From an uncultured Bacteroidales bacterium (GTDB lineage Bacteria; Bacteroidota; Bacteroidia; Bacteroidales; F082), in contig CAMYYD010000008.1 of the NCBI GenBank assembly GCA_947303395.1, positions 81,926-145,925 of the forward strand: DNA of 64,000 nucleotides. Direction: 5' to 3'. Each line of letters opens with the position of its first letter. Position 1 is the first letter of the stretch. The position numbers and the translations under genes are program-made. The notes beneath the pieces are model-generated. The model did not search any database and was not told where the DNA came from. It saw only the letters and a list, made by a program, of their open reading frames with translations. Below are positions 1-64,000 of this stretch, in pieces.

Positions 1-233
1 CGAGCTTTCAGAGGAGCTGCTTCGGCTGCCTTTCCCTGCTTGCAGAGGTCGCCCACCTGACGTGCTATGCTGTTGGCTTCAGCCAGAGCCTCGTCGTTTT
101 CCTGTTGTGTCTTGCGGCGTTCGTCGTCGAGCGCTAAAATCTCGTCGAGGAGTTCAAACCGAGTGAAGTTCTTGATACTCAGACGGTTGATACATTCCTC
201 TTTATGTTCTCTAATATAAGGTATTGTTAACAT
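1..233 (-). CDS. serS: Seryl-tRNA synthetase, N-terminal part (runs off the left edge)
   Basis: Reading leftwards from the ATG at 231-233 gives MLTIPYIREHKEE, then a charged helical stretch with ILALDDERRKTQQ and LAEANSIARQVGDL. This is the start of the antiparallel coiled-coil arm of bacterial SerRS, which contacts the long variable arm of tRNA-Ser. Only about 77 codons are inside the window, so the catalytic domain is not seen. The enzyme charges tRNA-Ser with serine in the cytoplasm. The start is supported by a -7 box 23 bases upstream. The call rests on recognition of the family N-terminus. Confidence 0.9.
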   Translation of the reverse strand, partial: MLTIPYIREHKEECINRLSIKNFTRFELLDEILALDDERRKTQQENDEALAEANSIARQVGDLCKQGKAAEAAPLKA

Positions 234-255
234 AAGACAAAAAATATTTTGACTG

Positions 256-263
256 CAAAGATA
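256..263 (-). promoter_or_regulatory. -7 promoter element for serS
   Basis: The minus strand reads TATCTTTG, a full match to the Bacteroidota TAnnTTTG element, just upstream of the serS ATG. No clear TTTG -33 element is seen at the usual spacing. Confidence 0.6.
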
Positions 264-311
264 ATAAAATAGTTTGATTGGTGAAAAAATGACAAAAAAT
301 TTACAAGATTG

Positions 312-863
312 TCATTTATTTTTCCTCACAATCTTATGTCTCAGTTTCACAACTGCAAAATTAAGTTCGAATTCCGATTCGGTTTCAGTGGTTTTCAGGT
401 CGTCGCCGATAATATCGGAAATGATGTTGTCGCTCTTTTCAACCAGTTGCTGCTGCATCTCATTATCTTGAGGTTGAGCAAGCTGTGAAATGGTTCTTCC
501 AAGTTCTCTAATCTTTGCAAATGTATCGATGATTTTAATGGTTGTATCGGTAGCAACATCACCTTTTAAAATAGTAGCGAGCATGTAAAGTCCTCTTTCA
601 GTGAAGGCCTTCAATGGTACTGTTGAATGCTTCAAATTAGCAAACCGGTCAAAATTTTTGACCAGTTCAGTTTCTTCGTCAGTAGTAGTAAATACATAGC
701 CTTTCGGAAATTTCCTTGGATTATTCTTTACTGCTTGGTTGATTTCTTTTGTCTCTACTTCGTACAATGCAGCTACATCTGCGTCAATGAGGACCTGTTT
801 GCCTCTCAATTCGATGATCAAATCTTCAATCTGATCAAATTTTACAATACTTTTCTTTGCCAT
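312..863 (-). CDS. ORF6N domain protein (phage-antirepressor-like DNA-binding domain)
   Basis: This 183-residue protein has the ORF6N signature at residues 15-100: IIELRGKQVLIDADVAALYE, EINQAVKNNPRKFP, then the AFTERGLYMLATILKG block. ORF6N domains occur in phage antirepressor-like proteins and in many chromosomal copies in Bacteroidales; no reaction is known. The C-terminal third is charged and looks helical. It is the only intact one of three ORF6N genes in this window. It stands alone behind its own promoter and converges on nothing. Its cellular role is unknown. Confidence 0.8.
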   Translation of the reverse strand: MAKKSIVKFDQIEDLIIELRGKQVLIDADVAALYEVETKEINQAVKNNPRKFPKGYVFTTTDEETELVKNFDRFANLKHSTVPLKAFTERGLYMLATILKGDVATDTTIKIIDTFAKIRELGRTISQLAQPQDNEMQQQLVEKSDNIISDIIGDDLKTTETESEFELNFAVVKLRHKIVRKNK

Positions 864-891
864 AATAAATAGTTTTTAAAAGTTTACATGG

Positions 892-899
892 CAAAGTTA
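892..899 (-). promoter_or_regulatory. -7 promoter element for the ORF6N gene
   Basis: The minus strand reads TAACTTTG (TAnnTTTG) about 28 bases before the ATG at 863. Confidence 0.5.
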
Positions 900-1015
900 A
901 ACTTCAAAAATCAAGCATCAAATACAATGCTATCGCTTTTTGCAGGGAAAAAGTGACATTTAACTTAATATGCGGAAAAATGAATGAAATCTTAAAATAT
1001 TTTAAGAGTTTGTAC

Positions 1016-1042
1016 AAAAAAATGCCTGATGACCAGGCATTT
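1016..1042 (-). terminator. Intrinsic terminator of the T9SS protein/small protein transcript
   Basis: On the minus strand AAATGCCTG (1042-1034) pairs with CAGGCATTT (1028-1020) around a 5-base loop and runs into a T tract (1022-1016). It is the first strong terminator after the small gene at 1319-1576. Confidence 0.75.
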
Positions 1043-1144
1043 ACTAACAAATTTCAGTTACACCACTATTTTGGGGTGAGCTTCCATTTTACTCGACGGA
1101 AATCTGGGGAAACCTCAAGTTTGGAAGCGAAACGCTTTTAAAAA

Positions 1145-1246
1145 GGCCCCGCGCTGTCGCAGCGTTGAGGGGCCAACTAAAACTAAAACAAAACCAAGCT
1201 ACATTTCTGATAGCTTATGGGGGAAAGCCCGCTCTTGCGAGCGGGC
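1145..1246. repeat. Two GC-rich palindromes
   Basis: GGCCCC at 1145-1150 pairs with GGGGCC at 1169-1174 around an inner GCGCTG/CAGCG stem. GCCCGCTC (1227-1234) pairs perfectly with GAGCGGGC (1239-1246). They resemble the dispersed palindromes at 34859-35084. Confidence 0.6.
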
Positions 1247-1318
1247 CGAACTACTCAAAATTATCAAGTGTCATTTTGAAGTTTCCCGTGAGATTACAGG
1301 AAAGAATTTTGGGTAGTA

Positions 1319-1576
1319 TTATTTATTACGTTTGCGAACAACGGCATAGCCGGCACCCAATGCTGTTAACACGAGGAGGCCAGAGCCGAGAGGGGCTTGC
1401 TCATTATTACCATTACCGAAGTTTCCCATACCAGGATTAGAAATGTTAAGAGTTGTATTTTCTTCAAGAACTCTATTTCCGTTGTCCCAGTTGCTGAAGA
1501 ATACATCACGACCTTGGGCGTTGGCAAAAAGACCGACCATCATTATAAATGCTGTTGCTAATAATATCTTTTTCAT
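1319..1576 (-). CDS. Small secreted protein with PLGSGL-GAGY tail (copy A)
   Basis: This 85-residue protein has a signal peptide (MKKILLATAFIMMVGLFANAQ), a short polar middle starting DVFFSNWDNGN, and a C-terminal tail EQAPLGSGLLVLTALGAGY followed by the basic AVVRKRNK. The plan of Pro-x-Gly motif, hydrophobic helix and basic end recalls C-terminal sorting or membrane-anchor signals such as PID-CTERM, but it does not match one that I can name. Two paralogues lie at 10768-11037 and 47263-47511. Each directly follows a T9SS protein gene, here 83 bases downstream of the 1655-residue protein. Function unknown; a partner or anchor for the large protein is inference. Confidence 0.75.
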   Translation of the reverse strand: MKKILLATAFIMMVGLFANAQGRDVFFSNWDNGNRVLEENTTLNISNPGMGNFGNGNNEQAPLGSGLLVLTALGAGYAVVRKRNK

Positions 1577-1604
1577 TTTATTTTTCCTTTCTTTATTTAG
1601 TTAA

Positions 1605-1652
1605 TAGAATTTCTAGACCGCTGACGCTCAGCTAGAGCGCTGTGCTATTCTA
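1605..1652. repeat. Imperfect palindrome between the T9SS gene and its small partner
   Basis: TAGAAT (1605-1610) pairs with ATTCTA (1647-1652), with an inner GCTC/GAGC stem (1626-1629 with 1635-1638). There is no T tract on the minus strand, so it looks like an RNA-processing or stability hairpin rather than a terminator. Confidence 0.45.
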
Positions 1653-1659
1653 GGGTTTA

Positions 1660-4600
1660 TTATCTTACTACTATCTTTTGAGTTTTGATTTCTGTACCTA
1701 CAATTCTTAAAACATAAACTCCTTTTGATAGAGCATCAGCATTGAATGATTGTACGCCGTTGATGTATTCGCTCGTTACGAAGCGACCCATAACGTCGAA
1801 GATTTGGAGTTCACCATTGCCACGGACGATGATGTCGTTTCCGTTTTGATAGGCGAAGACGTCACTTTCGGTGTCGATGTTGGCCGCATTGTAGTTGAGG
1901 CGCAACACGAAACGGTCTTTACGGTCATTTGGTGTGCCAACAAATGTGTAGCTATCTTCAAGAAGCATATCAACATCGAGGTTTGCGACTTTGTCATATA
2001 GACTCATATAGCTATATTGACCTTCTGTTTTGATGCTGAAGGTGTATTGCCCCATTGTCTTAGCCTCGAAACCGATATTGATAACTTCGGTGTCGTCGCT
2101 CATGTCGGCGATTGCGTAGTTCTGACCGTTGTTAATGATATAGAGCATTGGAATTTCGCTGTTGCGGTGCTCAATCTTGTTCAAGCCGTGACCTTCGGCA
2201 AACATCACGTAGGCTTCATCGCTGCATTTGCTGTTCTTCACTGAGAACATTATGTTGTCTTTAGCGTAGTTAACGCCCTTGCTGCTACCAGCTGTGTTCT
2301 TAAATGTGATTGAAGCAGTTTCGTTTGTTGTCTGAACGAAGAAAGCCTGCATTGGTTTTACTGTGACGTTAGCGGCCAAAACAGCTTTCCATTTACCATG
2401 GTCGTTATCAGCAGGATCTTCGACCAGCATGTAGCAGCCTGTTGTTTCAACATTTGATAATGTCAAATTGCTCCATGAGATGTCGTGTGTGAATGGGTTG
2501 CCCACGAGATTTAAGCCTTTGTATGCTGCAATTCCATAGGCATATGACAAATCGGTATTAGAGATTTCGCCACTCGCATTGCCACCAGTTACATCGCCTG
2601 CAAGGTCAATTCCTTCCACACTTGAACGGTAGAGATAGCCACGTCCGATTGCAAGTTTTGTGAATGAATCAAGATAAGGTGCAACTGTGTTATTAGACCT
2701 GTACTCATTCCAATAGCTTGTAGGCTCGTCGAAACGGTAAACGTTGTGTGTGCCTTGAGCAAATGATGAAATTAAGATATCATTGACAGGTGATGCTATT
2801 GCATAAAGGTTATTAGCTACTGCTTTTTCAGTAGAAGAAGCCGCTGTAGTTTTTTTAACAGTAGCTTTCACGGTGTTATTGTTTTTTAGAATAAGCTGAC
2901 CGCCGTCTTCGATGATGAGGGTTCCACCATCTGCGATAGAAAGGGCGTGTGAACCCATATCCAAAACCGCATCTTTTGCTATGAGTGTTGGTCCTTCAAT
3001 GGTTATGTCGGCTGTTGCACTATTGTTACCCGTATAGACGTGGGTGTATGGTACAGCTTCAATCTTCTTGAAGAGATAGAAACCTCTATATTTTGTTTCA
3101 CCAGCATATCCTCGTATTGCGCCAGTACCAGTAGAATTCTCTGAAACTGTATAATATTTATTATTTTGGTAATTCTGCATATAGAGAGCACCCGTTGACA
3201 AGCCATTATCAAGGGCATAGAATTTCCACAAAATAGTGCTGTAATCCTTATCAAATGCAAGTGCACGAGATGAGGTAGCAGATGTATAACCTAAATATTT
3301 AGAGTCGTAACAAATTGTAAAACCATCAGAATTATTGCCTGATAATTCGAACTCAACTCCACCACTAGGAACTGTCGTATATATATTGTTAGTATTTGGT
3401 GCATGTTTATCAGAAGTAACAACGATATCTCCACTTGATATAGATCCAGTAGCTATAGAATATTCTATAGCTTCTGGCAATGTAGTAGCTCTTAATGCGG
3501 CGAATAAATATTTACCTGCTGTAATCTGACTTGTTGAAGTGATCAATTGATAGCCTGTTCCTGCTGGCACCAACACTGCATACAATGTTGCATCATCGTC
3601 TGGTGTGAAACTGTCTACAATTACTGTACTGCCTGCGCTTGTGCTCCAACCAGCAAGAGAGAATCCTGAAGGAAGCTCTACACTAGCAGCTTCAAGGTCG
3701 TCTTCATCCCAAAGACTGGCATTATTACCACATGTGATATTAGCATGGACCAAATCACTTTCGATAATTCCATTAACTGAATAATTAACTGTGAATTTCT
3801 TTTGTGTGAATGTTGCCGTTGCTGTGACAGGATAGCCTGGCATTTTAAATTGACCATTCTCATCAACATTTTCTGTCGTACTTTGATCACCTGTCTTATA
3901 AACTGTCCAACTTGTAAAGTCATAGCAATCGTCCAAATCAGAATAACTCAATGTGACTGTCGTTCCTTCTGAAGCGACCGACTTGTCAGCTGCGATAGTG
4001 CCACCTGTGGTCTGAACTAAAGAGATCGCATATGTTGCAACAGTGCTTACTGATCCTTGCAATGGCACGTTAACAGCATCAAGTGTTGTGGCTGTGAATG
4101 AAAGGTTGCCGTTGTAAGTGCCTTCATTATGACCAGCTGCCAAACGGATGTACAAGTCTGCAGCAACTGCACCTTGAGAAGGAGTCAGGTCAATATATTG
4201 TGCGTATGTTCCATTTTCTGTAGAGCAAACTTCATAACCTTGAGGAGCTGTAGCTCTGAGTGTATTAGTGCCCAAATCATCACATAAAACTTCAATATGC
4301 TGTGCTGCAGAAGGACCATTGTTGACAACGTATGAGAAAGCTGTCAATCCACTGAAATCTGTCAATGACATATCAGCTTTAAGAACGATATCGGCAGAAG
4401 TGCGAGGGTTAATTCTTAATGTAGAATTATTCAACACAAATACACCTGTGATATCATATGTTTTACCATTAGAAAGATAGTCGGCGTAATTATCAAGGAG
4501 TGTTTTATATGCTTGAACAGTTGTTGTTCCATCGGTAAGATTATAGTTGGTATAGTTACCTGAGGTTTCCTTGCTGCATGTAAGGTTGCTATAACTTACC

Positions 4601-6627
4601 AGAGCGCCTGTGTTAACAGCTTCGAGGTCTGCCATGGCTATGTCGGCAACTGTTACGTTTCCACCAGTATTAACTGTAAGACCAGATGTATTGCTTTTAA
4701 GCTCAGTAAGTTCAACAGCTCCATTATATTTTTGAGATTTACATTGTACAGTTCCACTAAGGATATCTCCGGCAGAGAATCCATGGCTAGACGCATATAT
4801 AATGCATCCCTTTGTTCCATCAGTTAGGAAGGCATGTGATGAGTTGTTTGCTCCTGAAATAACCCAATTATTGCCAAAAGTGATGTAAACAGTATGTTCG
4901 GCAGTATTAGTCATTGCATCATCATAAATAGCCTGCATGGTTGTGAATGGCTGGGTTATTGTGTATGCAGCCGATTTCAAAGCACTATATTCACCTTCCT
5001 TGTAAGCTCTAGCTTTTAATGTTGTAGTTGTAGCAATATCAACGGTAGTATTATTAACATATGTGTATGTTCCTTCTGCGTCTTTTGTCGGTAATGAGCC
5101 ATTAGTTGTGTAATAAATTGTGGCACCTGTCGTAGTGCAACCGATTGTAACATGCTGAGTTCCAATATATGCCTCGCCGTCAGGGTCGAATGTAGGAGTT
5201 GCAACTGTTGATGGTTTCCATTTAATGTTAATTGAATTTAAATAAAGTGCACCATTTGCCACAATACCTATATACTCATAATCACTAGTAATAGCAAGCG
5301 AAGTGTTTGTGCCCATTTTTATAGTGCCCAAGCTAGAAGCGGAAGACATATTAATAGAAGTAAATGCTGTGTTGCTTCCATATATAGTAATATAACGACC
5401 GCTAGTAGTATTAGTGTTCCAATCAACGGATATGCTTTTTACTTTACCACCAGAAGCAGTAGTTATGATTCCATTTCCAGTAGTATTATTCATTTGGATT
5501 GAATTGTAGTTGCCTGCAGTTTTACCAGCATAAACAGCTTGCGAATTGCTTGTTTTACCACTCCATGATGTATAAGTCGTTGAACCGTTCGTCACACCTG
5601 TTTTTGCACGGTCTAAAACATCATCAACAAAAACAGCAACTTCAGCTGTTACGATAACATCGGTGTCTGGCATTGTAAAGGTGTTGCCAACTATTGGAGT
5701 ATCATTAATGCTCCATATTGCGGAATAGCCATTATAGCCTTCTGCTGGATCGTATGTAAGAGTAATTGTTGAACCGTATTCATAATCACCACTTGCCGCA
5801 TTGCTTGCTGCGGAATATGTTCCGTAAGCATTAGAAGGCATTGTTATATTATGAGTATGAGGTGCCCATATCGCATACAATGTAATAGCTCCAGTGAGAT
5901 TAAATGTTGAGTTTGCTGCGTGACCAGTTCCTGAACCATTTGCTGCTTCATTCCATGTGCTAAAATCATAACCCGTTCTGGTGAAGCTTGGATTTTCATT
6001 GCTCTCAGGATTGTTTGCAAGAACAGTATAATTTCCAGCAGACTGTCCACTATGAGCGAAAGTTGCTGGAGTTTGAGAACCGTCATTGGCGTTGTAGGTC
6101 ACAGTGTAAGTAGTACCGCCGCCACCACCGCCAGTTGCAATTGTCACAGTAACCGTCTTTATCGTCTTATTACCACTTGTTTGACTGCATGTGAATTCAA
6201 CCGCAGTAACACCTCCAGATTGTGGCTGTGACCAAGTTTGACTTGATATACTTCCACCTGTTGAACTATATTCAGTTAATACACAAGATCCTGTAAAAGC
6301 AATGCTTTCAATTGTTCCGTTTGATGTAGCAATTTTAAATCTATTGCCGCTATAAGAACGTAGACCATCAGTTGTACTCCACCAGCGTAAGTTTGTACTA
6401 CCACTTCCTTTTGCTGTATATGTGAATGTGATATCTCCGTTAGTGAACACATCATTAACAGCTAAATCTGTACTGTTTGCTGGTGTTCCTGACCATCCAT
6501 AAGCATTTGAGTTTTGTGTAAAAGTAAATGTTGGATCTGTCTTTGTTTGTCCCACTACCATCTTCGGCTGGGCCATTATCAATATCGCGGCAATTGCTGC
6601 GATTAAGATTGTAAATGTTTTTTTCAT
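1660..6627 (-). CDS. 1655-residue T9SS-exported modular surface protein
   Basis: A signal peptide (about residues 1-27) is followed by a Listeria-Bacteroides (InlB B-type) repeat near 175-255 (TYTVTYNANDGS, then GYDFSTWN). A chitobiase/hexosaminidase C-terminal-like module lies near 485-560 (GATIYYTTNGSLPT), then an OB-fold-like region near 565-765 (TYDITGVFVL). The C-terminal module of about 350 residues ends in a type A Por sorting domain: DIIVRGNGELQIFDVMGRFV, then GVYVLRIVGTEIKTQKIVVR. In this system the protein crosses the inner membrane by Sec and the outer membrane by T9SS, where the tail is cleaved. The T9SS machinery is not in this window. The gene follows the structured RNA at 6691-6860 and precedes the small gene at 1319. 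The ligand is unknown. Confidence 0.9.
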   Translation of the reverse strand: MKKTFTILIAAIAAILIMAQPKMVVGQTKTDPTFTFTQNSNAYGWSGTPANSTDLAVNDVFTNGDITFTYTAKGSGSTNLRWWSTTDGLRSYSGNRFKIATSNGTIESIAFTGSCVLTEYSSTGGSISSQTWSQPQSGGVTAVEFTCSQTSGNKTIKTVTVTIATGGGGGGTTYTVTYNANDGSQTPATFAHSGQSAGNYTVLANNPESNENPSFTRTGYDFSTWNEAANGSGTGHAANSTFNLTGAITLYAIWAPHTHNITMPSNAYGTYSAASNAASGDYEYGSTITLTYDPAEGYNGYSAIWSINDTPIVGNTFTMPDTDVIVTAEVAVFVDDVLDRAKTGVTNGSTTYTSWSGKTSNSQAVYAGKTAGNYNSIQMNNTTGNGIITTASGGKVKSISVDWNTNTTSGRYITIYGSNTAFTSINMSSASSLGTIKMGTNTSLAITSDYEYIGIVANGALYLNSINIKWKPSTVATPTFDPDGEAYIGTQHVTIGCTTTGATIYYTTNGSLPTKDAEGTYTYVNNTTVDIATTTTLKARAYKEGEYSALKSAAYTITQPFTTMQAIYDDAMTNTAEHTVYITFGNNWVISGANNSSHAFLTDGTKGCIIYASSHGFSAGDILSGTVQCKSQKYNGAVELTELKSNTSGLTVNTGGNVTVADIAMADLEAVNTGALVSYSNLTCSKETSGNYTNYNLTDGTTTVQAYKTLLDNYADYLSNGKTYDITGVFVLNNSTLRINPRTSADIVLKADMSLTDFSGLTAFSYVVNNGPSAAQHIEVLCDDLGTNTLRATAPQGYEVCSTENGTYAQYIDLTPSQGAVAADLYIRLAAGHNEGTYNGNLSFTATTLDAVNVPLQGSVSTVATYAISLVQTTGGTIAADKSVASEGTTVTLSYSDLDDCYDFTSWTVYKTGDQSTTENVDENGQFKMPGYPVTATATFTQKKFTVNYSVNGIIESDLVHANITCGNNASLWDEDDLEAASVELPSGFSLAGWSTSAGSTVIVDSFTPDDDATLYAVLVPAGTGYQLITSTSQITAGKYLFAALRATTLPEAIEYSIATGSISSGDIVVTSDKHAPNTNNIYTTVPSGGVEFELSGNNSDGFTICYDSKYLGYTSATSSRALAFDKDYSTILWKFYALDNGLSTGALYMQNYQNNKYYTVSENSTGTGAIRGYAGETKYRGFYLFKKIEAVPYTHVYTGNNSATADITIEGPTLIAKDAVLDMGSHALSIADGGTLIIEDGGQLILKNNNTVKATVKKTTAASSTEKAVANNLYAIASPVNDILISSFAQGTHNVYRFDEPTSYWNEYRSNNTVAPYLDSFTKLAIGRGYLYRSSVEGIDLAGDVTGGNASGEISNTDLSYAYGIAAYKGLNLVGNPFTHDISWSNLTLSNVETTGCYMLVEDPADNDHGKWKAVLAANVTVKPMQAFFVQTTNETASITFKNTAGSSKGVNYAKDNIMFSVKNSKCSDEAYVMFAEGHGLNKIEHRNSEIPMLYIINNGQNYAIADMSDDTEVINIGFEAKTMGQYTFSIKTEGQYSYMSLYDKVANLDVDMLLEDSYTFVGTPNDRKDRFVLRLNYNAANIDTESDVFAYQNGNDIIVRGNGELQIFDVMGRFVTSEYINGVQSFNADALSKGVYVLRIVGTEIKTQKIVVR

Positions 6628-6690
6628 TTTGTTTTGTTAGATTTAGTTAATAAATTATTTTGTTTGATTATTTTGCTCAGAAAAAGACAT

Positions 6691-6860
6691 AAAAAAAACC
6701 GCGAACTTCTTTTGCGCAAGTTCGAGGTCGTAGGATTACCTTTAGCACGCCAACAAGAAAGCTCACGGTAAGTTCCGCGAGCGTCTTGGCTTTCATGAGC
6801 GTGCTGTTTGAAATTTCCTACGTTTCGAACTTGCCTCTGAAAAGCGAAAACGCTTTTATA
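6691..6860 (-). ncRNA. Structured RNA with intrinsic terminator, copy 1 (novel family candidate)
   Basis: The region folds into one long interrupted hairpin. Helices are 6716-6725 with 6825-6834, 6729-6735 with 6816-6822, 6744-6750 with 6799-6805, and an apical stem GCUCGCGG/CCGUGAGC. Flanking it are a GCG-loop-CGC hairpin (6841-6856) at the 5' end and, at the 3' end, CGAACTT/AAGTTCG (6724-6702) followed by eight T (6698-6691). Position 6716-6725 can pair either with the far arm or partly within this terminator, as in an attenuator. A second copy at 27697-27868 has the same layout with different helix sequences. Apical G-U pairs work only on the minus strand. A promoter lies upstream and the T9SS gene starts 64 bases downstream. 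It could be a leader or a free small RNA. Confidence 0.7.
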
Positions 6861-6944
6861 TGTCTATTTTTTACTTAATTTTTTCTATCTGTTTCTTTTT
6901 ATCTGTTTGATTATCAATATTGTTTTATTTTTTCATTTGACGGT

Positions 6945-6995
6945 GCAAAATTAGGAATAATTTTCACACAATTACAAATTGTTGAAAACTATTTT
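6945..6995. repeat. 51-bp direct repeat, left copy, flanking the ORF6N/PLD gene
   Basis: This stretch resembles 8077-8128. Both contain caaaatta, then aattttca, an acaa-rich hairpin, and ttgttgaaaactatttt. Read on the minus strand each is a small hairpin plus a promoter. The two copies bracket the ORF6N gene exactly. Confidence 0.6.
6946..6978 (-). promoter_or_regulatory. Promoter of structured RNA copy 1 and the 1655-residue T9SS gene
   Basis: The minus strand carries TTTG (6978-6975), a 21-base spacer, then TAATTTTG (6953-6946). This is close to the ideal Bacteroidota promoter. Transcription would start about 80 bases before the structured RNA. Confidence 0.7.
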
Positions 6996-7962
6996 AGGAG
7001 TGTCGTAACTCAAGCCTGGTATTATGCCGCAAACTGCCAATAATATCACGATAAAGCATCACATCTTCCACCTTTGTAATAGATGTAACTCTTTTTCCGC
7101 CGTCTTTTGACGAGCCTCCGCAGTGAAAAATCATCTCGTTTTTAGTGCCATTGTCTATAAAAATGTATCTATCGTGATAAATGCCGCCTGTCGTTTTTAA
7201 AGTGATATCAACATTAGGATATTCGATTTTAAAATCATCAAATTCTGTCTGATGAAGACCATGATTTACGTTATCGCTGAAGATAGTAACTTTTATTCTA
7301 GACGCCACTTCTTTCAGTAAAACCAATGTTTTCAAACTGATATAATTGTCAATAATATGAATGGTTTTCTTAGCGTAGGAGTAGATTTCTGAGTAAGCGA
7401 TGTCGGCTTCAACTGTCTTGCCGTTAAAAAGTAAATAATCTTTTTTGATGTTTGAATCAGTAAAATCTTAGATAACAACGGTTAGGTCATCGACTCGTTG
7501 TTTAATCTGGCGAATATCTTCGGTATTGTGTTGAGTTTGAATGGCAAGAATCTGTATTTCCGTACTCGGCAACACATTCTGCATTTGAATGGCAAAATCT
7601 TTCAACTTCTTAAAAAGCCTTAATAATTTTTTACTTTGGTTAACTGCAAGTTCACCTTTCAGCACCGTCATCAGCGTATAGATACCGAGTTCTGTAAAAG
7701 CATACGGATTGTATCTCACACCTCCCCAACTTGAGGTGCAATTTTTGCACCTCAAGATTTCTACTTCAGTATCAGTGAGTTGAAATCTAAAATCATCATC
7801 AAACCGTTCGATATTATTTTTAACTTGACGATTGAAGTTTTTTGTAGTATACCCATAAATATCAGCCAAATCTGCATCAAGCATCACCTGAACTCCTCTG
7901 ATGATGTAAATCTTTGATTTTAAATAATTTTCGTCATAAATTGACAATTCGTTGTTTTCCAT
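6994..7962 (-). pseudogene. ORF6N plus PLD-like domain protein, interrupted by an in-frame TAA
   Basis: Residues 1-164 (7962-7471) carry the ORF6N domain (VQVMLDADLADIYGYTTKNF, AFTELGIYTLMTVLKGELAV). A TAA at 7470-7468 stops translation. The same frame continues with DFTDSNIKKDYLLFNGKTVE and HIIDNYISLKTLVLLKEVAS. It then reaches a phospholipase D-like end with YHDRYIFIDNGTKNE and GGSSKDGGKRVTSI, closing at 6994. Full-length family members join these two parts, so this looks like one gene of about 322 codons broken by a single nonsense change. The alternatives are a shortened product or restart at the TTG at 7335. The second ORF6N gene at 28075-28653 is interrupted in the same way. Confidence 0.75.
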
Positions 7963-8076
7963 ATTAGCATCGTTTTAAAATTTATAATATAATTCAAATC
8001 GTTTTCGCCATCTGGCGATTTCATTTTCTTTAATAAATTTACGATGCTCTTTGGAGTTTGATACTGTAAATCAGGA

Positions 8077-8128
8077 ACAAAATTACGATTAATTTTCAAA
8101 CAATAATGTATTGTTGAAAACTATTTTT
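8077..8128. repeat. 51-bp direct repeat, right copy, flanking the ORF6N/PLD gene
   Basis: Partner of 6945-6995. It sits between the 605-residue exported protein gene and the ORF6N gene and supplies the -7 box TAATTTTG at 8085-8078 (minus strand) for the ORF6N gene. Confidence 0.6.
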
Positions 8129-9945
8129 TAATTAAACCTCACGTCGCTCATGTTCATTAATTTTTCGAGGTCCACTTTGTCGGGCTGCCAGGCGCGGACG
8201 TGGATCAGAGGCTGGACGCCGCGGAGGTCGACAAGGAGGAACAGGTAGCCGACATCGCCGTACGACGAGGAGAAATACTCCTGGCGCACGCGCACGCCGT
8301 AAACGTCGCTTCTGTTGTTGGCCTTGGTGAAATCAGTCTCGGTGAAACGCAGGCGGATGTATTCGTTGTTGCCAAAGCACATCGCGAGGTTTTTCATGTA
8401 GGTGTCCTTGTCGTATTTGGTCAACTCGGCCTCTTCATCGGTGAGTTTCAACGTCATACGGTCGGGAATCTCGGTCTTTTTCACCATTCGGCCAACGATG
8501 ATGAGAGCGTCGTCGGAATAGATGCTTTCGAGATATCTGTGGCGTTTCAGGGCGTAGGCTGTCTGATAATCTTCAAGGAAATTGACCAGAATGAGTCGTG
8601 ATTCCTCGGGCCATTTCGTCTTCGAGATGATGTCGTATTCGGCCTTGTCCGACAAGCGGAATGCCAGCGAGGTCACCACCTTATTAATAGTATCGAAGCG
8701 GAACACCACCTCCTGCGAGAAGCCGACGGTGTTGCGAAACTCGAACTGCATCAGGATGCTGCGGCAAATCACTTCGTCCTTGTATTTCAACAACTTATAC
8801 TCAGGTTTTCCTATCACGGTCATCTTGCCGTAATGCGACAGGGTGTCGAGCATGTTGAAGCCGTCGGTTGAGAAACAATTGCGTACAGAGGCGATGTTTC
8901 CCGAGCGTAAAGCGTTCTCTATCAGCGACATCTTGGCAAGATACTCGTTTTCTTCAACCGCGCGGTTCCTCTCAACCTTATCCCAGCCAGCCACTTCCTC
9001 GTCTTTCTTCAAACTCTTGGTTTTCTCGAGGTCGACGATGTAGATATTATTTGAAAAACGCGGCACTTTTATCATCTCGATGGCGTTGGAAACCGCCGAG
9101 TTCATCTTTTTGGCGTCGTCTTTGAAATCGTAGTTGACTTTAATCTTGAAACTCTTGGTCTGTTTGTCGTGAAGCTGAACTATCAGCTTGCCGTCGCGCA
9201 CTGTGTTTGGCATGTATTTTCGGCCGTCGTGGCATTCGCAGCGGAGGTTCACCACATCGTTGTCGCCGTCAGTTCTCACCTTCAGTTTCACTATCATTCC
9301 GTCGGCAGTCTCCTCTATTCCGTTTTCTTTCGGAACGATGAAATTAAACGATTTCAGGATGCCGTCGGTGCCGCTAATTCTTTCGACAATCCATTCATAA
9401 TCAACTGTTTCGCTATCTCCATGAAAACGCAGTTTCTTGCCTTGCGGATGTGCGTAGGTCAGCATGAGAGCCCAGTAATACGATTTCAGGGCGTCCTCGT
9501 AGCAGAGGTTTTCCTCCATTTTCACGCCTTTTGAGATATAACGCTGGATATCGTCGCGGCGGTCGTCGCACATCGATCTGAACTCGCTACGTTTCAGGCA
9601 CATAACATATTGATATTCTTCATCTTTATCGTTCTCAACCACAGCTTTGTCGTATGCTTTTTCATCGATACTTTCCTTAAAAGTGCGGATGATGGTCTCG
9701 AGCTGTTTGTTCACGTCGCCGTTATCAGCGAAATAGATGGCATGCGAGCCGCAGTTTTTGGCGATATTGGCATAAAGCTCGTTTTTAGCGTTCTCCATCG
9801 CCTCATCTTGTGAGTCGCTAATGCCGCCAATTCCGTAAAATATTGTGGTGTCGTTTTTTATCGCTTCCAGCTCTTTCGGCTTCATCTGGGCGAATGCGAT
9901 GTTCGACAAGATGGTGATTATCAATAAGATGTAGAATTTTTTCAT
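8128..9945 (-). CDS. Exported protein with N-terminal LPP20-like domain, 605 residues
   Basis: The protein starts with a signal peptide (MKKFYILLIITILSNIAFAQ). Residues about 30-120 resemble the LPP20 fold: IFYGIGGISDSQDEAMENAK followed by a helix and a strand-rich part. The remaining 450 residues are not recognised; they are acidic and include several predicted strands. It is likely periplasmic or outer-membrane associated, but it lacks a lipobox and a Por tail. It is a single-gene unit with its own promoter (9980-9987). Its function is unknown. Confidence 0.65.
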   Translation of the reverse strand: MKKFYILLIITILSNIAFAQMKPKELEAIKNDTTIFYGIGGISDSQDEAMENAKNELYANIAKNCGSHAIYFADNGDVNKQLETIIRTFKESIDEKAYDKAVVENDKDEEYQYVMCLKRSEFRSMCDDRRDDIQRYISKGVKMEENLCYEDALKSYYWALMLTYAHPQGKKLRFHGDSETVDYEWIVERISGTDGILKSFNFIVPKENGIEETADGMIVKLKVRTDGDNDVVNLRCECHDGRKYMPNTVRDGKLIVQLHDKQTKSFKIKVNYDFKDDAKKMNSAVSNAIEMIKVPRFSNNIYIVDLEKTKSLKKDEEVAGWDKVERNRAVEENEYLAKMSLIENALRSGNIASVRNCFSTDGFNMLDTLSHYGKMTVIGKPEYKLLKYKDEVICRSILMQFEFRNTVGFSQEVVFRFDTINKVVTSLAFRLSDKAEYDIISKTKWPEESRLILVNFLEDYQTAYALKRHRYLESIYSDDALIIVGRMVKKTEIPDRMTLKLTDEEAELTKYDKDTYMKNLAMCFGNNEYIRLRFTETDFTKANNRSDVYGVRVRQEYFSSSYGDVGYLFLLVDLRGVQPLIHVRAWQPDKVDLEKLMNMSDVRFN

Positions 9946-9979
9946 AAAAAAGAAAAATTAATCATGATATAATGAATTG

Positions 9980-9987
9980 CAAAAATA
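9980..9987 (-). promoter_or_regulatory. -7 promoter element for the 605-residue exported protein
   Basis: The minus strand reads TATTTTTG 35 bases before the ATG and directly after the rplU-rpmA terminator. Confidence 0.6.
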
Positions 9988-9998
9988 CAAAAAAAAAC

Positions 9999-10026
9999 GT
10001 TGGGACAAATCATTATTTGCCCCAAC
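9999..10026 (-). terminator. rplU-rpmA terminator built from a 28-bp palindrome
   Basis: On the minus strand GTTGGGGCAAAT pairs with ATTTGTCCCAAC around a 4-base centre and is followed by a run of nine T (9998-9989). The hairpin is exactly 28 bp, like the other members of the palindrome family in this window, so a dispersed repeat appears to serve as the operon terminator. Confidence 0.75.
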
Positions 10027-10046
10027 CGTTATTTTCTGTTCGTTTT

Positions 10047-10074
10047 CAATGGGCGAATGATGATTCGCCCCCAC
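10047..10074. repeat. 28-bp palindrome, second tandem copy
   Basis: It has the centre GGGCGAATGATGATTCGCCC and lies 20 bases from the terminator copy at 9999-10026. Same length and plan, with different arm sequence. Confidence 0.65.
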
Positions 10075-10076
10075 GT

Positions 10077-10349
10077 TTATTCTGTCACTTCGCCGTTAAC
10101 CGGGATGACATTAACGTATGAACGATCTTCTCTTTTTCTTGTGAATTCCACGATGCCGTCTGTCAAAGCGAACAAAGTATGATCTTTGCCCATTCCGACA
10201 TTGTCACCAGGATAATGCTGTGTACCACGCTGACGAACGATGATGTTGCCTGCGATAACTGCCTGTCCACCGAAAACTTTCACTCCGAGTCGTTTGCTAT
10301 GTGATTCACGACCGTTTTCGGAACTACCAACGCCTTTCTTGTGTGCCAT
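10077..10349 (-). CDS. rpmA: 50S ribosomal protein L27
   Basis: The 90-residue protein has the L27 signature [20 protein letters not shown], then [20 protein letters not shown] and [18 protein letters not shown]27 binds 23S rRNA near the peptidyl transferase centre, and its N-terminus reaches towards the P-site tRNA. The start directly at MAHKKG shows no cleavable N-terminal extension of the kind found in Firmicutes. It is the second gene of the rplU-rpmA operon, 23 bases after rplU, and is ended by the palindrome terminator at 9999-10026. Confidence 0.97.
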
Positions 10350-10372
10350 AATTCTTTAATTTTTTCGGTTTA

Positions 10373-10684
10373 TTATTCAGTGATGTTTTCAATGCGCACC
10401 TTGCTCAAATCCTGACGGTGGCCGTTTAAGGTCTGATAACCTTTTCTTCTTTTCTTTTTGAAAACCAGAACTTTGTCTGCTCTGAGATGCTTGATAATCT
10501 TAGCATCAACCTTAGCACCTTCGAGGACGGGGGTGCCTACCCTTGTGTTGCCGTCATTGTCGATCAACAACACCTTGTCGAAGCTGATAGCGCTGTCGAC
10601 ATCGCCATTCAAGCGGTTGCAGAAGATTTCGTCTCCCTTGCTCACTTTGAACTGCTGCCCTGCTATTTCTACGATTGCGTACAT
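10373..10684 (-). CDS. rplU: 50S ribosomal protein L21
   Basis: The 103-residue protein has typical L21 features: MYAIVEIAGQQFKVSKGDEI at the start and FKKKRRKGYQTLNGHRQDLS near the end, the basic segment that contacts 23S rRNA. Length is normal. It leads the rplU-rpmA operon, the common order in bacteria, and has its own promoter at 10724-10731. Confidence 0.97.
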   Translation of the reverse strand: MYAIVEIAGQQFKVSKGDEIFCNRLNGDVDSAISFDKVLLIDNDGNTRVGTPVLEGAKVDAKIIKHLRADKVLVFKKKRRKGYQTLNGHRQDLSKVRIENITE

Positions 10685-10723
10685 TAATTTGTATTTAAAC
10701 TTTTATTCAAATTTTTCGGACTG

Positions 10724-10731
10724 CAAAATTA
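10724..10731 (-). promoter_or_regulatory. -7 promoter element for rplU-rpmA
   Basis: The minus strand reads TAATTTTG 39 bases before the rplU ATG. Confidence 0.6.
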
Positions 10732-10767
10732 CAATTAATTTTTATACGAAAAACATTTTTCTGAAAA

Positions 10768-11037
10768 TTAATTTTGACAACGAGTAGCTCGACCACGACG
10801 AACTACCGCGTAACCTGCGCCAAGAGCAGTAAGAACAAGCATTCCGCTGCCTAGTGGGGCTTCAGCATCGTTGTTCAGACCATGTGCTGTCGGCAATCCG
10901 AAATTCACATTATCGTAGGTATTGTCGCGATACATCTCGTTATCGACTTCCGAATAATGGAAAAACATGTCGCTTTGGGCTTTACAGCAGAATCCCATCA
11001 ACATAAAAACTGCGATTGTTAAAAAGAACTTTTTCAT
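10768..11037 (-). CDS. Small secreted protein with PLGSGM-GAGY tail (copy B)
   Basis: The 89-residue protein has a signal peptide (MKKFFLTIAVFMLMGFCCKAQ). The middle has MFFHYSEVDNEMYRD and LPTAHG, and the tail is EAPLGSGMLVLTALGAGYAV followed by VRRGRATRCQN. The middle is shared with copy C at 47263 (NADNEMYRD, LPTAHG), so conservation is not limited to the tail. The gene starts 9 bases after the stop of the 1181-residue T9SS protein and is the last gene of that operon. The basic end is longer than in copies A and C. Function unknown. Confidence 0.75.
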   Translation of the reverse strand: MKKFFLTIAVFMLMGFCCKAQSDMFFHYSEVDNEMYRDNTYDNVNFGLPTAHGLNNDAEAPLGSGMLVLTALGAGYAVVRRGRATRCQN

Positions 11038-11046
11038 TTATTTAAA

Positions 11047-14000
11047 TTATTTAATGATTATTTTCTGTGTTTTTTCGTTTAATTTCATAATATACATGCC
11101 GGTTTGAGACGGTTTTGCAACCGTCTGTACACCTGACACACGACAAGTTGACACCATGCGGCCCAACACATCGAAGATTTGCAATTCGCCTTCGCCGGTG
11201 ATGATGATATCGGTGCCGGATTGATAGGCGAAGATGGAGTTCTCGGAGCTCTCAAAGTGCTCAGAACCATCAAATGTGATTATAAACCTTTCTTGTCTGT
11301 CAGTCGGTGAACCGACAAATGTGTAGGTGTTGTTTTCGTTCAAATCGATAACCAAATTTTCAAATTTATCAATCAATTTGATATTATTCATATCCGTTCC
11401 GTTAAAATTGATTGTATATTTTCCAAATTCTTTTGCCTTGAAATTCAACGGGATACTACCTTGACGGTTGCTGGAAACCATAGCGTAATCGGTGCCTTCT
11501 TGCGGGATGTAGAGTTTTGTGCTGCCGTCGAAGATTTGCAATTTTGGCAGGGTGTTCTTGCCGTCGAAACAAATAATGGCGCGATCAATGACGCTGCCGC
11601 GGTTTCCATTGCCGAGGTTAATCACCAACGATTCGTTGTTACCACTGCCTTTGCTTGGCGCTTCGGTGGTGAAGGTCATCGTCTCGCCGTCTTCGTCTGC
11701 ATGCACGAAGATGCCTTCCATGGCTTCAACATAGTTGTTTGAGCGTTCAGCGACTATAATCTCACTGCCGCCGTCATTCATAACATAGTAGAAATCGCGG
11801 TCGATGTAAGCCGTTTCAGCAAACGGGTTACCCACAAGGTTCCAGCCGGAAAAGTCAGCATTGTCATCCTTGTCCAAAGTGACTGTGCCATCGCTGCTGT
11901 AAGGCACGCCAGTGAAGCTTAGTTTCACATCCTCGCTGTTGGCGTAGAGGTAGCCTCTTCCCGATTCAAGGTTGAAATGGTAGTGGTCGCCGGTTTGTTT
12001 CCAGTTTTCCCATTCACTTTCAGCGGATTGGTTGAAACGATAGAGGTCGTGGATGTTGGCAAGAAAACCGTCTTCCACAGTAGGTGTAATCGGAGATGAA
12101 ACAGGCGAAGCAATCAGATACCAGCCGCCAGGGTTATCGTAGTTACCATAGCCGGTGATGTTCTTGGTGAACTGGGCGGCATTCGGGGCGAGCTCCAGTG
12201 TCACGAGGACGGTGGCATCGGCGGCAGGCATTGTGAAAGAATACACTCCGCCAACTGATGCGATGTTGTGGTTGTTGCCGCCGTAGGTTAGTGTAGCAGA
12301 GGTGATGGTATAGGATGGTGCACTTGTTCCAAGCGTGACTTCTGTGCCTTCAATGTAGTATCGGACACCGTCGTAGGTGGCGTTAGGAACTGGTGTGGCA
12401 GTGAGATGCGAGCTCAAAGTGAGGGTGTAAGCCTGCACCGCTCCATTGTGTGAAGTGATGTCGCCAACGATCATGTTCCCGATACTTGCAACACCACAAC
12501 CTATGTTGGAAGCCTCACCATTTAAAGTGCAGTTGTGATAGTAGTTATAACCGATACTGCCAGATTGTTGTGATCCAATGATAGCACCACCTGTCACAAT
12601 TAATTCAGAGTCGTCACAGGTGATTGCAGTGTTTAAGACCATGTTGTTCTCAATTGTTTGGTTCGCGCCGTGACCAGCTATGCCGCCGACCAAACTATTG
12701 CCAGTTATGTTGGTGTTGATGACGCGACAGTTCTCAATGGTGCCCAGTTTATTGCCCGCAATGCCACCGACACAAATTCTTCCTATGACAACGGCATCGT
12801 CAAGGATGACATTTTTCACAGTTCCGGAGGAAGCAATCACTCCAAATAAACCTTGTAAATTGTAATCAGGCTTGTTGATACGGATACCGCTGATGATATG
12901 GTTATCACCGTCAAAGGTACCATTGAATTGATAGTTTTCATTACCATAATCATTTCCGATAGCGGTATAATTCTCACCGTTGATGAGTTCGTTAGGATTA
13001 TAGTTGATATCAGCGCCAAGTTTGAAGTATTTGCCGTTGTATCCGCTGCTGGCATAGTCATCGCCAATACCAGTATTCAGATGGGTAGCCAACATGTCGA
13101 GCTGGTCGGCATTAAGAATGATGTATGGATAATCGCTGGTGCCGGCACCTTCCCACGGAAGGCTATTGAAGTTAGTGGTTACAGTGACATTGTTGGCTGG
13201 CATCACAAAGGTGTTGCCCTCGACTGGGGAACCGTTCACGTAGAAGCCAAGGAAATCGAAGCCCGAGGGCGGGGTGCCATTGTAGCTTAATGTAATTTCG
13301 GTGCCAGGGGTATAATATTTTATGCTGTTATAGGTTGATGCAGGAGATGGTGTAGCGGTGATGCCATTCTCCAAAACGAGGACGTAGGCGAAGCGCGTCC
13401 AATTAGCAGTGTAGCTGCGGTCGCCCGTCGAACCTTGGGCGATGGTCACCGTCTGTGTTGCCTCGTTGAGGCCTGTCCCTGTCCAGCCATCGAAAGTGAA
13501 GCCTGGTTGGGTCGGGTTGTTAAGCGTGAATGTCGGCGTTGTGACCCTGTAGGTGTTTGGATTTGTTATCGCCACACTGCCGCCGCCGAGGTCGTAGGTG
13601 ATATTGTATGTGATGGCATCCCATTTGGCATAGAGGTTGATAATCTCGCCATCGTTGACACTGAGATTATTGACACTTTGCTGGTCGGTATATGCCACTG
13701 CTCCATTGGGCGTGGTGCTCCAGCCTTCGAAAGAGTAGCCTGTACGGCTGAAGGCGTTGGCAGTTAGATTCTGCGTCGTGTGGTAGGTAAACTGCTGGTC
13801 GCTCATCGTGCCGGTGGCGTCGTTATGGTTCTTATCGAAGTGGATGGTGTAAGTAGCCCATCGGATAGGGAAAGTTCCTGTTGCCGAGCCTGCGTAGTTG
13901 CCACCTCCTGTAACGGTAACGGTGCCTGTACCTGCGCTGCCGTTATTGCTCCACGAGAGGGTATAGTCGGTGCCTTGCGTTAATGTTGTGTTGCCGTAGG

Positions 14001-14592
14001 CGACGGTAGGCATAGGCATTGGCTTGTGGTTGGCGTCGCTCACCCAGTAGTCGCCAGCAGGCACGGTGACCGTAGTGTTGCTGTTGGTCATCGGTGCGTT
14101 GGGCACGAAGTCAAGATACACCTTGCCGAAGGTCTTTCCTTGCGGTATGGTGACTGTGATGGTGTTCTTGTTGCTGTTAGTCGAGTAAGTACATCCAGTG
14201 ACATTGGCATCGCTCAAGGTCTTAACCGTGGCGCCGTAGAACCAAAAATGGGAACTTTCGAATACCAATGTAACGACACTTCCAGTGTAAACATCGGTAA
14301 AGGTGTTTGTCACAGTAAAGTTGAGTGTGCCGTTGATGGTCACTCTGTTGCCTCCGCTGTTGATTACTTGCACATTGTCGAAGGTCTGGCTAGTACCCGA
14401 TACTGGCTGTTGGCTCGATGCCATTCCCAAGAAACCTTGTATGCGCCAAACATGCAAACTTGTGTTGCCATTGGTGTTCGAATAGCCATCAAAGGTCATT
14501 GGTTCTGTCACCATGGCTTGAGCCGTCTGTCCGAAAGCGAGTGCCACAAAAAGCAGCATCGCCGAAAACACATATTTATAAAGAGTCTTCAT
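11047..14592 (-). CDS. 1181-residue T9SS-exported protein with InlB-type and GLUG repeats
   Basis: A signal peptide (about 1-26) is followed by an unrecognised beta-rich region. Two Listeria-Bacteroides repeats lie near 250-400 (GYSFEGWSTTPNG, LYAKWD; GFTFDGWTGTGLN). GLUG-type repeats lie near 520-700 (FNGTFDGDNHIISGIRI, GLFGVIASSGTVKNVIL, VGGIAGHGA). The C-terminal module begins near 830 (GWYLIASPVSSP, GWNLVGNPF) and ends with the Por sorting domain (DIIITGEGELQIFDVLGRMV, TGMYIMKLNEKTQKIIIK). The ATG directly abuts the TAA of the upstream 2358-residue gene (TAAATG), so the two are probably translationally coupled. A 28-bp palindrome lies in the sorting domain at 11103-11130. Expected at the cell surface; ligand unknown. 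Confidence 0.9.
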   Translation of the reverse strand: MKTLYKYVFSAMLLFVALAFGQTAQAMVTEPMTFDGYSNTNGNTSLHVWRIQGFLGMASSQQPVSGTSQTFDNVQVINSGGNRVTINGTLNFTVTNTFTDVYTGSVVTLVFESSHFWFYGATVKTLSDANVTGCTYSTNSNKNTITVTIPQGKTFGKVYLDFVPNAPMTNSNTTVTVPAGDYWVSDANHKPMPMPTVAYGNTTLTQGTDYTLSWSNNGSAGTGTVTVTGGGNYAGSATGTFPIRWATYTIHFDKNHNDATGTMSDQQFTYHTTQNLTANAFSRTGYSFEGWSTTPNGAVAYTDQQSVNNLSVNDGEIINLYAKWDAITYNITYDLGGGSVAITNPNTYRVTTPTFTLNNPTQPGFTFDGWTGTGLNEATQTVTIAQGSTGDRSYTANWTRFAYVLVLENGITATPSPASTYNSIKYYTPGTEITLSYNGTPPSGFDFLGFYVNGSPVEGNTFVMPANNVTVTTNFNSLPWEGAGTSDYPYIILNADQLDMLATHLNTGIGDDYASSGYNGKYFKLGADINYNPNELINGENYTAIGNDYGNENYQFNGTFDGDNHIISGIRINKPDYNLQGLFGVIASSGTVKNVILDDAVVIGRICVGGIAGNKLGTIENCRVINTNITGNSLVGGIAGHGANQTIENNMVLNTAITCDDSELIVTGGAIIGSQQSGSIGYNYYHNCTLNGEASNIGCGVASIGNMIVGDITSHNGAVQAYTLTLSSHLTATPVPNATYDGVRYYIEGTEVTLGTSAPSYTITSATLTYGGNNHNIASVGGVYSFTMPAADATVLVTLELAPNAAQFTKNITGYGNYDNPGGWYLIASPVSSPITPTVEDGFLANIHDLYRFNQSAESEWENWKQTGDHYHFNLESGRGYLYANSEDVKLSFTGVPYSSDGTVTLDKDDNADFSGWNLVGNPFAETAYIDRDFYYVMNDGGSEIIVAERSNNYVEAMEGIFVHADEDGETMTFTTEAPSKGSGNNESLVINLGNGNRGSVIDRAIICFDGKNTLPKLQIFDGSTKLYIPQEGTDYAMVSSNRQGSIPLNFKAKEFGKYTINFNGTDMNNIKLIDKFENLVIDLNENNTYTFVGSPTDRQERFIITFDGSEHFESSENSIFAYQSGTDIIITGEGELQIFDVLGRMVSTCRVSGVQTVAKPSQTGMYIMKLNEKTQKIIIK
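11103..11130. repeat. 28-bp palindrome inside the 1181-residue gene
   Basis: GAGACGGTT and AACCGTCTG flank the centre TTGC. The repeat encodes part of VQTVAKPSQTG in the sorting domain, at the same place as the palindromes at 14652-14679 and 47160-47187 in the paralogues. Confidence 0.6.
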
Positions 14593-17500
14593 TTATTTTA
14601 TTAAGATTTTTTGTGTCTTTTCATTTAATTTCAAAATGTAAACGCTGGTTTGTACGGACGCGGCGCGCCACGTCCCAACACCATTGATATATTGTGTGGC
14701 AATCATGCGACCCATCACGTCGAAAACTCGTAATTCGCCTTCGCCGGTGATGATGATGTCGTTGCCGCTTTGATAAGCGAAAATATCGGCCCCTGAGCCT
14801 GTCGAAGGGCTGAACACTATCACGAATCTGTCGTGTCTATCGGTTGGCGAGCCAACAAATGTGTAGCTGCTGGTTTCGGTTAAATCGACAACCACATCTT
14901 CTGATTTATCAATCAATTTTACGTTCTGTACGGACGCGCCACGGCACGTCTCTACGGCAATTGTATATTTTCCCATTTCTTTTGCCTTGAAATTCAACGG
15001 CATCTCGCCTTGGCGTTCTGAACCGACAATAGCGTAATCTTTGCCGTCTTGCGGAATATACAGTTTTGTGCTGCCGTCGAAGATCTGCAATTTCGTCATG
15101 GTGCGGTCGCTGTCGAAACGCACGATGGCACGGTCGATGACACTGCCGTTGTTTCCTTTGCTGAGGTTAATAACCAATGAGGCATCATCGTCACGGTTGC
15201 CTTTTACGTTTTTCGAACTTGAAGTGAATGTCACAACATCGCCGTCAGCATCTGCATGAACGAAGATGCCTTCCATCGCGTTAACAGCGCTGCTTGTTGC
15301 AGGAATTATCTCCGAACCTTCAGCATTCATACAATAAAAATCTTTATCGACAGTGGCATTCTCACCCCAAGGGTTACCCACAAGGTTCCAGCCTTCAAAA
15401 TCAACATCATCGGTCTTGGTGAGCGTGACAGTGCCGTCGCCGCTGTAAGGTGCGCCTACAAAGTTGAGCGTCACATCGTCGCTGTTGGCGTAGAGGTAGC
15501 CTTGACCATTTTCCAAAGCATGGAATGGATTCTCATTGTCATCTTGATGGGCTTTATAGTTCTCCCATTCAGCATCGGCCGATTGGTTGAAACGGTAGAG
15601 GTCGTAGGTGTTGCTGGTGAGAGTATTCACATTCGTAACCCAGGTTTTTCCTGCCAAAGGAGAAGCGATAAGGTACCAGCCGGTTTTCACGTTGTTGTCA
15701 GCGCCATAACCCACGATGTCTTTTGACAAGGTGACTGTATTCGGGGCTGCGGTGAGATACCCTGGATCGCTATAACCGCCATCAATGTGTGCATATCTAA
15801 CATCATTGTTATTCCAATCATATGATGTATCCATGCCGCCCTTCAAACTTTGACATGCATAAAACATTCCACCACTATCATCAATATTAACTTTGTCAGT
15901 ATCCCATAATGTGCTGACATAAATAGTGGTGAGGTCGTAGCAACTGTAGAACATGCATGCCATATTTCGTACTTCCGATGTGTTCCACCCAGAAAGGTCT
16001 AATGTGGTAAGTTGATGGCATTCGATGAACAAATATGACATATCTTGTACTGCCGACGTGTTCCACCTGGAGATGTTTAATGAGAACAGTGCCGTGCAGT
16101 GGGAAAACAATCCATCTAAATCAGTGGCTTTGGAGGTATCCCATCCAGAGAGATCTAATGTGGTCAGACTTGAGCAGCCAGTGAACATATTACTCATGTC
16201 GACCACTTTGGATGTATTCCATTCAGAGATACCTGTAATTGTGGTCAGGCCATCGCAACCGAAGAACATTTGCTCCATTGTTGTAACATTTGCGGTGTTC
16301 CATCCCGATACATTAATTGTGGTAAGGTTGAAATTGCTGACGAACATCATTTGACAACTTGTCATATTGTCGGTGTTAACATTGTGAAGGTCAATGGTCG
16401 TGCAGTTTTTCATAAAATAGAACAATCTAAAACAACTGCCTGTGAAACTGACATTGCCGGTGGCAGTAACACTTGTCACATTTGATGTCACGACGTCGTC
16501 GCCCCATTTGTTTTCAGCGTTAAACTCACCCCAGTTGAGCGAAAGCGCTCCGGTGGTGCTGTCGTATGTGTAGCGCGCCAAGACTTCCACTGTGACAGTG
16601 GCATCTTCGTCAGCCATAACAAAAGTGTTGTCTTTGATGTAATTGCCGTTAACTAAAAACAGAGCTCTCTCTCCCTCAGGCACAGTGCCAGTGTAGCTCA
16701 ACGTGACCTCAGTACCAGGTGTGTAGTATGAAACGTCGTTGAAGCTGGCAGCCGCTGTGGCGGTAGCTGTTATGTCATCGCCAAGTGTGATGGTGTAAAC
16801 CTGACGTGCACCATCCTGGTCGCTCGAAGCGCTTGAGCCACCGTTCTCGCTGCCTACACCCACATTTGAGGCATTTGCTGTGCCCGCCACGGTGCAGTTG
16901 TAGTAATAGTTTTGGCTGAGGTATCCTCGATTATAACCAGCGATTGTTCCTACATATTGACCCACTTCCGAAATGCTCGCTTCCAACACAAGACAATTAT
17001 TGATTTCTCCATAATTATAGCCTACAATACCACCATAACCTTTATGACCAGAACCATTATAGGTAATACTTGCTGAACATGTGCAATCCGTAATGATTCC
17101 TTCATTTGAATTTGTACCTGCAATGCCTCCGTGAACATCGCAATAAGATCCATGGATATTGACGGTGCCTGTAACGTGACAGTTTTGCACTAAGCCCGAG
17201 TAATTATTGCCGACGATGCCACCTATTCTGTTTCCACCAGTAATGCGAGTGTCGGAGAGGGTTAGATTCTTAATAGTTCCAGCGTACAAGCAGCCAATGA
17301 AACCAATATCGTCATTTAAAGTGTTGTAAATGCGGATACCTCTAACAGTGTAGCCACAGCCATCAAAGATGCCTTGGAATGGTGTTAATACTCGACGACC
17401 GATGGCGGTGTAGTTGTTCTCAGTGCTGGTGACATTGTCCCAGTTTGTAGTGTATGAATAGGTGATATCGTTACCCAACTTGAAATACTTTTCATAGAAA

Positions 17501-20500
17501 TCGTTGGCTGTGTAGCTATCGATGCCGTTCACGTTCTTGGCCAATAGGTTGAGACCGGTAGTGGTGGTGATGATATATGGATGCTCCTCACTGCCGTCGG
17601 CGCCGTCAGCGATACCCCACACGTCGGTGAATGTGGCGCTGACAGTAACATCAGATGCTGGCATATCAAAACTGTTGCCGCTGATGGCATGCATGCTGCC
17701 GTCGTCGTATGTGTAAGCTAAGTTATATCCGGTGTTAACAGTGCCAGTATAGCTTAGTGCGACGTTCTGTGTGGCACCGCTGTAGATAGTAGTAGCGGTG
17801 CCGTTATTGTAGCTGAGAGCCGTGATGCCGATGGCGGTGAGGCCACTCAAACTGTACGCTGTCTGGTTTCCCGCCAAGGCGATGTTCTCTTCCAATGTGA
17901 TGACACGTGCACGACGGGCACCGTTGCAGTCGCTACCGTTCACGCCGCCAATGCTGGAGGTGTAGTAGTTGTTTGTTAGCATACCCCCATTATTAGTGCC
18001 TACAATGGATCCCCTACTTCCACCATTATATATAGTACCGATAAAGATACAGTCTTTTATAGTGCCTTGATAAGTGTTTCCCGCAATTCCGCCGAAGTTA
18101 GATCCGATACCATCAGTGAGGGTGGCTGCACTGACACAGCCACTAATAGTACCATACGACTGTTGTCCCACGATGCCGCCATGATAAGACACACCATTTT
18201 TACAAAGGCGAATGGTCACATCGTTTTCAACACGGCAATTTGTCACGGTACAATGATCAGTTTCTCCAATGATACCACCGACATTTTGAGCGCCAACAAT
18301 AATGCTATTGGCAAGTATGACGTTCTTAACCGTACCATGACTAACTTTTCCGAAAAGACCTTGACATTTGATATCTGTATGGATACGAATGCCGCTTATG
18401 GTTTTGTTGTTGCCATCGAAGGTGCCGTAGAATTTATAGCTGCCAGTGCCGATGGGAGTATAGTTGCTCTCATCCTCGTCGAGGCCTTCATAGCTATAGG
18501 TGATGTCGGCACCCAATTTGAAATGCGTTCCATTGAAGTTGTTGGAGGTGTAGCCATCGATGCCGTTCACATTCTTGGCCAATAAGTCGAGACCTGTGGT
18601 GTTAGTAATAATATATGGATGCTCCTCTGTGCCGTCGGCAGCTGGTGTGTTGGTGACACCCCAAACGTCGGAGACGATGGCGCTCACACTGACGTTATTG
18701 TCAGGCATGGTGAGAGTGTTGCCATTGACGGTGGCGTTATTTGTGGCAGTAAAGCCAGTGCATCCGTAACCCAAAGCCAGCGCACTATTGTATCTCAGCT
18801 TGACGTTTTGTGTGGCTCCGCTGTAGAGAGTAGTGGTGGTGCCGTCGTTGTAGTTGAGGGCCGTGGTGCCAATGGCGGTGAGACCAGTCAAGCTGTACGC
18901 TGTCTGGTCGCCCACAAGAGCTATGTTTTCATCTAAAGTGATGACACGGGCACGGCGAGCACCGTCACAGTCGTTGCCGCTGGGGTTTGCTATGCCAACG
19001 CCAACGCCCCAAATACCCTCTGTGGTGTAGTAGTTGTTGGTAAGGATGCCTGCGTTTGTTCCTGCAATGGCACCGTAGTAATTATATGCATCGACGGTGC
19101 TTCCAGTATACAAACAGTTCTTGACAGTACCAGTAGAGGCGTTCCCACCAACGATGCCACCATAATTTCTGACGTTAAGCATATCATTTCTGTCGACGAT
19201 GGCTGCGCTGATGCAGCCGGAGACAGTACCTAGGTTCTCACCAACGATGCCTCCATGATAAAGAGAAATATAGTCTTTCGGTAATATTTCAACAGAACCT
19301 TCTATGCGGCAATTCGTCAAGATACCATTATTCCGACCTGCGATGCCACCGACATTAGTTTTGCCTTTAAATATGCTGTTAGCAAGAACAACGTTCTTCA
19401 CCGTGCCATTGATACCGACACTTTTGAATACACCTTGGGAATCGTTGGTAGTGTAGACTCGGATGCCGCTGATGGTCTTGTTGTCGCCGTCGAAGGTGCC
19501 ATGGAATTTATAGCTGCCAGTGCCGATGGGTGTATAGTTGCTCTCATTCTCGTCGAGGCCTTCATAGCCATAGGTGATGTCGGCGCCCAGCTTGAAGAAC
19601 TTGTTGTTGTATTCATTGCCTCCGTTCACGTTGGATGCCAGCAGGTCGAGTTGAGAAGGATACATAATGACGTATGGGTCTTCCTCACTGTCGCCGCTGC
19701 CAGTCCAAGGGATGGTAGTCCATTGCGCGTAAAGATCGATGATGGCTCCGTCCTCGGTGGTGAGACCTAAGACTTCCTGGCTGTTGCTGTAGCTATCGCC
19801 GTTTCCGCCAGGCTGGGTGTTCCATCCTGCAAAGTTGAATCCCTCGCGGATGAAAGCATTGACGGTGAGATTCTGCGCCACGCCATATTCGAAGACCTGA
19901 TCGCTCATAGTCCCTGTAACAGGGAAGACAACACTTCCATTCCCATTGAAACGGAAGGTGTAGGTGCTCCAGCGAATTGGGAATGTGGTGCTGGCTGAGC
20001 CGGTGTAGCTGCCCGTGCCAGTAGCGGTGACGATGCCGTTGCCAGCCGAGGTGTTGTTAGCCCATGCTAAAGTGTAGTTAGTGCTCTCAGTGAGTTGCAC
20101 CCTATTTTCAACATTCACGATACCCTTGTAGAAATACACCGTCGGATGCGGCTCGATGGCAGTGGTGTTCACCACATATTCGTTTGCCAACCCAGCGAAT
20201 GAGGTGTTGGTGGCGGCAAGAGTGTAAGTGGCTGTACAAGTGACACCTGTAAAGGTCTTGTTGAAACTGCTGTTGCTGCCTTGATAATAGTTACCCGAAA
20301 GGTCGTTGAAGAGACTGTTTTCAATGCCAGTAATCGCCAAAGTGGTACCCGCATTGGCGTTGATAGTGCCTTTGAAAGTAATCACATTGGTGTTGTCACC
20401 TGCCACATATTCCACATCGCCCCATGATGTGTTCAATTTTTTGTATGCTCCTGAGATATGAACAATCTCGTTGAACGGCACGCTGATATAGAAAGTGTTG

Positions 20501-21669
20501 CCTTTGACATAAGGTCCTGCCGAGACCGTGATACCTGTTGTGCTGTTGTTGAGGAGATTCGGATTGGTGGCGTCGCAAAGTGCCATGCGGACGAAGAAGT
20601 CCTTGTAACCCCAAGTGTCGTCGTTGTCACCGCCGGCATCGAAACGGGTGGTGATGTACGACACGTCAGCGTCGAGGATCACTGAGCCTGTGCCACTGCC
20701 GCTGGTGCCACTCTTGTACTTCTGTTGCCAAAGCTTTCCGGTGGATAGGCTGAACTCGTCGGTGCCTGTGCCACGGTGTGGGAAGTAGGCCTTGCCTGTG
20801 GAGTTGCTGCCATCAGCAAGCTCATAGCAAACTTTGTAAACGGAGTTGGTTGGACCATTGTTTATCACTCCGTTTCCATCGGCACCATCGTAGGAGTGAG
20901 TAGCGCTACCTGCGACAATCTGCACGTACTGATAGCCGTCGTCGCGCTCTTTTTCAGTGAAGCACACGGTGGCGTATATCTTGTAACCTATAGCTTTCAG
21001 GTAGCTGGCCGTAGCGCCTGTGCTGTTGATAAGGCTGCTGGTGCTCACCTGGGCAGGCTTATTTGCGTAGTCGTAGCTGTCGTCGATAAGCACGTATCCT
21101 TTGAGTCCGTTGTCGTCGTTTGCCTCAACCCAACCTGATGGCGGTGTGAAGCTGACATCGAGATATTTGCTGCTGCTCATGCCGCTTGAGAAACTGCTGC
21201 CGCTGAAAGTGACAAGATTGGAGACGCTTTTGCTCACCTTGGCATTGCTGAACTGAGTGCCAGTAGTCATATTGCGGTCGTAATAAGCCAGCTGGAATCC
21301 GTTGACATCGAGCACCTCGAAGCGATAGGAACGCTGACTGGTGCTCTGATATTTGAAAGCGTCGGTATCCGCCGCACGTTCAGTAACTTCCACTGTCTTG
21401 GTAGTAATGCCTTCAGGGAAGATGTAGTCGTTGCTCACTGCAGTGTAGTGCTCTACAGCATATGCCGAGAGGTTCACCGTGCGGTATTTGATGGTCTGTG
21501 CCGGCAGACTGCTTCCGCTACGCGTGATGGTGAACGTGGTTTTGTGGGTGCTACCGTTGTACGATGCCTCAATGGTGAAGGTCTGAGCCCAGACATTCTG
21601 TCCAAAAGCGACAGCCGCCAAAACCATTATTGTTGAAATGATTTGCTTGAAAGTAAAAGTTTTTCTCAT
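14593..21669 (-). CDS. 2358-residue T9SS-exported protein with GLUG and BspA-type leucine-rich repeats
   Basis: A signal peptide (about 1-29) is followed by a beta-rich N-terminal part to about 550 and a Listeria-Bacteroides repeat near 560-655 (GFNFAGWNTQPGG, DLYAQW). Three long GLUG blocks lie near 660-960, 1000-1300 and 1345-1650 (FHGTFDGDNKTISGIRV, GTVKNVVLANSIF, VGGIAGRN). BspA-like (DUF285) leucine-rich repeats occupy about 1710-1960 (LTTLDLSGWDTSKATDLDGL, NTSAVQDMSYLF). The C-terminal module begins near 1990 and ends in a Por sorting domain (DIIITGEGELRVFDVMGRMI, KTQKILIK). BspA-type repeats are known in surface adhesins. It is the first gene of the operon running to 10768, with a promoter at 21720-21727. 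Two 28-bp palindromes lie within it. Confidence 0.9.
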   Translation of the reverse strand: MRKTFTFKQIISTIMVLAAVAFGQNVWAQTFTIEASYNGSTHKTTFTITRSGSSLPAQTIKYRTVNLSAYAVEHYTAVSNDYIFPEGITTKTVEVTERAADTDAFKYQSTSQRSYRFEVLDVNGFQLAYYDRNMTTGTQFSNAKVSKSVSNLVTFSGSSFSSGMSSSKYLDVSFTPPSGWVEANDDNGLKGYVLIDDSYDYANKPAQVSTSSLINSTGATASYLKAIGYKIYATVCFTEKERDDGYQYVQIVAGSATHSYDGADGNGVINNGPTNSVYKVCYELADGSNSTGKAYFPHRGTGTDEFSLSTGKLWQQKYKSGTSGSGTGSVILDADVSYITTRFDAGGDNDDTWGYKDFFVRMALCDATNPNLLNNSTTGITVSAGPYVKGNTFYISVPFNEIVHISGAYKKLNTSWGDVEYVAGDNTNVITFKGTINANAGTTLAITGIENSLFNDLSGNYYQGSNSSFNKTFTGVTCTATYTLAATNTSFAGLANEYVVNTTAIEPHPTVYFYKGIVNVENRVQLTESTNYTLAWANNTSAGNGIVTATGTGSYTGSASTTFPIRWSTYTFRFNGNGSVVFPVTGTMSDQVFEYGVAQNLTVNAFIREGFNFAGWNTQPGGNGDSYSNSQEVLGLTTEDGAIIDLYAQWTTIPWTGSGDSEEDPYVIMYPSQLDLLASNVNGGNEYNNKFFKLGADITYGYEGLDENESNYTPIGTGSYKFHGTFDGDNKTISGIRVYTTNDSQGVFKSVGINGTVKNVVLANSIFKGKTNVGGIAGRNNGILTNCRIEGSVEILPKDYISLYHGGIVGENLGTVSGCISAAIVDRNDMLNVRNYGGIVGGNASTGTVKNCLYTGSTVDAYNYYGAIAGTNAGILTNNYYTTEGIWGVGVGIANPSGNDCDGARRARVITLDENIALVGDQTAYSLTGLTAIGTTALNYNDGTTTTLYSGATQNVKLRYNSALALGYGCTGFTATNNATVNGNTLTMPDNNVSVSAIVSDVWGVTNTPAADGTEEHPYIITNTTGLDLLAKNVNGIDGYTSNNFNGTHFKLGADITYSYEGLDEDESNYTPIGTGSYKFYGTFDGNNKTISGIRIHTDIKCQGLFGKVSHGTVKNVILANSIIVGAQNVGGIIGETDHCTVTNCRVENDVTIRLCKNGVSYHGGIVGQQSYGTISGCVSAATLTDGIGSNFGGIAGNTYQGTIKDCIFIGTIYNGGSRGSIVGTNNGGMLTNNYYTSSIGGVNGSDCNGARRARVITLEENIALAGNQTAYSLSGLTAIGITALSYNNGTATTIYSGATQNVALSYTGTVNTGYNLAYTYDDGSMHAISGNSFDMPASDVTVSATFTDVWGIADGADGSEEHPYIITTTTGLNLLAKNVNGIDSYTANDFYEKYFKLGNDITYSYTTNWDNVTSTENNYTAIGRRVLTPFQGIFDGCGYTVRGIRIYNTLNDDIGFIGCLYAGTIKNLTLSDTRITGGNRIGGIVGNNYSGLVQNCHVTGTVNIHGSYCDVHGGIAGTNSNEGIITDCTCSASITYNGSGHKGYGGIVGYNYGEINNCLVLEASISEVGQYVGTIAGYNRGYLSQNYYYNCTVAGTANASNVGVGSENGGSSASSDQDGARQVYTITLGDDITATATAAASFNDVSYYTPGTEVTLSYTGTVPEGERALFLVNGNYIKDNTFVMADEDATVTVEVLARYTYDSTTGALSLNWGEFNAENKWGDDVVTSNVTSVTATGNVSFTGSCFRLFYFMKNCTTIDLHNVNTDNMTSCQMMFVSNFNLTTINVSGWNTANVTTMEQMFFGCDGLTTITGISEWNTSKVVDMSNMFTGCSSLTTLDLSGWDTSKATDLDGLFSHCTALFSLNISRWNTSAVQDMSYLFIECHQLTTLDLSGWNTSEVRNMACMFYSCYDLTTIYVSTLWDTDKVNIDDSGGMFYACQSLKGGMDTSYDWNNNDVRYAHIDGGYSDPGYLTAAPNTVTLSKDIVGYGADNNVKTGWYLIASPLAGKTWVTNVNTLTSNTYDLYRFNQSADAEWENYKAHQDDNENPFHALENGQGYLYANSDDVTLNFVGAPYSGDGTVTLTKTDDVDFEGWNLVGNPWGENATVDKDFYCMNAEGSEIIPATSSAVNAMEGIFVHADADGDVVTFTSSSKNVKGNRDDDASLVINLSKGNNGSVIDRAIVRFDSDRTMTKLQIFDGSTKLYIPQDGKDYAIVGSERQGEMPLNFKAKEMGKYTIAVETCRGASVQNVKLIDKSEDVVVDLTETSSYTFVGSPTDRHDRFVIVFSPSTGSGADIFAYQSGNDIIITGEGELRVFDVMGRMIATQYINGVGTWRAASVQTSVYILKLNEKTQKILIK
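14652..14679. repeat. 28-bp palindrome inside the 2358-residue gene (sorting domain)
   Basis: The near-perfect core GGACGCGGCGCGCCACGTCC encodes the TWRAASVQ part of the loop before the last strand of the Por domain. Confidence 0.65.
14928..14955. repeat. 28-bp palindrome inside the 2358-residue gene (upstream of the sorting domain)
   Basis: Imperfect palindrome with GTACGGACGCGCC on one side and GGCACGTCTCTAC on the other. It encodes ETCRGASVQ just before NVKLIDK. The homologous place in the 44-47 kb protein holds the palindrome 46884-46911. Confidence 0.6.
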
Positions 21670-21719
21670 GTATAATTTTTATTATTTATATCTTGATTTT
21701 TGAGAGTGCAAAAATATAC

Positions 21720-21727
21720 TAAAAATA
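21720..21727 (-). promoter_or_regulatory. -7 promoter element for the two-giant-protein operon
   Basis: The minus strand reads TATTTTTG 50 bases before the ATG at 21669. It is divergent from the AraC promoter at 21814-21821, about 90 bases away, so a shared control region is possible. Confidence 0.6.
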
Positions 21728-21813
21728 GCGAACGGATTTTATTCTGCGTGTAAAAGATTTTATTTTGCGTGTATTTGGTGTCGCAATTTTAAGAATTGAG
21801 ACAAATATTTTTG

Positions 21814-21821
21814 TATTTTTG
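21814..21821 (+). promoter_or_regulatory. -7 promoter element for the AraC regulator
   Basis: TATTTTTG lies 28 bases before the ATG at 21849. This position excludes the longer reading that would begin at 21765. Confidence 0.6.
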
Positions 21822-21848
21822 CGCCCTCAAATATTAATAAAAGGTATA

Positions 21849-22883
21849 ATGAAGGAGATGCAGTTTTCGGCAGTGGTGATGACGACGCTGATGGCGCTGG
21901 CGCTGTTGTTCATGTTGCCGACCAAGGTCAATGAAGACCATGCGGCGAATCGCTCGCGCTGGCTCATGACAGGCGGTCTCGTGCTGATTGGAGTGCAGTT
22001 CCTCATTCAATATCTCAGTGGCATGCGCTCTTCCAACATAATGCATGCCGTGATGATAAACCTGGTGCATTTCATCCCAGCCGCGGTGCTGATGTCGCTC
22101 AGCATCATCAACCTGGAACGTCAGGGAAACATCAAACGCATAGAATGGATTATAGGATTGGCGACTTGGATTGTGGCTACCGGACTCGTGCTCTGCAAAG
22201 CGCTTGTGGCAGCCAGTGTGATTTATGGAATCATGCAGATTTACTATAGCTTTCTGCAACTTCATGAGCTGTCGCGTCTTGAGTTTATGCTCGACGACTA
22301 TTACGACGACGGTCGCCAAGGACTCCTCTGGTGGATGAGGCTCACCATTATGATTCTCGCCTTCACCACGGTGATGGTGCCACTCATGATTTTCAGCGAA
22401 GGCTTGATTCTTGGATGTTTCGCGATGCTGCTGTTTATTGGTATTTTTTACATGTGGTTCTGCTTTGTGCGTTACGTCGTCACCGGCGCGTCGAGTCATG
22501 TGCTTGAAGCCGAGCAGAGCGCCGAACAGGAGGAACACGCGATATCAGCGACACCTGAATCGCTGCAAAGAGCCGAAAAAGCTGTGGAAAAATGGACATC
22601 AGCAGGCGGACATCTGCACAGCGGCACCACCAAGCCTATGGCGGCTCAAGAGATGAAACTGCCGCAATATCTGTTGTCGGCCTGGATCAAGGCGCAAGGC
22701 CACTCCTCTTATTCAAAATGGATCACCACATTGCGCGTTGAAGAGGCGAAACATGCGCTCCGCGAGCATCCCGAATGGTCAAACGAAGCCGTCGCCGACC
22801 ACTGCGGCATCAGCCGCTCCCACTTCCAGCGAGTGTTTTTGGAAATAACAGGAGTTACTCCGACACAGTTTCAGAAAAATTAA
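21849..22883 (+). CDS. Membrane-bound AraC-type transcription regulator
   Basis: The 344-residue product has about six hydrophobic helices in residues 1-225 (for example MTTLMALALLFMLP, FHFIPAAVLMSLSI-like segments and LILGCFAMLLFIGIFYMWF). It ends in an AraC helix-turn-helix domain near 260-344 (WITTLRVEEAKHALREHP, SNEAVADHCGISRSHFQRVF, ITGVTPTQFQKN). Such proteins sit in the inner membrane and bind DNA from it. The start at 21849 (MKEMQFSAVVM) is chosen because the -7 box lies inside the longer frame. The gene diverges from the giant T9SS operon, so control of that operon is a reasonable inference. The signal is unknown. Confidence 0.8.
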   Translation: MKEMQFSAVVMTTLMALALLFMLPTKVNEDHAANRSRWLMTGGLVLIGVQFLIQYLSGMRSSNIMHAVMINLVHFIPAAVLMSLSIINLERQGNIKRIEWIIGLATWIVATGLVLCKALVAASVIYGIMQIYYSFLQLHELSRLEFMLDDYYDDGRQGLLWWMRLTIMILAFTTVMVPLMIFSEGLILGCFAMLLFIGIFYMWFCFVRYVVTGASSHVLEAEQSAEQEEHAISATPESLQRAEKAVEKWTSAGGHLHSGTTKPMAAQEMKLPQYLLSAWIKAQGHSSYSKWITTLRVEEAKHALREHPEWSNEAVADHCGISRSHFQRVFLEITGVTPTQFQKN

Positions 22884-22913
22884 CTGACTAACTGAACAAC
22901 TGACTAACTGAAT
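22882..22913. repeat. Tandem 16-bp repeat between convergent genes
   Basis: Two copies of aactgactaactgaay lie between the end of the AraC gene and the end of the phosphatase gene. Confidence 0.6.
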
Positions 22914-23368
22914 AACTTCAAGAGCCCTTTACATCCTTCGGTGATATCCCTAATCGTCGTCTCAAAATCCCCAGTATACCAAGGATCCGCAACGTCGCGA
23001 TGCTTCCCGGCATAGTCCATCAGGAGCGATATTTTATGTTCGGCGTCTTCACCAAGCATCCTTTTCAAATTCCTTAGATTATTCTCATCCATTGCGATGA
23101 TGAAATCGTAATAATCATAGTCTTTTCTGGTGATTTGCCTTGCCTGCCTCGAGTTGAATGTTATGCCTTTCTGAGTCAAAATCCTTTTCGCCGGCGGATA
23201 GATGTCGTTCCCAATTTCCTCGGTCGATGTCGCCGCCGACGCAATCTCAAACTCCCCTGCCCTTCCAGCCTTCTCAACCATATCTTTCAGAATAAACTCC
23301 GCCATCGGACTCCGGCAGATATTGCCATGGCAGATGAAAAGAATGCGATGGTTTTGCATAAGATTCAT
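22904..23368 (-). CDS. Low-molecular-weight protein-tyrosine phosphatase
   Basis: The 154-residue protein has the active-site loop ICHGNICRSPMAEF near the N-terminus. C13 and R19 form the C-x5-R signature, followed by Ser. Near residue 127 DPWYTGDF gives the general-acid Asp. It hydrolyses phosphotyrosine and is cytoplasmic. In Bacteroidota such enzymes often act on tyrosine kinases of polysaccharide export, but none is seen here. The gene starts 4 bases after the HicB-like gene, so the two form an operon. The start could also be the Met at residue 4. Confidence 0.9.
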   Translation of the reverse strand: MNLMQNHRILFICHGNICRSPMAEFILKDMVEKAGRAGEFEIASAATSTEEIGNDIYPPAKRILTQKGITFNSRQARQITRKDYDYYDFIIAMDENNLRNLKRMLGEDAEHKISLLMDYAGKHRDVADPWYTGDFETTIRDITEGCKGLLKLFS

Positions 23369-23372
23369 TCAA

Positions 23373-23798
23373 TTAACAAACCGACAACAATTCTCGTCCT
23401 ATTTCATGAACGCCATCGACAATACGCTGACGTTGCGCTGGACGCGGATTGCGCAAGCCGTTGGCATAATGAGATAAAAGCCGTTGGTTTATACCAGTAA
23501 CACGGCTCAATGCAGCCATCTTAGCATACGGCTCACAAGCATGAAGCAGCGACGCCACATCAACATAATTATAATCAAAAGTATAATCGCCTGTGACTAG
23601 CCATTGTGGAACAAAATCGCCATCTTGAAGCATGCCGTCTATATGAAAACGGAGGGTGTCGGAAATTTCCTTTTTTAACTCATTGATATCATGAGCTGTA
23701 ACAACAACAGAACCCGGCACATTGTCGCCCAATGCCGCACAGAAGTTCTTTTCAATCCATTCAATATTAACTTTAATTGTTTCCATAAAATATATCAA
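23373..23798 (-). CDS. HicB-like protein with C-terminal helix-turn-helix
   Basis: The 141-residue protein has a HicB-like N-terminal half (VNIEWIEKNFCAALGDNVPG, VVVTAHDINELKKEI). A C-terminal DNA-binding helix pair (AALSRVTGINQRLLSHYANG) is followed by NPRPAQRQRIVDG. HicB proteins are antitoxins of HicA mRNA interferases, but no HicA-sized gene is adjacent, so this is an orphan, common in Bacteroidales. The likely start is the second Met (23786, METIKVNIEW). It is co-transcribed with the phosphatase gene. Regulatory role inferred. Confidence 0.75.
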   Translation of the reverse strand: MIYFMETIKVNIEWIEKNFCAALGDNVPGSVVVTAHDINELKKEISDTLRFHIDGMLQDGDFVPQWLVTGDYTFDYNYVDVASLLHACEPYAKMAALSRVTGINQRLLSHYANGLRNPRPAQRQRIVDGVHEIGRELLSVC

Positions 23799-23828
23799 AA
23801 TACTAATCCACCCATTAAATTAACGATG

Positions 23829-23836
23829 CAAAGATA
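23829..23836 (-). promoter_or_regulatory. -7 promoter element for the hicB-like/phosphatase operon
   Basis: The minus strand reads TATCTTTG 42 bases before the start at 23786. The stretch 23837-23978 beyond it is AT-rich with no gene. Confidence 0.55.
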
Positions 23837-23978
23837 TAAAAAATAATATCATGAAGATATTTTTTGAAAAATAATTTTTACATCAACTTTATCCAGATTT
23901 GGATGTCCAGTTTTTTATTAAAAGTGTTATGATTCTGCAAGTATGATTGCAAAATCCCAACAATCTACACAAAATAGT

Positions 23979-24026
23979 AAAAAAACTGTGCCAAACTAAC
24001 AGTTTTATAGAATGGCACAGTTTGGT
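23979..24026 (-). terminator. Terminator of the DUF6175 operon
   Basis: On the minus strand AAACTGTGCCA pairs perfectly with TGGCACAGTTT and is followed by a T tract. It lies 20 bases after the last gene of the 27653-24046 operon. Confidence 0.8.
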
Positions 24027-24045
24027 TTACACACTCTATGTGTTA

Positions 24046-24750
24046 TTATCTCCTATTGTTCCAATTTTGCCAACGATTCAAGTTTTGAGACGCCCAATAC
24101 CCTTGCCAATAGCTATTAATCTGAGCATTTCTCTGACCGGCATTTTGGTTGGCCTTATACATATATTCTTTTGTTATTTTATCAAGTCCCGATACTGATC
24201 CCGCCTGTGATAAAATCATAATAATTGCGTCATAATTTCTGTCGGATATTATTTCTGGAACTGTTGCAATTTTTAATCTATTTCCATTATATTTAATTGT
24301 AATATATTTGAGTTGTGTATCACCGCTATAGTCAAAACAAACAGACAAATTTTTTAGAGGTCCATTTAATTCATTAGCACCTTGAGTCCTTATGAATACG
24401 AGACCATTAGAATATTTAAATGTGTCAATTAAATTGTTTGACGATGTAAGATTTAATATTTTTCTGCCAAGAGATAAAGCCTCACCTTTGATGAAAAGAT
24501 TTGAAATAGGTTTATTATTTAAAGAACAATCTACTTGTTTACCACAGGACGGACAAAACTTTATATTGTTCTCTAATTTAGTGCCACAAGATGGACAAAA
24601 CGAGATTTTTGTTATTGGGTAGGATGGTTCAGAATAGTTGTTATAAGTTGATTGTGTATAATTCGTTTGGTTGTTCCCTTTTGAATTTCTACCTTTTATG
24701 GCTTTTACTATAACTACTATTATTATTGTCCAAATAATTATACTTAACAT
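24046..24750 (-). CDS. Zinc-ribbon membrane protein, 234 residues
   Basis: One N-terminal membrane helix (MLSIIIWTIIIVVIVKAI) is followed by a double zinc ribbon near 52-72 (FCPSCGTKLENNIKFCPSCG), with four cysteines able to hold one or two zinc ions. A region resembling a PH or lipid-binding beta domain follows (LVFIRTQGANELNGPL). The C-terminal tail is rich in Asn, Gln and Trp. It is the last gene of the four-gene operon that starts at 27653. Function unknown. Confidence 0.7.
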   Translation of the reverse strand: MLSIIIWTIIIVVIVKAIKGRNSKGNNQTNYTQSTYNNYSEPSYPITKISFCPSCGTKLENNIKFCPSCGKQVDCSLNNKPISNLFIKGEALSLGRKILNLTSSNNLIDTFKYSNGLVFIRTQGANELNGPLKNLSVCFDYSGDTQLKYITIKYNGNRLKIATVPEIISDRNYDAIIMILSQAGSVSGLDKITKEYMYKANQNAGQRNAQINSYWQGYWASQNLNRWQNWNNRR

Positions 24751-24764
24751 AATTCTATTATTTT

Positions 24765-25403
24765 TTAGAATTTCTTTTCTTTCACTGCTTTATTATAATT
24801 TTCTTTAGCCCTCTGTTTAGGCTCATCAGAGTACTCAAAGTTGTATTCGTCGCTACTAAAAGTATGGGTATCGTGCAAAGTTTTTGTGAGTGTTGGCTTA
24901 TACATTTCCAACAATTTTTCAGCCAAATATTGGTTACGGACAGCAATAGCCCGATTTAAAACTCCATCCAGCATTTGATTGTATTTTGCAGCTTGCAACA
25001 TGTACTCTTCGTTGCTTTTTATTATTTTTTTAACACGCGTAACCCCTATAACTGGAGAACCATAAAAACCATAATCCGCAATTAATTGCACAATTCTGTC
25101 TGAAGCCTCAAAAGAATTGTCATTAAGCAAATATGTCACTTCCGCATTAAAAACTTTGGCGTGATATAATTTATAATCATCCTCTTCATTATTCCACCAA
25201 CGTTCATTTTTGTCCTCAAAACGTTTCAACCATTTATGCGCTTTTCTGAAATCTTTTTCAACGAGAGCATTATCTATTTTGCTTTCAATTCTTTCATAAC
25301 TGTTTAAATAGCTATACAACTTGTATGCTCCATAAAACGCAATATGAATTACAACTAAAATAATTATAACCTTAAGGCATCCTTTTTCATCAATTAAGCT
25401 CAT
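24765..25403 (-). CDS. Membrane-anchored protein, 212 residues, unrecognised
   Basis: One N-terminal membrane helix (LKVIIILVVIHIAFYGAYKL) is followed by a soluble, helical, charged region (KAHKWLKRFEDKNERWWNNE, LLEMYKPTLTKTL). It looks like a TPR-like or coiled scaffold, but no family is recognised. It is the third gene of the operon; 14 bases separate it from the zinc-ribbon gene and 13 from the gene before. Confidence 0.6.
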   Translation of the reverse strand: MSLIDEKGCLKVIIILVVIHIAFYGAYKLYSYLNSYERIESKIDNALVEKDFRKAHKWLKRFEDKNERWWNNEEDDYKLYHAKVFNAEVTYLLNDNSFEASDRIVQLIADYGFYGSPVIGVTRVKKIIKSNEEYMLQAAKYNQMLDGVLNRAIAVRNQYLAEKLLEMYKPTLTKTLHDTHTFSSDEYNFEYSDEPKQRAKENYNKAVKEKKF

Positions 25404-25416
25404 ATTTTTTTTTAAT

Positions 25417-26592
25417 TTAAATTAATAATCCTAAAACTCCTAAAATCTTTACACCTGATGTAAAAATTGTAACGGTTTTATCCATTATATCATTAATATT
25501 CCTTTTATTTGATTTATTTTGACCTTCAAGCTCCGCCGTTTGTCTTTGTGCTTCCATCTGATTATGAATAACCAAAGCTTCGCTTGCTTTAAGATTAGTC
25601 TCGGCATTAATGCGTTCTATTGCCAAATTTTCATTTTCCATAAACATTTCATGAGCGCGTTTTGCATCCTCAACATCAATACAATGCATGACATAGCTGT
25701 TAAAAGTACTGTCCGCTTTTGCATAAACACTTGATTTTGGAGAAATAAGCCTCATATATGCCCCTGCTTCCGGATTATATTTGTCACTAACAGCCATAGC
25801 ATCAAGCATTACATAATAATAATCTGTGCTGAATTTGTCATATACTTCATCAAGATATTTTTGGGCAGCTGCAAAACATGTTTTCGCATCTCGAGGAATA
25901 GACTGCAACAACGCATACGCTTTGTCGTATTCCTCCAACTGTACTTGCCGACTAATTTGTGATATTACAGTTGCTTTATTCGCCTCATACCAACTGATAA
26001 TCTTTTTTGATGTCTCATTTATAAAAACCTGGATATCATTATTGTTTTCAATTGATAGAATTGCATTAACGCTCGCCGATTCATCCGTATTCCCCACACC
26101 GGTAACATCTTGAGAAAAACAACCAAAAACATCTCCTGTCAATATATTTGCAATATAAAAGCTTATGTTATAAGCAACATAGTTTTTCTTCGGAATCGTA
26201 CTGGTAATTCCTTTTCGAGTAGAAGTTATTACCCCGGCGAACACAAACGACGGATCTCCGCCATACCCCGCCACCCCATTTTCAGCTGTTATTTGAAGCA
26301 TCCGAGTCGCCATAACCTCCGCCGATTGCATTGTAAAATCTTCAGTAATTTTAGGCACCCTTATTGTCAGTTTAACTGCATTTTTATATTCGGCTGGTGT
26401 CAAAAGCATGTTTAATTCTTTGCGTTTTTGGGCGATAGCCGCCTGCCTTTGCTCGTCTGACATAACACTGCTTTTAGGTTGTGGATTGTACGTTACCCCC
26501 TGAGGCTGCTCGTTTTCCTGACAAGCAAAGCACATTAGAACAATGCCCCAAAGAAACAGTATAATAACACTGAAAACTGTTGGTCTTTTCAT
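25417..26592 (-). CDS. Probable lipoprotein, 391 residues, with C-terminal membrane helix
   Basis: The N-terminus (VILFLWGIVLMCFACQENEQ) has a signal peptide ending near a Cys, a weak lipobox. The middle resembles LPP20/CsgG-like periplasmic folds (IFVFA-type strands; VAGYGGDPSFVFAGVITSTR). A helical part follows (ALLQSIPRDAKTCFAAAQ). The end is a glutamine-rich coiled segment and a hydrophobic helix (VTIFTSGVKILGVLGLLI). It is the second gene of the operon, 8 bases after the DUF6175 gene. Probably part of an envelope complex with its neighbours; function unknown. Confidence 0.6.
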   Translation of the reverse strand: MKRPTVFSVIILFLWGIVLMCFACQENEQPQGVTYNPQPKSSVMSDEQRQAAIAQKRKELNMLLTPAEYKNAVKLTIRVPKITEDFTMQSAEVMATRMLQITAENGVAGYGGDPSFVFAGVITSTRKGITSTIPKKNYVAYNISFYIANILTGDVFGCFSQDVTGVGNTDESASVNAILSIENNNDIQVFINETSKKIISWYEANKATVISQISRQVQLEEYDKAYALLQSIPRDAKTCFAAAQKYLDEVYDKFSTDYYYVMLDAMAVSDKYNPEAGAYMRLISPKSSVYAKADSTFNSYVMHCIDVEDAKRAHEMFMENENLAIERINAETNLKASEALVIHNQMEAQRQTAELEGQNKSNKRNINDIMDKTVTIFTSGVKILGVLGLLI

Positions 26593-26600
26593 AATACAAT

Positions 26601-27653
26601 TTATAATCCGTTAATCATTATATGAACGTTTCCTAATCCTTGAGCTTTATTAGAGCATTTAACTCCACACTCACTACGAAATGTTTTTATCATTTCTCTT
26701 GCCCAATTATAAGAACTATATTGTGTGCCATCTGATTTCAGGACAGGAATTCTAACATTGACAAAATATAACTCGTAATCCGTGTTCGTCTGCATTTTAT
26801 AGGTGCCTTTTTTAGCGTGAAAATCCATATAATCCATAATCCAATCGCTGTATGTATCTCCAGTAATAGACTCACTTGACAAATTGATATTTGATTTTGG
26901 TGAAACAGTAATACGAACCGTTATTTCACGACCATTGGTGACAATATCCTTGAAATACTTACCAATTTCTCTTTCTATATCCTTAATATTTTTACAAAAC
27001 GATTGCACAAAAGTCGTAACAATATCTTTAGTAGATGTTTCTTTTATCGTCTTTGAAGAAAATGCCTTGTTAGTATATGCATCAAAAGCTGTAATAGTGT
27101 ATGATATGTTTTTCTTAAAATTTGGATCCATTACGTCTATTTTGCTGGCGTAATCAAGTTCAATAATTATGTCTGGCGATGCTGTTTGCAGCAATAAAGT
27201 CTTAGCATCCTGCGCAACTCCATCTGCTAAATTTGTCGCCTCCCTGTTTTGAAGCTGTTTCAATGTTTGTTCAAGGTCATTCAACGGATAGTCCATTTGA
27301 ACAAATTCATTTTGAATGATTGAAATAATGGCTTTATTGTCTTTGTTAGCCAATATATATTTGTTATAATCACGATCCAAAAAACTGCCTCCGTTTATCG
27401 AGACTGTTTTAATTGCATCATATAAAAGCAAAAGATTATCACTTGGCAACACCATAATTGAGGGTTTTGCCTGTTCAATAGCGTTAACAACAGTGTTTTC
27501 TTTTATTTCAGCTGCATTTCCGTAATTTGTCAGTTTTTGTTGTTGACCGTTATTTTCACATGAATAGCTGATTAGCATAATCAACAAGCACATAGCGCTT
27601 GTTTTAAACGCAAAAAATATTTTATTGACCGTTCTTTTGTATTTTTCAATCAT
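26601..27653 (-). CDS. DUF6175-like lipoprotein, 350 residues
   Basis: The signal peptide ends in LLIMLISYSCENNG, a lipobox-like site. The rest resembles Bacteroidales DUF6175 proteins: KPSIMVLPSDNLLLLYDAIK near the start, then YPLNDLEQTLKQLQNREATN, SPDIIIELDYASKI, SYTITAFDAYTNKAF and DIVTNGREITVRITV. No biochemical role is known for this family. It is the first gene of a four-gene operon and sits directly downstream of structured RNA copy 2. Location is probably the outer or inner membrane, facing the periplasm. Confidence 0.7.
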   Translation of the reverse strand: MIEKYKRTVNKIFFAFKTSAMCLLIMLISYSCENNGQQQKLTNYGNAAEIKENTVVNAIEQAKPSIMVLPSDNLLLLYDAIKTVSINGGSFLDRDYNKYILANKDNKAIISIIQNEFVQMDYPLNDLEQTLKQLQNREATNLADGVAQDAKTLLLQTASPDIIIELDYASKIDVMDPNFKKNISYTITAFDAYTNKAFSSKTIKETSTKDIVTTFVQSFCKNIKDIEREIGKYFKDIVTNGREITVRITVSPKSNINLSSESITGDTYSDWIMDYMDFHAKKGTYKMQTNTDYELYFVNVRIPVLKSDGTQYSSYNWAREMIKTFRSECGVKCSNKAQGLGNVHIMINGL

Positions 27654-27696
27654 TTTGTTATTCTTTTTGTATTATCCAATTTTCCTTTTTGACAAT

Positions 27697-27868
27697 AAAA
27701 AAAACCGTGAAACTTTTTGTTCTGAAACTGAGGTTCGGCAAAACCTTTACTACTGAACAAGAAAGCCCACGGCAATCGTGAGCGTTTCTCCTTTCTTGAA
27801 GTAGTAAAGAACTAAAATTTGCCGATTTCAGTTTCAACAAGAAAAGCGAAAACGCCTTTTTATATGTC
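27697..27868 (-). ncRNA. Structured RNA, copy 2 (novel family candidate)
   Basis: It has the same plan and nearly the same length as copy 1 at 6691-6860. Helices are 27723-27731 with 27828-27836, 27736-27742 with 27818-27824, 27745-27753 with 27801-27809, 27758-27765 with 27791-27798, and the apical stem GCUCACG/CGUGGGC (27783-27777 with 27771-27765). The helix sequences differ from copy 1 but stay paired. Conserved are the GCUUUCUUGUU strand, the AAAGGU and ACCUC joints, and the GCG-UUUUCGC hairpin at the 5' end (27861-27842). An eight-T tract lies at 27704-27697. The apical U-G pair exists only on the minus strand. A promoter lies upstream and the DUF6175 operon starts 43 bases downstream. 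Confidence 0.7.
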
Positions 27869-27923
27869 TTTAAATTCTTTTACTTTTTTCTGTTTCTTAA
27901 TTACTTTTTAGATTTAACCCTGC

Positions 27924-27954
27924 AAAGATAGGGATTTTTTTGAACAAAACAAAA
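27924..27954 (-). promoter_or_regulatory. Promoter of structured RNA copy 2 and the DUF6175 operon
   Basis: The minus strand carries TTTG (27954-27951), a 19-base spacer and TATCTTTG (27931-27924), an ideal Bacteroidota promoter about 55 bases upstream of the RNA. Confidence 0.75.
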
Positions 27955-27997
27955 TTATTTTGAAAATGTGGCTGACATTTCGAAAAATACAAAATCC

Positions 27998-28054
27998 AAC
28001 CGCCTTTGTAGTAGAGTAGCACCGTAATCGGGTTAGCAAACTACAAAGGCGGTT
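27998..28054. terminator. 15-bp-stem hairpin, probable terminator
   Basis: AACCGCCTTTGTAGT (27998-28012) pairs perfectly with ACTACAAAGGCGGTT (28040-28054) around a 27-base loop. It lies 20 bases after the extended ORF6N frame and upstream of the promoter of copy 2. T-rich sequence occurs on both sides. Confidence 0.55.
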
Positions 28055-28074
28055 TCTATTTTTATATCTTCGTC

Positions 28075-28653
28075 CTAATATTCTCCGTTATCTCTCCGTT
28101 TTTGAATGGCATTATATCCTATTTCAGGCAATGGAGATTGTTGCATTCCAATTTGAGTAAGAGTTTCATAAACTTGTTCCAAATCTTGCTGAGAATCTTC
28201 AAGTGCCTTAACTCGCTGTTTTAAATCTTCAACATCTCTTTACGTTGCAATAAGTGGTAACGCATGACGAATAGCCACAAAAGCTCGTGTTATTTTAATA
28301 CTCATGTCGACTGCAATTGAACTATGCAGAACGCTTGACAACATAAGTGCACCATGTTCAGTAAACGCCATTGGTAAAGCCGATTTTGGACGTTTTGCTC
28401 TTGATGTCATCACAAAATGTGATGAGATACTTGCCCATTCTTTTTCAGTAATTTTGAACATAAAATCATCAGGAAAACGTTTAATATTACGCTTTACAGC
28501 TTGATTTAGAGCACGTGTTTCAACTCTGTACAAATCTGCTAAATCAAAATCAAGCATTACACGTAACCCTCGCAATTCAAAAATCTTTTGTTTAATAGCT
28601 TCTAACCCATCATTAGGATTACATTCATTTTCGTAAAACTCATTGTTTGCCAT
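28075..28653 (-). pseudogene. ORF6N domain protein interrupted by an in-frame TAA
   Basis: Residues 1-137 (28653-28243) hold an ORF6N domain (IFELRGLRVMLDFDLADLYR, RNIKRFPDDFMFKITEKEW, AFTEHGALMLSSVLHS). After IRHALPLIAT comes TAA (28242-28240). The frame then continues with RDVEDLKQRVKALEDSQQDL and EQVYETLTQIGMQQSPLPEI, stopping at 28075. Relatives run straight through this joint, often with Glu, so a GAA to TAA change would explain it. This is the second ORF6N gene in the window cut at the border between the N-terminal domain and the tail. The short form may still be functional. Confidence 0.75.
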
Positions 28654-28816
28654 ACTTTATATTTTTAATTGTTAAACAATATAATCACTTCGCTATTCTG
28701 CGAATTCTCATCCCATTATTTCTGTTTTACGATGCTCTTTTAGTTTCGATTCTAATTCAAGTGCAAAATTATAAAAAAAACTTCAAACTCCACACTACAA
28801 ACTTCAAACTATTTTG

Positions 28817-28824
28817 TATCTTTG
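28817..28824 (+). promoter_or_regulatory. -7 promoter element for purL
   Basis: TATCTTTG lies 20 bases before the ATG at 28845, with GCGCC following, as is common at Bacteroidales start sites. Confidence 0.7.
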
Positions 28825-28844
28825 CGCCTTGAAAAATTAATACC

Positions 28845-31800
28845 ATGATAATCTTTTTCAAAACCCGTCAGAACACTGTCATCGCTGTTGAAAGCGTTGA
28901 AAATCACAATGATAACGATATCAAAAAATTTAACTGGCTCTTCGGCGACGCCACAAAAATTGAAGAAAATGTCGTCAAAGGCTTCTTCTTCGGTCCACGC
29001 CGCGAGATGATAACCCCTTGGAGCACCAACGCCGTCGAAATAACTCAAAACATGGGCATTCGCGGCGTTTCTCGTATCGAGGAATTCCATCCCGTCGAGG
29101 AAAACGACAACAGCTTCGACCCGATGCTGCAAAACAAATACCACGACCTCGACCAGAACGTGTTTTTCATCGACCGCAAGCCTGAGCCGCTGAAATATAT
29201 CACCGACATCGACGCCTACAACAACGAGGAAGGTCTCGCACTCAGCCAGGAAGAGATTGATTATCTGAAAGGTATAAGCAAAAAGATAGGCCGCGCCCTC
29301 ACCGACTCGGAGGTCTACGGCTTCGCACAGGTCAACTCGGAGCACTGCCGCCACAAAATCTTCAACGGCACCTTTATTATTAATGGCAAGGAGATGCCCG
29401 ACACTCTCTTCGCGCTCATCAAGAAGACCTCGAAAACCAACACCAACCGCCTCGTTTCGGCCTACAAAGACAACGTCGCCTTCATCCTCGGACCGAAGGT
29501 CGAACAGTTTGCGCCGGCAACACAGCATAAAGCCGACTTCTTCAAAATCAAAGATATAGACACTGTTATTTCTGTTAAAGCAGAAACACATAACTTCCCA
29601 ACCACTGTCGAGCCGTTCAACGGAGCAGCTACTGGCACCGGCGGTGAGATTCGTGACCGTCTTGCTGGCGGTAGAGGCTCGATTCCGTTGGCAGGAACAG
29701 CTGTTTACATGACTTGCTACCCTCGTAACGACGAAAGTCGCGAGTGGGAAGACAACTTCAAGGCGCGTCCGTGGCTCTACCAGACCCCTGAAGAGCTGCT
29801 CATCAAGGCTTCGAACGGCGCATCTGACTTCGGAAACAAGTTCGGACAGCCGCTCATCAACGGATCGCTCCTCACCTTCGAACATAGCGAAAACGACAAT
29901 AAAACCAACGACTACGGCTACGACAAGGTCATCATGCTCGCAGGCGGCATCGGATTTGCTCCAGCCGACGACAGCATGAAGGAAGACCCTGAGCCGGGCG
30001 ACCTCATCATCGTTCTTGGCGGCGATAACTACCGCATCGGAATGGGCGGCGCCGCGGTCTCGAGCGTGGGTACAGGTCAGTATTCCAACGCCATCGAGCT
30101 CAACGCCGTGCAGCGTGCCAACCCTGAGATGCAGAAACGTGTGGCTAACGTCATCCGCGCCATGGTGGAGAACGACAGCAACCCAGTTCGTTCGATCCAC
30201 GACCACGGCGCCGGCGGTCACCTCAACTGCCTCAGCGAGCTCATCGACAAGAGCGGCGGCACAGTTTACGTCGATAACCTTCCTGTCGGCGACCCTACAC
30301 TTTCCGACAAGGAAATCATCGGAAACGAGTCGCAGGAACGTATGGGACTCCTTGTAAACAAACAAGATACGGAGATCATCCGCCAGACTGCTGAACGCGA
30401 GCGCGCACCTTATTATATGGTTGGCGAATCGACCGACGACCAGCGTTTGAGATTTGTCCGCAAAAACGGCGTAAATCCTATCGATCTGAGTCTTTCCGAC
30501 TTCTTCGGAAGCGCTCCAAAGACCGTTTTGACCGACAACGACGTCGATTACAAATTCAAGAAAGTTGAATATCAAAATAATAAATTCGAAGATTACCTCA
30601 AGAAGGTGCTTCAGCTCGAAGGCGTAGCTTGCAAAGACTGGCTCACTAACAAGGTTGACCGCTCGGTTACAGGTCGCGTCGCCTTGCAGCAGTGCGCCGG
30701 CGAGGTGCAGCTTCCACTCACCGACCTTGGCATCATGGCACTTGACTATCAAGGTGTTAGAGGCATCGGAACAGCACTCGGACACGCTCCTGCAGCAGCT
30801 TTGATAAGCCCTGAAGCAGGCTCGAGACTCTCTGTGGCTGAGTCACTTACCAACTTGGTTTGGGCACCTATCGAAGAAAACCTCAAAGGCGTTTCGTTGA
30901 GCGCCAACTGGATGTGGCCAGCCAAGAACCAGGGCGAGAACGCACGACTTTATCGCGCCGTTAAAGCATTGAGCGACTTCGTGTTAGCACTTGGCATCAA
31001 CGTCCCGACAGGTAAAGACTCGCTCTCGATGACGCAGAAATACAAAAACGGTCAGAAGGTCCTTGCTCCTGGCACCGTCATAGTGACAGCAGCAGGCGAA
31101 GTCACCGACATCCGTAAAGCTGTTAAGCCAGTGGTTGTCAACGACAAAGACAGCGAAATTCTGTACATCGACTTCTCGAAAGACGCATTCAAACTCGGAG
31201 GCAGCAGCTTCGCGCAGATCATCAACAGAGTCGGTGAAAGCACACCAGATATCGTTGATACTGAATACTTTAAGAAGTGCTTCAACACCTTACAGAAACT
31301 CCTCGAGCAGAAACTCGTCCTCGCAGGTCACGACGTGTCGGCAGGCGGCTTGATCACCACCTTGCTTGAGATGACATTCGCCAACAACGAAGGCGGCATG
31401 GACATCGACCTAAGCGCACTCGGCAACGACCTCATCAGCGTAGCGTTCAGCGAGCAACCAGCTGTCGTTATCCAAGTTAAAGATAAGAAAGCCAAGGAGT
31501 TACTCGATAAAGAAGGCATCAAATATGCTGTCATCGGAAAGCCAAACAGCAAGCGCAGCATCAATCTTAAGAAAGACAAAGAGTCTTATGAATTGGATAT
31601 CAATGCTTTGCGCAACCTTTGGTACAAGAGTTCATATCTCTTAGACAGGAAACAAAGTGGCGAGGCGAAGGCTAAAGAGCGTTTCGAAAACTATAAGAAT
31701 CAGGCACTTAAGTTTGATTTCGGCAGCTTCACCGGCAAGGCCAAGGATTTGGGCATCGACATGCACCGTCGCACTCCTACAGGCGTGAAGGCAGCTATAA

Positions 31801-32537
31801 TCCGTGAGAAAGGCTGCCAATGTGACCGCGAGATGGCTTACGCACTCTACACTGCCGGCTTCGATGTCAAGGACGTGCACATGACCGACCTCGTAAGCGG
31901 CCGCGAAGACCTCAGCGACGTGAATATGATAGTGTTTGTTGGCGGTTTCAGCAACTCCGACGTTCTCGGTTCGGCAAAAGGCTGGGCTGGAGCGTTCCTC
32001 TTCAACGAGAAGGCACGCATGGCTCTCGAGAACTTCTACAAACGTCCGGATACCATGAGTCTCGGCGTCTGCAACGGCTGCCAGCTCATGACCGAGCTTA
32101 ACCTCATCTACCCTGACCATGACAAGCATCCGCGCATGATTCACAACGACTCGCATAAGTTCGAGTCGGGATTCGTGAACGTGAACATCGCCGACAGCAA
32201 CAGCATCATGCTTTCGAGCCTCAAAGGCCGTCGTCTCGGTGTGTGGATCGCCCACGGCGAGGGCAAGTTCAACTTCCCATACGGCAAGGAGAAATACAAC
32301 ATCGCGTTGACCTACAGCTATGACGGATACCCAGCCAATCCTAACGGTTCGCCATGGTCCGTGGCCGGCATCTGCTCTGCCGACGGCCGTCATCTCGCGA
32401 TGATGCCTCACCTCGAAAGAGCGTTCCTCCCATGGCAGTGGGCTTACTATCCGCAGAACCGCAAAGACGATGAAGTGGCGCCGTGGATTGAAGCGTTTGT
32501 GAATGCAAAAGAATGGATTAAGAAAAATAAAAAGTAG
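28845..32537 (+). CDS. purL: Phosphoribosylformylglycinamidine synthase, single-chain form
   Basis: The 1230-residue enzyme converts FGAR, ATP and glutamine into FGAM, step four of purine synthesis. The N-terminal linker region is followed by two AIR-synthase-like halves ([83 protein letters not shown]). A C-terminal class I glutaminase domain follows ([13 protein letters not shown] with nucleophile C1076, [23 protein letters not shown]). Length matches large PurL, so no separate PurS/PurQ is needed. It is monocistronic and cytoplasmic. The long antisense frame opposite it is a codon-bias shadow. Confidence 0.97.
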
Positions 32538-33650
32538 TTATATCAGCTTCTTCAAATCCTCCATATCCGGCAAGGCTTCCCGAAGTCTTGCCGGAAGTTC
32601 TTTTGATGTACGATAAGTCGCGACACCCATTGGTTTCGAGGTATCTGAAAACGATAGTTGTACAATCTCTTCATTTTTCGATTTACACAAAATTATTCCA
32701 ATTGACGGATTCTCATCTGGGAGTTTCACATATTTATCCAATGCTGCAAGATAAAAATTGAGTTTCCCAGTATATTCAGGCTTAAACTCACCTCTTTTTA
32801 ATTCAAAAGCCACCAAGCTTCTCAGCTTACGCGAATAAAAAAGCAGATCGACGAAATATTCCTTTCCTGCCACTTCCACTCGGAACTGATTGCCGATGTA
32901 AGCGAAATCGGAACCAAAAGCCATTATAAAATTCTTGATATTTCTGATGATCTCGTTTTCAATAACACGTTCATCAACTACATCATCATTTTCAACATCA
33001 ACAAAATCAATCACATAGTTATCTTTAAATGACTGCAGTGCCTTTTGTTTAAACTTCGATTCATTGAGAGTTGTCTCAAAATTAGTCTGATGAATTTTGC
33101 CTTCTTTCTCGTAAAGGTTTTCGTTGATGTGGTATCTTGTTGTATCAACATCCCAGAACTCAGATGCACATCTTCTGATATAAAACAATCGCTCTTTAAA
33201 TGATTTAGTTTTCGATAATATTACATTATGATTCGTAAAACTAACATTTAAAAAAGCATTCAAATCGTCGTCGGTAAATTCGTCAGTTGACAACTGACGA
33301 ATTTCTAACTCTTTGACTATTATCCGATTAAAATCGTCAGTTGATAATTGACGATTTTCAAAAACATCTTCCCAACCTTCATAAAAGAGCCTCATCAACT
33401 TAATATTTGTTTCTGAATACCCCCTTAATCCCGGCAATTCTTTTTGCAATAGCTCGGAAATGATTTTGATTGCATTGCTGCCCCACTTTGCTGTACGGCT
33501 ATTAATTGAAATGAACCTGCCGATGGCATAATTCAGATATAGCACTTCCTTATTGACGTGCTGTGCTGCGCGGTAACGGCTTTTGGTTATCGCGTCTTTC
33601 ATGGCTTTTACCGCCTCCATATAATCTTTTGTAATCATCAAAGATTCCAT
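32538..33650 (-). CDS. YhcG/DUF1016 family protein with PDDEXK nuclease domain (1)
   Basis: The 370-residue protein has the DUF1016 N-terminal helical domain (VLYLNYAIGRFISINSRT, ISELLQKELPGLRGYSETNI). The C-terminal nuclease-like domain has GKEYFVDLLFYSRKLRSLVA and AFELKRGEFKPEYTGKLNFY. The Asp of FVDLLFY and the Glu-x-Lys of FELK fit the PDDEXK core. Family members are putative nucleases, often linked to mobile DNA. The gene converges on purL, touching its stop codon, and has its own promoter at 33719-33726. A second family member lies at 56421-57446. Confidence 0.85.
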   Translation of the reverse strand: MESLMITKDYMEAVKAMKDAITKSRYRAAQHVNKEVLYLNYAIGRFISINSRTAKWGSNAIKIISELLQKELPGLRGYSETNIKLMRLFYEGWEDVFENRQLSTDDFNRIIVKELEIRQLSTDEFTDDDLNAFLNVSFTNHNVILSKTKSFKERLFYIRRCASEFWDVDTTRYHINENLYEKEGKIHQTNFETTLNESKFKQKALQSFKDNYVIDFVDVENDDVVDERVIENEIIRNIKNFIMAFGSDFAYIGNQFRVEVAGKEYFVDLLFYSRKLRSLVAFELKRGEFKPEYTGKLNFYLAALDKYVKLPDENPSIGIILCKSKNEEIVQLSFSDTSKPMGVATYRTSKELPARLREALPDMEDLKKLI

Positions 33651-33718
33651 AAATCTATAATTAAACTGTTAAACAAATAAAACTATGATAACATCCACTT
33701 TATCGGAGTTTCATGATG

Positions 33719-33726
33719 CAAAAATA
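33719..33726 (-). promoter_or_regulatory. -7 promoter element for the YhcG gene (1)
   Basis: The minus strand reads TATTTTTG 69 bases before the start at 33650. Confidence 0.5.
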
Positions 33727-33789
33727 CATAATTTTACCGACTTTATCAAGATTTTTTCAAATAATTTCTATTGTATTTCGATTTTTTAC

Positions 33790-33797
33790 TATCTTTG
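33790..33797 (+). promoter_or_regulatory. -7 promoter element for the structured leader at 33.8-34.06 kb
   Basis: TATCTTTG, followed within 30 bases by the AGACATAT element that also precedes structured RNAs 1 and 2. Confidence 0.6.
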
Positions 33798-33824
33798 TAG
33801 CGTTGTTTGTCGTTGCAAACAGCA

Positions 33825-34057
33825 GACATATTAAGAAAAGGCGTTGTACTACGCTTTATCTGCGGCTACTCGAATCTGGTAAATTCAAATCATCCGCAAG
33901 GTAGAGCAATTAGCGACGTTCACTTGTATGATTATACATTTTCCAAAATTTGTATATCTTACAGCGTGGGCTTCGGTGTTGCTTATCCTCGGATGATGGG
34001 CATACCAGAGCCTGAGTAGCGGGGTGAGCAAAGTTCTGACTCCCACGCTTCTTTTTT
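33825..34057 (+). ncRNA. Structured leader or small RNA ending in an intrinsic terminator (third candidate)
   Basis: After the promoter come GACATATTAAG, a GCGT-loop-ACGC hairpin (33836-33857), as in copies 1 and 2, and then about 110 bases of mixed structure. A long terminal fold follows. AGCGTGGG (33963-33970) can pair with CCCACGCT (34042-34049), and TTGCTTATCC (33979-33988) with GGGGTGAGCAA (34021-34031). CTCGG pairs with CCTGAG inside. TTTTTT at 34052-34057 completes a terminator. AGCGGGGTGAG can instead pair with CTCCCACGCT, so two exclusive folds exist. Sequence similarity to copies 1 and 2 is limited to the 5' end, so family membership is uncertain. The gene at 34122 starts 64 bases downstream. 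Confidence 0.55.
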
Positions 34058-34121
34058 GTATGTTCCTAAACAATTGATTAACAAATTTCGGGATTGGGAG
34101 CTCCCATAAATGAGTAGGACT

Positions 34122-34856
34122 ATGAAAACTCAAAAGCTATTCCTAATCGTCTCGCTGCTTTTCGTAGCAGGTATTACCAAAGCACAAGATGTCATTGTTA
34201 AAAAAGACAGCTCAACAATTCTAAGCAAAGTAATTGAAGTCAGTAGTTCCGAAATTAAATACAAAAAATGGTCAAATTTAGATGGACCTACGTATTCGAT
34301 TAGTCGTAGTGAGATTGTAAGTATCAACTATCAAAATGGAGAAGTCGAAAAGTTTGAAAACAGTTCATCTAATCCTACAATTATACAACAAAACAACAGC
34401 TCCAAGAATGGATACATGGAACGCGACGGTAATAGTTTAACACTTGATGGACGTTATATGTCAGATGAAGAAGTTCATGCACTCGTTGGAGATGCCAACT
34501 ACAAAACTTATATGAGTGCAAAAAGACAAATAAATGGTGGAGGATTTTTTACAGCAACATTCATTATTTCATTAGTTGGAACTGTAGGATTGGCAGCATA
34601 TTCCATTACCAATAAAGATCCTTCTCTTTTACAGAGTGTTTATATCACTGGTGCAGTTGCGGATATCAGTTTATTATTAATGTGTATTCTCAATGGTGCT
34701 GGTAAAGGACGTATGGATTGGGTAGCAAATGAATACAACAGAAAAAATAGTGGTTATGGGTATTCGTATAATCTTTCTCCATCAATTATGACAAGTAAAA
34801 CGCCACAACTGCAAAACAGTTACGGTTTGGGAGTGACATTTAGTTTGAAGTTCTAA
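34122..34856 (+). CDS. Exported protein with KDGST-like beta domain, 244 residues
   Basis: The signal peptide is MKTQKLFLIVSLLFVAGITK, ending before AQD. The next 60 residues (DVIVKKDSSTILSKVIEV, SEIKYKKWSNLDGPTYSISR, IVSINYQNGEVEKF) match a short beta-rich module common in Bacteroidota exported proteins. Two hydrophobic stretches near 150-200 (GGGFFTATFIISLVGTVGLA) suggest membrane insertion. The end YGLGVTFSLKF has the alternating pattern and final Phe of an outer-membrane strand. The start at 34122 is preferred to the ATG at 34110 because the signal peptide begins there. Function unknown. Confidence 0.65.
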   Translation: MKTQKLFLIVSLLFVAGITKAQDVIVKKDSSTILSKVIEVSSSEIKYKKWSNLDGPTYSISRSEIVSINYQNGEVEKFENSSSNPTIIQQNNSSKNGYMERDGNSLTLDGRYMSDEEVHALVGDANYKTYMSAKRQINGGGFFTATFIISLVGTVGLAAYSITNKDPSLLQSVYITGAVADISLLLMCILNGAGKGRMDWVANEYNRKNSGYGYSYNLSPSIMTSKTPQLQNSYGLGVTFSLKF

Positions 34857-34858
34857 AA

Positions 34859-35084
34859 GTGCCGAAGGCACGACACTTCAATTACCCCGCACAAGCACAG
34901 CGCAGTGTGGGGGCCTCGCAGAGACTGGACATCCCCAAAATAATGGTGAGGCGCGCCGGAACGGCGCGCCTCACCATTTTAATATATAATATCCCATCAC
35001 AAATCGCCCCAGGCGATGCCTGGGGCTAATAAAATAGCGTGCCTTCAGCACGCTTAGTCTTCCTCGTTTTTGTGCCTGCGGCAC
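34859..35084. repeat. Cluster of five palindromes, also acting as terminator region
   Basis: In order these are GTGCCGAAGGCAC (34859-34871), a perfect 17-3-17 palindrome with GGCGCGCCG arms (34942-34978), and GCCCCAGGC/GCCTGGGGC (35006-35026). AGCGTGC/GCACGCT (35036-35054) and GTGCCTGCGGCAC (35072-35084) follow. The cluster separates the convergent exported-protein gene and holA. It is likely a dispersed-repeat hotspot that can also stop transcription from both sides. Confidence 0.65.
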
Positions 35085-35119
35085 TTTTTATCTTCACTCC
35101 CTCTTTTCTCTGTTATCTA

Positions 35120-36118
35120 TTATCTCATGAGTTTGTAAATCATCTCCCGATACAAATCTTTCTGGTCGACATCGCCGATGTTGTAACCTTTTGATTTTAG
35201 GTCGAAATCGCGTAAGACGGCGATGTTGTCTACACATTTTTTGATGTTGTAACGTCGGGCGGCTTCGAAGTAGTCTTCAACGAAGAATGGGCTCACGCCA
35301 AGGACGGCGGCGACGCTATTTTTCGATTTATCGGTGGCGTAATGCAGCTTCAAAACCTTGCAGTAATAAGCGTAAAGCATTATCACTGTGGCGATTAGCG
35401 GGTTTTCCTTGGTGTTGTCACCGAAATAATTGATGATTTGCACCGCCTTCGGGAAGTCACCGTAGCTGATGGCTTTCTGAAGCTCGAAGATATTGAAATC
35501 CTTTGAGATTCCGATGTTGTATTCCACGTCGAAATCGTCGATTTCCTTTTTCTGAGGCACCGCAACCATCAGCTTTTCAAGCTCATTGCGCACTTTCAGC
35601 AGGTCGGTTCCGAGATAGTCGGCAAGCATCTGACAAGCCTTCTGCGAAATCTTATAGTTGTGATTGCCCAAGAAATTGACAATCCACTTCGGGATATCTC
35701 TGTCGTAAAGCTTTTTAGACTCGAACAAAACATAGTCTTTGTCGAGTGTTTTCGCGAACTTCAGACGTTTGTCGAGTTTTTTGTATTTGTAGTTTAAAAC
35801 TAAAATCGTGGTCTCAGGAATCATCTCCAAAAACGGCTCCATCGACTCGATGTTTTTCACATCTTGAGCCTCTTTCACTATGATTACCAAGTAGTTACCC
35901 ATCATCGGGAAGTTGCGAGCCTGCGTCACGATGTCATGCACGTTGACGTCCTTTCCGTAAAGGATAATCTGGTTGAAAGCCTTGTCAGCCTCGTCCAGCA
36001 CGGTGCTCTCGATGGCGTCGCTGATGGAGTCAATAAAATACGGCTCCTCGCCCATCAGGAAATACACCGGATGGTAAATCTTGTTTTTAATTTCCGAAAG
36101 AATCTGCTCGTAGGTCAT
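35120..36118 (-). CDS. holA: DNA polymerase III subunit delta
   Basis: The 332-residue protein has the HolA pattern: PVYFLMGEEPYFIDSISDAI at the start, NFPMMGNYLVIIVKEAQDVK in the first domain, YLGTDLLKVRNELEKLMVAV in the middle, and a helical collar domain at the end (NPLIATVIMLYAYYCKVLKL). Delta opens the beta sliding clamp as part of the clamp loader. The ATG overlaps the TGA of the upstream AMP nucleosidase gene by one base (TGATG), so they are coupled. Confidence 0.93.
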   Translation of the reverse strand: MTYEQILSEIKNKIYHPVYFLMGEEPYFIDSISDAIESTVLDEADKAFNQIILYGKDVNVHDIVTQARNFPMMGNYLVIIVKEAQDVKNIESMEPFLEMIPETTILVLNYKYKKLDKRLKFAKTLDKDYVLFESKKLYDRDIPKWIVNFLGNHNYKISQKACQMLADYLGTDLLKVRNELEKLMVAVPQKKEIDDFDVEYNIGISKDFNIFELQKAISYGDFPKAVQIINYFGDNTKENPLIATVIMLYAYYCKVLKLHYATDKSKNSVAAVLGVSPFFVEDYFEAARRYNIKKCVDNIAVLRDFDLKSKGYNIGDVDQKDLYREMIYKLMR

Positions 36119-36888
36119 CAGAACTGCAAGTGTTTGACTGTCAGCTTATTATCTATAATCTGATGCAAAGCGTCGATGCCGATTTTTATGTGCTCGTCGA
36201 CGAACATCGAGCTCACTTTTTTGTCGCTCGCCTCGGTCTTGACGCCTTCCGGAATCATCGGCTGGTCGGAGACGAGAAGCAAAGCGCCGGTAGGAATCTC
36301 GTTGGCGAAGCCTGCCGCGAAGATGGTTGCCGTCTCCATATCCACTGCCATGCAGCGTGTCTTGTGCAGATATTCCTTAAAATCCTCGTCATGTTCCCAC
36401 ACTCGGCGGTTGGTGGTATATACGGTACCTGTCCAGTAGTCGTGACCGTGGTCGCGGATTGACGTCGAGATAGCTTTTTGCATCGAGAAGGCTGGCAAAG
36501 CCGGGACTTCAGGCAAAAGATAATTGTCAGACGTTCCCTCGCCACGGATAGCGGCGATAGGCAGGATAAGGTCACCGACCTGGTTTTTCTTTTTCACGCC
36601 ACCGCATTTTCCGAGGAAAAGCACGGCTTTCGGATGAATGGCCGTCAAAAGGTCCATGATGGTTGCAGCATTAGGACTTCCCATTCCGAAATTTATCATC
36701 GTGATGTCACCGGAAGTGGCACAAGGCATCGAGCGGTCTTCGCCGATAATCCTGACATTGTTATACTCTGAAAAGAAATCCAGATAATGTTTGAAATTGG
36801 TCAGAATTATATATTTCCCAAACTTTTCGAGTTTCATGCCAGTGTAACGTGGCAGCCAGTTTTCAGTGATTTCTTGTTTTGTCTTCAT
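36118..36888 (-). CDS. amn: AMP nucleosidase
   Basis: The 256-residue protein belongs to the short Bacteroidota form of AMP nucleosidase in the PNP/UDP phosphorylase superfamily. Seen are TMINFGMGSPNAATIMDLL, LFLGKCGGVKKKNQVGDLI, CMAVDMETATIFAAGFANE and LLLVSDQPMIPEGVKT. It splits AMP into adenine and ribose 5-phosphate, tuning adenylate pools. It is first in an operon with holA; its promoter at 36903-36910 diverges from that of the radical SAM gene. Confidence 0.92.
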   Translation of the reverse strand: MKTKQEITENWLPRYTGMKLEKFGKYIILTNFKHYLDFFSEYNNVRIIGEDRSMPCATSGDITMINFGMGSPNAATIMDLLTAIHPKAVLFLGKCGGVKKKNQVGDLILPIAAIRGEGTSDNYLLPEVPALPAFSMQKAISTSIRDHGHDYWTGTVYTTNRRVWEHDEDFKEYLHKTRCMAVDMETATIFAAGFANEIPTGALLLVSDQPMIPEGVKTEASDKKVSSMFVDEHIKIGIDALHQIIDNKLTVKHLQF

Positions 36889-36902
36889 GATACAATTTTT
36901 TG

Positions 36903-36910
36903 CAAAAATA
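36903..36910 (-). promoter_or_regulatory. -7 promoter element for amn-holA
   Basis: The minus strand reads TATTTTTG 14 bases before the amn ATG, giving a very short leader. Confidence 0.6.
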
Positions 36911-36919
36911 ATAAAAAGA

Positions 36920-36946
36920 CTTTAGACTTTAGACCTTAGACCTTAG
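36920..36946. repeat. Heptanucleotide tandem repeat between divergent promoters
   Basis: Two ctttaga units are followed by ccttaga and ccttag. The array lies where the -33 element of the radical SAM promoter would be, so a change in copy number could alter that promoter. Confidence 0.65.
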
Positions 36947-36954
36947 TTTTTTTA

Positions 36955-36962
36955 TATCTTTG
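36955..36962 (+). promoter_or_regulatory. -7 promoter element for the radical SAM gene
   Basis: TATCTTTG lies 17 bases before the ATG at 36980. Confidence 0.6.
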
Positions 36963-36979
36963 CAGAAAATTTTTCAAAA

Positions 36980-37756
36980 ATGGCATTTTTATCAGAAGAT
37001 TTGGTTTTCGGACCGATTCATAGTCGGAGATTAGGTAATTCGCTGGGTGTCAATTTGTTACCGAAGGTTGGAAAGATTTGTACCTTCAACTGCGTTTATT
37101 GCGAATGCGGCTGGAATCCGGAGCATCGCGACGAGAAAGCACGTTTGGCGACACCTCAGGAATATGAGCAAACATTGGAGAATGCGCTGAAATCGCTTGT
37201 CGGGACACCGAAAGAACCCGACAGCATCACGTTTTCGGGCAACGGCGAGCCGACTCTGCATCCTAACTTCCCGGAAATCATCGACATCACCATAAAACTC
37301 AGAGACAAATACGTTCCGAAGGCGGTCATCAGCGTGCTGACAAACGGAACAAATATTCATAACGAAAAGATTTTCAAGACTTTACAGCGCATCGACAACA
37401 ACATCTGCAAGCTCGACGGCGGCACACTCGATGTCATCAACAAAATAAATCTGCCAAACGTAAAAATCGATCTTGAAAGATATGTCAAAGATTTGCAACG
37501 CTTTGAGGGTCAAGTGATTATCCAGACTTTATTCCTTCGCGGTGAGCATAACGGACAGAAAATCGACAACACCACCGATGAGGAAATCAACCTCTGGCTC
37601 GGTCATCTGCAAAAGATAAAACCAAGAAAGACAATGATTTATGTCATCGACAGAGAAACGCCTGAGAAAAATCTCGAAAAACTGTCATCAGAGGAGATGA
37701 GTCGCATCGCCGAGAAAGTCAAGGCATTGGGACTCAACGTGGAATTTTATTCATAA
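36980..37756 (+). CDS. Radical SAM protein, 258 residues
   Basis: The CTFNCVYCECGWNPE motif gives the C-x3-C-x2-C site that binds a [4Fe-4S] cluster and SAM. The GFGEP-like element ITFSGNGEPTLHPNFPEII and the strand VISVLTNGTNI follow, as in elongator-like or YfkB/COG0731-type radical SAM proteins. The N-terminal FGPIHSRRLGNSLGVN is typical of this group. The reaction is not known; tRNA or protein modification is a guess. It is monocistronic, cytoplasmic and expected to be oxygen-sensitive. Confidence 0.82.
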   Translation: MAFLSEDLVFGPIHSRRLGNSLGVNLLPKVGKICTFNCVYCECGWNPEHRDEKARLATPQEYEQTLENALKSLVGTPKEPDSITFSGNGEPTLHPNFPEIIDITIKLRDKYVPKAVISVLTNGTNIHNEKIFKTLQRIDNNICKLDGGTLDVINKINLPNVKIDLERYVKDLQRFEGQVIIQTLFLRGEHNGQKIDNTTDEEINLWLGHLQKIKPRKTMIYVIDRETPEKNLEKLSSEEMSRIAEKVKALGLNVEFYS

Positions 37757-37795
37757 AATATTTTTAAAATTTTTCACTCCTATTAAAAAAAATAG

Positions 37796-37803
37796 TAACT
37801 TTG
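37796..37803 (+). promoter_or_regulatory. -7 promoter element for the 37.8-42.8 kb operon
   Basis: TAACTTTG lies 32 bases before the ATG at 37836 and is followed by CAACGCAA. Confidence 0.6.
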
Positions 37804-37835
37804 CAACGCAAAAAAAGTAAATAAATTTAAAAATC

Positions 37836-38450
37836 ATGAATAATAAGAATTTACCTTTCATCAACATCGCATTAGCGCTTGTTGCATGCTTTTTGGCTTA
37901 TTTAGTATTCGACAGCATCAGACAGCCTGTGGCCTTCGAAAACACCCGTAGAGAAAGAGAAATCAAGGTTGTCCAGAGCTTGAAAGACATCAGAAGCACA
38001 CAGACTCTGTTCAAGCAGACTTACAACAGATACACTGCCAACTTCGACTCTCTCATGGAATACGTCAGAACAGGCGAGCTCCCGATTGTTAACATGATTC
38101 CAGACCCTGAAGACACAACATTCACCAAGACTATCAACGATACAGTTGGTTACATCAAGGTCATCGACTCATTGTTCAGCAAGAGAGAAAACTTCGATAT
38201 CAACAGTCTCCGCATCGTCCCGTTCTCACAGAACGAACAGTTCGAAATGCAGGCCGGCTACATCATGCGTGGCGGTTTGAAAGTGTCGGTGTTTGAGGCA
38301 AAGACCCCTTACAAATCATACCTCTGGGATCTTGACCCACAGCGCGTCAACAACTTAAGAGCAGAACAGGAAGACATGGAAAAATACGCAGGTTTGAAAG
38401 TCGGTTCGATGGACGAGCCTTCAGTGAGCGGTAACTGGGAATCATTGTAA
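37836..38450 (+). CDS. Membrane-anchored protein, 204 residues, conserved in Bacteroidales
   Basis: One N-terminal membrane helix (INIALALVACFLAYLVFDSI) is followed by a soluble, probably periplasmic part with a helical segment (REREIKVVQSLKDIRSTQTL, KQTYNRYTANFDSLMEYV). A C-terminal beta region with LRIVPFSQNEQFEMQAGYI comes next. The layout resembles pilin- or pseudopilin-like membrane proteins, but no family is certain. It opens a five-gene operon; the DUF3822 gene starts 2 bases later. Confidence 0.65.
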   Translation: MNNKNLPFINIALALVACFLAYLVFDSIRQPVAFENTRREREIKVVQSLKDIRSTQTLFKQTYNRYTANFDSLMEYVRTGELPIVNMIPDPEDTTFTKTINDTVGYIKVIDSLFSKRENFDINSLRIVPFSQNEQFEMQAGYIMRGGLKVSVFEAKTPYKSYLWDLDPQRVNNLRAEQEDMEKYAGLKVGSMDEPSVSGNWESL

Positions 38451-38452
38451 TC

Positions 38453-39091
38453 ATGGTCCCGGAAACCGGAAATCTTAGCAAAGACGTTATAACCATCCAG
38501 CATCCGTTGGATGGTTTTTCGTGTATACTTATCGACAACGACAAGCACACCTTCGTGCCGGCTGCCGTCTATCAGGAGAAAAACAAAAGCCAATATCTTG
38601 ATATTCTTGGATTTACCGAAAAAGACAGTGTTATCTGCGCAGATTTTGTAAAAAACGCCGACGCATACAACGTCTTCGCTGTCTCGAAACAAGACTACGA
38701 CGAGCTGCGGAAACTCCCGAAAGACACAGCGATTCATCACACTTCAAGCGTGATAGTGGCAAGCCTGATAAAAGACAACATGGAGCGCCCCGACGACGTC
38801 CGCGTGTATCTTAACATCAAGGACCAGAACTTCGAGATGACAGTACTGAAAGGTTGTAACTTGCTGTTTGACAACAACTTCCGTTTCAAGACGAAAGAAG
38901 ATTTTTTATATTTCCTGCTTTTCACCATCGAGCAGCTCCATCTTGACGCTGGCTCAGTGCCGGTTTATTTCCTCGGAATGATTGAGGAGAAATCGGCCAT
39001 CGTGGAGGTCACGTCGAGATACATGCGCGACATCCGCTTCATGGGAAAAGACTATAACGCAATAAACAAAGCGAAGACATGCGAATTATAA
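38453..39091 (+). CDS. DUF3822 family protein
   Basis: The 212-residue protein matches the Bacteroidota DUF3822 family, which has an actin/PilM-like fold. Seen are DGFSCILIDNDKHTFVPAAV near the N-terminus, VYLNIKDQNFEMTVLKGCNL, and FRFKTKEDFLYFLLFTIEQL. Its role is unknown. It commonly sits just upstream of rsmD, as here, and overlaps rsmD by 13 bases, so the two are translationally linked. Confidence 0.75.
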   Translation: MVPETGNLSKDVITIQHPLDGFSCILIDNDKHTFVPAAVYQEKNKSQYLDILGFTEKDSVICADFVKNADAYNVFAVSKQDYDELRKLPKDTAIHHTSSVIVASLIKDNMERPDDVRVYLNIKDQNFEMTVLKGCNLLFDNNFRFKTKEDFLYFLLFTIEQLHLDAGSVPVYFLGMIEEKSAIVEVTSRYMRDIRFMGKDYNAINKAKTCEL

Positions 39092-39612
39092 GAGGACGAC
39101 ATCAGAGACGACAGATTGTGGCGCCCGACAACCTCCCGACGCGCCCCACGACAGACATGGCTAAGGAGAGCCTGTTCAACATCCTTGAAAATCAAATAGA
39201 TTTGGAGGAAACGACAGCTTTGGACCTCTTCGCTGGCACAGGAAACATCTCCTACGAACTCGTCTCGAGAGGATGCCCGCACGTGACCTCCGTCGACGAG
39301 AACCAAAACTGCGTGAGATTCATCCGTGAGACAGCTAACAAACTGGAAATGAATGAGTTGTCGGTGGTGAAATCAGATGTTTTTCGATTCTTGCCGATGC
39401 ACAAGGCGAAATACGACCTCATCTTCGCCGACCCGCCGTACGACTGCAAACATTATGAATTGCTCGTAAATCTCATTTTTGAAAATGAACTTCTGAAAGA
39501 AGACGGAATCTTCGTCCTCGAACACGACAGAACCATTGATTTTTCTACACATTCGAACTATTACGACCATCGTAAATACGGAAAAGTAAACTTTACGTTT
39601 TTTAAAAAATAA
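39079..39612 (+). CDS. rsmD: 16S rRNA (guanine-966-N2)-methyltransferase
   Basis: The 177-residue protein has the RsmD pattern: MRIIRGRHQRRQI, PTRPTTDMAKESLFNIL, SAM-binding ALDLFAGTGNISYELVSRG, and the catalytic IFADPPYDCKHYE (DPPY). It methylates G966 of 16S rRNA during 30S assembly. The start overlaps the end of DUF3822. The length is typical. Confidence 0.93.
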   Translation: MRIIRGRHQRRQIVAPDNLPTRPTTDMAKESLFNILENQIDLEETTALDLFAGTGNISYELVSRGCPHVTSVDENQNCVRFIRETANKLEMNELSVVKSDVFRFLPMHKAKYDLIFADPPYDCKHYELLVNLIFENELLKEDGIFVLEHDRTIDFSTHSNYYDHRKYGKVNFTFFKK

Positions 39613-39617
39613 AAACC

Positions 39618-41201
39618 ATGAAAAAATTAATCTTATTATTAGCTATTATATTGAGCGTCAATATCATAAAGGCTCAGTATATCGTCGATGAAAACGAATT
39701 TGAAGGCGCCAACTGCACCAGCATCATGGTGGGCAAGAAAGCCTCTGCCGACGGCTCGGTGATGACATCGCACACCTGCGACAGCTGGTATCGTACCTGG
39801 ATGCGCTGGGAAAAAGCCGCCGACCATGAAGACAACGCATGGGCACCGGTTTACAAAGGCACGATGCACACCTCGAGTCCGAGCGAGACAAAAGGTCTGG
39901 AAGTGGCAGCCGAGATACCGCTCCCGAGCCACACCTACGCATACCTCAACACAGCATATCCTTGCTTCAACGAGAAACAGCTGGCCATCGGCGAGACCAC
40001 ATTCTCAGGTCCGGATACATTGGTAAATAAAGAAGGCGCATTCCTCATCGAGGAACTCGAACGCGTAGCCTTACAACGCTGCGACAACGCCCGCGACGCC
40101 ATCAAAACCATCGCTGAATTCATTAAAGAATACGGATATGGCGACGGCGGCGAGGCTATCACCATTGCCGACACCAAAGAAGTGTGGCTCATGGAAATCA
40201 TGGGAGAAGGTCCCGACAAAATCGGAGGCATCTGGGCAGCACAGAGAGTGCCTGACGGCGAAGTCAGCGTTTCGGCTAACATCCCAAGAATCAAATACTT
40301 AAACCGTAAAGACGAGAAAAACTTCATGTGCTCCGACAACGTCGAGGAAGTGGCCAAGAAATACGGTCTCTGGGACGGCGAAGGCGAGCTCATCTGGTAT
40401 AAGGCTTTCGGCAGCAGCTACTCAAACGGAAAGAACTTCCGCGAACGCGAATGGTTCATCTTCAACGAGTTAGCTCCATCATTAAAACTCGACAGAGACG
40501 CTGAGGACCTCCCGTTCTCGGTGAAACCTGAGAAGAAAGTCGACGTGCGCGACGTGATGCGCCTGCTGCGCAGCTACTACGAAGGCACCGACATGGACAT
40601 CACACGCAACCTCAAGATAGTGACACGCGACGGCGACACCATCGTCTCCCCTACCGCAAATCCTTGGATGGGCGGCAACGAGCAGAAGGTTTACAACATG
40701 CTGAAACCTGGAACAATCGAGTTCAAACGCGGCGTGGCAATGTCGTGGTGCTCATATTCATTCGTGGCACAGCTCCGCGACTGGATGCCTGACGAGATCG
40801 GCGGAATCTGCTGGATCGGCGTGGAAAACCCTGGACAAAGCCCGAGAATCCCTGTCTACAGCGGCTGCACCAAGATGCCTTCATGCTTCGACAGATGCGG
40901 TCACGGACATTACGACGAGCAAACAGTGCTGTGGCGTTACAGAAAAGCCAACAAACTCGCTCAGGTCAACTGGGGATACGCCAAGGACATCATGTACAAC
41001 AACATCCAGCGTTACGAAGACAAGGCCTTCGAAGAGATGCCTGAACTCGAGAAAAAAGTGGAGAAACTTCTCAAAAAAGGCGAAAAAGACGAAGCCGTCA
41101 AGATGCTCAACCGCTACACCGCCGACTTCGAAGCGGCAACAGCTGAGACCTGGAAAGAGATGGAGCACCACTTCTGGGAGAAATTCTGGACTGGATTCTG
41201 A
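39618..41201 (+). CDS. C69 family dipeptidase, secreted
   Basis: The 527-residue protein begins with a signal peptide (MKKLILLLAIILSVNIIKAQ). It then has the Ntn-hydrolase start NCTSIMVGKKASADGSVMTS, in which Cys is the nucleophile of PepD-like C69 peptidases. WLMEIMGEGPDKIGGIWAAQ and VSANIPRIKYLNRKDEKNF are also family-like. It probably cleaves dipeptides in the periplasm. In C69 enzymes the catalytic Cys can be exposed by N-terminal processing, which would fit its position shortly after the signal peptide. The TGA overlaps the ATG of the kelch/AraC gene. Confidence 0.88.
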   Translation: MKKLILLLAIILSVNIIKAQYIVDENEFEGANCTSIMVGKKASADGSVMTSHTCDSWYRTWMRWEKAADHEDNAWAPVYKGTMHTSSPSETKGLEVAAEIPLPSHTYAYLNTAYPCFNEKQLAIGETTFSGPDTLVNKEGAFLIEELERVALQRCDNARDAIKTIAEFIKEYGYGDGGEAITIADTKEVWLMEIMGEGPDKIGGIWAAQRVPDGEVSVSANIPRIKYLNRKDEKNFMCSDNVEEVAKKYGLWDGEGELIWYKAFGSSYSNGKNFREREWFIFNELAPSLKLDRDAEDLPFSVKPEKKVDVRDVMRLLRSYYEGTDMDITRNLKIVTRDGDTIVSPTANPWMGGNEQKVYNMLKPGTIEFKRGVAMSWCSYSFVAQLRDWMPDEIGGICWIGVENPGQSPRIPVYSGCTKMPSCFDRCGHGHYDEQTVLWRYRKANKLAQVNWGYAKDIMYNNIQRYEDKAFEEMPELEKKVEKLLKKGEKDEAVKMLNRYTADFEAATAETWKEMEHHFWEKFWTGF

Positions 41202-42787
41202 TGAAAAGACTTCTTGTCTTATCACTAATATTGATATCGACGATATCGCTGGTCGGACAGACGTTGGATTTCGAGCGTCTGCCCGACCTCAACATACCTC
41301 GCGCCGGACATAACGTGTTTTATGCCAATGGCGAGCTGACAGTGGTCGGCGGTCACACCTCAGGCTTTGTGATGACACCGACGGCAGAATATTTTTGCGA
41401 TGGCGCATGGCATACGATTTCTACGGTTTATCATCACGACAACGGAATGGCAGTGGTGATGAGCGACGGCAAGAAGGTGCTCCTTGCTGGAGGCCACGAC
41501 AAGAACCTCGGCATCGGACAAAGCTTCGAAGCGGAGATGTACAACAGCGCGACGCACACCTCTGAAGGCTTCGGAAGCCTCGAACGCAGCAGAGCGTTGG
41601 CACAAGGCGTAGAACTCACCGACGGGCAGGTGCTGATTGCTGGCAACCACAAAGACAACGATGGTTTTGAGATATTCGACGGAAAGAAATCCTTTCATCA
41701 TGTTAAAGACGTAAGCATTTGGCGCTCAGCGCCTTATCTTTTACCAATATCAGATAATGATGTAATGGCTTTCGGCTCCGTCTGGCGCGGACGTTTCGAG
41801 CCCTGCGACACGGTTTACAGATTGAATGGCGAGCCGTTCACCGAGCCGCTGCTGAACGATTGGATGCCGTTTTTGTACGATCAAAACAACCATGCCAACG
41901 AATCGTTTATCGGAGATGAAACCGCTGGCGACTATTCCTATCTCATCGCGGCATATAATCATGAAGGCAATGTTGCTTTCATTCATATTAAAGACACCGT
42001 TTTTTCGCTTTTGGAAACCACAATTCCAGTGCCAACGATGTCGGAATATGGAAAAATAAAGTACAACCGCCCTGCTATCGCCGACCGACTTTCTAAAAAG
42101 GCATATCTGGTCGGCACCGACACCACAAACCGTGTTTATGTAGTTGCGGTTGAATACGACAAGCAGCCGGCACCGCTCACCTTGTATAATATAGGTCCTT
42201 TGGAAGATTTCGGCGACGCCACCCCTATTTTGACACCTGAGGGCGACCTCATCGTCGCAGGAGGCATCACTGACGACAACTTCGCGCCTTTGGCCTCGGT
42301 GTGGCTGATTCATATTGGCACTGAAAAAACCTTGGTGGATGCCGAAACCAGCCGTGATTTGACTTGGCTTTGGGTGCTTGGCGGACTTCTATTAGTGATA
42401 GCGATTGTCGCCGCAATCCGATACGACAGGCGGCACCGCACCAAATCGGATATCGCCACCGACGAGCTTATGGCTCGCATCATCCAGCTGATGGAGACAC
42501 AACAGGTTTATCTTAACCAGGATTTGAAAGTTAGCGATGTGGCTGATGCGCTTGGAGTGCATCGCAACACAATTTCGGCCTGCATCAACGCGCAAAAAGG
42601 CTGTTCGTTCAACCAATTCATCAATGATTATCGCATTGAGTACGCCAAAAAACTGCTTCGCGAGACTGACGAAATCAAGATTGCCCACATCTGCCACGAG
42701 GCCGGTTTCGCCACCGAGAGCACTTTCTTCCGCGCCTTCAAAGCCTCCACAGGAATGACTCCGAAGGAGTGGGCTGAAAAAAATTGA
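41201..42787 (+). CDS. Transmembrane regulator: kelch-like sensor plus AraC DNA-binding domain
   Basis: The 528-residue protein has a signal peptide or first helix (1-20). A beta-propeller of kelch-like repeats follows at about 25-375 (LPDLNIPRAGHNVFYANGEL, VLLAGGHDKNLGIG, LIVAGGITDDNFAPLASVWL). One membrane helix lies near 390-410 (LTWLWVLGGLLLVIAIVAAI). A cytoplasmic AraC domain occupies 425-528 (LKVSDVADALGVHRNTISAC, EIKIAHICHEAGFATESTFF). This is the plan of a one-component sensor with the propeller in the periplasm. It overlaps the dipeptidase stop by one base, so the signal may be a product of that peptidase (inference). Confidence 0.82.
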   Translation: MKRLLVLSLILISTISLVGQTLDFERLPDLNIPRAGHNVFYANGELTVVGGHTSGFVMTPTAEYFCDGAWHTISTVYHHDNGMAVVMSDGKKVLLAGGHDKNLGIGQSFEAEMYNSATHTSEGFGSLERSRALAQGVELTDGQVLIAGNHKDNDGFEIFDGKKSFHHVKDVSIWRSAPYLLPISDNDVMAFGSVWRGRFEPCDTVYRLNGEPFTEPLLNDWMPFLYDQNNHANESFIGDETAGDYSYLIAAYNHEGNVAFIHIKDTVFSLLETTIPVPTMSEYGKIKYNRPAIADRLSKKAYLVGTDTTNRVYVVAVEYDKQPAPLTLYNIGPLEDFGDATPILTPEGDLIVAGGITDDNFAPLASVWLIHIGTEKTLVDAETSRDLTWLWVLGGLLLVIAIVAAIRYDRRHRTKSDIATDELMARIIQLMETQQVYLNQDLKVSDVADALGVHRNTISACINAQKGCSFNQFINDYRIEYAKKLLRETDEIKIAHICHEAGFATESTFFRAFKASTGMTPKEWAEKN

Positions 42788-42829
42788 AAAAATTTTAAGT
42801 TTAGGCATCTCCATTTAAAAGTTTTTATC

Positions 42830-42837
42830 TATTTTTG
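42830..42837 (+). promoter_or_regulatory. -7 promoter element for the AAA ATPase
   Basis: TATTTTTG lies 55 bases before the ATG at 42892, next to the operator-like palindrome. Confidence 0.55.
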
Positions 42838-42839
42838 CA

Positions 42840-42856
42840 TTACGGAATTTCCGTAA
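42840..42856 (+). promoter_or_regulatory. Perfect palindrome TTACGGAA-T-TTCCGTAA at the start site, probable operator
   Basis: The 8-1-8 inverted repeat lies just after the -7 box, where a repressor would block initiation. A further half-site CGGAAAA follows at 42857-42863. The binding protein is unknown. Confidence 0.5.
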
Positions 42857-42891
42857 CGGAAAATATGTAATGACATTTTTAAAAATTTAAT

Positions 42892-44031
42892 ATGACAATT
42901 ATGAAAAAAAAGATTGTAAACCCCTTTATTTGCCAAGGTTACGATGGACCAGATTATTTTTGCGACCGTATTGAAGAAACAAAAACTCTGTCTTCAACAC
43001 TCTATAACGGACGAAATATTACACTAATTTCACCCCGTAGATTGGGCAAAACAGGGCTTATTTGGAACACTTTTCACCAGATAAAGACAGAAAACAAGGA
43101 TGCCATTTGCATCTATATCGATATTTTCCCGACAAAGAACCAGAGTGAGTTGGTGCGAATGCTCGGCACGGCTGTTCTCAACGCGACGCTCTCCAAAACC
43201 CGTATGCTTGGTCGCAAAATTCTCGATGTGTTTGCCTCATTGCGCCCGGTTGTCGGTGTTGATCCTCTTACAGGAATGCCCAACGTGTCGGTAAGTGTCG
43301 AACCATCGGAATCGGACATAACCCTACGCAACATTTTCGGTTATCTCAACAAGATGCAAAGCGAGGTATTTATTGCTATCGATGAGTTTCAGCAAATCAA
43401 CGAATATCCTGAGCCAGGCACCGAGGCTTTGCTGCGCTCGCATATTCAATTCGCCCACAATGTGCATTTTATTTTCTCGGGCAGCAAACTGCATCTTATG
43501 TCAGAAATGTTCACTTCGCCTAAGCGTCCTTTCTATCAAAGCACTGATATTATTAATTTAACCCAGCTTGATGAAGAAACATATTACCAGTTTGCCAACA
43601 GCTTTTTCGAAGCTAAAAAAGGCAGTCTAAGTCGAGAGATTTTCCATGAACTTTACAGTAAATTTGACGGTTACACATGGTATATACAGTCAGTTTTAAA
43701 CAGATTTTACGAGCAATACAAAATTGTTTCATCGCTTTCTCAGCTTAATGAAACTATACTTGCCGTTGTAAAAAGCAAGTCGCCGCAATATGAAAGCATT
43801 GTGCTTCTCCTAACCGAAAATCAGTTTGCGCTATTGCGTTCTGTTGCGATGGAAGGCATAGTTGAGCAACCATTAAGCAAGGAGTTTATCAACAAATACA
43901 AGTTATCGAGCGCCAGCAGTGTCAAAACAGCCTTAGATGTGCTCAACGACAAGGAACTTTTATATCGTCTGCCAGAAGGATATATAGTTTACGACCGCTT
44001 CATGGACCAGTGGCTTAAGCGAATATTTTAA
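42892..44031 (+). CDS. AAA/archaeal-type ATPase, 379 residues
   Basis: The N-terminus NPFICQGYDGPDYFCDRIEE is followed by the nucleotide-binding loop LISPRRLGKTGLIWNTF near 42-55 and the Walker B VFIAIDEFQQINEYPEPG. IFSGSKLHLMSEMF and a C-terminal winged helix (SASSVKTALDVLNDKELLYR, YIVYDRFMDQWLKRIF) are also seen. This is the archaeal ATPase-like (PF01637) family that is expanded in Bacteroidales; its role is unknown. The start is at 42892 or the Met three codons later. It is monocistronic and ended by the hairpin at 44052-44089. Confidence 0.85.
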   Translation: MTIMKKKIVNPFICQGYDGPDYFCDRIEETKTLSSTLYNGRNITLISPRRLGKTGLIWNTFHQIKTENKDAICIYIDIFPTKNQSELVRMLGTAVLNATLSKTRMLGRKILDVFASLRPVVGVDPLTGMPNVSVSVEPSESDITLRNIFGYLNKMQSEVFIAIDEFQQINEYPEPGTEALLRSHIQFAHNVHFIFSGSKLHLMSEMFTSPKRPFYQSTDIINLTQLDEETYYQFANSFFEAKKGSLSREIFHELYSKFDGYTWYIQSVLNRFYEQYKIVSSLSQLNETILAVVKSKSPQYESIVLLLTENQFALLRSVAMEGIVEQPLSKEFINKYKLSSASSVKTALDVLNDKELLYRLPEGYIVYDRFMDQWLKRIF

Positions 44032-44051
44032 CTATTTTACTTGCAATTTAC

Positions 44052-44089
44052 AAAATCGACTTGCAATTTGCAAATTGCAAGTCGATTTT
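44052..44089 (+). terminator. 38-bp perfect palindrome, terminator of the ATPase gene
   Basis: The arm AAAATCGACTTGCAATTTG (44052-44070) is followed directly by its complement (44071-44089) with no loop and then one more T. A partial copy of the arm (ACTTGCAATTTACAAA) precedes it. Confidence 0.7.
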
Positions 44090-44123
44090 TGACATAAAGC
44101 GTTGATAATTCGATGCTTTCCAT

Positions 44124-44131
44124 TATTTTTG
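44124..44131 (+). promoter_or_regulatory. -7 promoter element for the third T9SS set
   Basis: TATTTTTG lies 39 bases before the ATG at 44171. Confidence 0.55.
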
Positions 44132-44170
44132 CACCTCCAAAATATAAAAATCAACAATAATTACTAAAAT

Positions 44171-45223
44171 ATGAAAACAAGAAATTTTATCCTTTCAGTA
44201 ATTGCACTGTGCTGCATGACAATGGCACAGGCTCAGAAAACCGATGTTATGACCGCCACCTTGCAACATGGCGACAACGTGACCGTATTCACAACCCAGA
44301 CGGCTTTTGCCAATGCATATGCCGCTGCCGTTGATGGCGATGTGATTACACTTTCTCCTGGACAATTTAATGCGACGAACCTCACCAAATCGGTAAACAT
44401 CTATGGCTCCGGGTTTGAAGAAGATGAGATCAATGGTACTGGAATTACCCAAATTAACGGCAATCTGACTATTGGAGTGACTGACGAAACCTTGAGCAAT
44501 ATTCATATTGAGGGTGTATATTTCTATGATTACTTTATCAATAACGCATCTTCCCCTCTGACAAATGTAACTATCAAAAAATGCAGTTTTAGACGTGATA
44601 TAAGTATTCGCAGTGAAATTACAAACGTCACTTTCTGCGATTGTTATACTTGTACCATTTACGGCCTTTCTAACATTATGGCCAACAACTTATTGGTGAC
44701 CAATTGTTATGTTAATGGTTGCGTGAAAGCATTCCAATCGGGCAGCACGGTACTCATTGATCATTGCATAATTACTGGTTTCATTGCTGCGTATGAGAAC
44801 GGCAATATACCTAATGATTTAGTTTATTCAGCTTTTACATGGAAAAACTGTGTTTTCACATGGTGGGGATCTACTAGCTACTGGAGTAATTGGCAATATA
44901 ATAGAGTTGGCCTAGGTGCTACTGTCTATAATTGTATTTACAGGGATTCCATGGGCAATATTTCTTTTACGTCATATGACCTCATACAAGTTGAAAGGGG
45001 TACCCAAATTTTTAGCGATGCTAACAATGATACATATACCCCAACCAGAACCTTTACACTGATACAACCAACAGTATGGCTTGGCACGGATGGGACACAA
45101 ATTGGCGTCAGCGGAGGCAACTATCCTTGGAGCAGAGTGCCGGCAACGCCTGTAGTGAAAAGCCTGCAGCTTGATGTTGATGGTACAAATCTGAATGTAA
45201 CTTTCGATGCGGAAACCCGCTAA
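44171..45223 (+). CDS. Exported beta-helix protein, 350 residues
   Basis: A signal peptide (MKTRNFILSVIALCCMTMAQ) is followed by a right-handed beta-helix. AAAVDGDVITLSPGQF and KSVNIYGSGFEEDEI are typical first turns, and later turns include LVTNCYVNGCVKAF and LIDHCIITGFIAAY. The protein ends with VKSLQLDVDGTNLNVTFDAE and lacks a Por sorting domain. It may therefore be periplasmic, or it may once have been joined to the next gene, whose start is only 19 bases downstream. Polysaccharide or surface binding is a guess. Confidence 0.7.
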   Translation: MKTRNFILSVIALCCMTMAQAQKTDVMTATLQHGDNVTVFTTQTAFANAYAAAVDGDVITLSPGQFNATNLTKSVNIYGSGFEEDEINGTGITQINGNLTIGVTDETLSNIHIEGVYFYDYFINNASSPLTNVTIKKCSFRRDISIRSEITNVTFCDCYTCTIYGLSNIMANNLLVTNCYVNGCVKAFQSGSTVLIDHCIITGFIAAYENGNIPNDLVYSAFTWKNCVFTWWGSTSYWSNWQYNRVGLGATVYNCIYRDSMGNISFTSYDLIQVERGTQIFSDANNDTYTPTRTFTLIQPTVWLGTDGTQIGVSGGNYPWSRVPATPVVKSLQLDVDGTNLNVTFDAETR

Positions 45224-45242
45224 CCATTATTTGCAAACGACT

Positions 45243-47246
45243 ATGAACAGACTAAGAAGCATATTGCTCGCTGTCGCCACTGTCGTCTGCACGACGATGA
45301 TGGCACAGACGCCGAACGCCATCACCCAGCAGCTCTATTGGCTGGATGGTGACATCAGTTCGGCACAGGCAGTGACATCAACAGTTGATATATCCGGCCT
45401 TTTGCCAGGATTACACTCCTACTCCATTCGTGTAAAAGACTCAAACGGGCTTTGGAGTTCGATAGTTACCAAGTATTTTGTCATTCCTTATAATGAGCCA
45501 ACGGCAACCGCCATAGCTCAACGTGAATATTGGATTGACGGCAACGTGGCAGCTCGCACTGCACTCGGCGAATCGCCGGCAGTCATTGCTATTGGCAGCC
45601 TTTCGTCAGGTCTGCACTCGCTTTCCGTTCGCGTGAAAGACGACGCTGGTCGGTGGAGTTCGGCTGTAACCAAATATTTCATCATACCATCGGCAACAGA
45701 ATCATCGAGCGTGGCAATTGCACGCTACATGTACTGGATTGACGGCAATGTGGCGAACTGTGTGACGGGCAACGTTACCGGCAGCGCCATCGGGATAGAC
45801 TTCTCGGCACTCTCAGAAGGCACCCATACGCTCAGTTGGCGAGTGAGCGACACCAAAGGCGCTTGGGGCATGGTGAAAACAGAGACATTCACCTATTCTA
45901 ACCTCACCGCAGCAGGCGATTGGAACGTAGCTGCCAACTGGAATACCGGCGAAGTGCCAGCCCCAGGCACCGACATCACCATCGCGGCAGCCATCACCAT
46001 CCCGAGCGATTATATCGCCAACGCAGGCAACATCACCATCGCCGATGGAGGCAGTCTTACCATTGCCGACGGCGGACAGCTCATCCACAGCAACACCGTG
46101 AATGTCACTACAGAGAAAAACCCTGAAAAAGCTACTAACTGGGGCGAGCCAGACCCTGCCAGTCCTTACATCCCCGACGGTTGGTATTTCATAGCATCGC
46201 CTGCCGACGGTGCCAGCTTCAGCACCGTCACCACTGGCAATTATGACCTTTACCGATTTGACAACGCGAACGAACTTTGGCTCAACCACAAGAACGTCGC
46301 CAACGCATCGCTGTTTGCGAACGGTTTCCAAAGAGGTGTCGGCTATCTTTATGCCACCAACGAAGAAAATGTCACGCTGCAATTTAGCGGCGAGGCGGTT
46401 CCATACGAATCCACCTATTCCATTCCTCTTGAGGCGGGTTGGAACTTGGTGGGCAACCCGTTCACGCGCAATGTGGTTCCTAACCAGAGCTATCTCACAC
46501 TTGTCAATGCTGCGTCAACCACAGCTGTTACAGCAGGCAGCGGCGAGATCACCCCAGGTATGGGTATCGCAGTATATTCAGAAAATGGCGGAACCCTTGG
46601 CTTTACACTTACTGGCGAAGCCTCATCGGCGCCAAGCAACAACATTCAGATGACCTTGTCGCAGACAGTCACCACCCGTGGCGAAACGCATACCACCACT
46701 ATCGACAATGCCATCGTGAGCTTTAATGAAAATGAACGCATGCCGAAATTCGACCTCTTAGAAGGTCGTGCCAAGCTCTACATACCGAAAAGCAACAACG
46801 ACTACGCCATCGCGTTCAGCAACCGTCAGGGCGAGGTGCCAGTATATTTCAAGGCAAAAGAAACAGGAAGATATACGATTTCCGTTGAGACGCACGGCTG
46901 TTCGTCTCTACAGGGGGTAAAATTGATAGATAAATTTGAAAACGTTGTTATTGATTTAGGTATTGACGACAGTTACACATTCATTGGCACACCTGCTGAT
47001 AGCAGAGACAGGTTTGTAATCAGGTTTGAAAACTCAGATATCTCCGAAAACCCTACTTTTGCCTATCAAAACGGCAGTGACATCATCGTCAGCGGCGAAG
47101 GCGAACTTCAGGTGTTCGATGTAATGGGACGAATGGTGATGACACAACACGTTAACGGTATAGAGACATGTCATGGCGCGTCTCTACAGACAGGCGTTTA
47201 TATCATGAGATTAAATGAAAAAACACAGAAAATTGTCATTAAATAA
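45243..47246 (+). CDS. T9SS-exported protein with three YWIDG repeats, 667 residues
   Basis: The start at ATG 45243 (MNRLRSILLAVATVVCTTMM) gives a proper signal peptide and avoids overlap with the previous gene. Three repeats of about 75 residues follow: LYWLDGDISSAQ, EYWIDGNVAART and MYWIDGNVANCV. The first two close with IRVKDSNGLWSSIVTKYF or VRVKDDAGRWSSAVTKYF. Next comes the C-terminal module shared with the giant proteins (GWYFIASPADG, GWNLVGNPFTRNV, YTFIGTPADSRDRFVIRF). The Por sorting domain is DIIVSGEGELQVFDVMGRMV, ending in KTQKIVIK. Two 28-bp palindromes lie inside. A small PLGTGL-tail gene follows after 16 bases. Confidence 0.87.
   Translation: MNRLRSILLAVATVVCTTMMAQTPNAITQQLYWLDGDISSAQAVTSTVDISGLLPGLHSYSIRVKDSNGLWSSIVTKYFVIPYNEPTATAIAQREYWIDGNVAARTALGESPAVIAIGSLSSGLHSLSVRVKDDAGRWSSAVTKYFIIPSATESSSVAIARYMYWIDGNVANCVTGNVTGSAIGIDFSALSEGTHTLSWRVSDTKGAWGMVKTETFTYSNLTAAGDWNVAANWNTGEVPAPGTDITIAAAITIPSDYIANAGNITIADGGSLTIADGGQLIHSNTVNVTTEKNPEKATNWGEPDPASPYIPDGWYFIASPADGASFSTVTTGNYDLYRFDNANELWLNHKNVANASLFANGFQRGVGYLYATNEENVTLQFSGEAVPYESTYSIPLEAGWNLVGNPFTRNVVPNQSYLTLVNAASTTAVTAGSGEITPGMGIAVYSENGGTLGFTLTGEASSAPSNNIQMTLSQTVTTRGETHTTTIDNAIVSFNENERMPKFDLLEGRAKLYIPKSNNDYAIAFSNRQGEVPVYFKAKETGRYTISVETHGCSSLQGVKLIDKFENVVIDLGIDDSYTFIGTPADSRDRFVIRFENSDISENPTFAYQNGSDIIVSGEGELQVFDVMGRMVMTQHVNGIETCHGASLQTGVYIMRLNEKTQKIVIK
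46884..46911. repeat. 28-bp imperfect palindrome inside the 667-residue T9SS gene
   Basis: GTTGAGACG on the left mirrors CGTCTCTAC on the right. It encodes VETHGCSSLQ before GVKLIDK, the same place as 14928-14955 in the 2358-residue gene. Confidence 0.55.
47160..47187. repeat. 28-bp palindrome inside the 667-residue T9SS gene (sorting domain)
   Basis: TAGAGACATGTCATGGCGCG followed by TCTCTAC encodes IETCHGASLQ. It corresponds to 14652-14679 and 11103-11130. Confidence 0.65.
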
Positions 47247-47262
47247 TTAGGAGGAACACACA

Positions 47263-47511
47263 ATGAAAAAGACATTATTCACAATAGCTATTTTAATGAC
47301 AATGGCATTTGGCGCCAGCGCACAAAGCGACGCGTTTTTCAAATGGAACAATGCCGACAATGAGATGTACCGCGATATAGACAACGGCATCAGTTTTGCA
47401 TTGCCTACCGCACACGGCTACGAATACGACAGCGAAGCCCCGTTGGGAACTGGTTTATTAATCCTCACCGCATCAGGAGCAGGATATGCGATAAAACGTC
47501 GGAAAGAGTAA
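47263..47511 (+). CDS. Small secreted protein with PLGTGL-GAGY tail (copy C)
   Basis: The 82-residue protein has a signal peptide (MKKTLFTIAILMTMAFGASA). The middle has DAFFKWNNADNEMYRD and LPTAHG, and the tail is EAPLGTGLLILTASGAGYAI followed by KRRKE. It is close to copy B across its length. It follows the T9SS gene by 16 bases and ends the operon. Unusually for this phylum, an AGGAGG lies 7 bases before the ATG, which suggests strong translation relative to the large partner. Confidence 0.78.
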   Translation: MKKTLFTIAILMTMAFGASAQSDAFFKWNNADNEMYRDIDNGISFALPTAHGYEYDSEAPLGTGLLILTASGAGYAIKRRKE

Positions 47512-47550
47512 TTTTGTCAGCGATAACGGTTTTGGCAAATTCGTATAAAG

Positions 47551-47578
47551 AGCCGCGGATTATTTCCGTGGCTTTTTT
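47551..47578 (+). terminator. Terminator of the third T9SS set
   Basis: AGCCGCGGA (47551-47559) pairs with TCCGTGGCT (47565-47573), including one G-U pair, followed by six T. Confidence 0.8.
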
Positions 47579-47660
47579 ATGTCAACTGCAAAGATAGCGA
47601 TTTTTTTAATACACAAACGCTGGGACGTGAATTTCAAAATCAGATAAAAATATTAGATAA

Positions 47661-47692
47661 AAAAAGGGGACAAACGTAATTTGTCCCCTTTT
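47661..47692 (-). terminator. Terminator serving the truncated minus-strand gene
   Basis: GGGGACAAA (47666-47674) and TTTGTCCCC (47680-47688) form a strong stem with A/T tracts on both sides. It lies 18 bases after the stop codon of the remnant at 47711-47773. Confidence 0.7.
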
Positions 47693-47710
47693 CCCATGCT
47701 TTGCTAAAGC

Positions 47711-47773
47711 TTATTTCTTCAGCATGTCACCTGTTCTCAGGCCTTCTGTGATCTGCGCTTCGGCGTAGAGCCC
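47711..47773 (-). pseudogene. 3' remnant of an unidentified gene
   Basis: The minus strand reads GLYAEAQITEGLRTGDMLKK and then TAA, directly followed by a good terminator. The frame is closed by a stop immediately upstream (47776-47774), so only about 20 codons remain. The codon use and the terminator suggest a real gene end. The family is not recognised. It flanks the left side of the adhesin gene at 47863. Confidence 0.45.
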
Positions 47774-47816
47774 TTAACGCCTCTCCGAATTTACTTGCAG
47801 ATATACAAATTTTTCG

Positions 47817-47824
47817 TACCTTTG
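47817..47824 (+). promoter_or_regulatory. -7 promoter element for the adhesin-type T9SS gene
   Basis: TACCTTTG follows a CTTG 19 bases upstream and lies 38 bases before the ATG at 47863. Confidence 0.6.
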
Positions 47825-47862
47825 CCGCCTAAATTATTAAATTGATTAACTAATTTTATTGT

Positions 47863-50520
47863 ATGAAAAAAATCTTTCTGCCGTTAATCGCAATGGCACT
47901 GATGATGACTCCGTTCGGAGCAAAAGCCCAGCAGGGCGTTCAAAACTACGTTTCCGCCTCAGGTTACGTGATTTTCAATACTCCATTTTATAATACAGGA
48001 AACGATGGCTACGCCTTCGATTTCGAGCAAGACTACGTGGAAGGCCGACTGGTCGATTGGACCACCATCGATGCCGACGGCGACACCTACAACTGGACAC
48101 TTTCGCCTATCGGTGAAGGCTATGGCCGCAACGGATCCGACGGCGTTATGATGTCGTATTCCTACAGCAACTACTCAGGCGCGCTCAACCCGAACAACTA
48201 TCTGGTTTCACCGAAAATTGCAATCACAGCAAACAATCATTACGTGACTTTCTACGCCGCAGCTTTAGACGAGTCCTACCCTGCCGACCACTTTGGACTG
48301 GCAGTTTCAACCACGACAGCAACGGCATCGGCATTCACCATGCTTCAGGAATGGACGATGACAGCAAAACAAGGCAATTGGTATGAATACACCGTTGATT
48401 TGAACGCTTATGTCGGACAGGAGGTTTACATCGCCATTCGTCATTTCAACAGCCAGAACAACTTCTGCCTCTGCGTGGATGACATTTTTGTTGGACCACA
48501 AGCTCACGACCCCTTGGTGAATTGCAGCATCGCACTTGATGGCAATATGGTAGCGAACAACATCACAGGAACGCAGTATTTACTTGATACTGAAGGATTT
48601 GCAAACAACTCATCACATACAACAACGGTGACAGCAACATATCAGTCGGGTGCCACTTTGACAAAAGCGACAGACTGGACTTTCCGTTCGGCCGACAACT
48701 TCCAAGGCTCACCTACAGGAATTCACACAAGCAGCGACGGCTCTGCTGTCACACTCAGCTGGACTCTCCCGATGATGAACTCGTCGTTCACTGTCGATGA
48801 GTTGCTCTACGACTTCGCCGACAGCACATTGTCGGACCTCACTTTGATTGATGCCAACCACGACGGCTACAATTTCAGGGTTTATCCTTATGGCGGCTAC
48901 GGCAGCGGCAAATGCTTGAAGTCAGAATCGTGGATGAATGGTAATATCGGAGCTTTGAACCCTGACAACTTCTTGGTTTTGCCACGTTTGACACCTCACG
49001 AAGGCGCCACATTCTCATTTATGGCTGTCGACGCCAACATGCCAGGAATCGCACCAGATCCTGAACATTTCGGCGTGGCCGTTTCAACTGCCGGAAACAC
49101 CAATCCTGCAGATTTTACTATGATTCAGGAATGGAACAGCACAGGTTCTTACACCGAATATTCAGTCGACCTTTCGGCATATGTCGGACAGCAGATTTAT
49201 GTGGCTATCCGCCATTTCAACACAACAGGCGAGACTTATTATCTCTATGTCGATGACATCAAGGTTACCAACGTGGAAGCTGAGATCACCCGTCCAGCTA
49301 AAGGAGCTTTGGTTTATGCCAACGACGAGCTTATCGCGATGCTGAACCACGGTGAGACGAGTTTTACGCACAGCGTGAACCGTTACGATATCGACTATTG
49401 CATCCGCGTGATTCAGGAAGGCAGCAAGGACGACGGAACATATTACGCGCTCGCGGCACCACAATGTGCTAGCGCCAACGTGGAATGTGTAGCTGCAAAG
49501 AATCTTTCAGGCGAATGGGACGGTCAGAGAGTCATCCTCAGATGGGAACGCGACTTTTTCATTGATTTTGAGGACGATCCGCAAGGCTGGTCGATGCTTG
49601 ATGCCAATGGCGACGGCTATAATTTCGGTATCTACATGGGCGGCGGCATGAACCCAGACGGCAGCGTCAACACAACAAACACCAACGCTTGCTTGAGCTC
49701 ATTCTCTTATATCAACGGAATCGGCGATTTGAATCCAAACAACTACGCTTTCATGCCGAAGGTGAAGATTCTTCCGAACGCTAAAATCGAATTCTACGCT
49801 TCGGGCTACGATCCGAGTTATCCGAATGAGCCTATTGCTGTTGCAGTGGCATCTGCCGACGGCATGACAATAGCTGATGTGCAGTCGTTTGTGACATCAT
49901 ATCCATACCAAAAATACACAGTCAATCTGTCAGCTTATGCCGGACAGGAGATTTTCCTCGGATTCCATCATCAATCGAATGTAGGACAATATGCGGTTGT
50001 TATCGACAACATAACGGTGACCAACGCTGTTTGGGCAGGCACAGCCAGCGAGACCGTCCGTTATAACGTTTACCGTTCGTTTGACGGCTCCAACTACGAC
50101 ATTATCGGTCATGCTGCCGGTGACGCTGTCAGCTACAACGACAACGACATTCAGGCGGTCAACTGCTATTATAAAGTGAGAGCGGTCAACTCAATGCCAG
50201 GCGACGAGACCTGTGTGTCGGCTCCGGCAATGGCTGTCGACGGTCTCCATGACTATGTCACGGTGATTACCGACGGTATCAACGAGTTGAATTCAGCCAC
50301 CAAGGTCTACCCTAACCCAACCAACGGTCAGGTCAACATTGAGGCCGAAGGCATGAACCGTGTGACTGTGACAAACGCTTTGGGACAAACCGTTTACGAC
50401 GCTTCAATCGACGGCAATCAGACTGTTCTTGACCTCTCGCAATACGGCACAGGCATCTATTTGCTTCGCATCAGCTTTGAAAGTGGTGTCAGTGTGAAAC
50501 GAGTTTCAGTGGTGAAATAA
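47863..50520 (+). CDS. T9SS-exported protein with three adhesin (choice-of-anchor J type) domains, 885 residues
   Basis: After a signal peptide (about 1-23) come three related domains of about 150-170 residues. Each starts with a FDFEQDY- or FIDFEDDPQGW-type strand plus DADGDTYNW or DANGDGYNF, contains LNPNNYLVSPKI-like text, and ends in GQEVYIAIRHFNS and VDDIFVG-like strands. They resemble the cleaved-adhesin and choice-of-anchor J modules of gingipains and HagA. Fibronectin-like linkers separate them. The C-terminus is a Por type A domain (KVYPNPTNGQVNIEAEG, GIYLLRISFESG). This sorting tail is unlike those of the giant proteins. It is flanked by two truncated genes. Confidence 0.88.
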   Translation: MKKIFLPLIAMALMMTPFGAKAQQGVQNYVSASGYVIFNTPFYNTGNDGYAFDFEQDYVEGRLVDWTTIDADGDTYNWTLSPIGEGYGRNGSDGVMMSYSYSNYSGALNPNNYLVSPKIAITANNHYVTFYAAALDESYPADHFGLAVSTTTATASAFTMLQEWTMTAKQGNWYEYTVDLNAYVGQEVYIAIRHFNSQNNFCLCVDDIFVGPQAHDPLVNCSIALDGNMVANNITGTQYLLDTEGFANNSSHTTTVTATYQSGATLTKATDWTFRSADNFQGSPTGIHTSSDGSAVTLSWTLPMMNSSFTVDELLYDFADSTLSDLTLIDANHDGYNFRVYPYGGYGSGKCLKSESWMNGNIGALNPDNFLVLPRLTPHEGATFSFMAVDANMPGIAPDPEHFGVAVSTAGNTNPADFTMIQEWNSTGSYTEYSVDLSAYVGQQIYVAIRHFNTTGETYYLYVDDIKVTNVEAEITRPAKGALVYANDELIAMLNHGETSFTHSVNRYDIDYCIRVIQEGSKDDGTYYALAAPQCASANVECVAAKNLSGEWDGQRVILRWERDFFIDFEDDPQGWSMLDANGDGYNFGIYMGGGMNPDGSVNTTNTNACLSSFSYINGIGDLNPNNYAFMPKVKILPNAKIEFYASGYDPSYPNEPIAVAVASADGMTIADVQSFVTSYPYQKYTVNLSAYAGQEIFLGFHHQSNVGQYAVVIDNITVTNAVWAGTASETVRYNVYRSFDGSNYDIIGHAAGDAVSYNDNDIQAVNCYYKVRAVNSMPGDETCVSAPAMAVDGLHDYVTVITDGINELNSATKVYPNPTNGQVNIEAEGMNRVTVTNALGQTVYDASIDGNQTVLDLSQYGTGIYLLRISFESGVSVKRVSVVK

Positions 50521-50527
50521 ATTTTGA

Positions 50528-50812
50528 TGCGACATCGCAAAACGTCTGCTTCTCGAGACCAACACCGTCACTCCGTTGCTTCAGCGCATGGAGAAAGCGG
50601 ACCTCATCACCCGCGCAAAAGGTGAAGTCGACACACGCCAGCGCATCGTTTCGCTTACCGAAAAAGGACGGGCGATGCAGAAAAAGGCAGTTGACATCCA
50701 TGAGAGCATGCGCAATGATATGGCTCTGAAATCGGGCGAAGAGGAAGAAATCTTTCAAATGGTTCCTGCCATCGACAAACTAATCGAAAAATTATCTAAA
50801 CTTAATAAATAA
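50528..50812 (+). pseudogene. MarR-family regulator, 5' end missing
   Basis: The open frame begins right after the adhesin stop codon. It reads DIAKRLLLETNTVTPLLQRM, EKADLITRAKGEVDTRQ, RIVSLTEKGRAMQKKAVDI. This is the recognition helix, wing and dimer helix of a MarR/OhrR protein; about the first 50 residues are absent. OhrR-type members sense peroxides, and the next genes (ferritin-like, glutathione peroxidase) fit that theme. A short product from the TTG at 50576 is possible but would lack a full DNA-binding fold. Confidence 0.78.
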
Positions 50813-50832
50813 CTAATTAAAAATTTAAAGCT

Positions 50833-51294
50833 ATGACAAAAGAAGAAGCATTAAAAGCATTCGCCTACATGGGCGCAGTATGGTTTGGTAACAGTAAGCA
50901 ACACTTTGCCTTCTCGGCATACGACCGTTTCAACGGCTGGAACAAACTCGCCGACAAATGGAAAGAGGAAGCTGAAGAAGAATGGGATGAAGCAGAAGAA
51001 GTGCTCAACCGCCTTGTAGAACTCGGCTGCAAACCTGCCGACTTACAGGAAGCCATGAAGACCGTGGAATTCCCATTCTATGACGACCCGAAACAGCAGA
51101 TTGAAGCGGATTATCAGCCTTCAGCAATTGAGGAAATGAGCAAATTGGCCGCCGCTTTCGCCGATGACTATGTAACTCAGAAACTCATTTACAAATGGAT
51201 TGAGGGTGAAAAAGAGCACATGGATTGGGAAAGACAATATCTCAACTACATCGACAAACTCGGTTATGAGAATTTCCTTGTCGAAATAATGTAA
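50833..51294 (+). CDS. Ferritin-like helical protein, 153 residues
   Basis: The protein is almost wholly helical and acidic: MTKEEALKAFAYMGAVWFGN, KLADKWKEEAEEEWDEAEEV, MSKLAAAFADDYVTQKLIYK, GEKEHMDWERQYLNYIDKLG. The E-x-x-H pair in GEKEHMDWE and Glu-rich helices suggest a ferritin- or rubrerythrin-like four-helix bundle with a diiron site, but the usual full ligand set is not clear. It lies between the MarR remnant and glutathione peroxidase, which fits oxidative stress. Cytoplasmic. Confidence 0.6.
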   Translation: MTKEEALKAFAYMGAVWFGNSKQHFAFSAYDRFNGWNKLADKWKEEAEEEWDEAEEVLNRLVELGCKPADLQEAMKTVEFPFYDDPKQQIEADYQPSAIEEMSKLAAAFADDYVTQKLIYKWIEGEKEHMDWERQYLNYIDKLGYENFLVEIM

Positions 51295-51306
51295 TTGTAA
51301 GGAAAA

Positions 51307-51852
51307 ATGGCAACAATCTATAGCTTCAAAGCCCTCACCAACCGTGGCGAGGAGATGGACTTCGCACAATTTGAAGGCAAAGTCCTGATGATTGTCAACA
51401 CCGCATCGAAATGCGGATTCACTCCGCAATATGACGGACTCGAAGAGCTCTATCAGAAGTATAAAGACCAGGGATTAGTCATCATCGGCTTCCCTTGCGA
51501 CCAGTTCGCGCACCAGGAGCCGGGTTCCGACGAGGAAATTGCTGAGTTCTGCCGCATCAACCATGGCGTCACATTCCAGCTGATGAAGAAAATCGACGTC
51601 AACGGCGAAGAGGCACATCCTATCTTCGAATACCTGAAGTCGCAGGCTCCGAAAGAGGAATACAAAGGCTTGAAGGCAAAGGCCACTCATACCATGCTCA
51701 AAGGCCTCAGCAAGACTGCGAAGAAAGATGGCGACATCCTCTGGAACTTCACCAAATTCCTCATCTCGAAGGACGGCAGCGTCGTGAAGCGTTTCGCCCC
51801 GACCACCGAGCCGAAGGACTTCGAGAAAGACGTTCAGGAGATGCTGAAATAA
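51307..51852 (+). CDS. Glutathione peroxidase-family thiol peroxidase
   Basis: The 181-residue protein has MIVNTASKCGFTPQYDGLEE with catalytic C36, FPCDQFAHQEPGSDEEI, and LWNFTKFLISKDGSVVKRF. It is the cysteine (not selenocysteine) form and probably uses thioredoxin to reduce hydroperoxides. It starts 12 bases after the ferritin-like gene, so the two are co-transcribed. Cytoplasmic; no signal peptide. Confidence 0.93.
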   Translation: MATIYSFKALTNRGEEMDFAQFEGKVLMIVNTASKCGFTPQYDGLEELYQKYKDQGLVIIGFPCDQFAHQEPGSDEEIAEFCRINHGVTFQLMKKIDVNGEEAHPIFEYLKSQAPKEEYKGLKAKATHTMLKGLSKTAKKDGDILWNFTKFLISKDGSVVKRFAPTTEPKDFEKDVQEMLK

Positions 51853-51906
51853 AAATCTCTAAGTTAATGTCAAGCCGTGGCTTTTTACTGCGGCTTGATT
51901 TTTTTG

Positions 51907-51914
51907 TATCTTTG
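51907..51914 (+). promoter_or_regulatory. -7 promoter element for the VanX-like dipeptidase
   Basis: TATCTTTG lies 15 bases before the ATG at 51930. It excludes the longer frame starting at 51867. Confidence 0.65.
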
Positions 51915-51929
51915 CAAAAATTATCAAAT

Positions 51930-52625
51930 ATGAAAAAACTACTATTCATATTATGTCTTGCGGCACTCTTCACAGCCTGCAACACAGAAAAGAAAACTCA
52001 ACCTGAATTCGACAGCAGCGACTTCGTGGCTATCACCGACGTGGTGCCCGACGCCATTCTCGAGATTCGTTATTACAGCACTTACAATTTCGTTGGCGTC
52101 CGCATCGACGGCTACGAGCAGCCTATCGCGCTGATGACAAAGCAAGCCGCCGATTCGCTCAAGGCAGCAAGCGACGAACTTCGCGAACAGGGCTATCGTC
52201 TGAAGATTTGGGACTCTTACCGTCCGCAATGCGCAGTGAATCATTTTATTCGTTGGGCTGAAAATCTGCAAGACACCGCAATGAAGCACATATTCTACTC
52301 TATGGTTGACAAGAGTCTGCTTTTCGAACAGCAATATATCATGGCACGCTCAGGACATTCTCGCGGCTCAACTGTTGACCTGACTTTGGTGGATGAGCAG
52401 ACCGGCAAGGAACTCGACATGGGCAGTTCGTTCGACTGGTTCGGCATAGAGAGCCATCCCGACTACATGAATTTGACCGATGAGCAAATCGCCAACCGTC
52501 ATATTCTCTGGGACGCCATGTTCGGTCATGGTTTCAAAGGCCTCGACAGCGAATGGTGGCACTTCACACTCATCGACGAACCGTATCCTAACACATATTT
52601 TGAGTTTCCAGTGAGAAAAAAATAA
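51930..52625 (+). CDS. D-alanyl-D-alanine dipeptidase, VanX/DdpX type lipoprotein
   Basis: The start MKKLLFILCLAALFTACNTE gives a lipoprotein signal with lipidated C17. The M15D core follows: DAILEIRYYSTYNFVGVRID, RLKIWDSYRPQCAVNHF, the zinc site SGHSRGSTVDLTLVD and the catalytic DSEWWHFTL. It cleaves D-Ala-D-Ala dipeptides in the periplasm. Chromosomal members recycle peptidoglycan and do not by themselves give vancomycin resistance; no VanHA-like genes are near. Confidence 0.9.
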   Translation: MKKLLFILCLAALFTACNTEKKTQPEFDSSDFVAITDVVPDAILEIRYYSTYNFVGVRIDGYEQPIALMTKQAADSLKAASDELREQGYRLKIWDSYRPQCAVNHFIRWAENLQDTAMKHIFYSMVDKSLLFEQQYIMARSGHSRGSTVDLTLVDEQTGKELDMGSSFDWFGIESHPDYMNLTDEQIANRHILWDAMFGHGFKGLDSEWWHFTLIDEPYPNTYFEFPVRKK

Positions 52626-52646
52626 TTCAACAATGAAAATTTAATA

Positions 52647-52802
52647 ATGTTTGCAGCAATATTAGGCTTTGATTTGACTGCAAATTCAAAAGAAAATAAC
52701 AAAAAAGACATGAAAACACTTGTAGTTTACTTCTCGGCAACCGGCACAACAAAGGCTTATCCGCAGTATAATTGGGGCGAGAGTAGGTTGATGAATATGT
52801 AA
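52647..52802 (+). pseudogene. Flavodoxin-like gene remnant
   Basis: The frame MFAAILGFDLTANSKENNKK continues with MKTLVVYFSATGTTKAYPQY and stops soon after. TLVVYFSATGTTK is the FMN-phosphate loop of a flavodoxin, preceded by what looks like a decayed signal peptide. The remaining 130 or so residues are missing. PhzF begins 8 bases later. Confidence 0.7.
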
Positions 52803-52810
52803 ATTATGAT

Positions 52811-53668
52811 ATGAAATACTTTATCGTTAATGCTTTCACTGACAAGCCCTTAGGCGGAAATCCCGCAGGAGTGGTGCTGCTTGAGTCGGATGCTTTTCCA
52901 AAAGAGGAGCTGATGCTGAAGATAGCCGCCGAGTTGCACTATTCGGAGACGGCTTTCGTGCGGCATGATGGCGAAAATGAGTTCACCATCCGCTATTTCA
53001 CGCCTAAAGCCGAGGTGGAGTTATGCGGTCACGCCACCATAGCCTCGTTTTTCCTTCTTCACAAAAAAAGACTGGTATCAGGCCAATGTCTATGCCACAC
53101 TAAAGCTGGCGACATTACTGTCGAAGCCGGTGAAAAAGTGCTGATGCAGATGGCGAAGCCGCGCATAGTGGCGACCGTTGAAAACACTGAAGAGATTTAT
53201 AAAGCATTGGGGATGTACGGGCAAAACATGTTTTGCCCCTACACTGTTCAAATTGTCTCTACAGGCCTCCCCGATCTCATGATTCCACTGCCCGATGTAA
53301 CAACATTGCAGTCGCTGCAACCCGACATGGAGGCCATTGCCGAAATCACAAAGAAATACGATGCCGTGAGTTTCCATGTCTTCGCTTTCGGCAACGACGG
53401 CTATACCGCCCATGTTCGTGACTTTGCTCCATTGTACGACATACCCGAGGAGTCGGCGACAGGTACTGCCAATGCCTCGCTGACTTATTATTTGCAACAA
53501 AACGGACACATCTCCACAGATGCTGAGTGCGCCTTCATCCAAGGCGAGGCGATGGGACGGCCATCGGTCATCGCCACCCGCATCCAACCAGATGGAAACA
53601 TCTTCGTCGGCGGCACCGCTGCTATTGTTGCTGAAGGAAATTTTTCATATCTTTGCAGAAACATTTAA
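52811..53668 (+). CDS. PhzF-family isomerase
   Basis: The 285-residue protein has the PhzF start YFIVNAFTDKPLGGNPAGVV, the catalytic-Glu region AAELHYSETAFVRHD, FTPKAEVELCGHATIASFFL and GTANASLTYYLQQNG. PhzF proteins are isomerases with a diaminopimelate-epimerase fold; the substrate of the broad family is unknown and no phenazine genes are here. A 28-bp palindrome (53215-53242) encodes MYGQNMFCPY in the middle. The last codons (SYLCR) also form the promoter of the next gene. Confidence 0.9.
   Translation: MKYFIVNAFTDKPLGGNPAGVVLLESDAFPKEELMLKIAAELHYSETAFVRHDGENEFTIRYFTPKAEVELCGHATIASFFLLHKKRLVSGQCLCHTKAGDITVEAGEKVLMQMAKPRIVATVENTEEIYKALGMYGQNMFCPYTVQIVSTGLPDLMIPLPDVTTLQSLQPDMEAIAEITKKYDAVSFHVFAFGNDGYTAHVRDFAPLYDIPEESATGTANASLTYYLQQNGHISTDAECAFIQGEAMGRPSVIATRIQPDGNIFVGGTAAIVAEGNFSYLCRNI
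53215..53242. repeat. 28-bp palindrome inside the PhzF gene
   Basis: GGGCAAAACATGTTTTGCCC forms a perfect 10-10 core flanked by GTAC and CTAC. It looks like an in-frame insertion, since relatives have a shorter loop here. Confidence 0.7.
53648..53655 (+). promoter_or_regulatory. -7 promoter element for the DMT transporter, inside PhzF
   Basis: TATCTTTG lies within the last seven codons of PhzF. It sets the transporter start at GTG 53673 rather than at upstream in-frame codons. Confidence 0.6.
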
Positions 53669-53672
53669 GATA

Positions 53673-54554
53673 GTGACTCAAAAAGACAACAAAGGCTTTC
53701 TACTTCTGCATCTTTCGGTATTCATTGCAGGTTTTACCGGGGTGCTGGGGCGGCTCATCGAGCTCGACTCCGCGGTGCTGGTATGGCATCGCATGGCGTG
53801 GGCTGCGGTTTTGATGGCACTGTTTCTTCTTTTTAGAAAAGAGCTGCAACGTTACAGCTTGAAAGACATAGCCCAGATGGGCGGCGTCGGAGTGCTGCTG
53901 TGTCTGCATTGGATATTCTTCTACGCCAGCATCAAGGCGTCGAACGTCTCTATCGGCGTGGTCTGCTTCTCGTTGGTGGGCTTCTTCACGGCATTGTTTG
54001 AGCCTATCATCAACAAACACCGTTTTTCAATAACGGAATTCCTGTTCAGCATCCTCACGGTATGCGGCGTTTATCTCATCTTCCACTTCGACACCCGCTA
54101 TCGCTTGGGCATCGCCTTCGGAATAATATCATCGGCATTATACGCCTTGTTCGCCATCGCCAACCAGCATGTCGGAAAGCGTTATGAAGCCAAAAACATG
54201 CTCTTCTGGGAGATGGTCGGCGGTCTGGTGGTCCTCACTGCCATTTTCCCGATTTACAACCATTTCCTGCCTGTCGACAAGCTGTTTCTTTCCGGCTTGG
54301 ATTATCCATACATGGCGTTTATGGTTGTCGTCTGCACCATCGGCCTCTGTCTGTTGCAAATCATTGTCTTACAAAAGATTGACGCCTTCACGGTCAACCT
54401 CACATACAATCTGGAACCGGTTTACAGCATCATTATCGCCATGATTATTTTCAACGAATACCAGGAGCTGAACTTCTCGTTTATCCTCGGCATCGCACTC
54501 ATCATCATATCGGTGATGCTTCAAACCTGGTCGAAATTGAAGGTAAAAAGTTAA
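53673..54554 (+). CDS. DMT-superfamily (EamA) transporter
   Basis: The 293-residue product has about ten membrane helices in two EamA halves (LLLHLSVFIAGFTGVLGRLI, WHRMAWAAVLMALFLLF, YASIKASNVSIGVVCFSLVG; second half FGIISSALYALFAIANQHVG, VNLTYNLEPVYSIIIAMIIF). It is an inner-membrane exporter of small metabolites; the substrate is unknown. The start is GTG at 53673 (VTQKDNKGFLLLH), just after the PhzF stop and 17 bases after the -7 box. Earlier in-frame codons would overlap PhzF. Confidence 0.85.
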   Translation: MTQKDNKGFLLLHLSVFIAGFTGVLGRLIELDSAVLVWHRMAWAAVLMALFLLFRKELQRYSLKDIAQMGGVGVLLCLHWIFFYASIKASNVSIGVVCFSLVGFFTALFEPIINKHRFSITEFLFSILTVCGVYLIFHFDTRYRLGIAFGIISSALYALFAIANQHVGKRYEAKNMLFWEMVGGLVVLTAIFPIYNHFLPVDKLFLSGLDYPYMAFMVVVCTIGLCLLQIIVLQKIDAFTVNLTYNLEPVYSIIIAMIIFNEYQELNFSFILGIALIIISVMLQTWSKLKVKS

Positions 54555-54578
54555 AGCGAAATACAATAAGAAAAGGAA

Positions 54579-55076
54579 ATGAACTGGACAATAATAATCA
54601 TCGAAACAATAATCTTAACGGCGGCTTTTACGGCAATGATTCTGATTCCGCTGATTAAAAATCCTGTGTGGTGGATTGCCGACTATCCTGAGGATATTCA
54701 AGAAGAGTATTTCAAAACCCACGAGCGCATACCATCAAAATTTTTCACTCCGACAGTTTTATTGAAGAAAGGAATGGCGCTACTCATCGCACTCGCTCTG
54801 TTACTTGTAGTGGTTAAGTTGGCTGGTGCTTATGATTTCTGGTCGGCGTTAGGAGTGGGCTATGGAATATGGCTTTTCATCGACTGGTACGACTGCTTTT
54901 TCTTGGACTGGGTTTTGTTTGCGAATATAAAAAAGGTTCGTCTTCCTGGCACGGAACACATGGACGAGGCTTATCACCAAAAGAAATATCACTTCATTCA
55001 ATCCTGCTGGGGTATGCTAATAGGACTGATACCTTGCCTTATCGGAGCAGGAATTTATTCGTGGTTAATGTTTTAA
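54579..55076 (+). CDS. Integral membrane protein, 165 residues, unrecognised
   Basis: There are four likely membrane helices (IIIIETIILTAAFTAMILIP, GMALLIALALLLVVVKLAG, ALGVGYGIWLFIDWYDCFFL, MLIGLIPCLIGAGIYSW). Between the first and second is a soluble loop with NPVWWIADYPEDIQEEYFKT. Similar short proteins occur in many bacteria without known function. It follows the DMT gene by 24 bases and is probably in the same transcript. Confidence 0.65.
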   Translation: MNWTIIIIETIILTAAFTAMILIPLIKNPVWWIADYPEDIQEEYFKTHERIPSKFFTPTVLLKKGMALLIALALLLVVVKLAGAYDFWSALGVGYGIWLFIDWYDCFFLDWVLFANIKKVRLPGTEHMDEAYHQKKYHFIQSCWGMLIGLIPCLIGAGIYSWLMF

Positions 55077-55085
55077 ATAGATAGC

Positions 55086-55460
55086 ATGAAAAAAGCATTA
55101 CTAATCGCATTGGGACTGTTTAGTTTGGGGCTTGGAGCCTTGGGTGTAGTGGTGCCCGGACTGCCGACCACGCCATTTCTTTTGCTTGCTTCATGGTGTT
55201 TCTACCGCTCATCGCAACGGTTGCAGGACTGGCTTTTGAAGTCGTGGCTCGGCACTTACATCCGCGGCTATCACAGTCGTGGCGGAATGACCATCGCGCA
55301 AAAAGCCAGCGCTTGCGGTATCATGGTGACGATGGTGTTGCTTTCATTCTTTGTCTTTATCCCCAAAGGCTCAGTAGCCGGAATCATTGTCCCCATCGCC
55401 GGAGCCACAGGCGTTCTGGTAGTCATTTTTGCGGTGCCTGATGCAAAAAAAGAAGATTAA
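55086..55460 (+). CDS. YbaN/DUF454 family membrane protein
   Basis: The 124-residue protein has the family start LGLFSLGLGALGVVVPGLPT followed by TPFLLLASWCFYRSSQRLQD, a basic loop (GTYIRGYHSRGGMTIAQKAS) and two more membrane helices. This matches E. coli YbaN (DUF454), an inner-membrane protein without known function. It is 9 bases after the preceding membrane protein. Confidence 0.85.
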   Translation: MKKALLIALGLFSLGLGALGVVVPGLPTTPFLLLASWCFYRSSQRLQDWLLKSWLGTYIRGYHSRGGMTIAQKASACGIMVTMVLLSFFVFIPKGSVAGIIVPIAGATGVLVVIFAVPDAKKED

Positions 55461-55497
55461 ATGTCAAGATTATATAAGGATAATTAAAACATTTTTA

Positions 55498-55505
55498 TAT
55501 CTTTG
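55498..55505 (+). promoter_or_regulatory. -7 promoter element for the Vat-like acetyltransferase
   Basis: TATCTTTG lies about 120 bases before the Vat-like ATG, leaving a leader long enough to hold the 21-codon frame at 55542. Confidence 0.6.
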
Positions 55506-55541
55506 CAGGAAGTGGGTAAATAGAAATAAAATTATTAAGAT

Positions 55542-55607
55542 ATGAGAGTTTTCATTTATATTTGGATGATTGTTCAACTGGTTTTAAAGCCAATGATGAA
55601 CAAATAG
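55542..55607 (+). CDS. 21-residue upstream frame, possible leader peptide
   Basis: MRVFIYIWMIVQLVLKPMMN followed by K and TAG is a short hydrophobic frame in the leader of the Vat-like gene, 21 bases before its ATG. Leader peptides that stall on antibiotics control several resistance genes. Whether this one is translated is not known, and it could be a gene scar. Confidence 0.35.
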   Translation: MRVFIYIWMIVQLVLKPMMNK

Positions 55608-55628
55608 GATCCATTTTAATCTATAGCA

Positions 55629-56273
55629 ATGATAAAAAACCGACCTAACCCCAACGAGGCTTTCCCGAATCCCAACATCCCGAGCCTCTGCTTCATCAAG
55701 AATGTGGTGAAGAGCCCGCGTATCATCATCGGCGACTATACCTATTACGATGACGTGGATGGTGCTGACCAGTTCGAGAAGCATGTCACTCATTTCTACG
55801 ACTTCATAGGTGACCGGCTGATTATTGGCAAATTCTGCGCTATTGCCAAGGGTGTGGAGTTTGTCATGAATGGAGCCAATCATAGGATGGACGGTGTGAC
55901 AACCTATCCGTTTTATGTCATTGGTGGCGACTGGGGAAGTGCCATTGCTCCAGTGAAAGATGAATTGCCTCTGAAGGGTGATACCGTTGTGGGCAATGAC
56001 GTTTGGATTGGTCAGCATGTAACCATTATGCCGGGTGTCCATATCGGCGACGGAGCCATTATCGGAGCCAACTCGGTGGTTGCCTCGGACATTCCTCCAT
56101 ACACTGTTGCCGTGGGAAATCCCTGCCGTGTGGTCAGAAAGCGTTTCGATGACGAATTCATCGCCTATCTGCTGGAACTGAAATGGTGGGATTGGAACAT
56201 CGAGAAAATTGAGGCCAATTTCGAGGCCTTGTCAAGTGGTGATCTATCGTTAATCAGAAAGGTAAAAACATGA
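55629..56273 (+). CDS. Vat/xenobiotic acetyltransferase family (left-handed beta-helix)
   Basis: The 214-residue protein has the Vat pattern: IIIGDYTYYDDVDGADQFEK, LIIGKFCAIAKGVEFVMNGA, NHRMDGVTTYPF with the catalytic His, hexapeptide repeats (VVGNDVWIGQHVTIMPGVHI, GDGAIIGANSVVASDIPPYT) and WWDWNIEKIEANFE. Vat enzymes O-acetylate streptogramin A with acetyl-CoA; close relatives also act on chloramphenicol or sugars, so activity must be shown. It lies in the resistance-rich right part of the window. The stop overlaps the start of a flavin-reductase remnant (ATGA). Confidence 0.85.
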   Translation: MIKNRPNPNEAFPNPNIPSLCFIKNVVKSPRIIIGDYTYYDDVDGADQFEKHVTHFYDFIGDRLIIGKFCAIAKGVEFVMNGANHRMDGVTTYPFYVIGGDWGSAIAPVKDELPLKGDTVVGNDVWIGQHVTIMPGVHIGDGAIIGANSVVASDIPPYTVAVGNPCRVVRKRFDDEFIAYLLELKWWDWNIEKIEANFEALSSGDLSLIRKVKT

Positions 56274-56392
56274 AAAAAGTCATCGTAATCTCAACCAGTC
56301 TCCGTCCGGGCTCGAACAGCCATGCGATGGCAGAGCAATTTGCCAAGGGCGCGGAAGCCGCTGGGCATCAAGTGAACGACATATTGAAATAA
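56270..56392 (+). pseudogene. NAD(P)H-dependent FMN reductase-like remnant
   Basis: MKKVIVISTSLRPGSNSHAM, AEQFAKGAEAAGHQV and then a stop: the first 40 residues of a flavodoxin-like iron-sulfur flavoprotein or FMN reductase. The rest is missing and the YhcG promoter begins 5 bases later, so the YhcG gene appears to have replaced the 3' part. Confidence 0.75.
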
Positions 56393-56396
56393 TTTG

Positions 56397-56404
56397 TATC
56401 TTTG
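56397..56404 (+). promoter_or_regulatory. -7 promoter element for the YhcG gene (2)
   Basis: TATCTTTG lies 16 bases before the ATG at 56421 and rules out the upstream start at 56394. Confidence 0.65.
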
Positions 56405-56420
56405 CAAAGTTCGAAACGAC

Positions 56421-57446
56421 ATGGCAGACTTGACCTCACATAGCAACACGGAATCCTTCATTGGCGACATCAAGCGGCTGGTGGAGCAAGGACGCAATGC
56501 GGCATACGGAGCCGTGAACGCCGTGATGATTGAGACCTATTGGCGCATAGGACAACGCATCGTGGAGCAAGAGCAAAAGGGCAAGGAACGCGCCGAATAT
56601 GGAACGCAGTTGATTGAAATGCTTTCTGAGGAACTGACCAAAACATACGGTAAAGGTTTCAGCGGCAGGTATTTGCGCGCTTTCCGTCATTTTTATTTAG
56701 TCGTTCCCGACATTGAGATTTGGAAATCGCGATTTCCAAATCTGACTTGGACGCATATCTTCAAGTCATTACGCGTGGGAAACGACACTGCCATACGTTG
56801 GTATTTGGAGACGGCTTCAACAGAGGCGTGGAGTGTGAGGACATTGGACAGGAACATTGCGACCCAATACTATGAAAGGCATTTCCAACAGCCACAACTG
56901 GTATCAGAAAATCCAAATACGAAAACCGAGAAGGCTGAATTGCTCAAAAGTCCGATAATTGCAGAGTTTTTGGGCTTCAGAAAAGACGACAACTATAGTG
57001 AATCGCAGTTGGAGAGTGCCATAATCAGCCATTTGCAGGAATTCATCATGGAGATGGGACGAGGCTTTGCCTTTGTTGGGAGACAACAACTGATACGGAC
57101 AGCAGCCCAAGACTATTTCATCGACCTTGTGTTTTACAACATAATTTTGAAATGCTATGTGCTGATTGATTTGAAAATAGGCAAAATCAAGCATCAAGAT
57201 GTGGGGCAAATGGATATGTATGTGCGAATGTTTGACGAGTTAAGGGGTAAGGAAGGCAACAATCCTACAATCGGCATTGTGCTTTGCAGCGAAACAGATG
57301 AGGACATTGCAAGATACTCCATATTGAACGGCAACGAACAACTGTTTGCCAGCAAATACAAACTCTATCTTCCCACCGAGGAGGAACTTCGCCGCGAGAT
57401 AGAGCAACAAAAGGAATTGTATAGATTGCAACAAGAGAATAAATAA
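56421..57446 (+). CDS. YhcG/DUF1016 family protein with PDDEXK nuclease domain (2)
   Basis: The 341-residue protein (start MADLTSHSN) has the DUF1016 N-terminal domain (VNAVMIETYWRIGQRIVEQE, IEMLSEELTKTYGKGFSGRY). The nuclease-like domain has AAQDYFIDLVFYNIILKCYV and LIDLKIGKIKHQDVGQMDMY. The core shows Asp-Leu-Lys where the other member (32538-33650) has Glu-Leu-Lys, so catalytic residues are conserved only in type. Putative nuclease, often acquired horizontally. It follows a truncated flavin reductase gene, a sign of insertion. Confidence 0.85.
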   Translation: MADLTSHSNTESFIGDIKRLVEQGRNAAYGAVNAVMIETYWRIGQRIVEQEQKGKERAEYGTQLIEMLSEELTKTYGKGFSGRYLRAFRHFYLVVPDIEIWKSRFPNLTWTHIFKSLRVGNDTAIRWYLETASTEAWSVRTLDRNIATQYYERHFQQPQLVSENPNTKTEKAELLKSPIIAEFLGFRKDDNYSESQLESAIISHLQEFIMEMGRGFAFVGRQQLIRTAAQDYFIDLVFYNIILKCYVLIDLKIGKIKHQDVGQMDMYVRMFDELRGKEGNNPTIGIVLCSETDEDIARYSILNGNEQLFASKYKLYLPTEEELRREIEQQKELYRLQQENK

Positions 57447-57526
57447 TTGAATATCAAAACAATAAAAACAAAATAAACAAAGAAAGATTCCGCGATTCAA
57501 ACAAGCCATGACTTGCGGATTTTTTG

Positions 57527-57534
57527 TACCTTTG
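57527..57534 (+). promoter_or_regulatory. -7 promoter element for the TfoX-like gene
   Basis: TACCTTTG lies 24 bases before the ATG at 57559. The whole stretch to the ATG is nearly repeated before the shortened copy at 61039. Confidence 0.6.
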
Positions 57535-57558
57535 CGCAATCACAAAAGACATCTCACC

Positions 57559-57876
57559 ATGGCAAGCAACCCAGACTTAGTTCAATACATCGCCGACCAA
57601 TGTGCTGGTGCGGGCGAGATTACCGTGAAAAAGATGTTCGGCGACTACGGCATCTATTGCGACGGCGTCATCTTTGGCCTCGTCTGTGACAACCGCTTCT
57701 ATCTGAAACCGACCGAGGCAGGCAGCTCGCTATTGCGCAGCGTCGAAATGTGTCCGCCTTACGACGGCGCAAAAGACTATTTCTTCATAGACGATGTGGA
57801 CGACCGCGATTATATTGCCGAACTTGTACGAGCGACTTGCAAGGAACTGCCGTTGGCGAAACCGAAAAGGAAATGA
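57559..57876 (+). CDS. TfoX N-terminal domain protein, 105 residues
   Basis: With the start MASNPDLVQYIADQCAGAGE the protein has the single TfoX/Sxy N-terminal domain: ITVKKMFGDYGIYCDGVIFG, LVCDNRFYLKPTEAG, YFFIDDVDDRDYIAELVRAT. Stand-alone members are widespread; the link to competence known for full-length TfoX need not hold. The promoter at 57527 rules out the upstream start. A shortened duplicate lies at 61039-61170. Confidence 0.85.
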   Translation: MASNPDLVQYIADQCAGAGEITVKKMFGDYGIYCDGVIFGLVCDNRFYLKPTEAGSSLLRSVEMCPPYDGAKDYFFIDDVDDRDYIAELVRATCKELPLAKPKRK

Positions 57877-57896
57877 TGGTTAAAGACTAACCCTTT

Positions 57897-58007
57897 ATGC
57901 AGAACGACATTGAAATCATCCTCAACGAGATAGCCGCCAAAGGATTTGAACGAAAAGACGGACTTTTTTCTCTCTGCGGACTGAACTGCGGACTATACGG
58001 ATACTAA
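57897..58007 (+). pseudogene. DUF3795-type cysteine-rich protein remnant
   Basis: MQNDIEIILNEIAAKGFERK, then LFSLCGLNCGLYGY and a stop. DUF3795 proteins begin with LCGxxCG and continue with more cysteines; here the frame ends directly after the first pair. The following 73 bases hold nothing recognisable. It abuts the end of the arsenical operon. Confidence 0.65.
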
Positions 58008-58080
58008 TGCTGTATCAAAAAAGAAATAGCACAACTTATATAGATGGTGTGTGGCATCGGTGCCGCCATGTGTTTATAGT

Positions 58081-59049
58081 CTAAAACAACACGTTAAACA
58101 GCCATCCGCTCAGGATGATGAATAACGTAACAGTGCCGAAAAACACGCCTATGAGCTTCCATGTCATCACTTTCTTGAGCATGGTGGCCTCAGGAAGCGA
58201 CAAGCCCACCACTGCCATCATGAAAGCAATGGCAGTGCCGAGGGCGACTCCCTTTTGCACAAAGACCTCAATCACAGGCAGGATACCAGCGGCATTGGCA
58301 TACATAGGCACGGCGAGGATGACCGCCAATGGCACCTCCCACCAATGTCCGCCCGAAAGATGCGCCTCGAAGAAACCTTCTGGCACATAACCGTGCATGG
58401 CAGCACCAATCGCAATGCCGATGATGACATACAGCAACACACCTTTCACGATGCCCCATGAGTCACTCAAGATTGACGGCAGGCGTTTCAAGAAAGGCAC
58501 TTTTTCTTTTTGCCATTGCTGGCTTTCCTCCATGCTGTCGTGTAGCATTTGTAACACCCAAGGACTCAACCATTTCTCTAAATGGAAACGGCCTAGCACA
58601 ATACCGCCTATCGTGCCTAACAAAACGCCACTCAGCACATAAATCGATGTGGTTTTGGCTCCAAAAGTGCCAAGAAACATGGCAATGGCCACCTCGTTGA
58701 CTAAAGGCGAAGTAATTAGAAACGAGAATGTTACTCCCAATGGAATGCCGCCTTTCACAAATCCGATGAATAGCGGCACAGACGAGCAGGAGCAAAATGG
58801 GGTGATGGCACCGAAAAGCGAAGCCAAAAGATATTGCAACCCGAACAATTTGTGGGAGTTAAGGAAATTGCGGAGACGGTCAATGGGGAAATAGGCGTTA
58901 ATGATGCCCATCACGGCACTGATGAGAAACAACAGCAGCAGAATCTTGATGCTGTCGTAAACAAAGAAGTTGAGCGCGGAGCCAAGCTTTGTTTCGGCAC
59001 CCAAACCTATCAGGCAGTAAATCAGCCAATCTGCAAAGTTCTGAATCAT
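58081..59049 (-). CDS. ArsP/UPF0718 family permease
   Basis: The start MIQNFADWLIYCLIGLGAET overlaps the arsG-like stop (ATGA). The 322-residue protein has eight or more membrane helices, the ITPFCSCSSVPLFIGFVKGG motif with paired cysteines and the second-half LAVPMYANAAGILPVIEVFV. This is the PF03773 family, which includes ArsP, an exporter of trivalent organoarsenicals. It is the last gene of the arsenical operon, and context supports export of arsenical products. Confidence 0.85.
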   Translation of the reverse strand: MIQNFADWLIYCLIGLGAETKLGSALNFFVYDSIKILLLLFLISAVMGIINAYFPIDRLRNFLNSHKLFGLQYLLASLFGAITPFCSCSSVPLFIGFVKGGIPLGVTFSFLITSPLVNEVAIAMFLGTFGAKTTSIYVLSGVLLGTIGGIVLGRFHLEKWLSPWVLQMLHDSMEESQQWQKEKVPFLKRLPSILSDSWGIVKGVLLYVIIGIAIGAAMHGYVPEGFFEAHLSGGHWWEVPLAVILAVPMYANAAGILPVIEVFVQKGVALGTAIAFMMAVVGLSLPEATMLKKVMTWKLIGVFFGTVTLFIILSGWLFNVLF

Positions 59050-59756
59050 AAAAAGTAAATTGTGATGATGTAATACACTCCGATGGCAACGAACAAGCCG
59101 CCCACAATCCAATTGAGCCATTTTTGGATAACCTGCATTTTGCCGTAGAAACGGCCTATGCTATTGGAACTGAACGCCAAGACCCATGCAATTAATAGTA
59201 CCGGTAAAGCGGTTGCCACGGCAAAGACAATGGGCAACAACCAACCGCCTTTGACGGTGGCCGACAGCGGAATAAGCATACCGAAATAGAAGATGGCGCT
59301 TGATGGACAAAACGCCATCGCAAAGAGCAAACCCAACAATAAAGCGCCTAAACCACCCTTGGTTGCCAACTGCTCACCGTTGCCTTTGAAGCCGAAGGAT
59401 GGTAGATTCAATTTGCTTCCAAACAACATGTAAAGACCAACTAAAAGCAATATTGGGCCTATTACTTTTCCTCCAAATTTGCCAATGAATTTCTGGATAC
59501 CGAACATGCTGTTACCGCCTTTGATGATTGCCAAGAGAATGATTCCCAACAAGGTATAAGCCATTATGCGCCCAAAGGTGTAGAGCAAGCCTTTGGTGAA
59601 AATGCGCCGTCGAATTTCGATGTCCTTGCCGATAAAACCAATGGCAGCAATGTTGGTTGCCAAAGGGCACGGACTGATGGCGGTCATCAGGCCGAGCAGA
59701 AAAGCCGTGGCAATGGGCATACTGCTGTTGTCAAGTAGGTTTTGCAGGAATTCCAT
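59046..59756 (-). CDS. ArsG-like efflux permease (cytochrome c biogenesis/DsbD-type fold)
   Basis: The 236-residue protein starts MEFLQNLLDNSSMPIATAFL one base after the arsF-like stop. It has six membrane helices with the LMTAISPCPLATNIAAIGFI and LLFAMAFCPSSAIFYFGMLI motifs, each with a Cys-Pro, as in the DsbD/CcdA superfamily. Members found next to ArsF-like proteins are named ArsG and export aromatic arsenicals. That assignment rests on neighbours plus family resemblance. Inner membrane. Confidence 0.8.
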   Translation of the reverse strand: MEFLQNLLDNSSMPIATAFLLGLMTAISPCPLATNIAAIGFIGKDIEIRRRIFTKGLLYTFGRIMAYTLLGIILLAIIKGGNSMFGIQKFIGKFGGKVIGPILLLVGLYMLFGSKLNLPSFGFKGNGEQLATKGGLGALLLGLLFAMAFCPSSAIFYFGMLIPLSATVKGGWLLPIVFAVATALPVLLIAWVLAFSSNSIGRFYGKMQVIQKWLNWIVGGLFVAIGVYYIITIYFL

Positions 59757-59757
59757 A

Positions 59758-60183
59758 TCAACGCAGCATTTTGTCAAGTTCTTGCTTCAGATTGGCCTTG
59801 AAAGTTTCAGGCTCAGTTCGGGCGTATCGAAAACCCATATCGGTCAAGTCGACTGTCGTCCCATCCTTGTCGAGAATCAACGACGACCAAGCCACCTTAT
59901 ATCGGTCGGCAATCGCTTCACCATCAGGTTCCGAAAAATCAATGGACTTGAAGACGATTTTACCGTCCTTTTGTGCTTGGGCATATTCGTCGTCAATCAA
60001 TTCAATAGTTTTGGCTTCAACGGCGCGGCAAGTGGCACAACGTTGGCTTCCATGGAAATAGAGTACCTGAACGATACCTTTTCCCGACAATGGTTTTACG
60101 GATTTATCCGTAGCCTGTCCACATGCTGTAATTGCAAACGACGCTATTATAAGCATCCCCATGATGAAAGATAATCGTTTCAT
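59758..60183 (-). CDS. ArsF-like periplasmic thioredoxin-fold lipoprotein
   Basis: The 141-residue protein has a lipoprotein signal (MGMLIIASFAITACGQATDK, C21). The redox site is FHGSQRCATCRAVEAKTI, and DFSEPDGEAIADRYKVAWSS leads to a cis-Pro-less thioredoxin core. The ArsF family was named in organoarsenical clusters where ArsE and ArsF assist reduction of nitro-aryl arsenicals. It probably sits in the periplasm and passes electrons from the membrane partner. It starts 16 bases after the small thioredoxin gene. Confidence 0.8.
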   Translation of the reverse strand: MKRLSFIMGMLIIASFAITACGQATDKSVKPLSGKGIVQVLYFHGSQRCATCRAVEAKTIELIDDEYAQAQKDGKIVFKSIDFSEPDGEAIADRYKVAWSSLILDKDGTTVDLTDMGFRYARTEPETFKANLKQELDKMLR

Positions 60184-60199
60184 TATAATTCGTTTTTAG

Positions 60200-60436
60200 T
60201 TAGTCATTTTTTTCAAGGATTTCTTTCACTTGGTCGGGTTTCAACAGGCCTTTGGCGACCACTTTTTCATCAATCACCAAGGCGGGCAAGGTCATGACAT
60301 TGTACTTCATGATTTCCATCATGTCCTCCTGTTTGATAACTTCGGCATTGAGACCCATTTCTTCCACCACTTTCAGCACCGTGGCGTGGAGCGATTTGCA
60401 TTTGGAACATCCTGTTCCCAAAATTTTAATTGTCAT
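60200..60436 (-). CDS. Small thioredoxin-like protein (redox-active disulfide protein 2 type)
   Basis: The 78-residue protein reads MTIKILGTGCSKCKSLHATV, with the C-x2-C active site, then MTLPALVIDEKVVAKG with the cis-Pro. This is the thioredoxin_3 family. In ars operons it is thought to supply reducing power; the ArsE of the ArsEFG set may be of this type (uncertain). It lies between arsR and arsF. Confidence 0.8.
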   Translation of the reverse strand: MTIKILGTGCSKCKSLHATVLKVVEEMGLNAEVIKQEDMMEIMKYNVMTLPALVIDEKVVAKGLLKPDQVKEILEKND

Positions 60437-60517
60437 TTTTTTGTGTGTTTAAGTTAAACTTGTTGATTATTGTTTGTATTTCGTAAAACAACGAACATTA
60501 TTTCCAAAAAAAAGCGG

Positions 60518-60844
60518 TCACCCGCAACATTGTCTGTTTTTGCAGACGCATTGTCCAAAGAACTCACCAAAAAGAGCTTTGGCCTCCATCCAATTTTCCT
60601 TGTTGATACAATACTTCACCTTGGGTGGAATGATTTCACCTTGTATAAGACCAGCCTCTTTCAGCTCCGAAAGATGTTGTGAAGCTGTGGCTTTGGCAAT
60701 CGGAAGTTGCTCATGGATTTCCCCGAAAAAACAAGTCTCTTGCTTGGCTAAAAAGTCTATAATGGCAACACGTGCTGGATTACCTAAAGCCTTGGCATAT
60801 CGTGCCATACGAATCTGTTTTTCGGTGTATTCTTGTTTTTCCAT
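60518..60844 (-). CDS. ArsR-family metalloid-responsive repressor
   Basis: The 108-residue protein has the ArsR winged helix: MARYAKALGNPARVAIIDFL, LPIAKATASQHLSELKEAGL, IPPKVKYCINKENW. The C-terminal CVCKNRQCCG and the single C38 offer thiols for As(III) binding; the classical ELCVCDL site in helix 3 is absent. It is the first gene of the operon and would repress it until arsenical binds. The inverted repeat at 60895-60910 is a probable operator. Confidence 0.88.
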   Translation of the reverse strand: MEKQEYTEKQIRMARYAKALGNPARVAIIDFLAKQETCFFGEIHEQLPIAKATASQHLSELKEAGLIQGEIIPPKVKYCINKENWMEAKALFGEFFGQCVCKNRQCCG

Positions 60845-60870
60845 GCCTAAATTTCATTGGTTTGACGCTG

Positions 60871-60878
60871 CAAAATTA
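60871..60878 (-). promoter_or_regulatory. -7 promoter element for the arsenical operon
   Basis: The minus strand reads TAATTTTG 27 bases before the arsR ATG. Confidence 0.6.
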
Positions 60879-60894
60879 CTAATTATTTGGATTG

Positions 60895-60910
60895 TTCGTA
60901 TTTTTACGAA
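60895..60910 (-). promoter_or_regulatory. Inverted repeat TTCGTA-4-TACGAA, probable ArsR operator
   Basis: The perfect 6-4-6 palindrome lies 16 bases upstream of the -7 box, over the -33 region, where a bound repressor would block RNA polymerase. Confidence 0.6.
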
Positions 60911-61006
60911 TATATTTTTCATTATGGCGGCGGGATGCTGGTTGGCGGCGAAGTGATTTTGCTTTCTTTTAGCAGACACCTATATTTGTTTTAATTGGAT
61001 TATTCG

Positions 61007-61014
61007 TACTTTTG
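61007..61014 (+). promoter_or_regulatory. -7 promoter element for the shortened TfoX-like copy
   Basis: TACTTTTG, followed by a leader that nearly repeats the leader at 57535-57558. Confidence 0.55.
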
Positions 61015-61038
61015 TGCAATCACAAGAGATAACCCACC

Positions 61039-61170
61039 ATGGCAAGCAACCCTGACTTCGTTCACGACCACCTCTTCATCGAAGACGTGGACGACCGCGA
61101 TTATTTGTCGGCACTTGTCCGCGAGACCTGTAAGGCATTGCCACAGCCGAAGCCGAAAAAGAAAAAATGA
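61039..61170 (+). pseudogene. Internally deleted duplicate of the TfoX-like gene
   Basis: The frame reads MASNPDFVHDH and then LFIEDVDDRDYLSALVRETC, ending KPKKKK. The first eight residues and the last 35 match the gene at 57559-57876; about 60 residues in between are gone, with the frame kept. Promoter and leader are also duplicated. The arsenical operon lies between the two copies. Confidence 0.75.
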
Positions 61171-61211
61171 AAAAAAATGGTTTTTTCTATTTACGGATTT
61201 TTGTTTTTCAC

Positions 61212-61227
61212 TGTAACATTTGTTACG
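61212..61227 (+). promoter_or_regulatory. Palindrome GTAAC-4-GTTAC, probable HcpR/FNR-type site before hcp
   Basis: The inverted repeat is centred about 44 bases before the expected start site of hcp, the usual place for an activator of the Crp/FNR family. HcpR of this family controls hcp in Bacteroidota. Confidence 0.55.
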
Positions 61228-61248
61228 CTCCAAGTCGTTCCTCGTATG

Positions 61249-61256
61249 TAGTTTTG
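61249..61256 (+). promoter_or_regulatory. -7 promoter element for hcp
   Basis: TAGTTTTG lies 35 bases before the ATG at 61292. Confidence 0.55.
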
Positions 61257-61291
61257 CGGCAAATTTCACAATTAACTCAACACGTAAGACC

Positions 61292-62956
61292 ATGAACGAG
61301 AAAATGTTTTGTTTCCAATGTCAGGAAACTGCCGGATGCACCGGCTGCAAGATTTCTGGAGTGTGCGGAAAGACCCCGCAAGTAGCTCATGCACAAGACC
61401 TTTTGATCTATGTCCTTAAAGGATTGGGCGTCATCGCCAACCATCACCAGCACGGATGCGGACACGATTATTGCGATTTCCGCAAGAGTATCCACGCCTT
61501 CGTGAACGACGCACTGTTTTCGACCATCACCAACGCCAACTTCGACGCGGAGAGCATCTACGCCCGTATCGATAAAGGCTTGGAATTGCGCGAAATGTTC
61601 AAAGACCGAGTGACCAACAAGAAAGGCATCGTGCTCCCGAAACTTGATGTATTGGAATGGAATGGCCCCCGCGAGCAATATGACGAGAAAGCCCAAACCG
61701 TCGGCGTGCTTGCCGAAACCAACGAGGACATCCGCTCGCTGAAAGAGTTGACCATGTACGGCCTCAAAGGTATGGCCGCCTACTTGGAACATGCCGCCCG
61801 CCTTGGTCAAGTCGATGGCGACATCAACGAGTTCATCCTGCAAACCCTGGGACAATTGGCGACCTGCAACGATGCCAACGAACTTACCGCTCTTGTCCTG
61901 AAAACAGGCGAATGGGGCGTGAAGGCGATGGCCCTGCTCGACAAAGCCAATACGACCGCTTACGGCAACCCAGAAATCACCGAGGTGAATATTGGCGTGG
62001 GCAACCGTCCGGGCATCCTCATCAGCGGCCACGACCTCAACGACATTGAGCAACTTTTGGAACAAAGCAAGGACGCTGGCATCGACATCTACACACATAG
62101 CGAGATGTTACCTGCACATTATTACCCCAAACTCAAGAAATACAGCCACTTGAAAGGCAACTACGGCAACGCTTGGTGGAAACAACGCGAGGAGTTTGAA
62201 GCCTTCAACGGTCCCATTCTGTTCACCACCAACTGCATCGTGCCGCCTACGGCCAATGCCACATACAAAGACCGCGTTTTCACCACCAACAGCACGGGTT
62301 TCCCGGGTTGGAAGCATATCCCCGCCGATGCCAACGGCAAAAAGGATTTCAGTGAAATTATCGCTTTGGCCAAGACCTGCCAAGCCCCTAAAGAGATTGA
62401 GACGGGCAAGATTATAGGTGGTTTTGCCCACGAGCAGGTGTTTGCCCTTGCCGACAAGGTAGTAGAGGCCGTGAAAAGCGGTGCCATCCGTAAGTTTGTG
62501 GTGATGGCGGGCTGCGATGGTCGTATGAAGATCCGTGAATACTACACCGAATTTGCCAAGGCCTTGCCCAAGGATTGCGTCATCCTCACGGCAGGTTGCG
62601 CCAAGTACAAGTACAACAAACTTGGCTTGGGCGACATCAATGGCATTCCGCGCGTGTTGGATGCGGGCCAGTGCAACGACAGTTACTCGCTGGCACTCAT
62701 CGCATTGAAACTTAAGGAAGTGTTCGGCTTGGACGACGTAAACCAATTGCCTATCGCCTATAACATCGCTTGGTACGAGCAAAAGGCTGTCATCGTTCTG
62801 TTAGCCCTGCTCAGCCTCGGTGTGAAGAACATCCACCTTGGCCCGACCTTGCCTGCTTTCCTTTCACCCAATGTGGCCAAAGTCTTGGTCGAAAACTTCG
62901 GCATTGGCGGGATTAGTACGGTTGAGGAAGATATGAAGAGGTTTGGAATTCTGTAA
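61292..62956 (+). CDS. hcp: Hydroxylamine reductase (hybrid-cluster protein), class I
   Basis: The 554-residue enzyme starts [21 protein letters not shown]7, C10, C19 and C25 form the C-x2-C-x8-C-x5-C site of class I Hcp, holding a cubane cluster. Hybrid-cluster ligands lie in [16 protein letters not shown], [37 protein letters not shown] and [14 protein letters not shown] segments. It reduces NO or hydroxylamine and helps anaerobes survive nitrosative stress. The start at 61292 fits the promoter; the longer frame from 61220 would include it. The probable HcpR site upstream suggests induction by nitrite or NO. Confidence 0.96.
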
Positions 62957-62984
62957 AATGATGAATGCGGAATGATGAATGCGG
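62957..62984. repeat. Two 14-bp tandem repeats after hcp
   Basis: AATGATGAATGCGG occurs twice in a row directly after the hcp stop; the second copy contributes the left arm of the terminator. Confidence 0.7.
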
Positions 62985-63027
62985 AATGGCGCAAAGCGAC
63001 GCATGGCTTTGGCTGTTCCGCATTTTT
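62978..63027 (+). terminator. hcp terminator
   Basis: AATGCGGAA (62978-62986) pairs with TTCCGCATT (63016-63024), with an inner GCAAAGC/GCTTTG stem, followed by a T tract. The insertion element begins 2 bases later. Confidence 0.75.
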
Positions 63028-63043
63028 AGAGTTTGTTTAAATT

Positions 63044-63823
63044 TCAATTCGACAATTTGTTAAGCATGATTTTCGAGAAGGCGATTTGGATCATGGCCTC
63101 GGAGGATTCGGAGTAGAACTCGTAGTCCAAGGCGACCCTCCTGAAGTTGTACAGCCAAGCGAAAGACCTTTCGACAATCCATCTCAAAGGGATGACGTTG
63201 AACTTCTTAGGGCTTTCATCGGGACGAAGCACGACCTCAAATTGGCATCCAAGCGTCTTGCGGACCGTCTCCTTCAGTTTGTCGCCCCTGTAGCCACCGT
63301 CCGCAAGTATCTTCTTCAGCCTCGGGAACTTGTGGGCAAGTTTCCCTAATGCCGATTCTGCACCCTTGCTGTCATGTATGCTTGCTTCGTGGACGGAGAC
63401 GGCCATCGGGAACCCCAGCGTGTCAACCACGACCTGGGCTTTCCTCCCTTTTATCTTCTTGTTGCCGTCAATGCCACGCTCCTTGTCCACATGCTGGGTG
63501 GTCTTGGCGCTCCTGGAGTCTATGATGCCGAGGCTCGGGCTTTCCTCTCTTCCAAGCAAAACGCGCAACTTCTCTCGCAGCGTGTCCATGATGTCCTCAA
63601 AGACGCCTTCGCGCTTCCACTTCGTAAAGTAGTAGAACACAAGGTTGTATGGCGGGAAGTCCTTGGGAATCATCCGCCATTGGCAGCCTGTCTTGTTGAC
63701 GTAGAGTATGCAGTTCATGATGTCTCGGAGAGAATATTTTCTCTTTCTTGTCGATGGTTCCAGAATTTTTTGCGATATTTGCCACTGATTATCGGTAAGG
63801 TTAGTTGGGTATTCCTTTTTCAT
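63044..63823 (-). CDS. IS5-family transposase
   Basis: The 259-residue protein starts MKKEYPTNLTDNQWQISQKI. The N-terminal DUF4096-type region (YSLRDIMNCILYVNKTGCQW, MIPKDFPPYNLVFYYFTKWK) is followed by the DDE core: LGIIDSRSAKTTQ (first Asp), KILADGGYRGDKL (second Asp), and WIVERSFAWLYNFRR (Glu). All three catalytic residues are present, so it is probably active. The ATG at 63823 is chosen because the -7 box at 63844-63851 overlaps the GTG at 63844 that a longer frame would use. The stop lies in the left inverted repeat. Confidence 0.9.
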   Translation of the reverse strand: MKKEYPTNLTDNQWQISQKILEPSTRKRKYSLRDIMNCILYVNKTGCQWRMIPKDFPPYNLVFYYFTKWKREGVFEDIMDTLREKLRVLLGREESPSLGIIDSRSAKTTQHVDKERGIDGNKKIKGRKAQVVVDTLGFPMAVSVHEASIHDSKGAESALGKLAHKFPRLKKILADGGYRGDKLKETVRKTLGCQFEVVLRPDESPKKFNVIPLRWIVERSFAWLYNFRRVALDYEFYSESSEAMIQIAFSKIMLNKLSN

Positions 63824-63843
63824 ATCTAAATGATTGGAAACCA

Positions 63844-63851
63844 CAAAGATA
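63844..63851 (-). promoter_or_regulatory. -7 promoter element for the transposase
   Basis: The minus strand reads TATCTTTG 20 bases before the ATG at 63823. Confidence 0.6.
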
Positions 63852-63955
63852 CGAAATAATATCCAATTAACCTACTGATTATCAATTATTTATGTATTTT
63901 TTTTGATCCACATAGAATACTTTTTGATTCATTTTTAAACAGCTTCTTAATCCAA

Positions 63956-64000
63956 ATGAATATTATAAATTTAGGAATTCTTGCTCACATTGATGCAGGA
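63956..64000 (+). CDS. tetQ: Tet(Q)-type ribosomal protection protein, first 15 codons (runs off the right edge)
   Basis: MNIINLGILAHIDAG is the start of Tet(Q), the tetracycline ribosomal protection protein; AHIDAG begins the GTP-binding P-loop. These EF-G-like GTPases release tetracycline from the ribosome. The nine bases before the ATG (TTAATCCAA) also match what I expect for tet(Q) (codons Leu-Ile-Gln), but the element then cuts in, so none of the usual upstream leader remains. The rest of the gene is outside the window. Other classes such as Tet(M) differ in these residues. Confidence 0.82.
   Translation, partial: MNIINLGILAHIDAG

Follow-up and report, generated by a model that had tools for sequence, protein, structure and literature searches.

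A putative family of structured mRNA leaders in Bacteroidota predicted to attenuate transcription by exchange of one strand between two folds

The question raised by this locus is whether a structured element occurring in the window (the whole 64,000-nucleotide stretch of DNA analyzed) is an RNA of a known class, a cis-acting leader or a trans-acting RNA. As stated in the original prediction, two copies were present in the window, at 6691 to 6860 (copy A) and 27697 to 27868 (copy B), both on the minus strand, and they were alike and could be aligned. Both exhibited the GCG..CGC 5' hairpin, the long helix, the apical stem, the GCUUUCUUGUU sequence and the eight-T tract (6691 to 6698 and 27697 to 27704) ascribed to them. 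The covariance-model boundaries of the whole leader RNAs were 6683 to 6867 for copy A (150.8 bits with the refined model R2, described below) and 27689 to 27869 for copy B (161.9 bits). The promoter claimed upstream was found as a promoter-like -7 box of the TAnnTTTG type, TAATTTTG at 6946 to 6953 for copy A and TATCTTTG at 27923 to 27930 for copy B, both on the minus strand. The exported-protein gene claimed downstream was also found in each case. Copy A precedes an open reading frame (ORF) of 1655 amino acids (1660 to 6627, minus strand) with an exported-type start, repeat domains (Pfam) and a weak Por secretion tail scoring below its cut-off, and copy B precedes a 350-amino-acid DUF6175 protein (26601 to 27653, minus strand; Pfam E value of 3.7e-62) with a lipoprotein-like start. 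The minus strand was indicated as the RNA by the promoter box, the gene orientation and the model; folding energy by itself does not settle the question for copy A (-70.2 for minus versus -73.0 for plus; the values for copy B were -63.5 and -57.2).

Using copy A as a DNA query, four places were found in its own genome (2.42 Mb, 40 contigs), and a covariance model (R1) was built from these four copies. At E values up to 10, R1 produced nine matches in this genome: the four copies themselves at 165 to 174 bits, one on contig C15 at 49.7 bits and four below 25 bits. With the refined model R2, comprising 74 sequences, the C15 copy reached 89 bits and a copy on C7 was added (65.7 bits), giving at least seven copies, three on C8 and one each on C4, C6, C7 and C15. 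The two copies first described are therefore real but are not the full set; a third copy in the window (33826 to 34064, plus strand; R2, 39.1 bits, E value of 5.2e-6), divergent and with an enlarged apical arm, had been missed, as had those on C4, C6, C15 and C7. The C6 copy (L004) exhibits only a 30-base DNA match to copy A and yet has a similar fold, and a DNA search alone therefore undercounts the family. It was also observed that copy A (window 6600 to 6960) and the C4 copy (L002:1380-1790) have the promoter box, the leader and the signal-peptide start in common, and the whole expression cassette has likely been duplicated recently.

Among 119 relatives, R1 (E value of at most 1e-3) matched 77, made up of 64 of the 72 within the genus and 13 of the 47 others of the order. 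With R2 (E value of at most 1e-6), matches were obtained in 65 of 295 genomes from a sample of the class, representing 39 of 156 genera, and in 34 of 296 from a sample of the phylum, five of these 34 lying outside the class; the two samples overlap, and the own genome is included in both. In these searches the element occurred across many families, with up to 18 model matches in a single genome (G087). None of five genomes from other phyla was matched by R2, a weak control given that the same search held no positive genome. A pattern scan of the genome collection with an overlong gap setting returned six stretches, of which only L116, from a Sphingobacteriales metagenome-assembled genome, was confirmed as a member by R2. 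Plasmid pB3-10 of Rhizosphaericola mali (Chitinophagaceae; R2, 101.8 bits) was the single hit of a plasmid/phage BLAST search, and the other plasmid/phage BLAST searches gave no match. These two named members, together with the TAnnTTTG boxes, point to Bacteroidota as the likely phylum of the matched genomes. Members were present on viral contigs of 75.6 kb (L123, 74.0 bits) and 62 kb (L124, 60.9 bits) found by pattern scan and scored with R2; none of five further stretches from a separate viral scan was scored by R2 at E values up to 1, and a third viral pattern scan found no stretch. In G041 and in G056, the latter among the eight genus genomes with no model match, the same anatomy could be made out by eye at the DUF6175 locus although the model had missed it there, and the counts are thus floors. 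In one leader two elements were found in tandem (L077:2292-2469 and 2515-2708, minus strand; 48.1 and 112.4 bits), an arrangement comparable to that of tandem riboswitches.

For the analysis of pairing, 172 entries were reduced to 164 by dropping those whose X' strand (see below) was shorter than 7 nt, by dropping the rows from the window, which duplicated L006 and L008, and by keeping one per locus; removal of 13 duplicates of X' plus tail then left 151 members. Of these, 54 near members had been picked by R1 score and 97 far members by R2 E value, so that all counts refer to recognizable members only. The element comprises about 180 RNA bases arranged, from 5' to 3', as P0 (AAAGCGUU..GCUUU), P1, the hairpin hpA (GAAA, a 7-nt loop, UUU), P3, P4, the apical stem X:X' (GCUCACG..CGUGGGC), P4' (UUUCUUGUU within the genus), P3', the hairpin hpB (GGU, a 7-nt loop, ACCU), P1', a linker, X'' and the U tract. 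In copy A, all on the minus strand, these parts include P0 (AAAAGCGUUUUCGCUUUU; 6840 to 6857), hpA (GAAA[CGUAGGA]AAUUUC; 6810 to 6826), the 5' strand of the apical stem, X (6775 to 6782), X' (6761 to 6768), the conserved P4' (6752 to 6760), hpB (AGGU[..UCCUACG]ACCU; 6725 to 6741), X'' (6699 to 6706) and the U tract (6691 to 6698). The corresponding parts of copy B, likewise on the minus strand, are P0 (27842 to 27860), hpA (27814 to 27829), the 5' strand of P4 (CAAGAAAG; 27791 to 27798), X (27776 to 27783), X' (27765 to 27772), P4' (UUUCUUGUU, immediately 3' of X'; 27756 to 27764), hpB (27731 to 27746), X'' (27705 to 27712) and the U tract (27697 to 27704).

The claim that the helices differ between copies and still pair held for the four own-genome copies, in which 11 of 41 predicted pairs had changed on both sides with pairing kept. 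It also held in the wider, search-derived alignment that had been proposed as a check: over 101 aligned members (the rows of alignment A5), standard pairs occupied 89.8% of 4498 cells, versus 64.1% after shuffling and 32 to 47% with the partners slid, and both-side changes were found in 43 of 46 pairs, figures that lean toward structure because the alignment was fitted to the model. The hpA and hpB loops were 7-bp Watson-Crick complements in 146 of the 151 members, where permutation expects 5.5, with 64 distinct 5' strands and only one G-U among 707 cells (about 7% in P1). Local stems of at least 4 bp were present for hpA in 124 of 151 members and for hpB in 104 of 151, those of hpB including AGGU/ACCU, GGGC/GCCU, AGGC/GCCU and GGG/CCC. 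Since local stems stand on both sides, hpA and hpB look like a predicted loop-loop kiss, a better reading than a continuous rod; the hpB stems, when G-U was allowed, were not in excess over permutation (195 of 1000 permutations reached the observed mean).

The sequence also permits a second fold, a terminator, which was absent from the original prediction. The strand X'-UUUCUUGUU is complementary upstream to X and CAAGAAAG and downstream to the linker and X''. In copy A, X' can thus partner either X, in what we call the read-through fold, or X'', the 3' strand of the terminator stem; P4' pairs toward the 5' side in the rod or with the 3' linker in the terminator; hpB forms the terminator tip; the U tract completes a predicted intrinsic terminator; and the 5' strand of P0 has the X''/U-tract region as its alternative partner. 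In the divergent third copy the promoter-like box (TATCTTTG; 33790 to 33797), the X' region (33959 to 33971), X'' (CUCCCACGC; 34040 to 34048) and the U-rich tract (34049 to 34057), all on the plus strand, are plain in the sequence, and its 3' part folds as a terminator at -42.3 kcal/mol. It is followed by an ORF of 248 amino acids with an exported-type start (34110 to 34856, plus strand; from the translation), whose product resembled, by eye, that of the gene under element L016.

The X':X'' pairs had not been written into R1 or R2. Over all members, X' paired with its own tail at -12.5 kcal/mol, compared with -10.1 kcal/mol for permuted tails. The corresponding values were -13.2 and -12.2 kcal/mol for the 97 far members, -11.4 and -10.8 kcal/mol for the 54 near members and -11.8 and -9.0 kcal/mol for a subset of 25 far members whose X' is unusual (0 of 5000 permutations in each case), a significance inflated by kinship among the sequences, which the near/far split reduces but does not remove. 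Strands were seen to change together, GGGUGGGC occurring with CCACCCC (L103, L135) and ACGUGGGC with CCCACGU (L081). Covariation was strong for X':X'' and the rod helices and modest for X:X', in which five of eight pairs changed on both sides, in few members, and three on one side only. The own tail gave a stronger terminator than the mean swapped tail in 95 of 97 far members and in 40 of 54 near members, the own tails of the latter being only modestly better, and among the near members X':tail pairing was stronger than X:X' in 14 of 54.

When the 3' part was folded alone, 149 of 151 members formed the X':X'' stem, a test also passed by random windows, whose first 8 nt paired with the end in 53 of 302. 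In example folds the stem was extended by P4' and the linker with hpB at its tip; its median length was 19 pairs, followed by about six U in eight bases, and at least five U were found within 8 nt of the stem in 142 of 148 cases. Full-length folds, in contrast, kept X:X' in 143 of 151 members and made X':X'' in three, and the read-through fold was thermodynamically favored in 151 of 151, by a median of 17.8 kcal/mol. The first 24 nt paired with their own tail beyond permutation in both the near and the far set (0 of 5000 each), and the tail was capped by at least six pairs with the 5' end in 106 of 151 full-length folds, 5' end:tail pairs having been built into R1, which selected the near members. 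P0, X and X'' would therefore compete in mutually exclusive pairings. Sequence and folding thus provided the features of an attenuating leader, namely, a promoter-to-gene position, a terminator that can form and an exclusive antiterminator, with covariation for both.

The promoter-to-gene position was general. The element started a median of 57 nt after a TAnnTTTG box and ended a median of 36 nt before a same-strand gene. Of 150 members, 123 had such a box in the 100 nt upstream, compared with 16 for the reverse complement and three for a downstream window. Under an ORF rule that required at least 80 amino acids and a start no more than 35 nt before or 200 nt after the end of the match, a same-strand ORF start was found in 129 of 151 members, an opposite-strand start in two and none in 20; among these 20, TonB receptors lay farther off in L087 and L096, and a shorter gene was present in L075. 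A second TAnnTTTG box between the element and the ORF was found in only one of the 129.

We therefore propose, with a probability of a little under 80%, that the element belongs to a family of mRNA leaders predicted to regulate the next gene by transcription attenuation, one strand being swapped between two exclusive folds. In the read-through fold, the 5' half would hold X'-P4' in the long arm, hpA and hpB would kiss through a 7-bp loop-loop helix, and P0 would cap X'' and the U tract. In the stop fold, X'-P4' would instead pair with the 3' end, and the hpB-tipped stem together with the U tract would act as an intrinsic terminator. Expression would depend on what allows or prevents capture of the switching strand by the 5' half, be it a ligand, a protein or the kinetics of cotranscriptional folding. 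Because the read-through fold wins thermodynamically in every member, the stop fold would need kinetics or a factor; accordingly, the signal would most likely turn the gene off, unless the two folds are chosen kinetically. Either the read-through fold would be contested during transcription, or a signal occupying the 5' half would free X'-P4' for the terminator.

The genes under this putative control include restriction-modification, SNF2/PLD helicase, TonB receptor, ECF sigma and exported-protein genes. Of 48 near downstream proteins, 21 matched ResIII, 18 PLDc_2 and four N6_Mtase (Pfam, among the matches listed), and 17 matched the PADLOC HKD+Snf2 model, the near set being rich in one helicase family and not an unbiased census. 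The far set of 85 proteins (81 obtained with the ORF rule, L095 left out and five added by hand) included four with a TonB Plug, three each with N6_N4_Mtase, N6_Mtase, Response_reg and RibD_C and two each with MmeI, HSDR_N and sigma-70, again among the Pfam matches listed. Many proteins of both sets were cut by locus ends, and 25 of 38 Pfam families were listed for each set. By a crude rule, 32 of the 81 far ORFs and 16 of the 48 near ones had an exported-like start. It was noticed by eye that in five restriction-modification loci (L086, L090, L093, L098 and L109), CACAAAAA before the start codon complements the U tract plus GUG, a pairing that may possibly add control of translation start.

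The leader was retained with DUF6175, the gene under copy B. R2 scored 97.7, 33.2, 36.4 and 34.4 bits immediately before homologues sharing 79%, 73% and, in two cases, 40% identity, respectively, and upstream of two more (71% and 73% identity) the anatomy was recognized by eye, whereas 12 remoter homologues gave no match. Upstream of these six homologues (40 to 79% identity) the element was kept while its sequence was replaced, which argues for function. In the family of the gene at L017, a match was present at 11 of 25 loci searched, both matches at L226 not adjoining the gene. Four homologues at 54 to 58% identity (L226, L228, L241 and L248) had no element just upstream, and three of these four were seen by eye to sit right behind another ORF. 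The two copies at L226 (610-813 and 3289-3492, minus strand) lie within 3.9 kb and flank the L017 homologue, adjoining it on neither side. From these sequences, genes also appear to gain or lose the leader, and the association with gene families is not fixed.

We next considered whether the element belongs to a catalogued class. No Rfam 15 family reached its cut-off in the window, and the 25 member loci searched at E values up to 1 gave two hits, both below cut-off, to other families and away from the element; described riboswitch families likewise had no match over cut-off in the window or these loci. Terminator-type riboswitches and attenuators are similar in having a structured 5' leader, an antiterminator and intrinsic terminator that share a strand, and a U tract before the gene; the element differs in its three overlapping pairings (X:X', X':X'' and P0:X''), its mixed gene set and the lack of an Rfam 15 match. 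The yxjA-type purine riboswitch has kissing hairpins and is smaller and purine-related. The part of the published account that is accessible describes its cotranscriptional strand exchange (PMC9756952), and to that extent it resembles the element in strand exchange as well as in kissing hairpins, the element differing in its extra P3-P5 arm and its other genes. Bacteroidales-1 (RF01693), given in the accessible text as 179 positions long and found in Bacteroidales (PMC2864571), is similar in length and occurrence; it was rejected, as RF01693 matched nothing in the own genome at E values up to 1 and nothing in the 25 member loci. HMP2_4205 and HMP2_1032, palindromic Bacteroidetes candidates of 132 and 106 bp described in the accessible part of PMC8040213 as predicted terminators near TPR or TonB genes, share those two traits, predicted terminators and Bacteroidetes, with the element and are set apart by described length only. 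No description of the element was recognized in the accessible portions of the open PMC literature, including PMC9723704 and PMC10994844, and it may still be listed in a supplement. As far as these searches reach, the element represents a new class within a known kind, most probably an uncatalogued transcription attenuator of the riboswitch-like leader type. The original view of a new-looking structured RNA acting as a cis leader, whether attenuator or riboswitch, is thus supported, with the Rfam result, the covariation and the box-to-gene position all consistent with it. If right, a large cis-regulatory RNA class has gone unlisted in one phylum, and restriction and other defense-type genes are tied to a leader-RNA decision; the alignment is ready, the two-fold mechanism is testable, and the question of which signal these bacteria use to open such genes can be approached directly.

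In the strict metabolite riboswitch, a sub-case of the proposed attenuator, the kissing-hairpin junction would be the aptamer and X'/X'' the expression platform. A kissing-hairpin junction followed by antiterminator/terminator exchange is riboswitch-like anatomy, and the broad distribution and tandem copies fit; the gene set, however, is too mixed for a single pathway, and the conserved unpaired bases are few, which is weak for a metabolite pocket and makes a device that works through a protein or through kinetics equally conceivable. We regard this sub-case as a tentative possibility. Similarly speculative is a wider scheme, in which a riboswitch-like class with a kissing-hairpin sensor, spread through one bacterial class, might read one general signal (e.g., infection or growth state) and jointly control Bacteroidota immune genes (restriction-modification, SNF2/PLD helicase) and surface-protein genes by three-way strand exchange; we would sooner doubt than adopt it.

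The original prediction had left a choice between a cis leader and a duplicated trans-acting RNA, and the former part stood while the latter became less likely. A trans-acting small RNA (5'-UTR-derived, a stand-alone sRNA or a 6S-like RNA polymerase ligand) would end at the U tract, and the downstream gene would be incidental. The element does have its own promoter-like box, a terminator-like 3' end, tandem copies (L077) and a long bulged rod with a 6S-like outline, but the close same-strand gene start, the near absence of an intervening box and the retention upstream of DUF6175 homologues despite replaced sequence speak against incidental neighbors, and we consider this reading unlikely. Doubt about 6S RNA itself had been voiced from the start. 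The 6S outline is a long interrupted rod of about 180 nt, and the element shares this length and rod with 6S and 6S-Flavo (RF00013 and RF01685); it differs in occurring in several copies as leaders, in X'/X'' switching and in having no Rfam match. On the own genome RF00013 gave no hit, its positive controls being recovered in only six of 14, and RF01685 gave a single hit elsewhere (C15:24985-25116; 28.7 bits versus a cut-off of 85), with one of 14 controls recovered and none over cut-off. With no covariance-model match at the element, 6S RNA was rejected, the positive controls of both models being weak here.

Very unlikely is a leader-peptide attenuator, in which a ribosome on a short ORF would decide the fold. 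Mini-ORFs such as AUG-AAA-UAA do precede P0 in some members, and the accessible part of PMC7366714 proposes leaders of this kind in other Bacteroides 5' UTRs; closed mini-ORFs between the box and P0, however, were at chance (44 of 123 versus 40.2 shuffled), and AUG was depleted in that interval (44 versus 68.9 shuffled), so that a conserved short ORF was not found and this reading is disfavored. Hardly any weight can be given to a mobile palindrome of the MITE or REP type that inserted in front of many genes. In its favor are the multiple copies within a genome, the AGACATA...TATGTCT ends of some members from the genus and the absence upstream of some homologues of genes that carry the element elsewhere. 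Against it, the element has a fixed orientation and a fixed distance to box and gene, it is kept with compensatory change upstream of the DUF6175 homologues at 40 to 79% identity, and the terminal inverted repeats are not conserved (UAUGUC ends in seven of 54 near and none of 97 far tails).

Two further features were observed around the elements. A GC-rich inverted repeat, CCGCCTTTGTAGT..ACTACAAAGGCGG (window 27990 to 28055), lies between the copy B promoter box and an ORF at 28240 to 28653 and looks like a terminator. The motif GCYUAUGANAUAR recurs upstream of P0 in L009, L077, L079, L080 and L081, which represent several families of the order.
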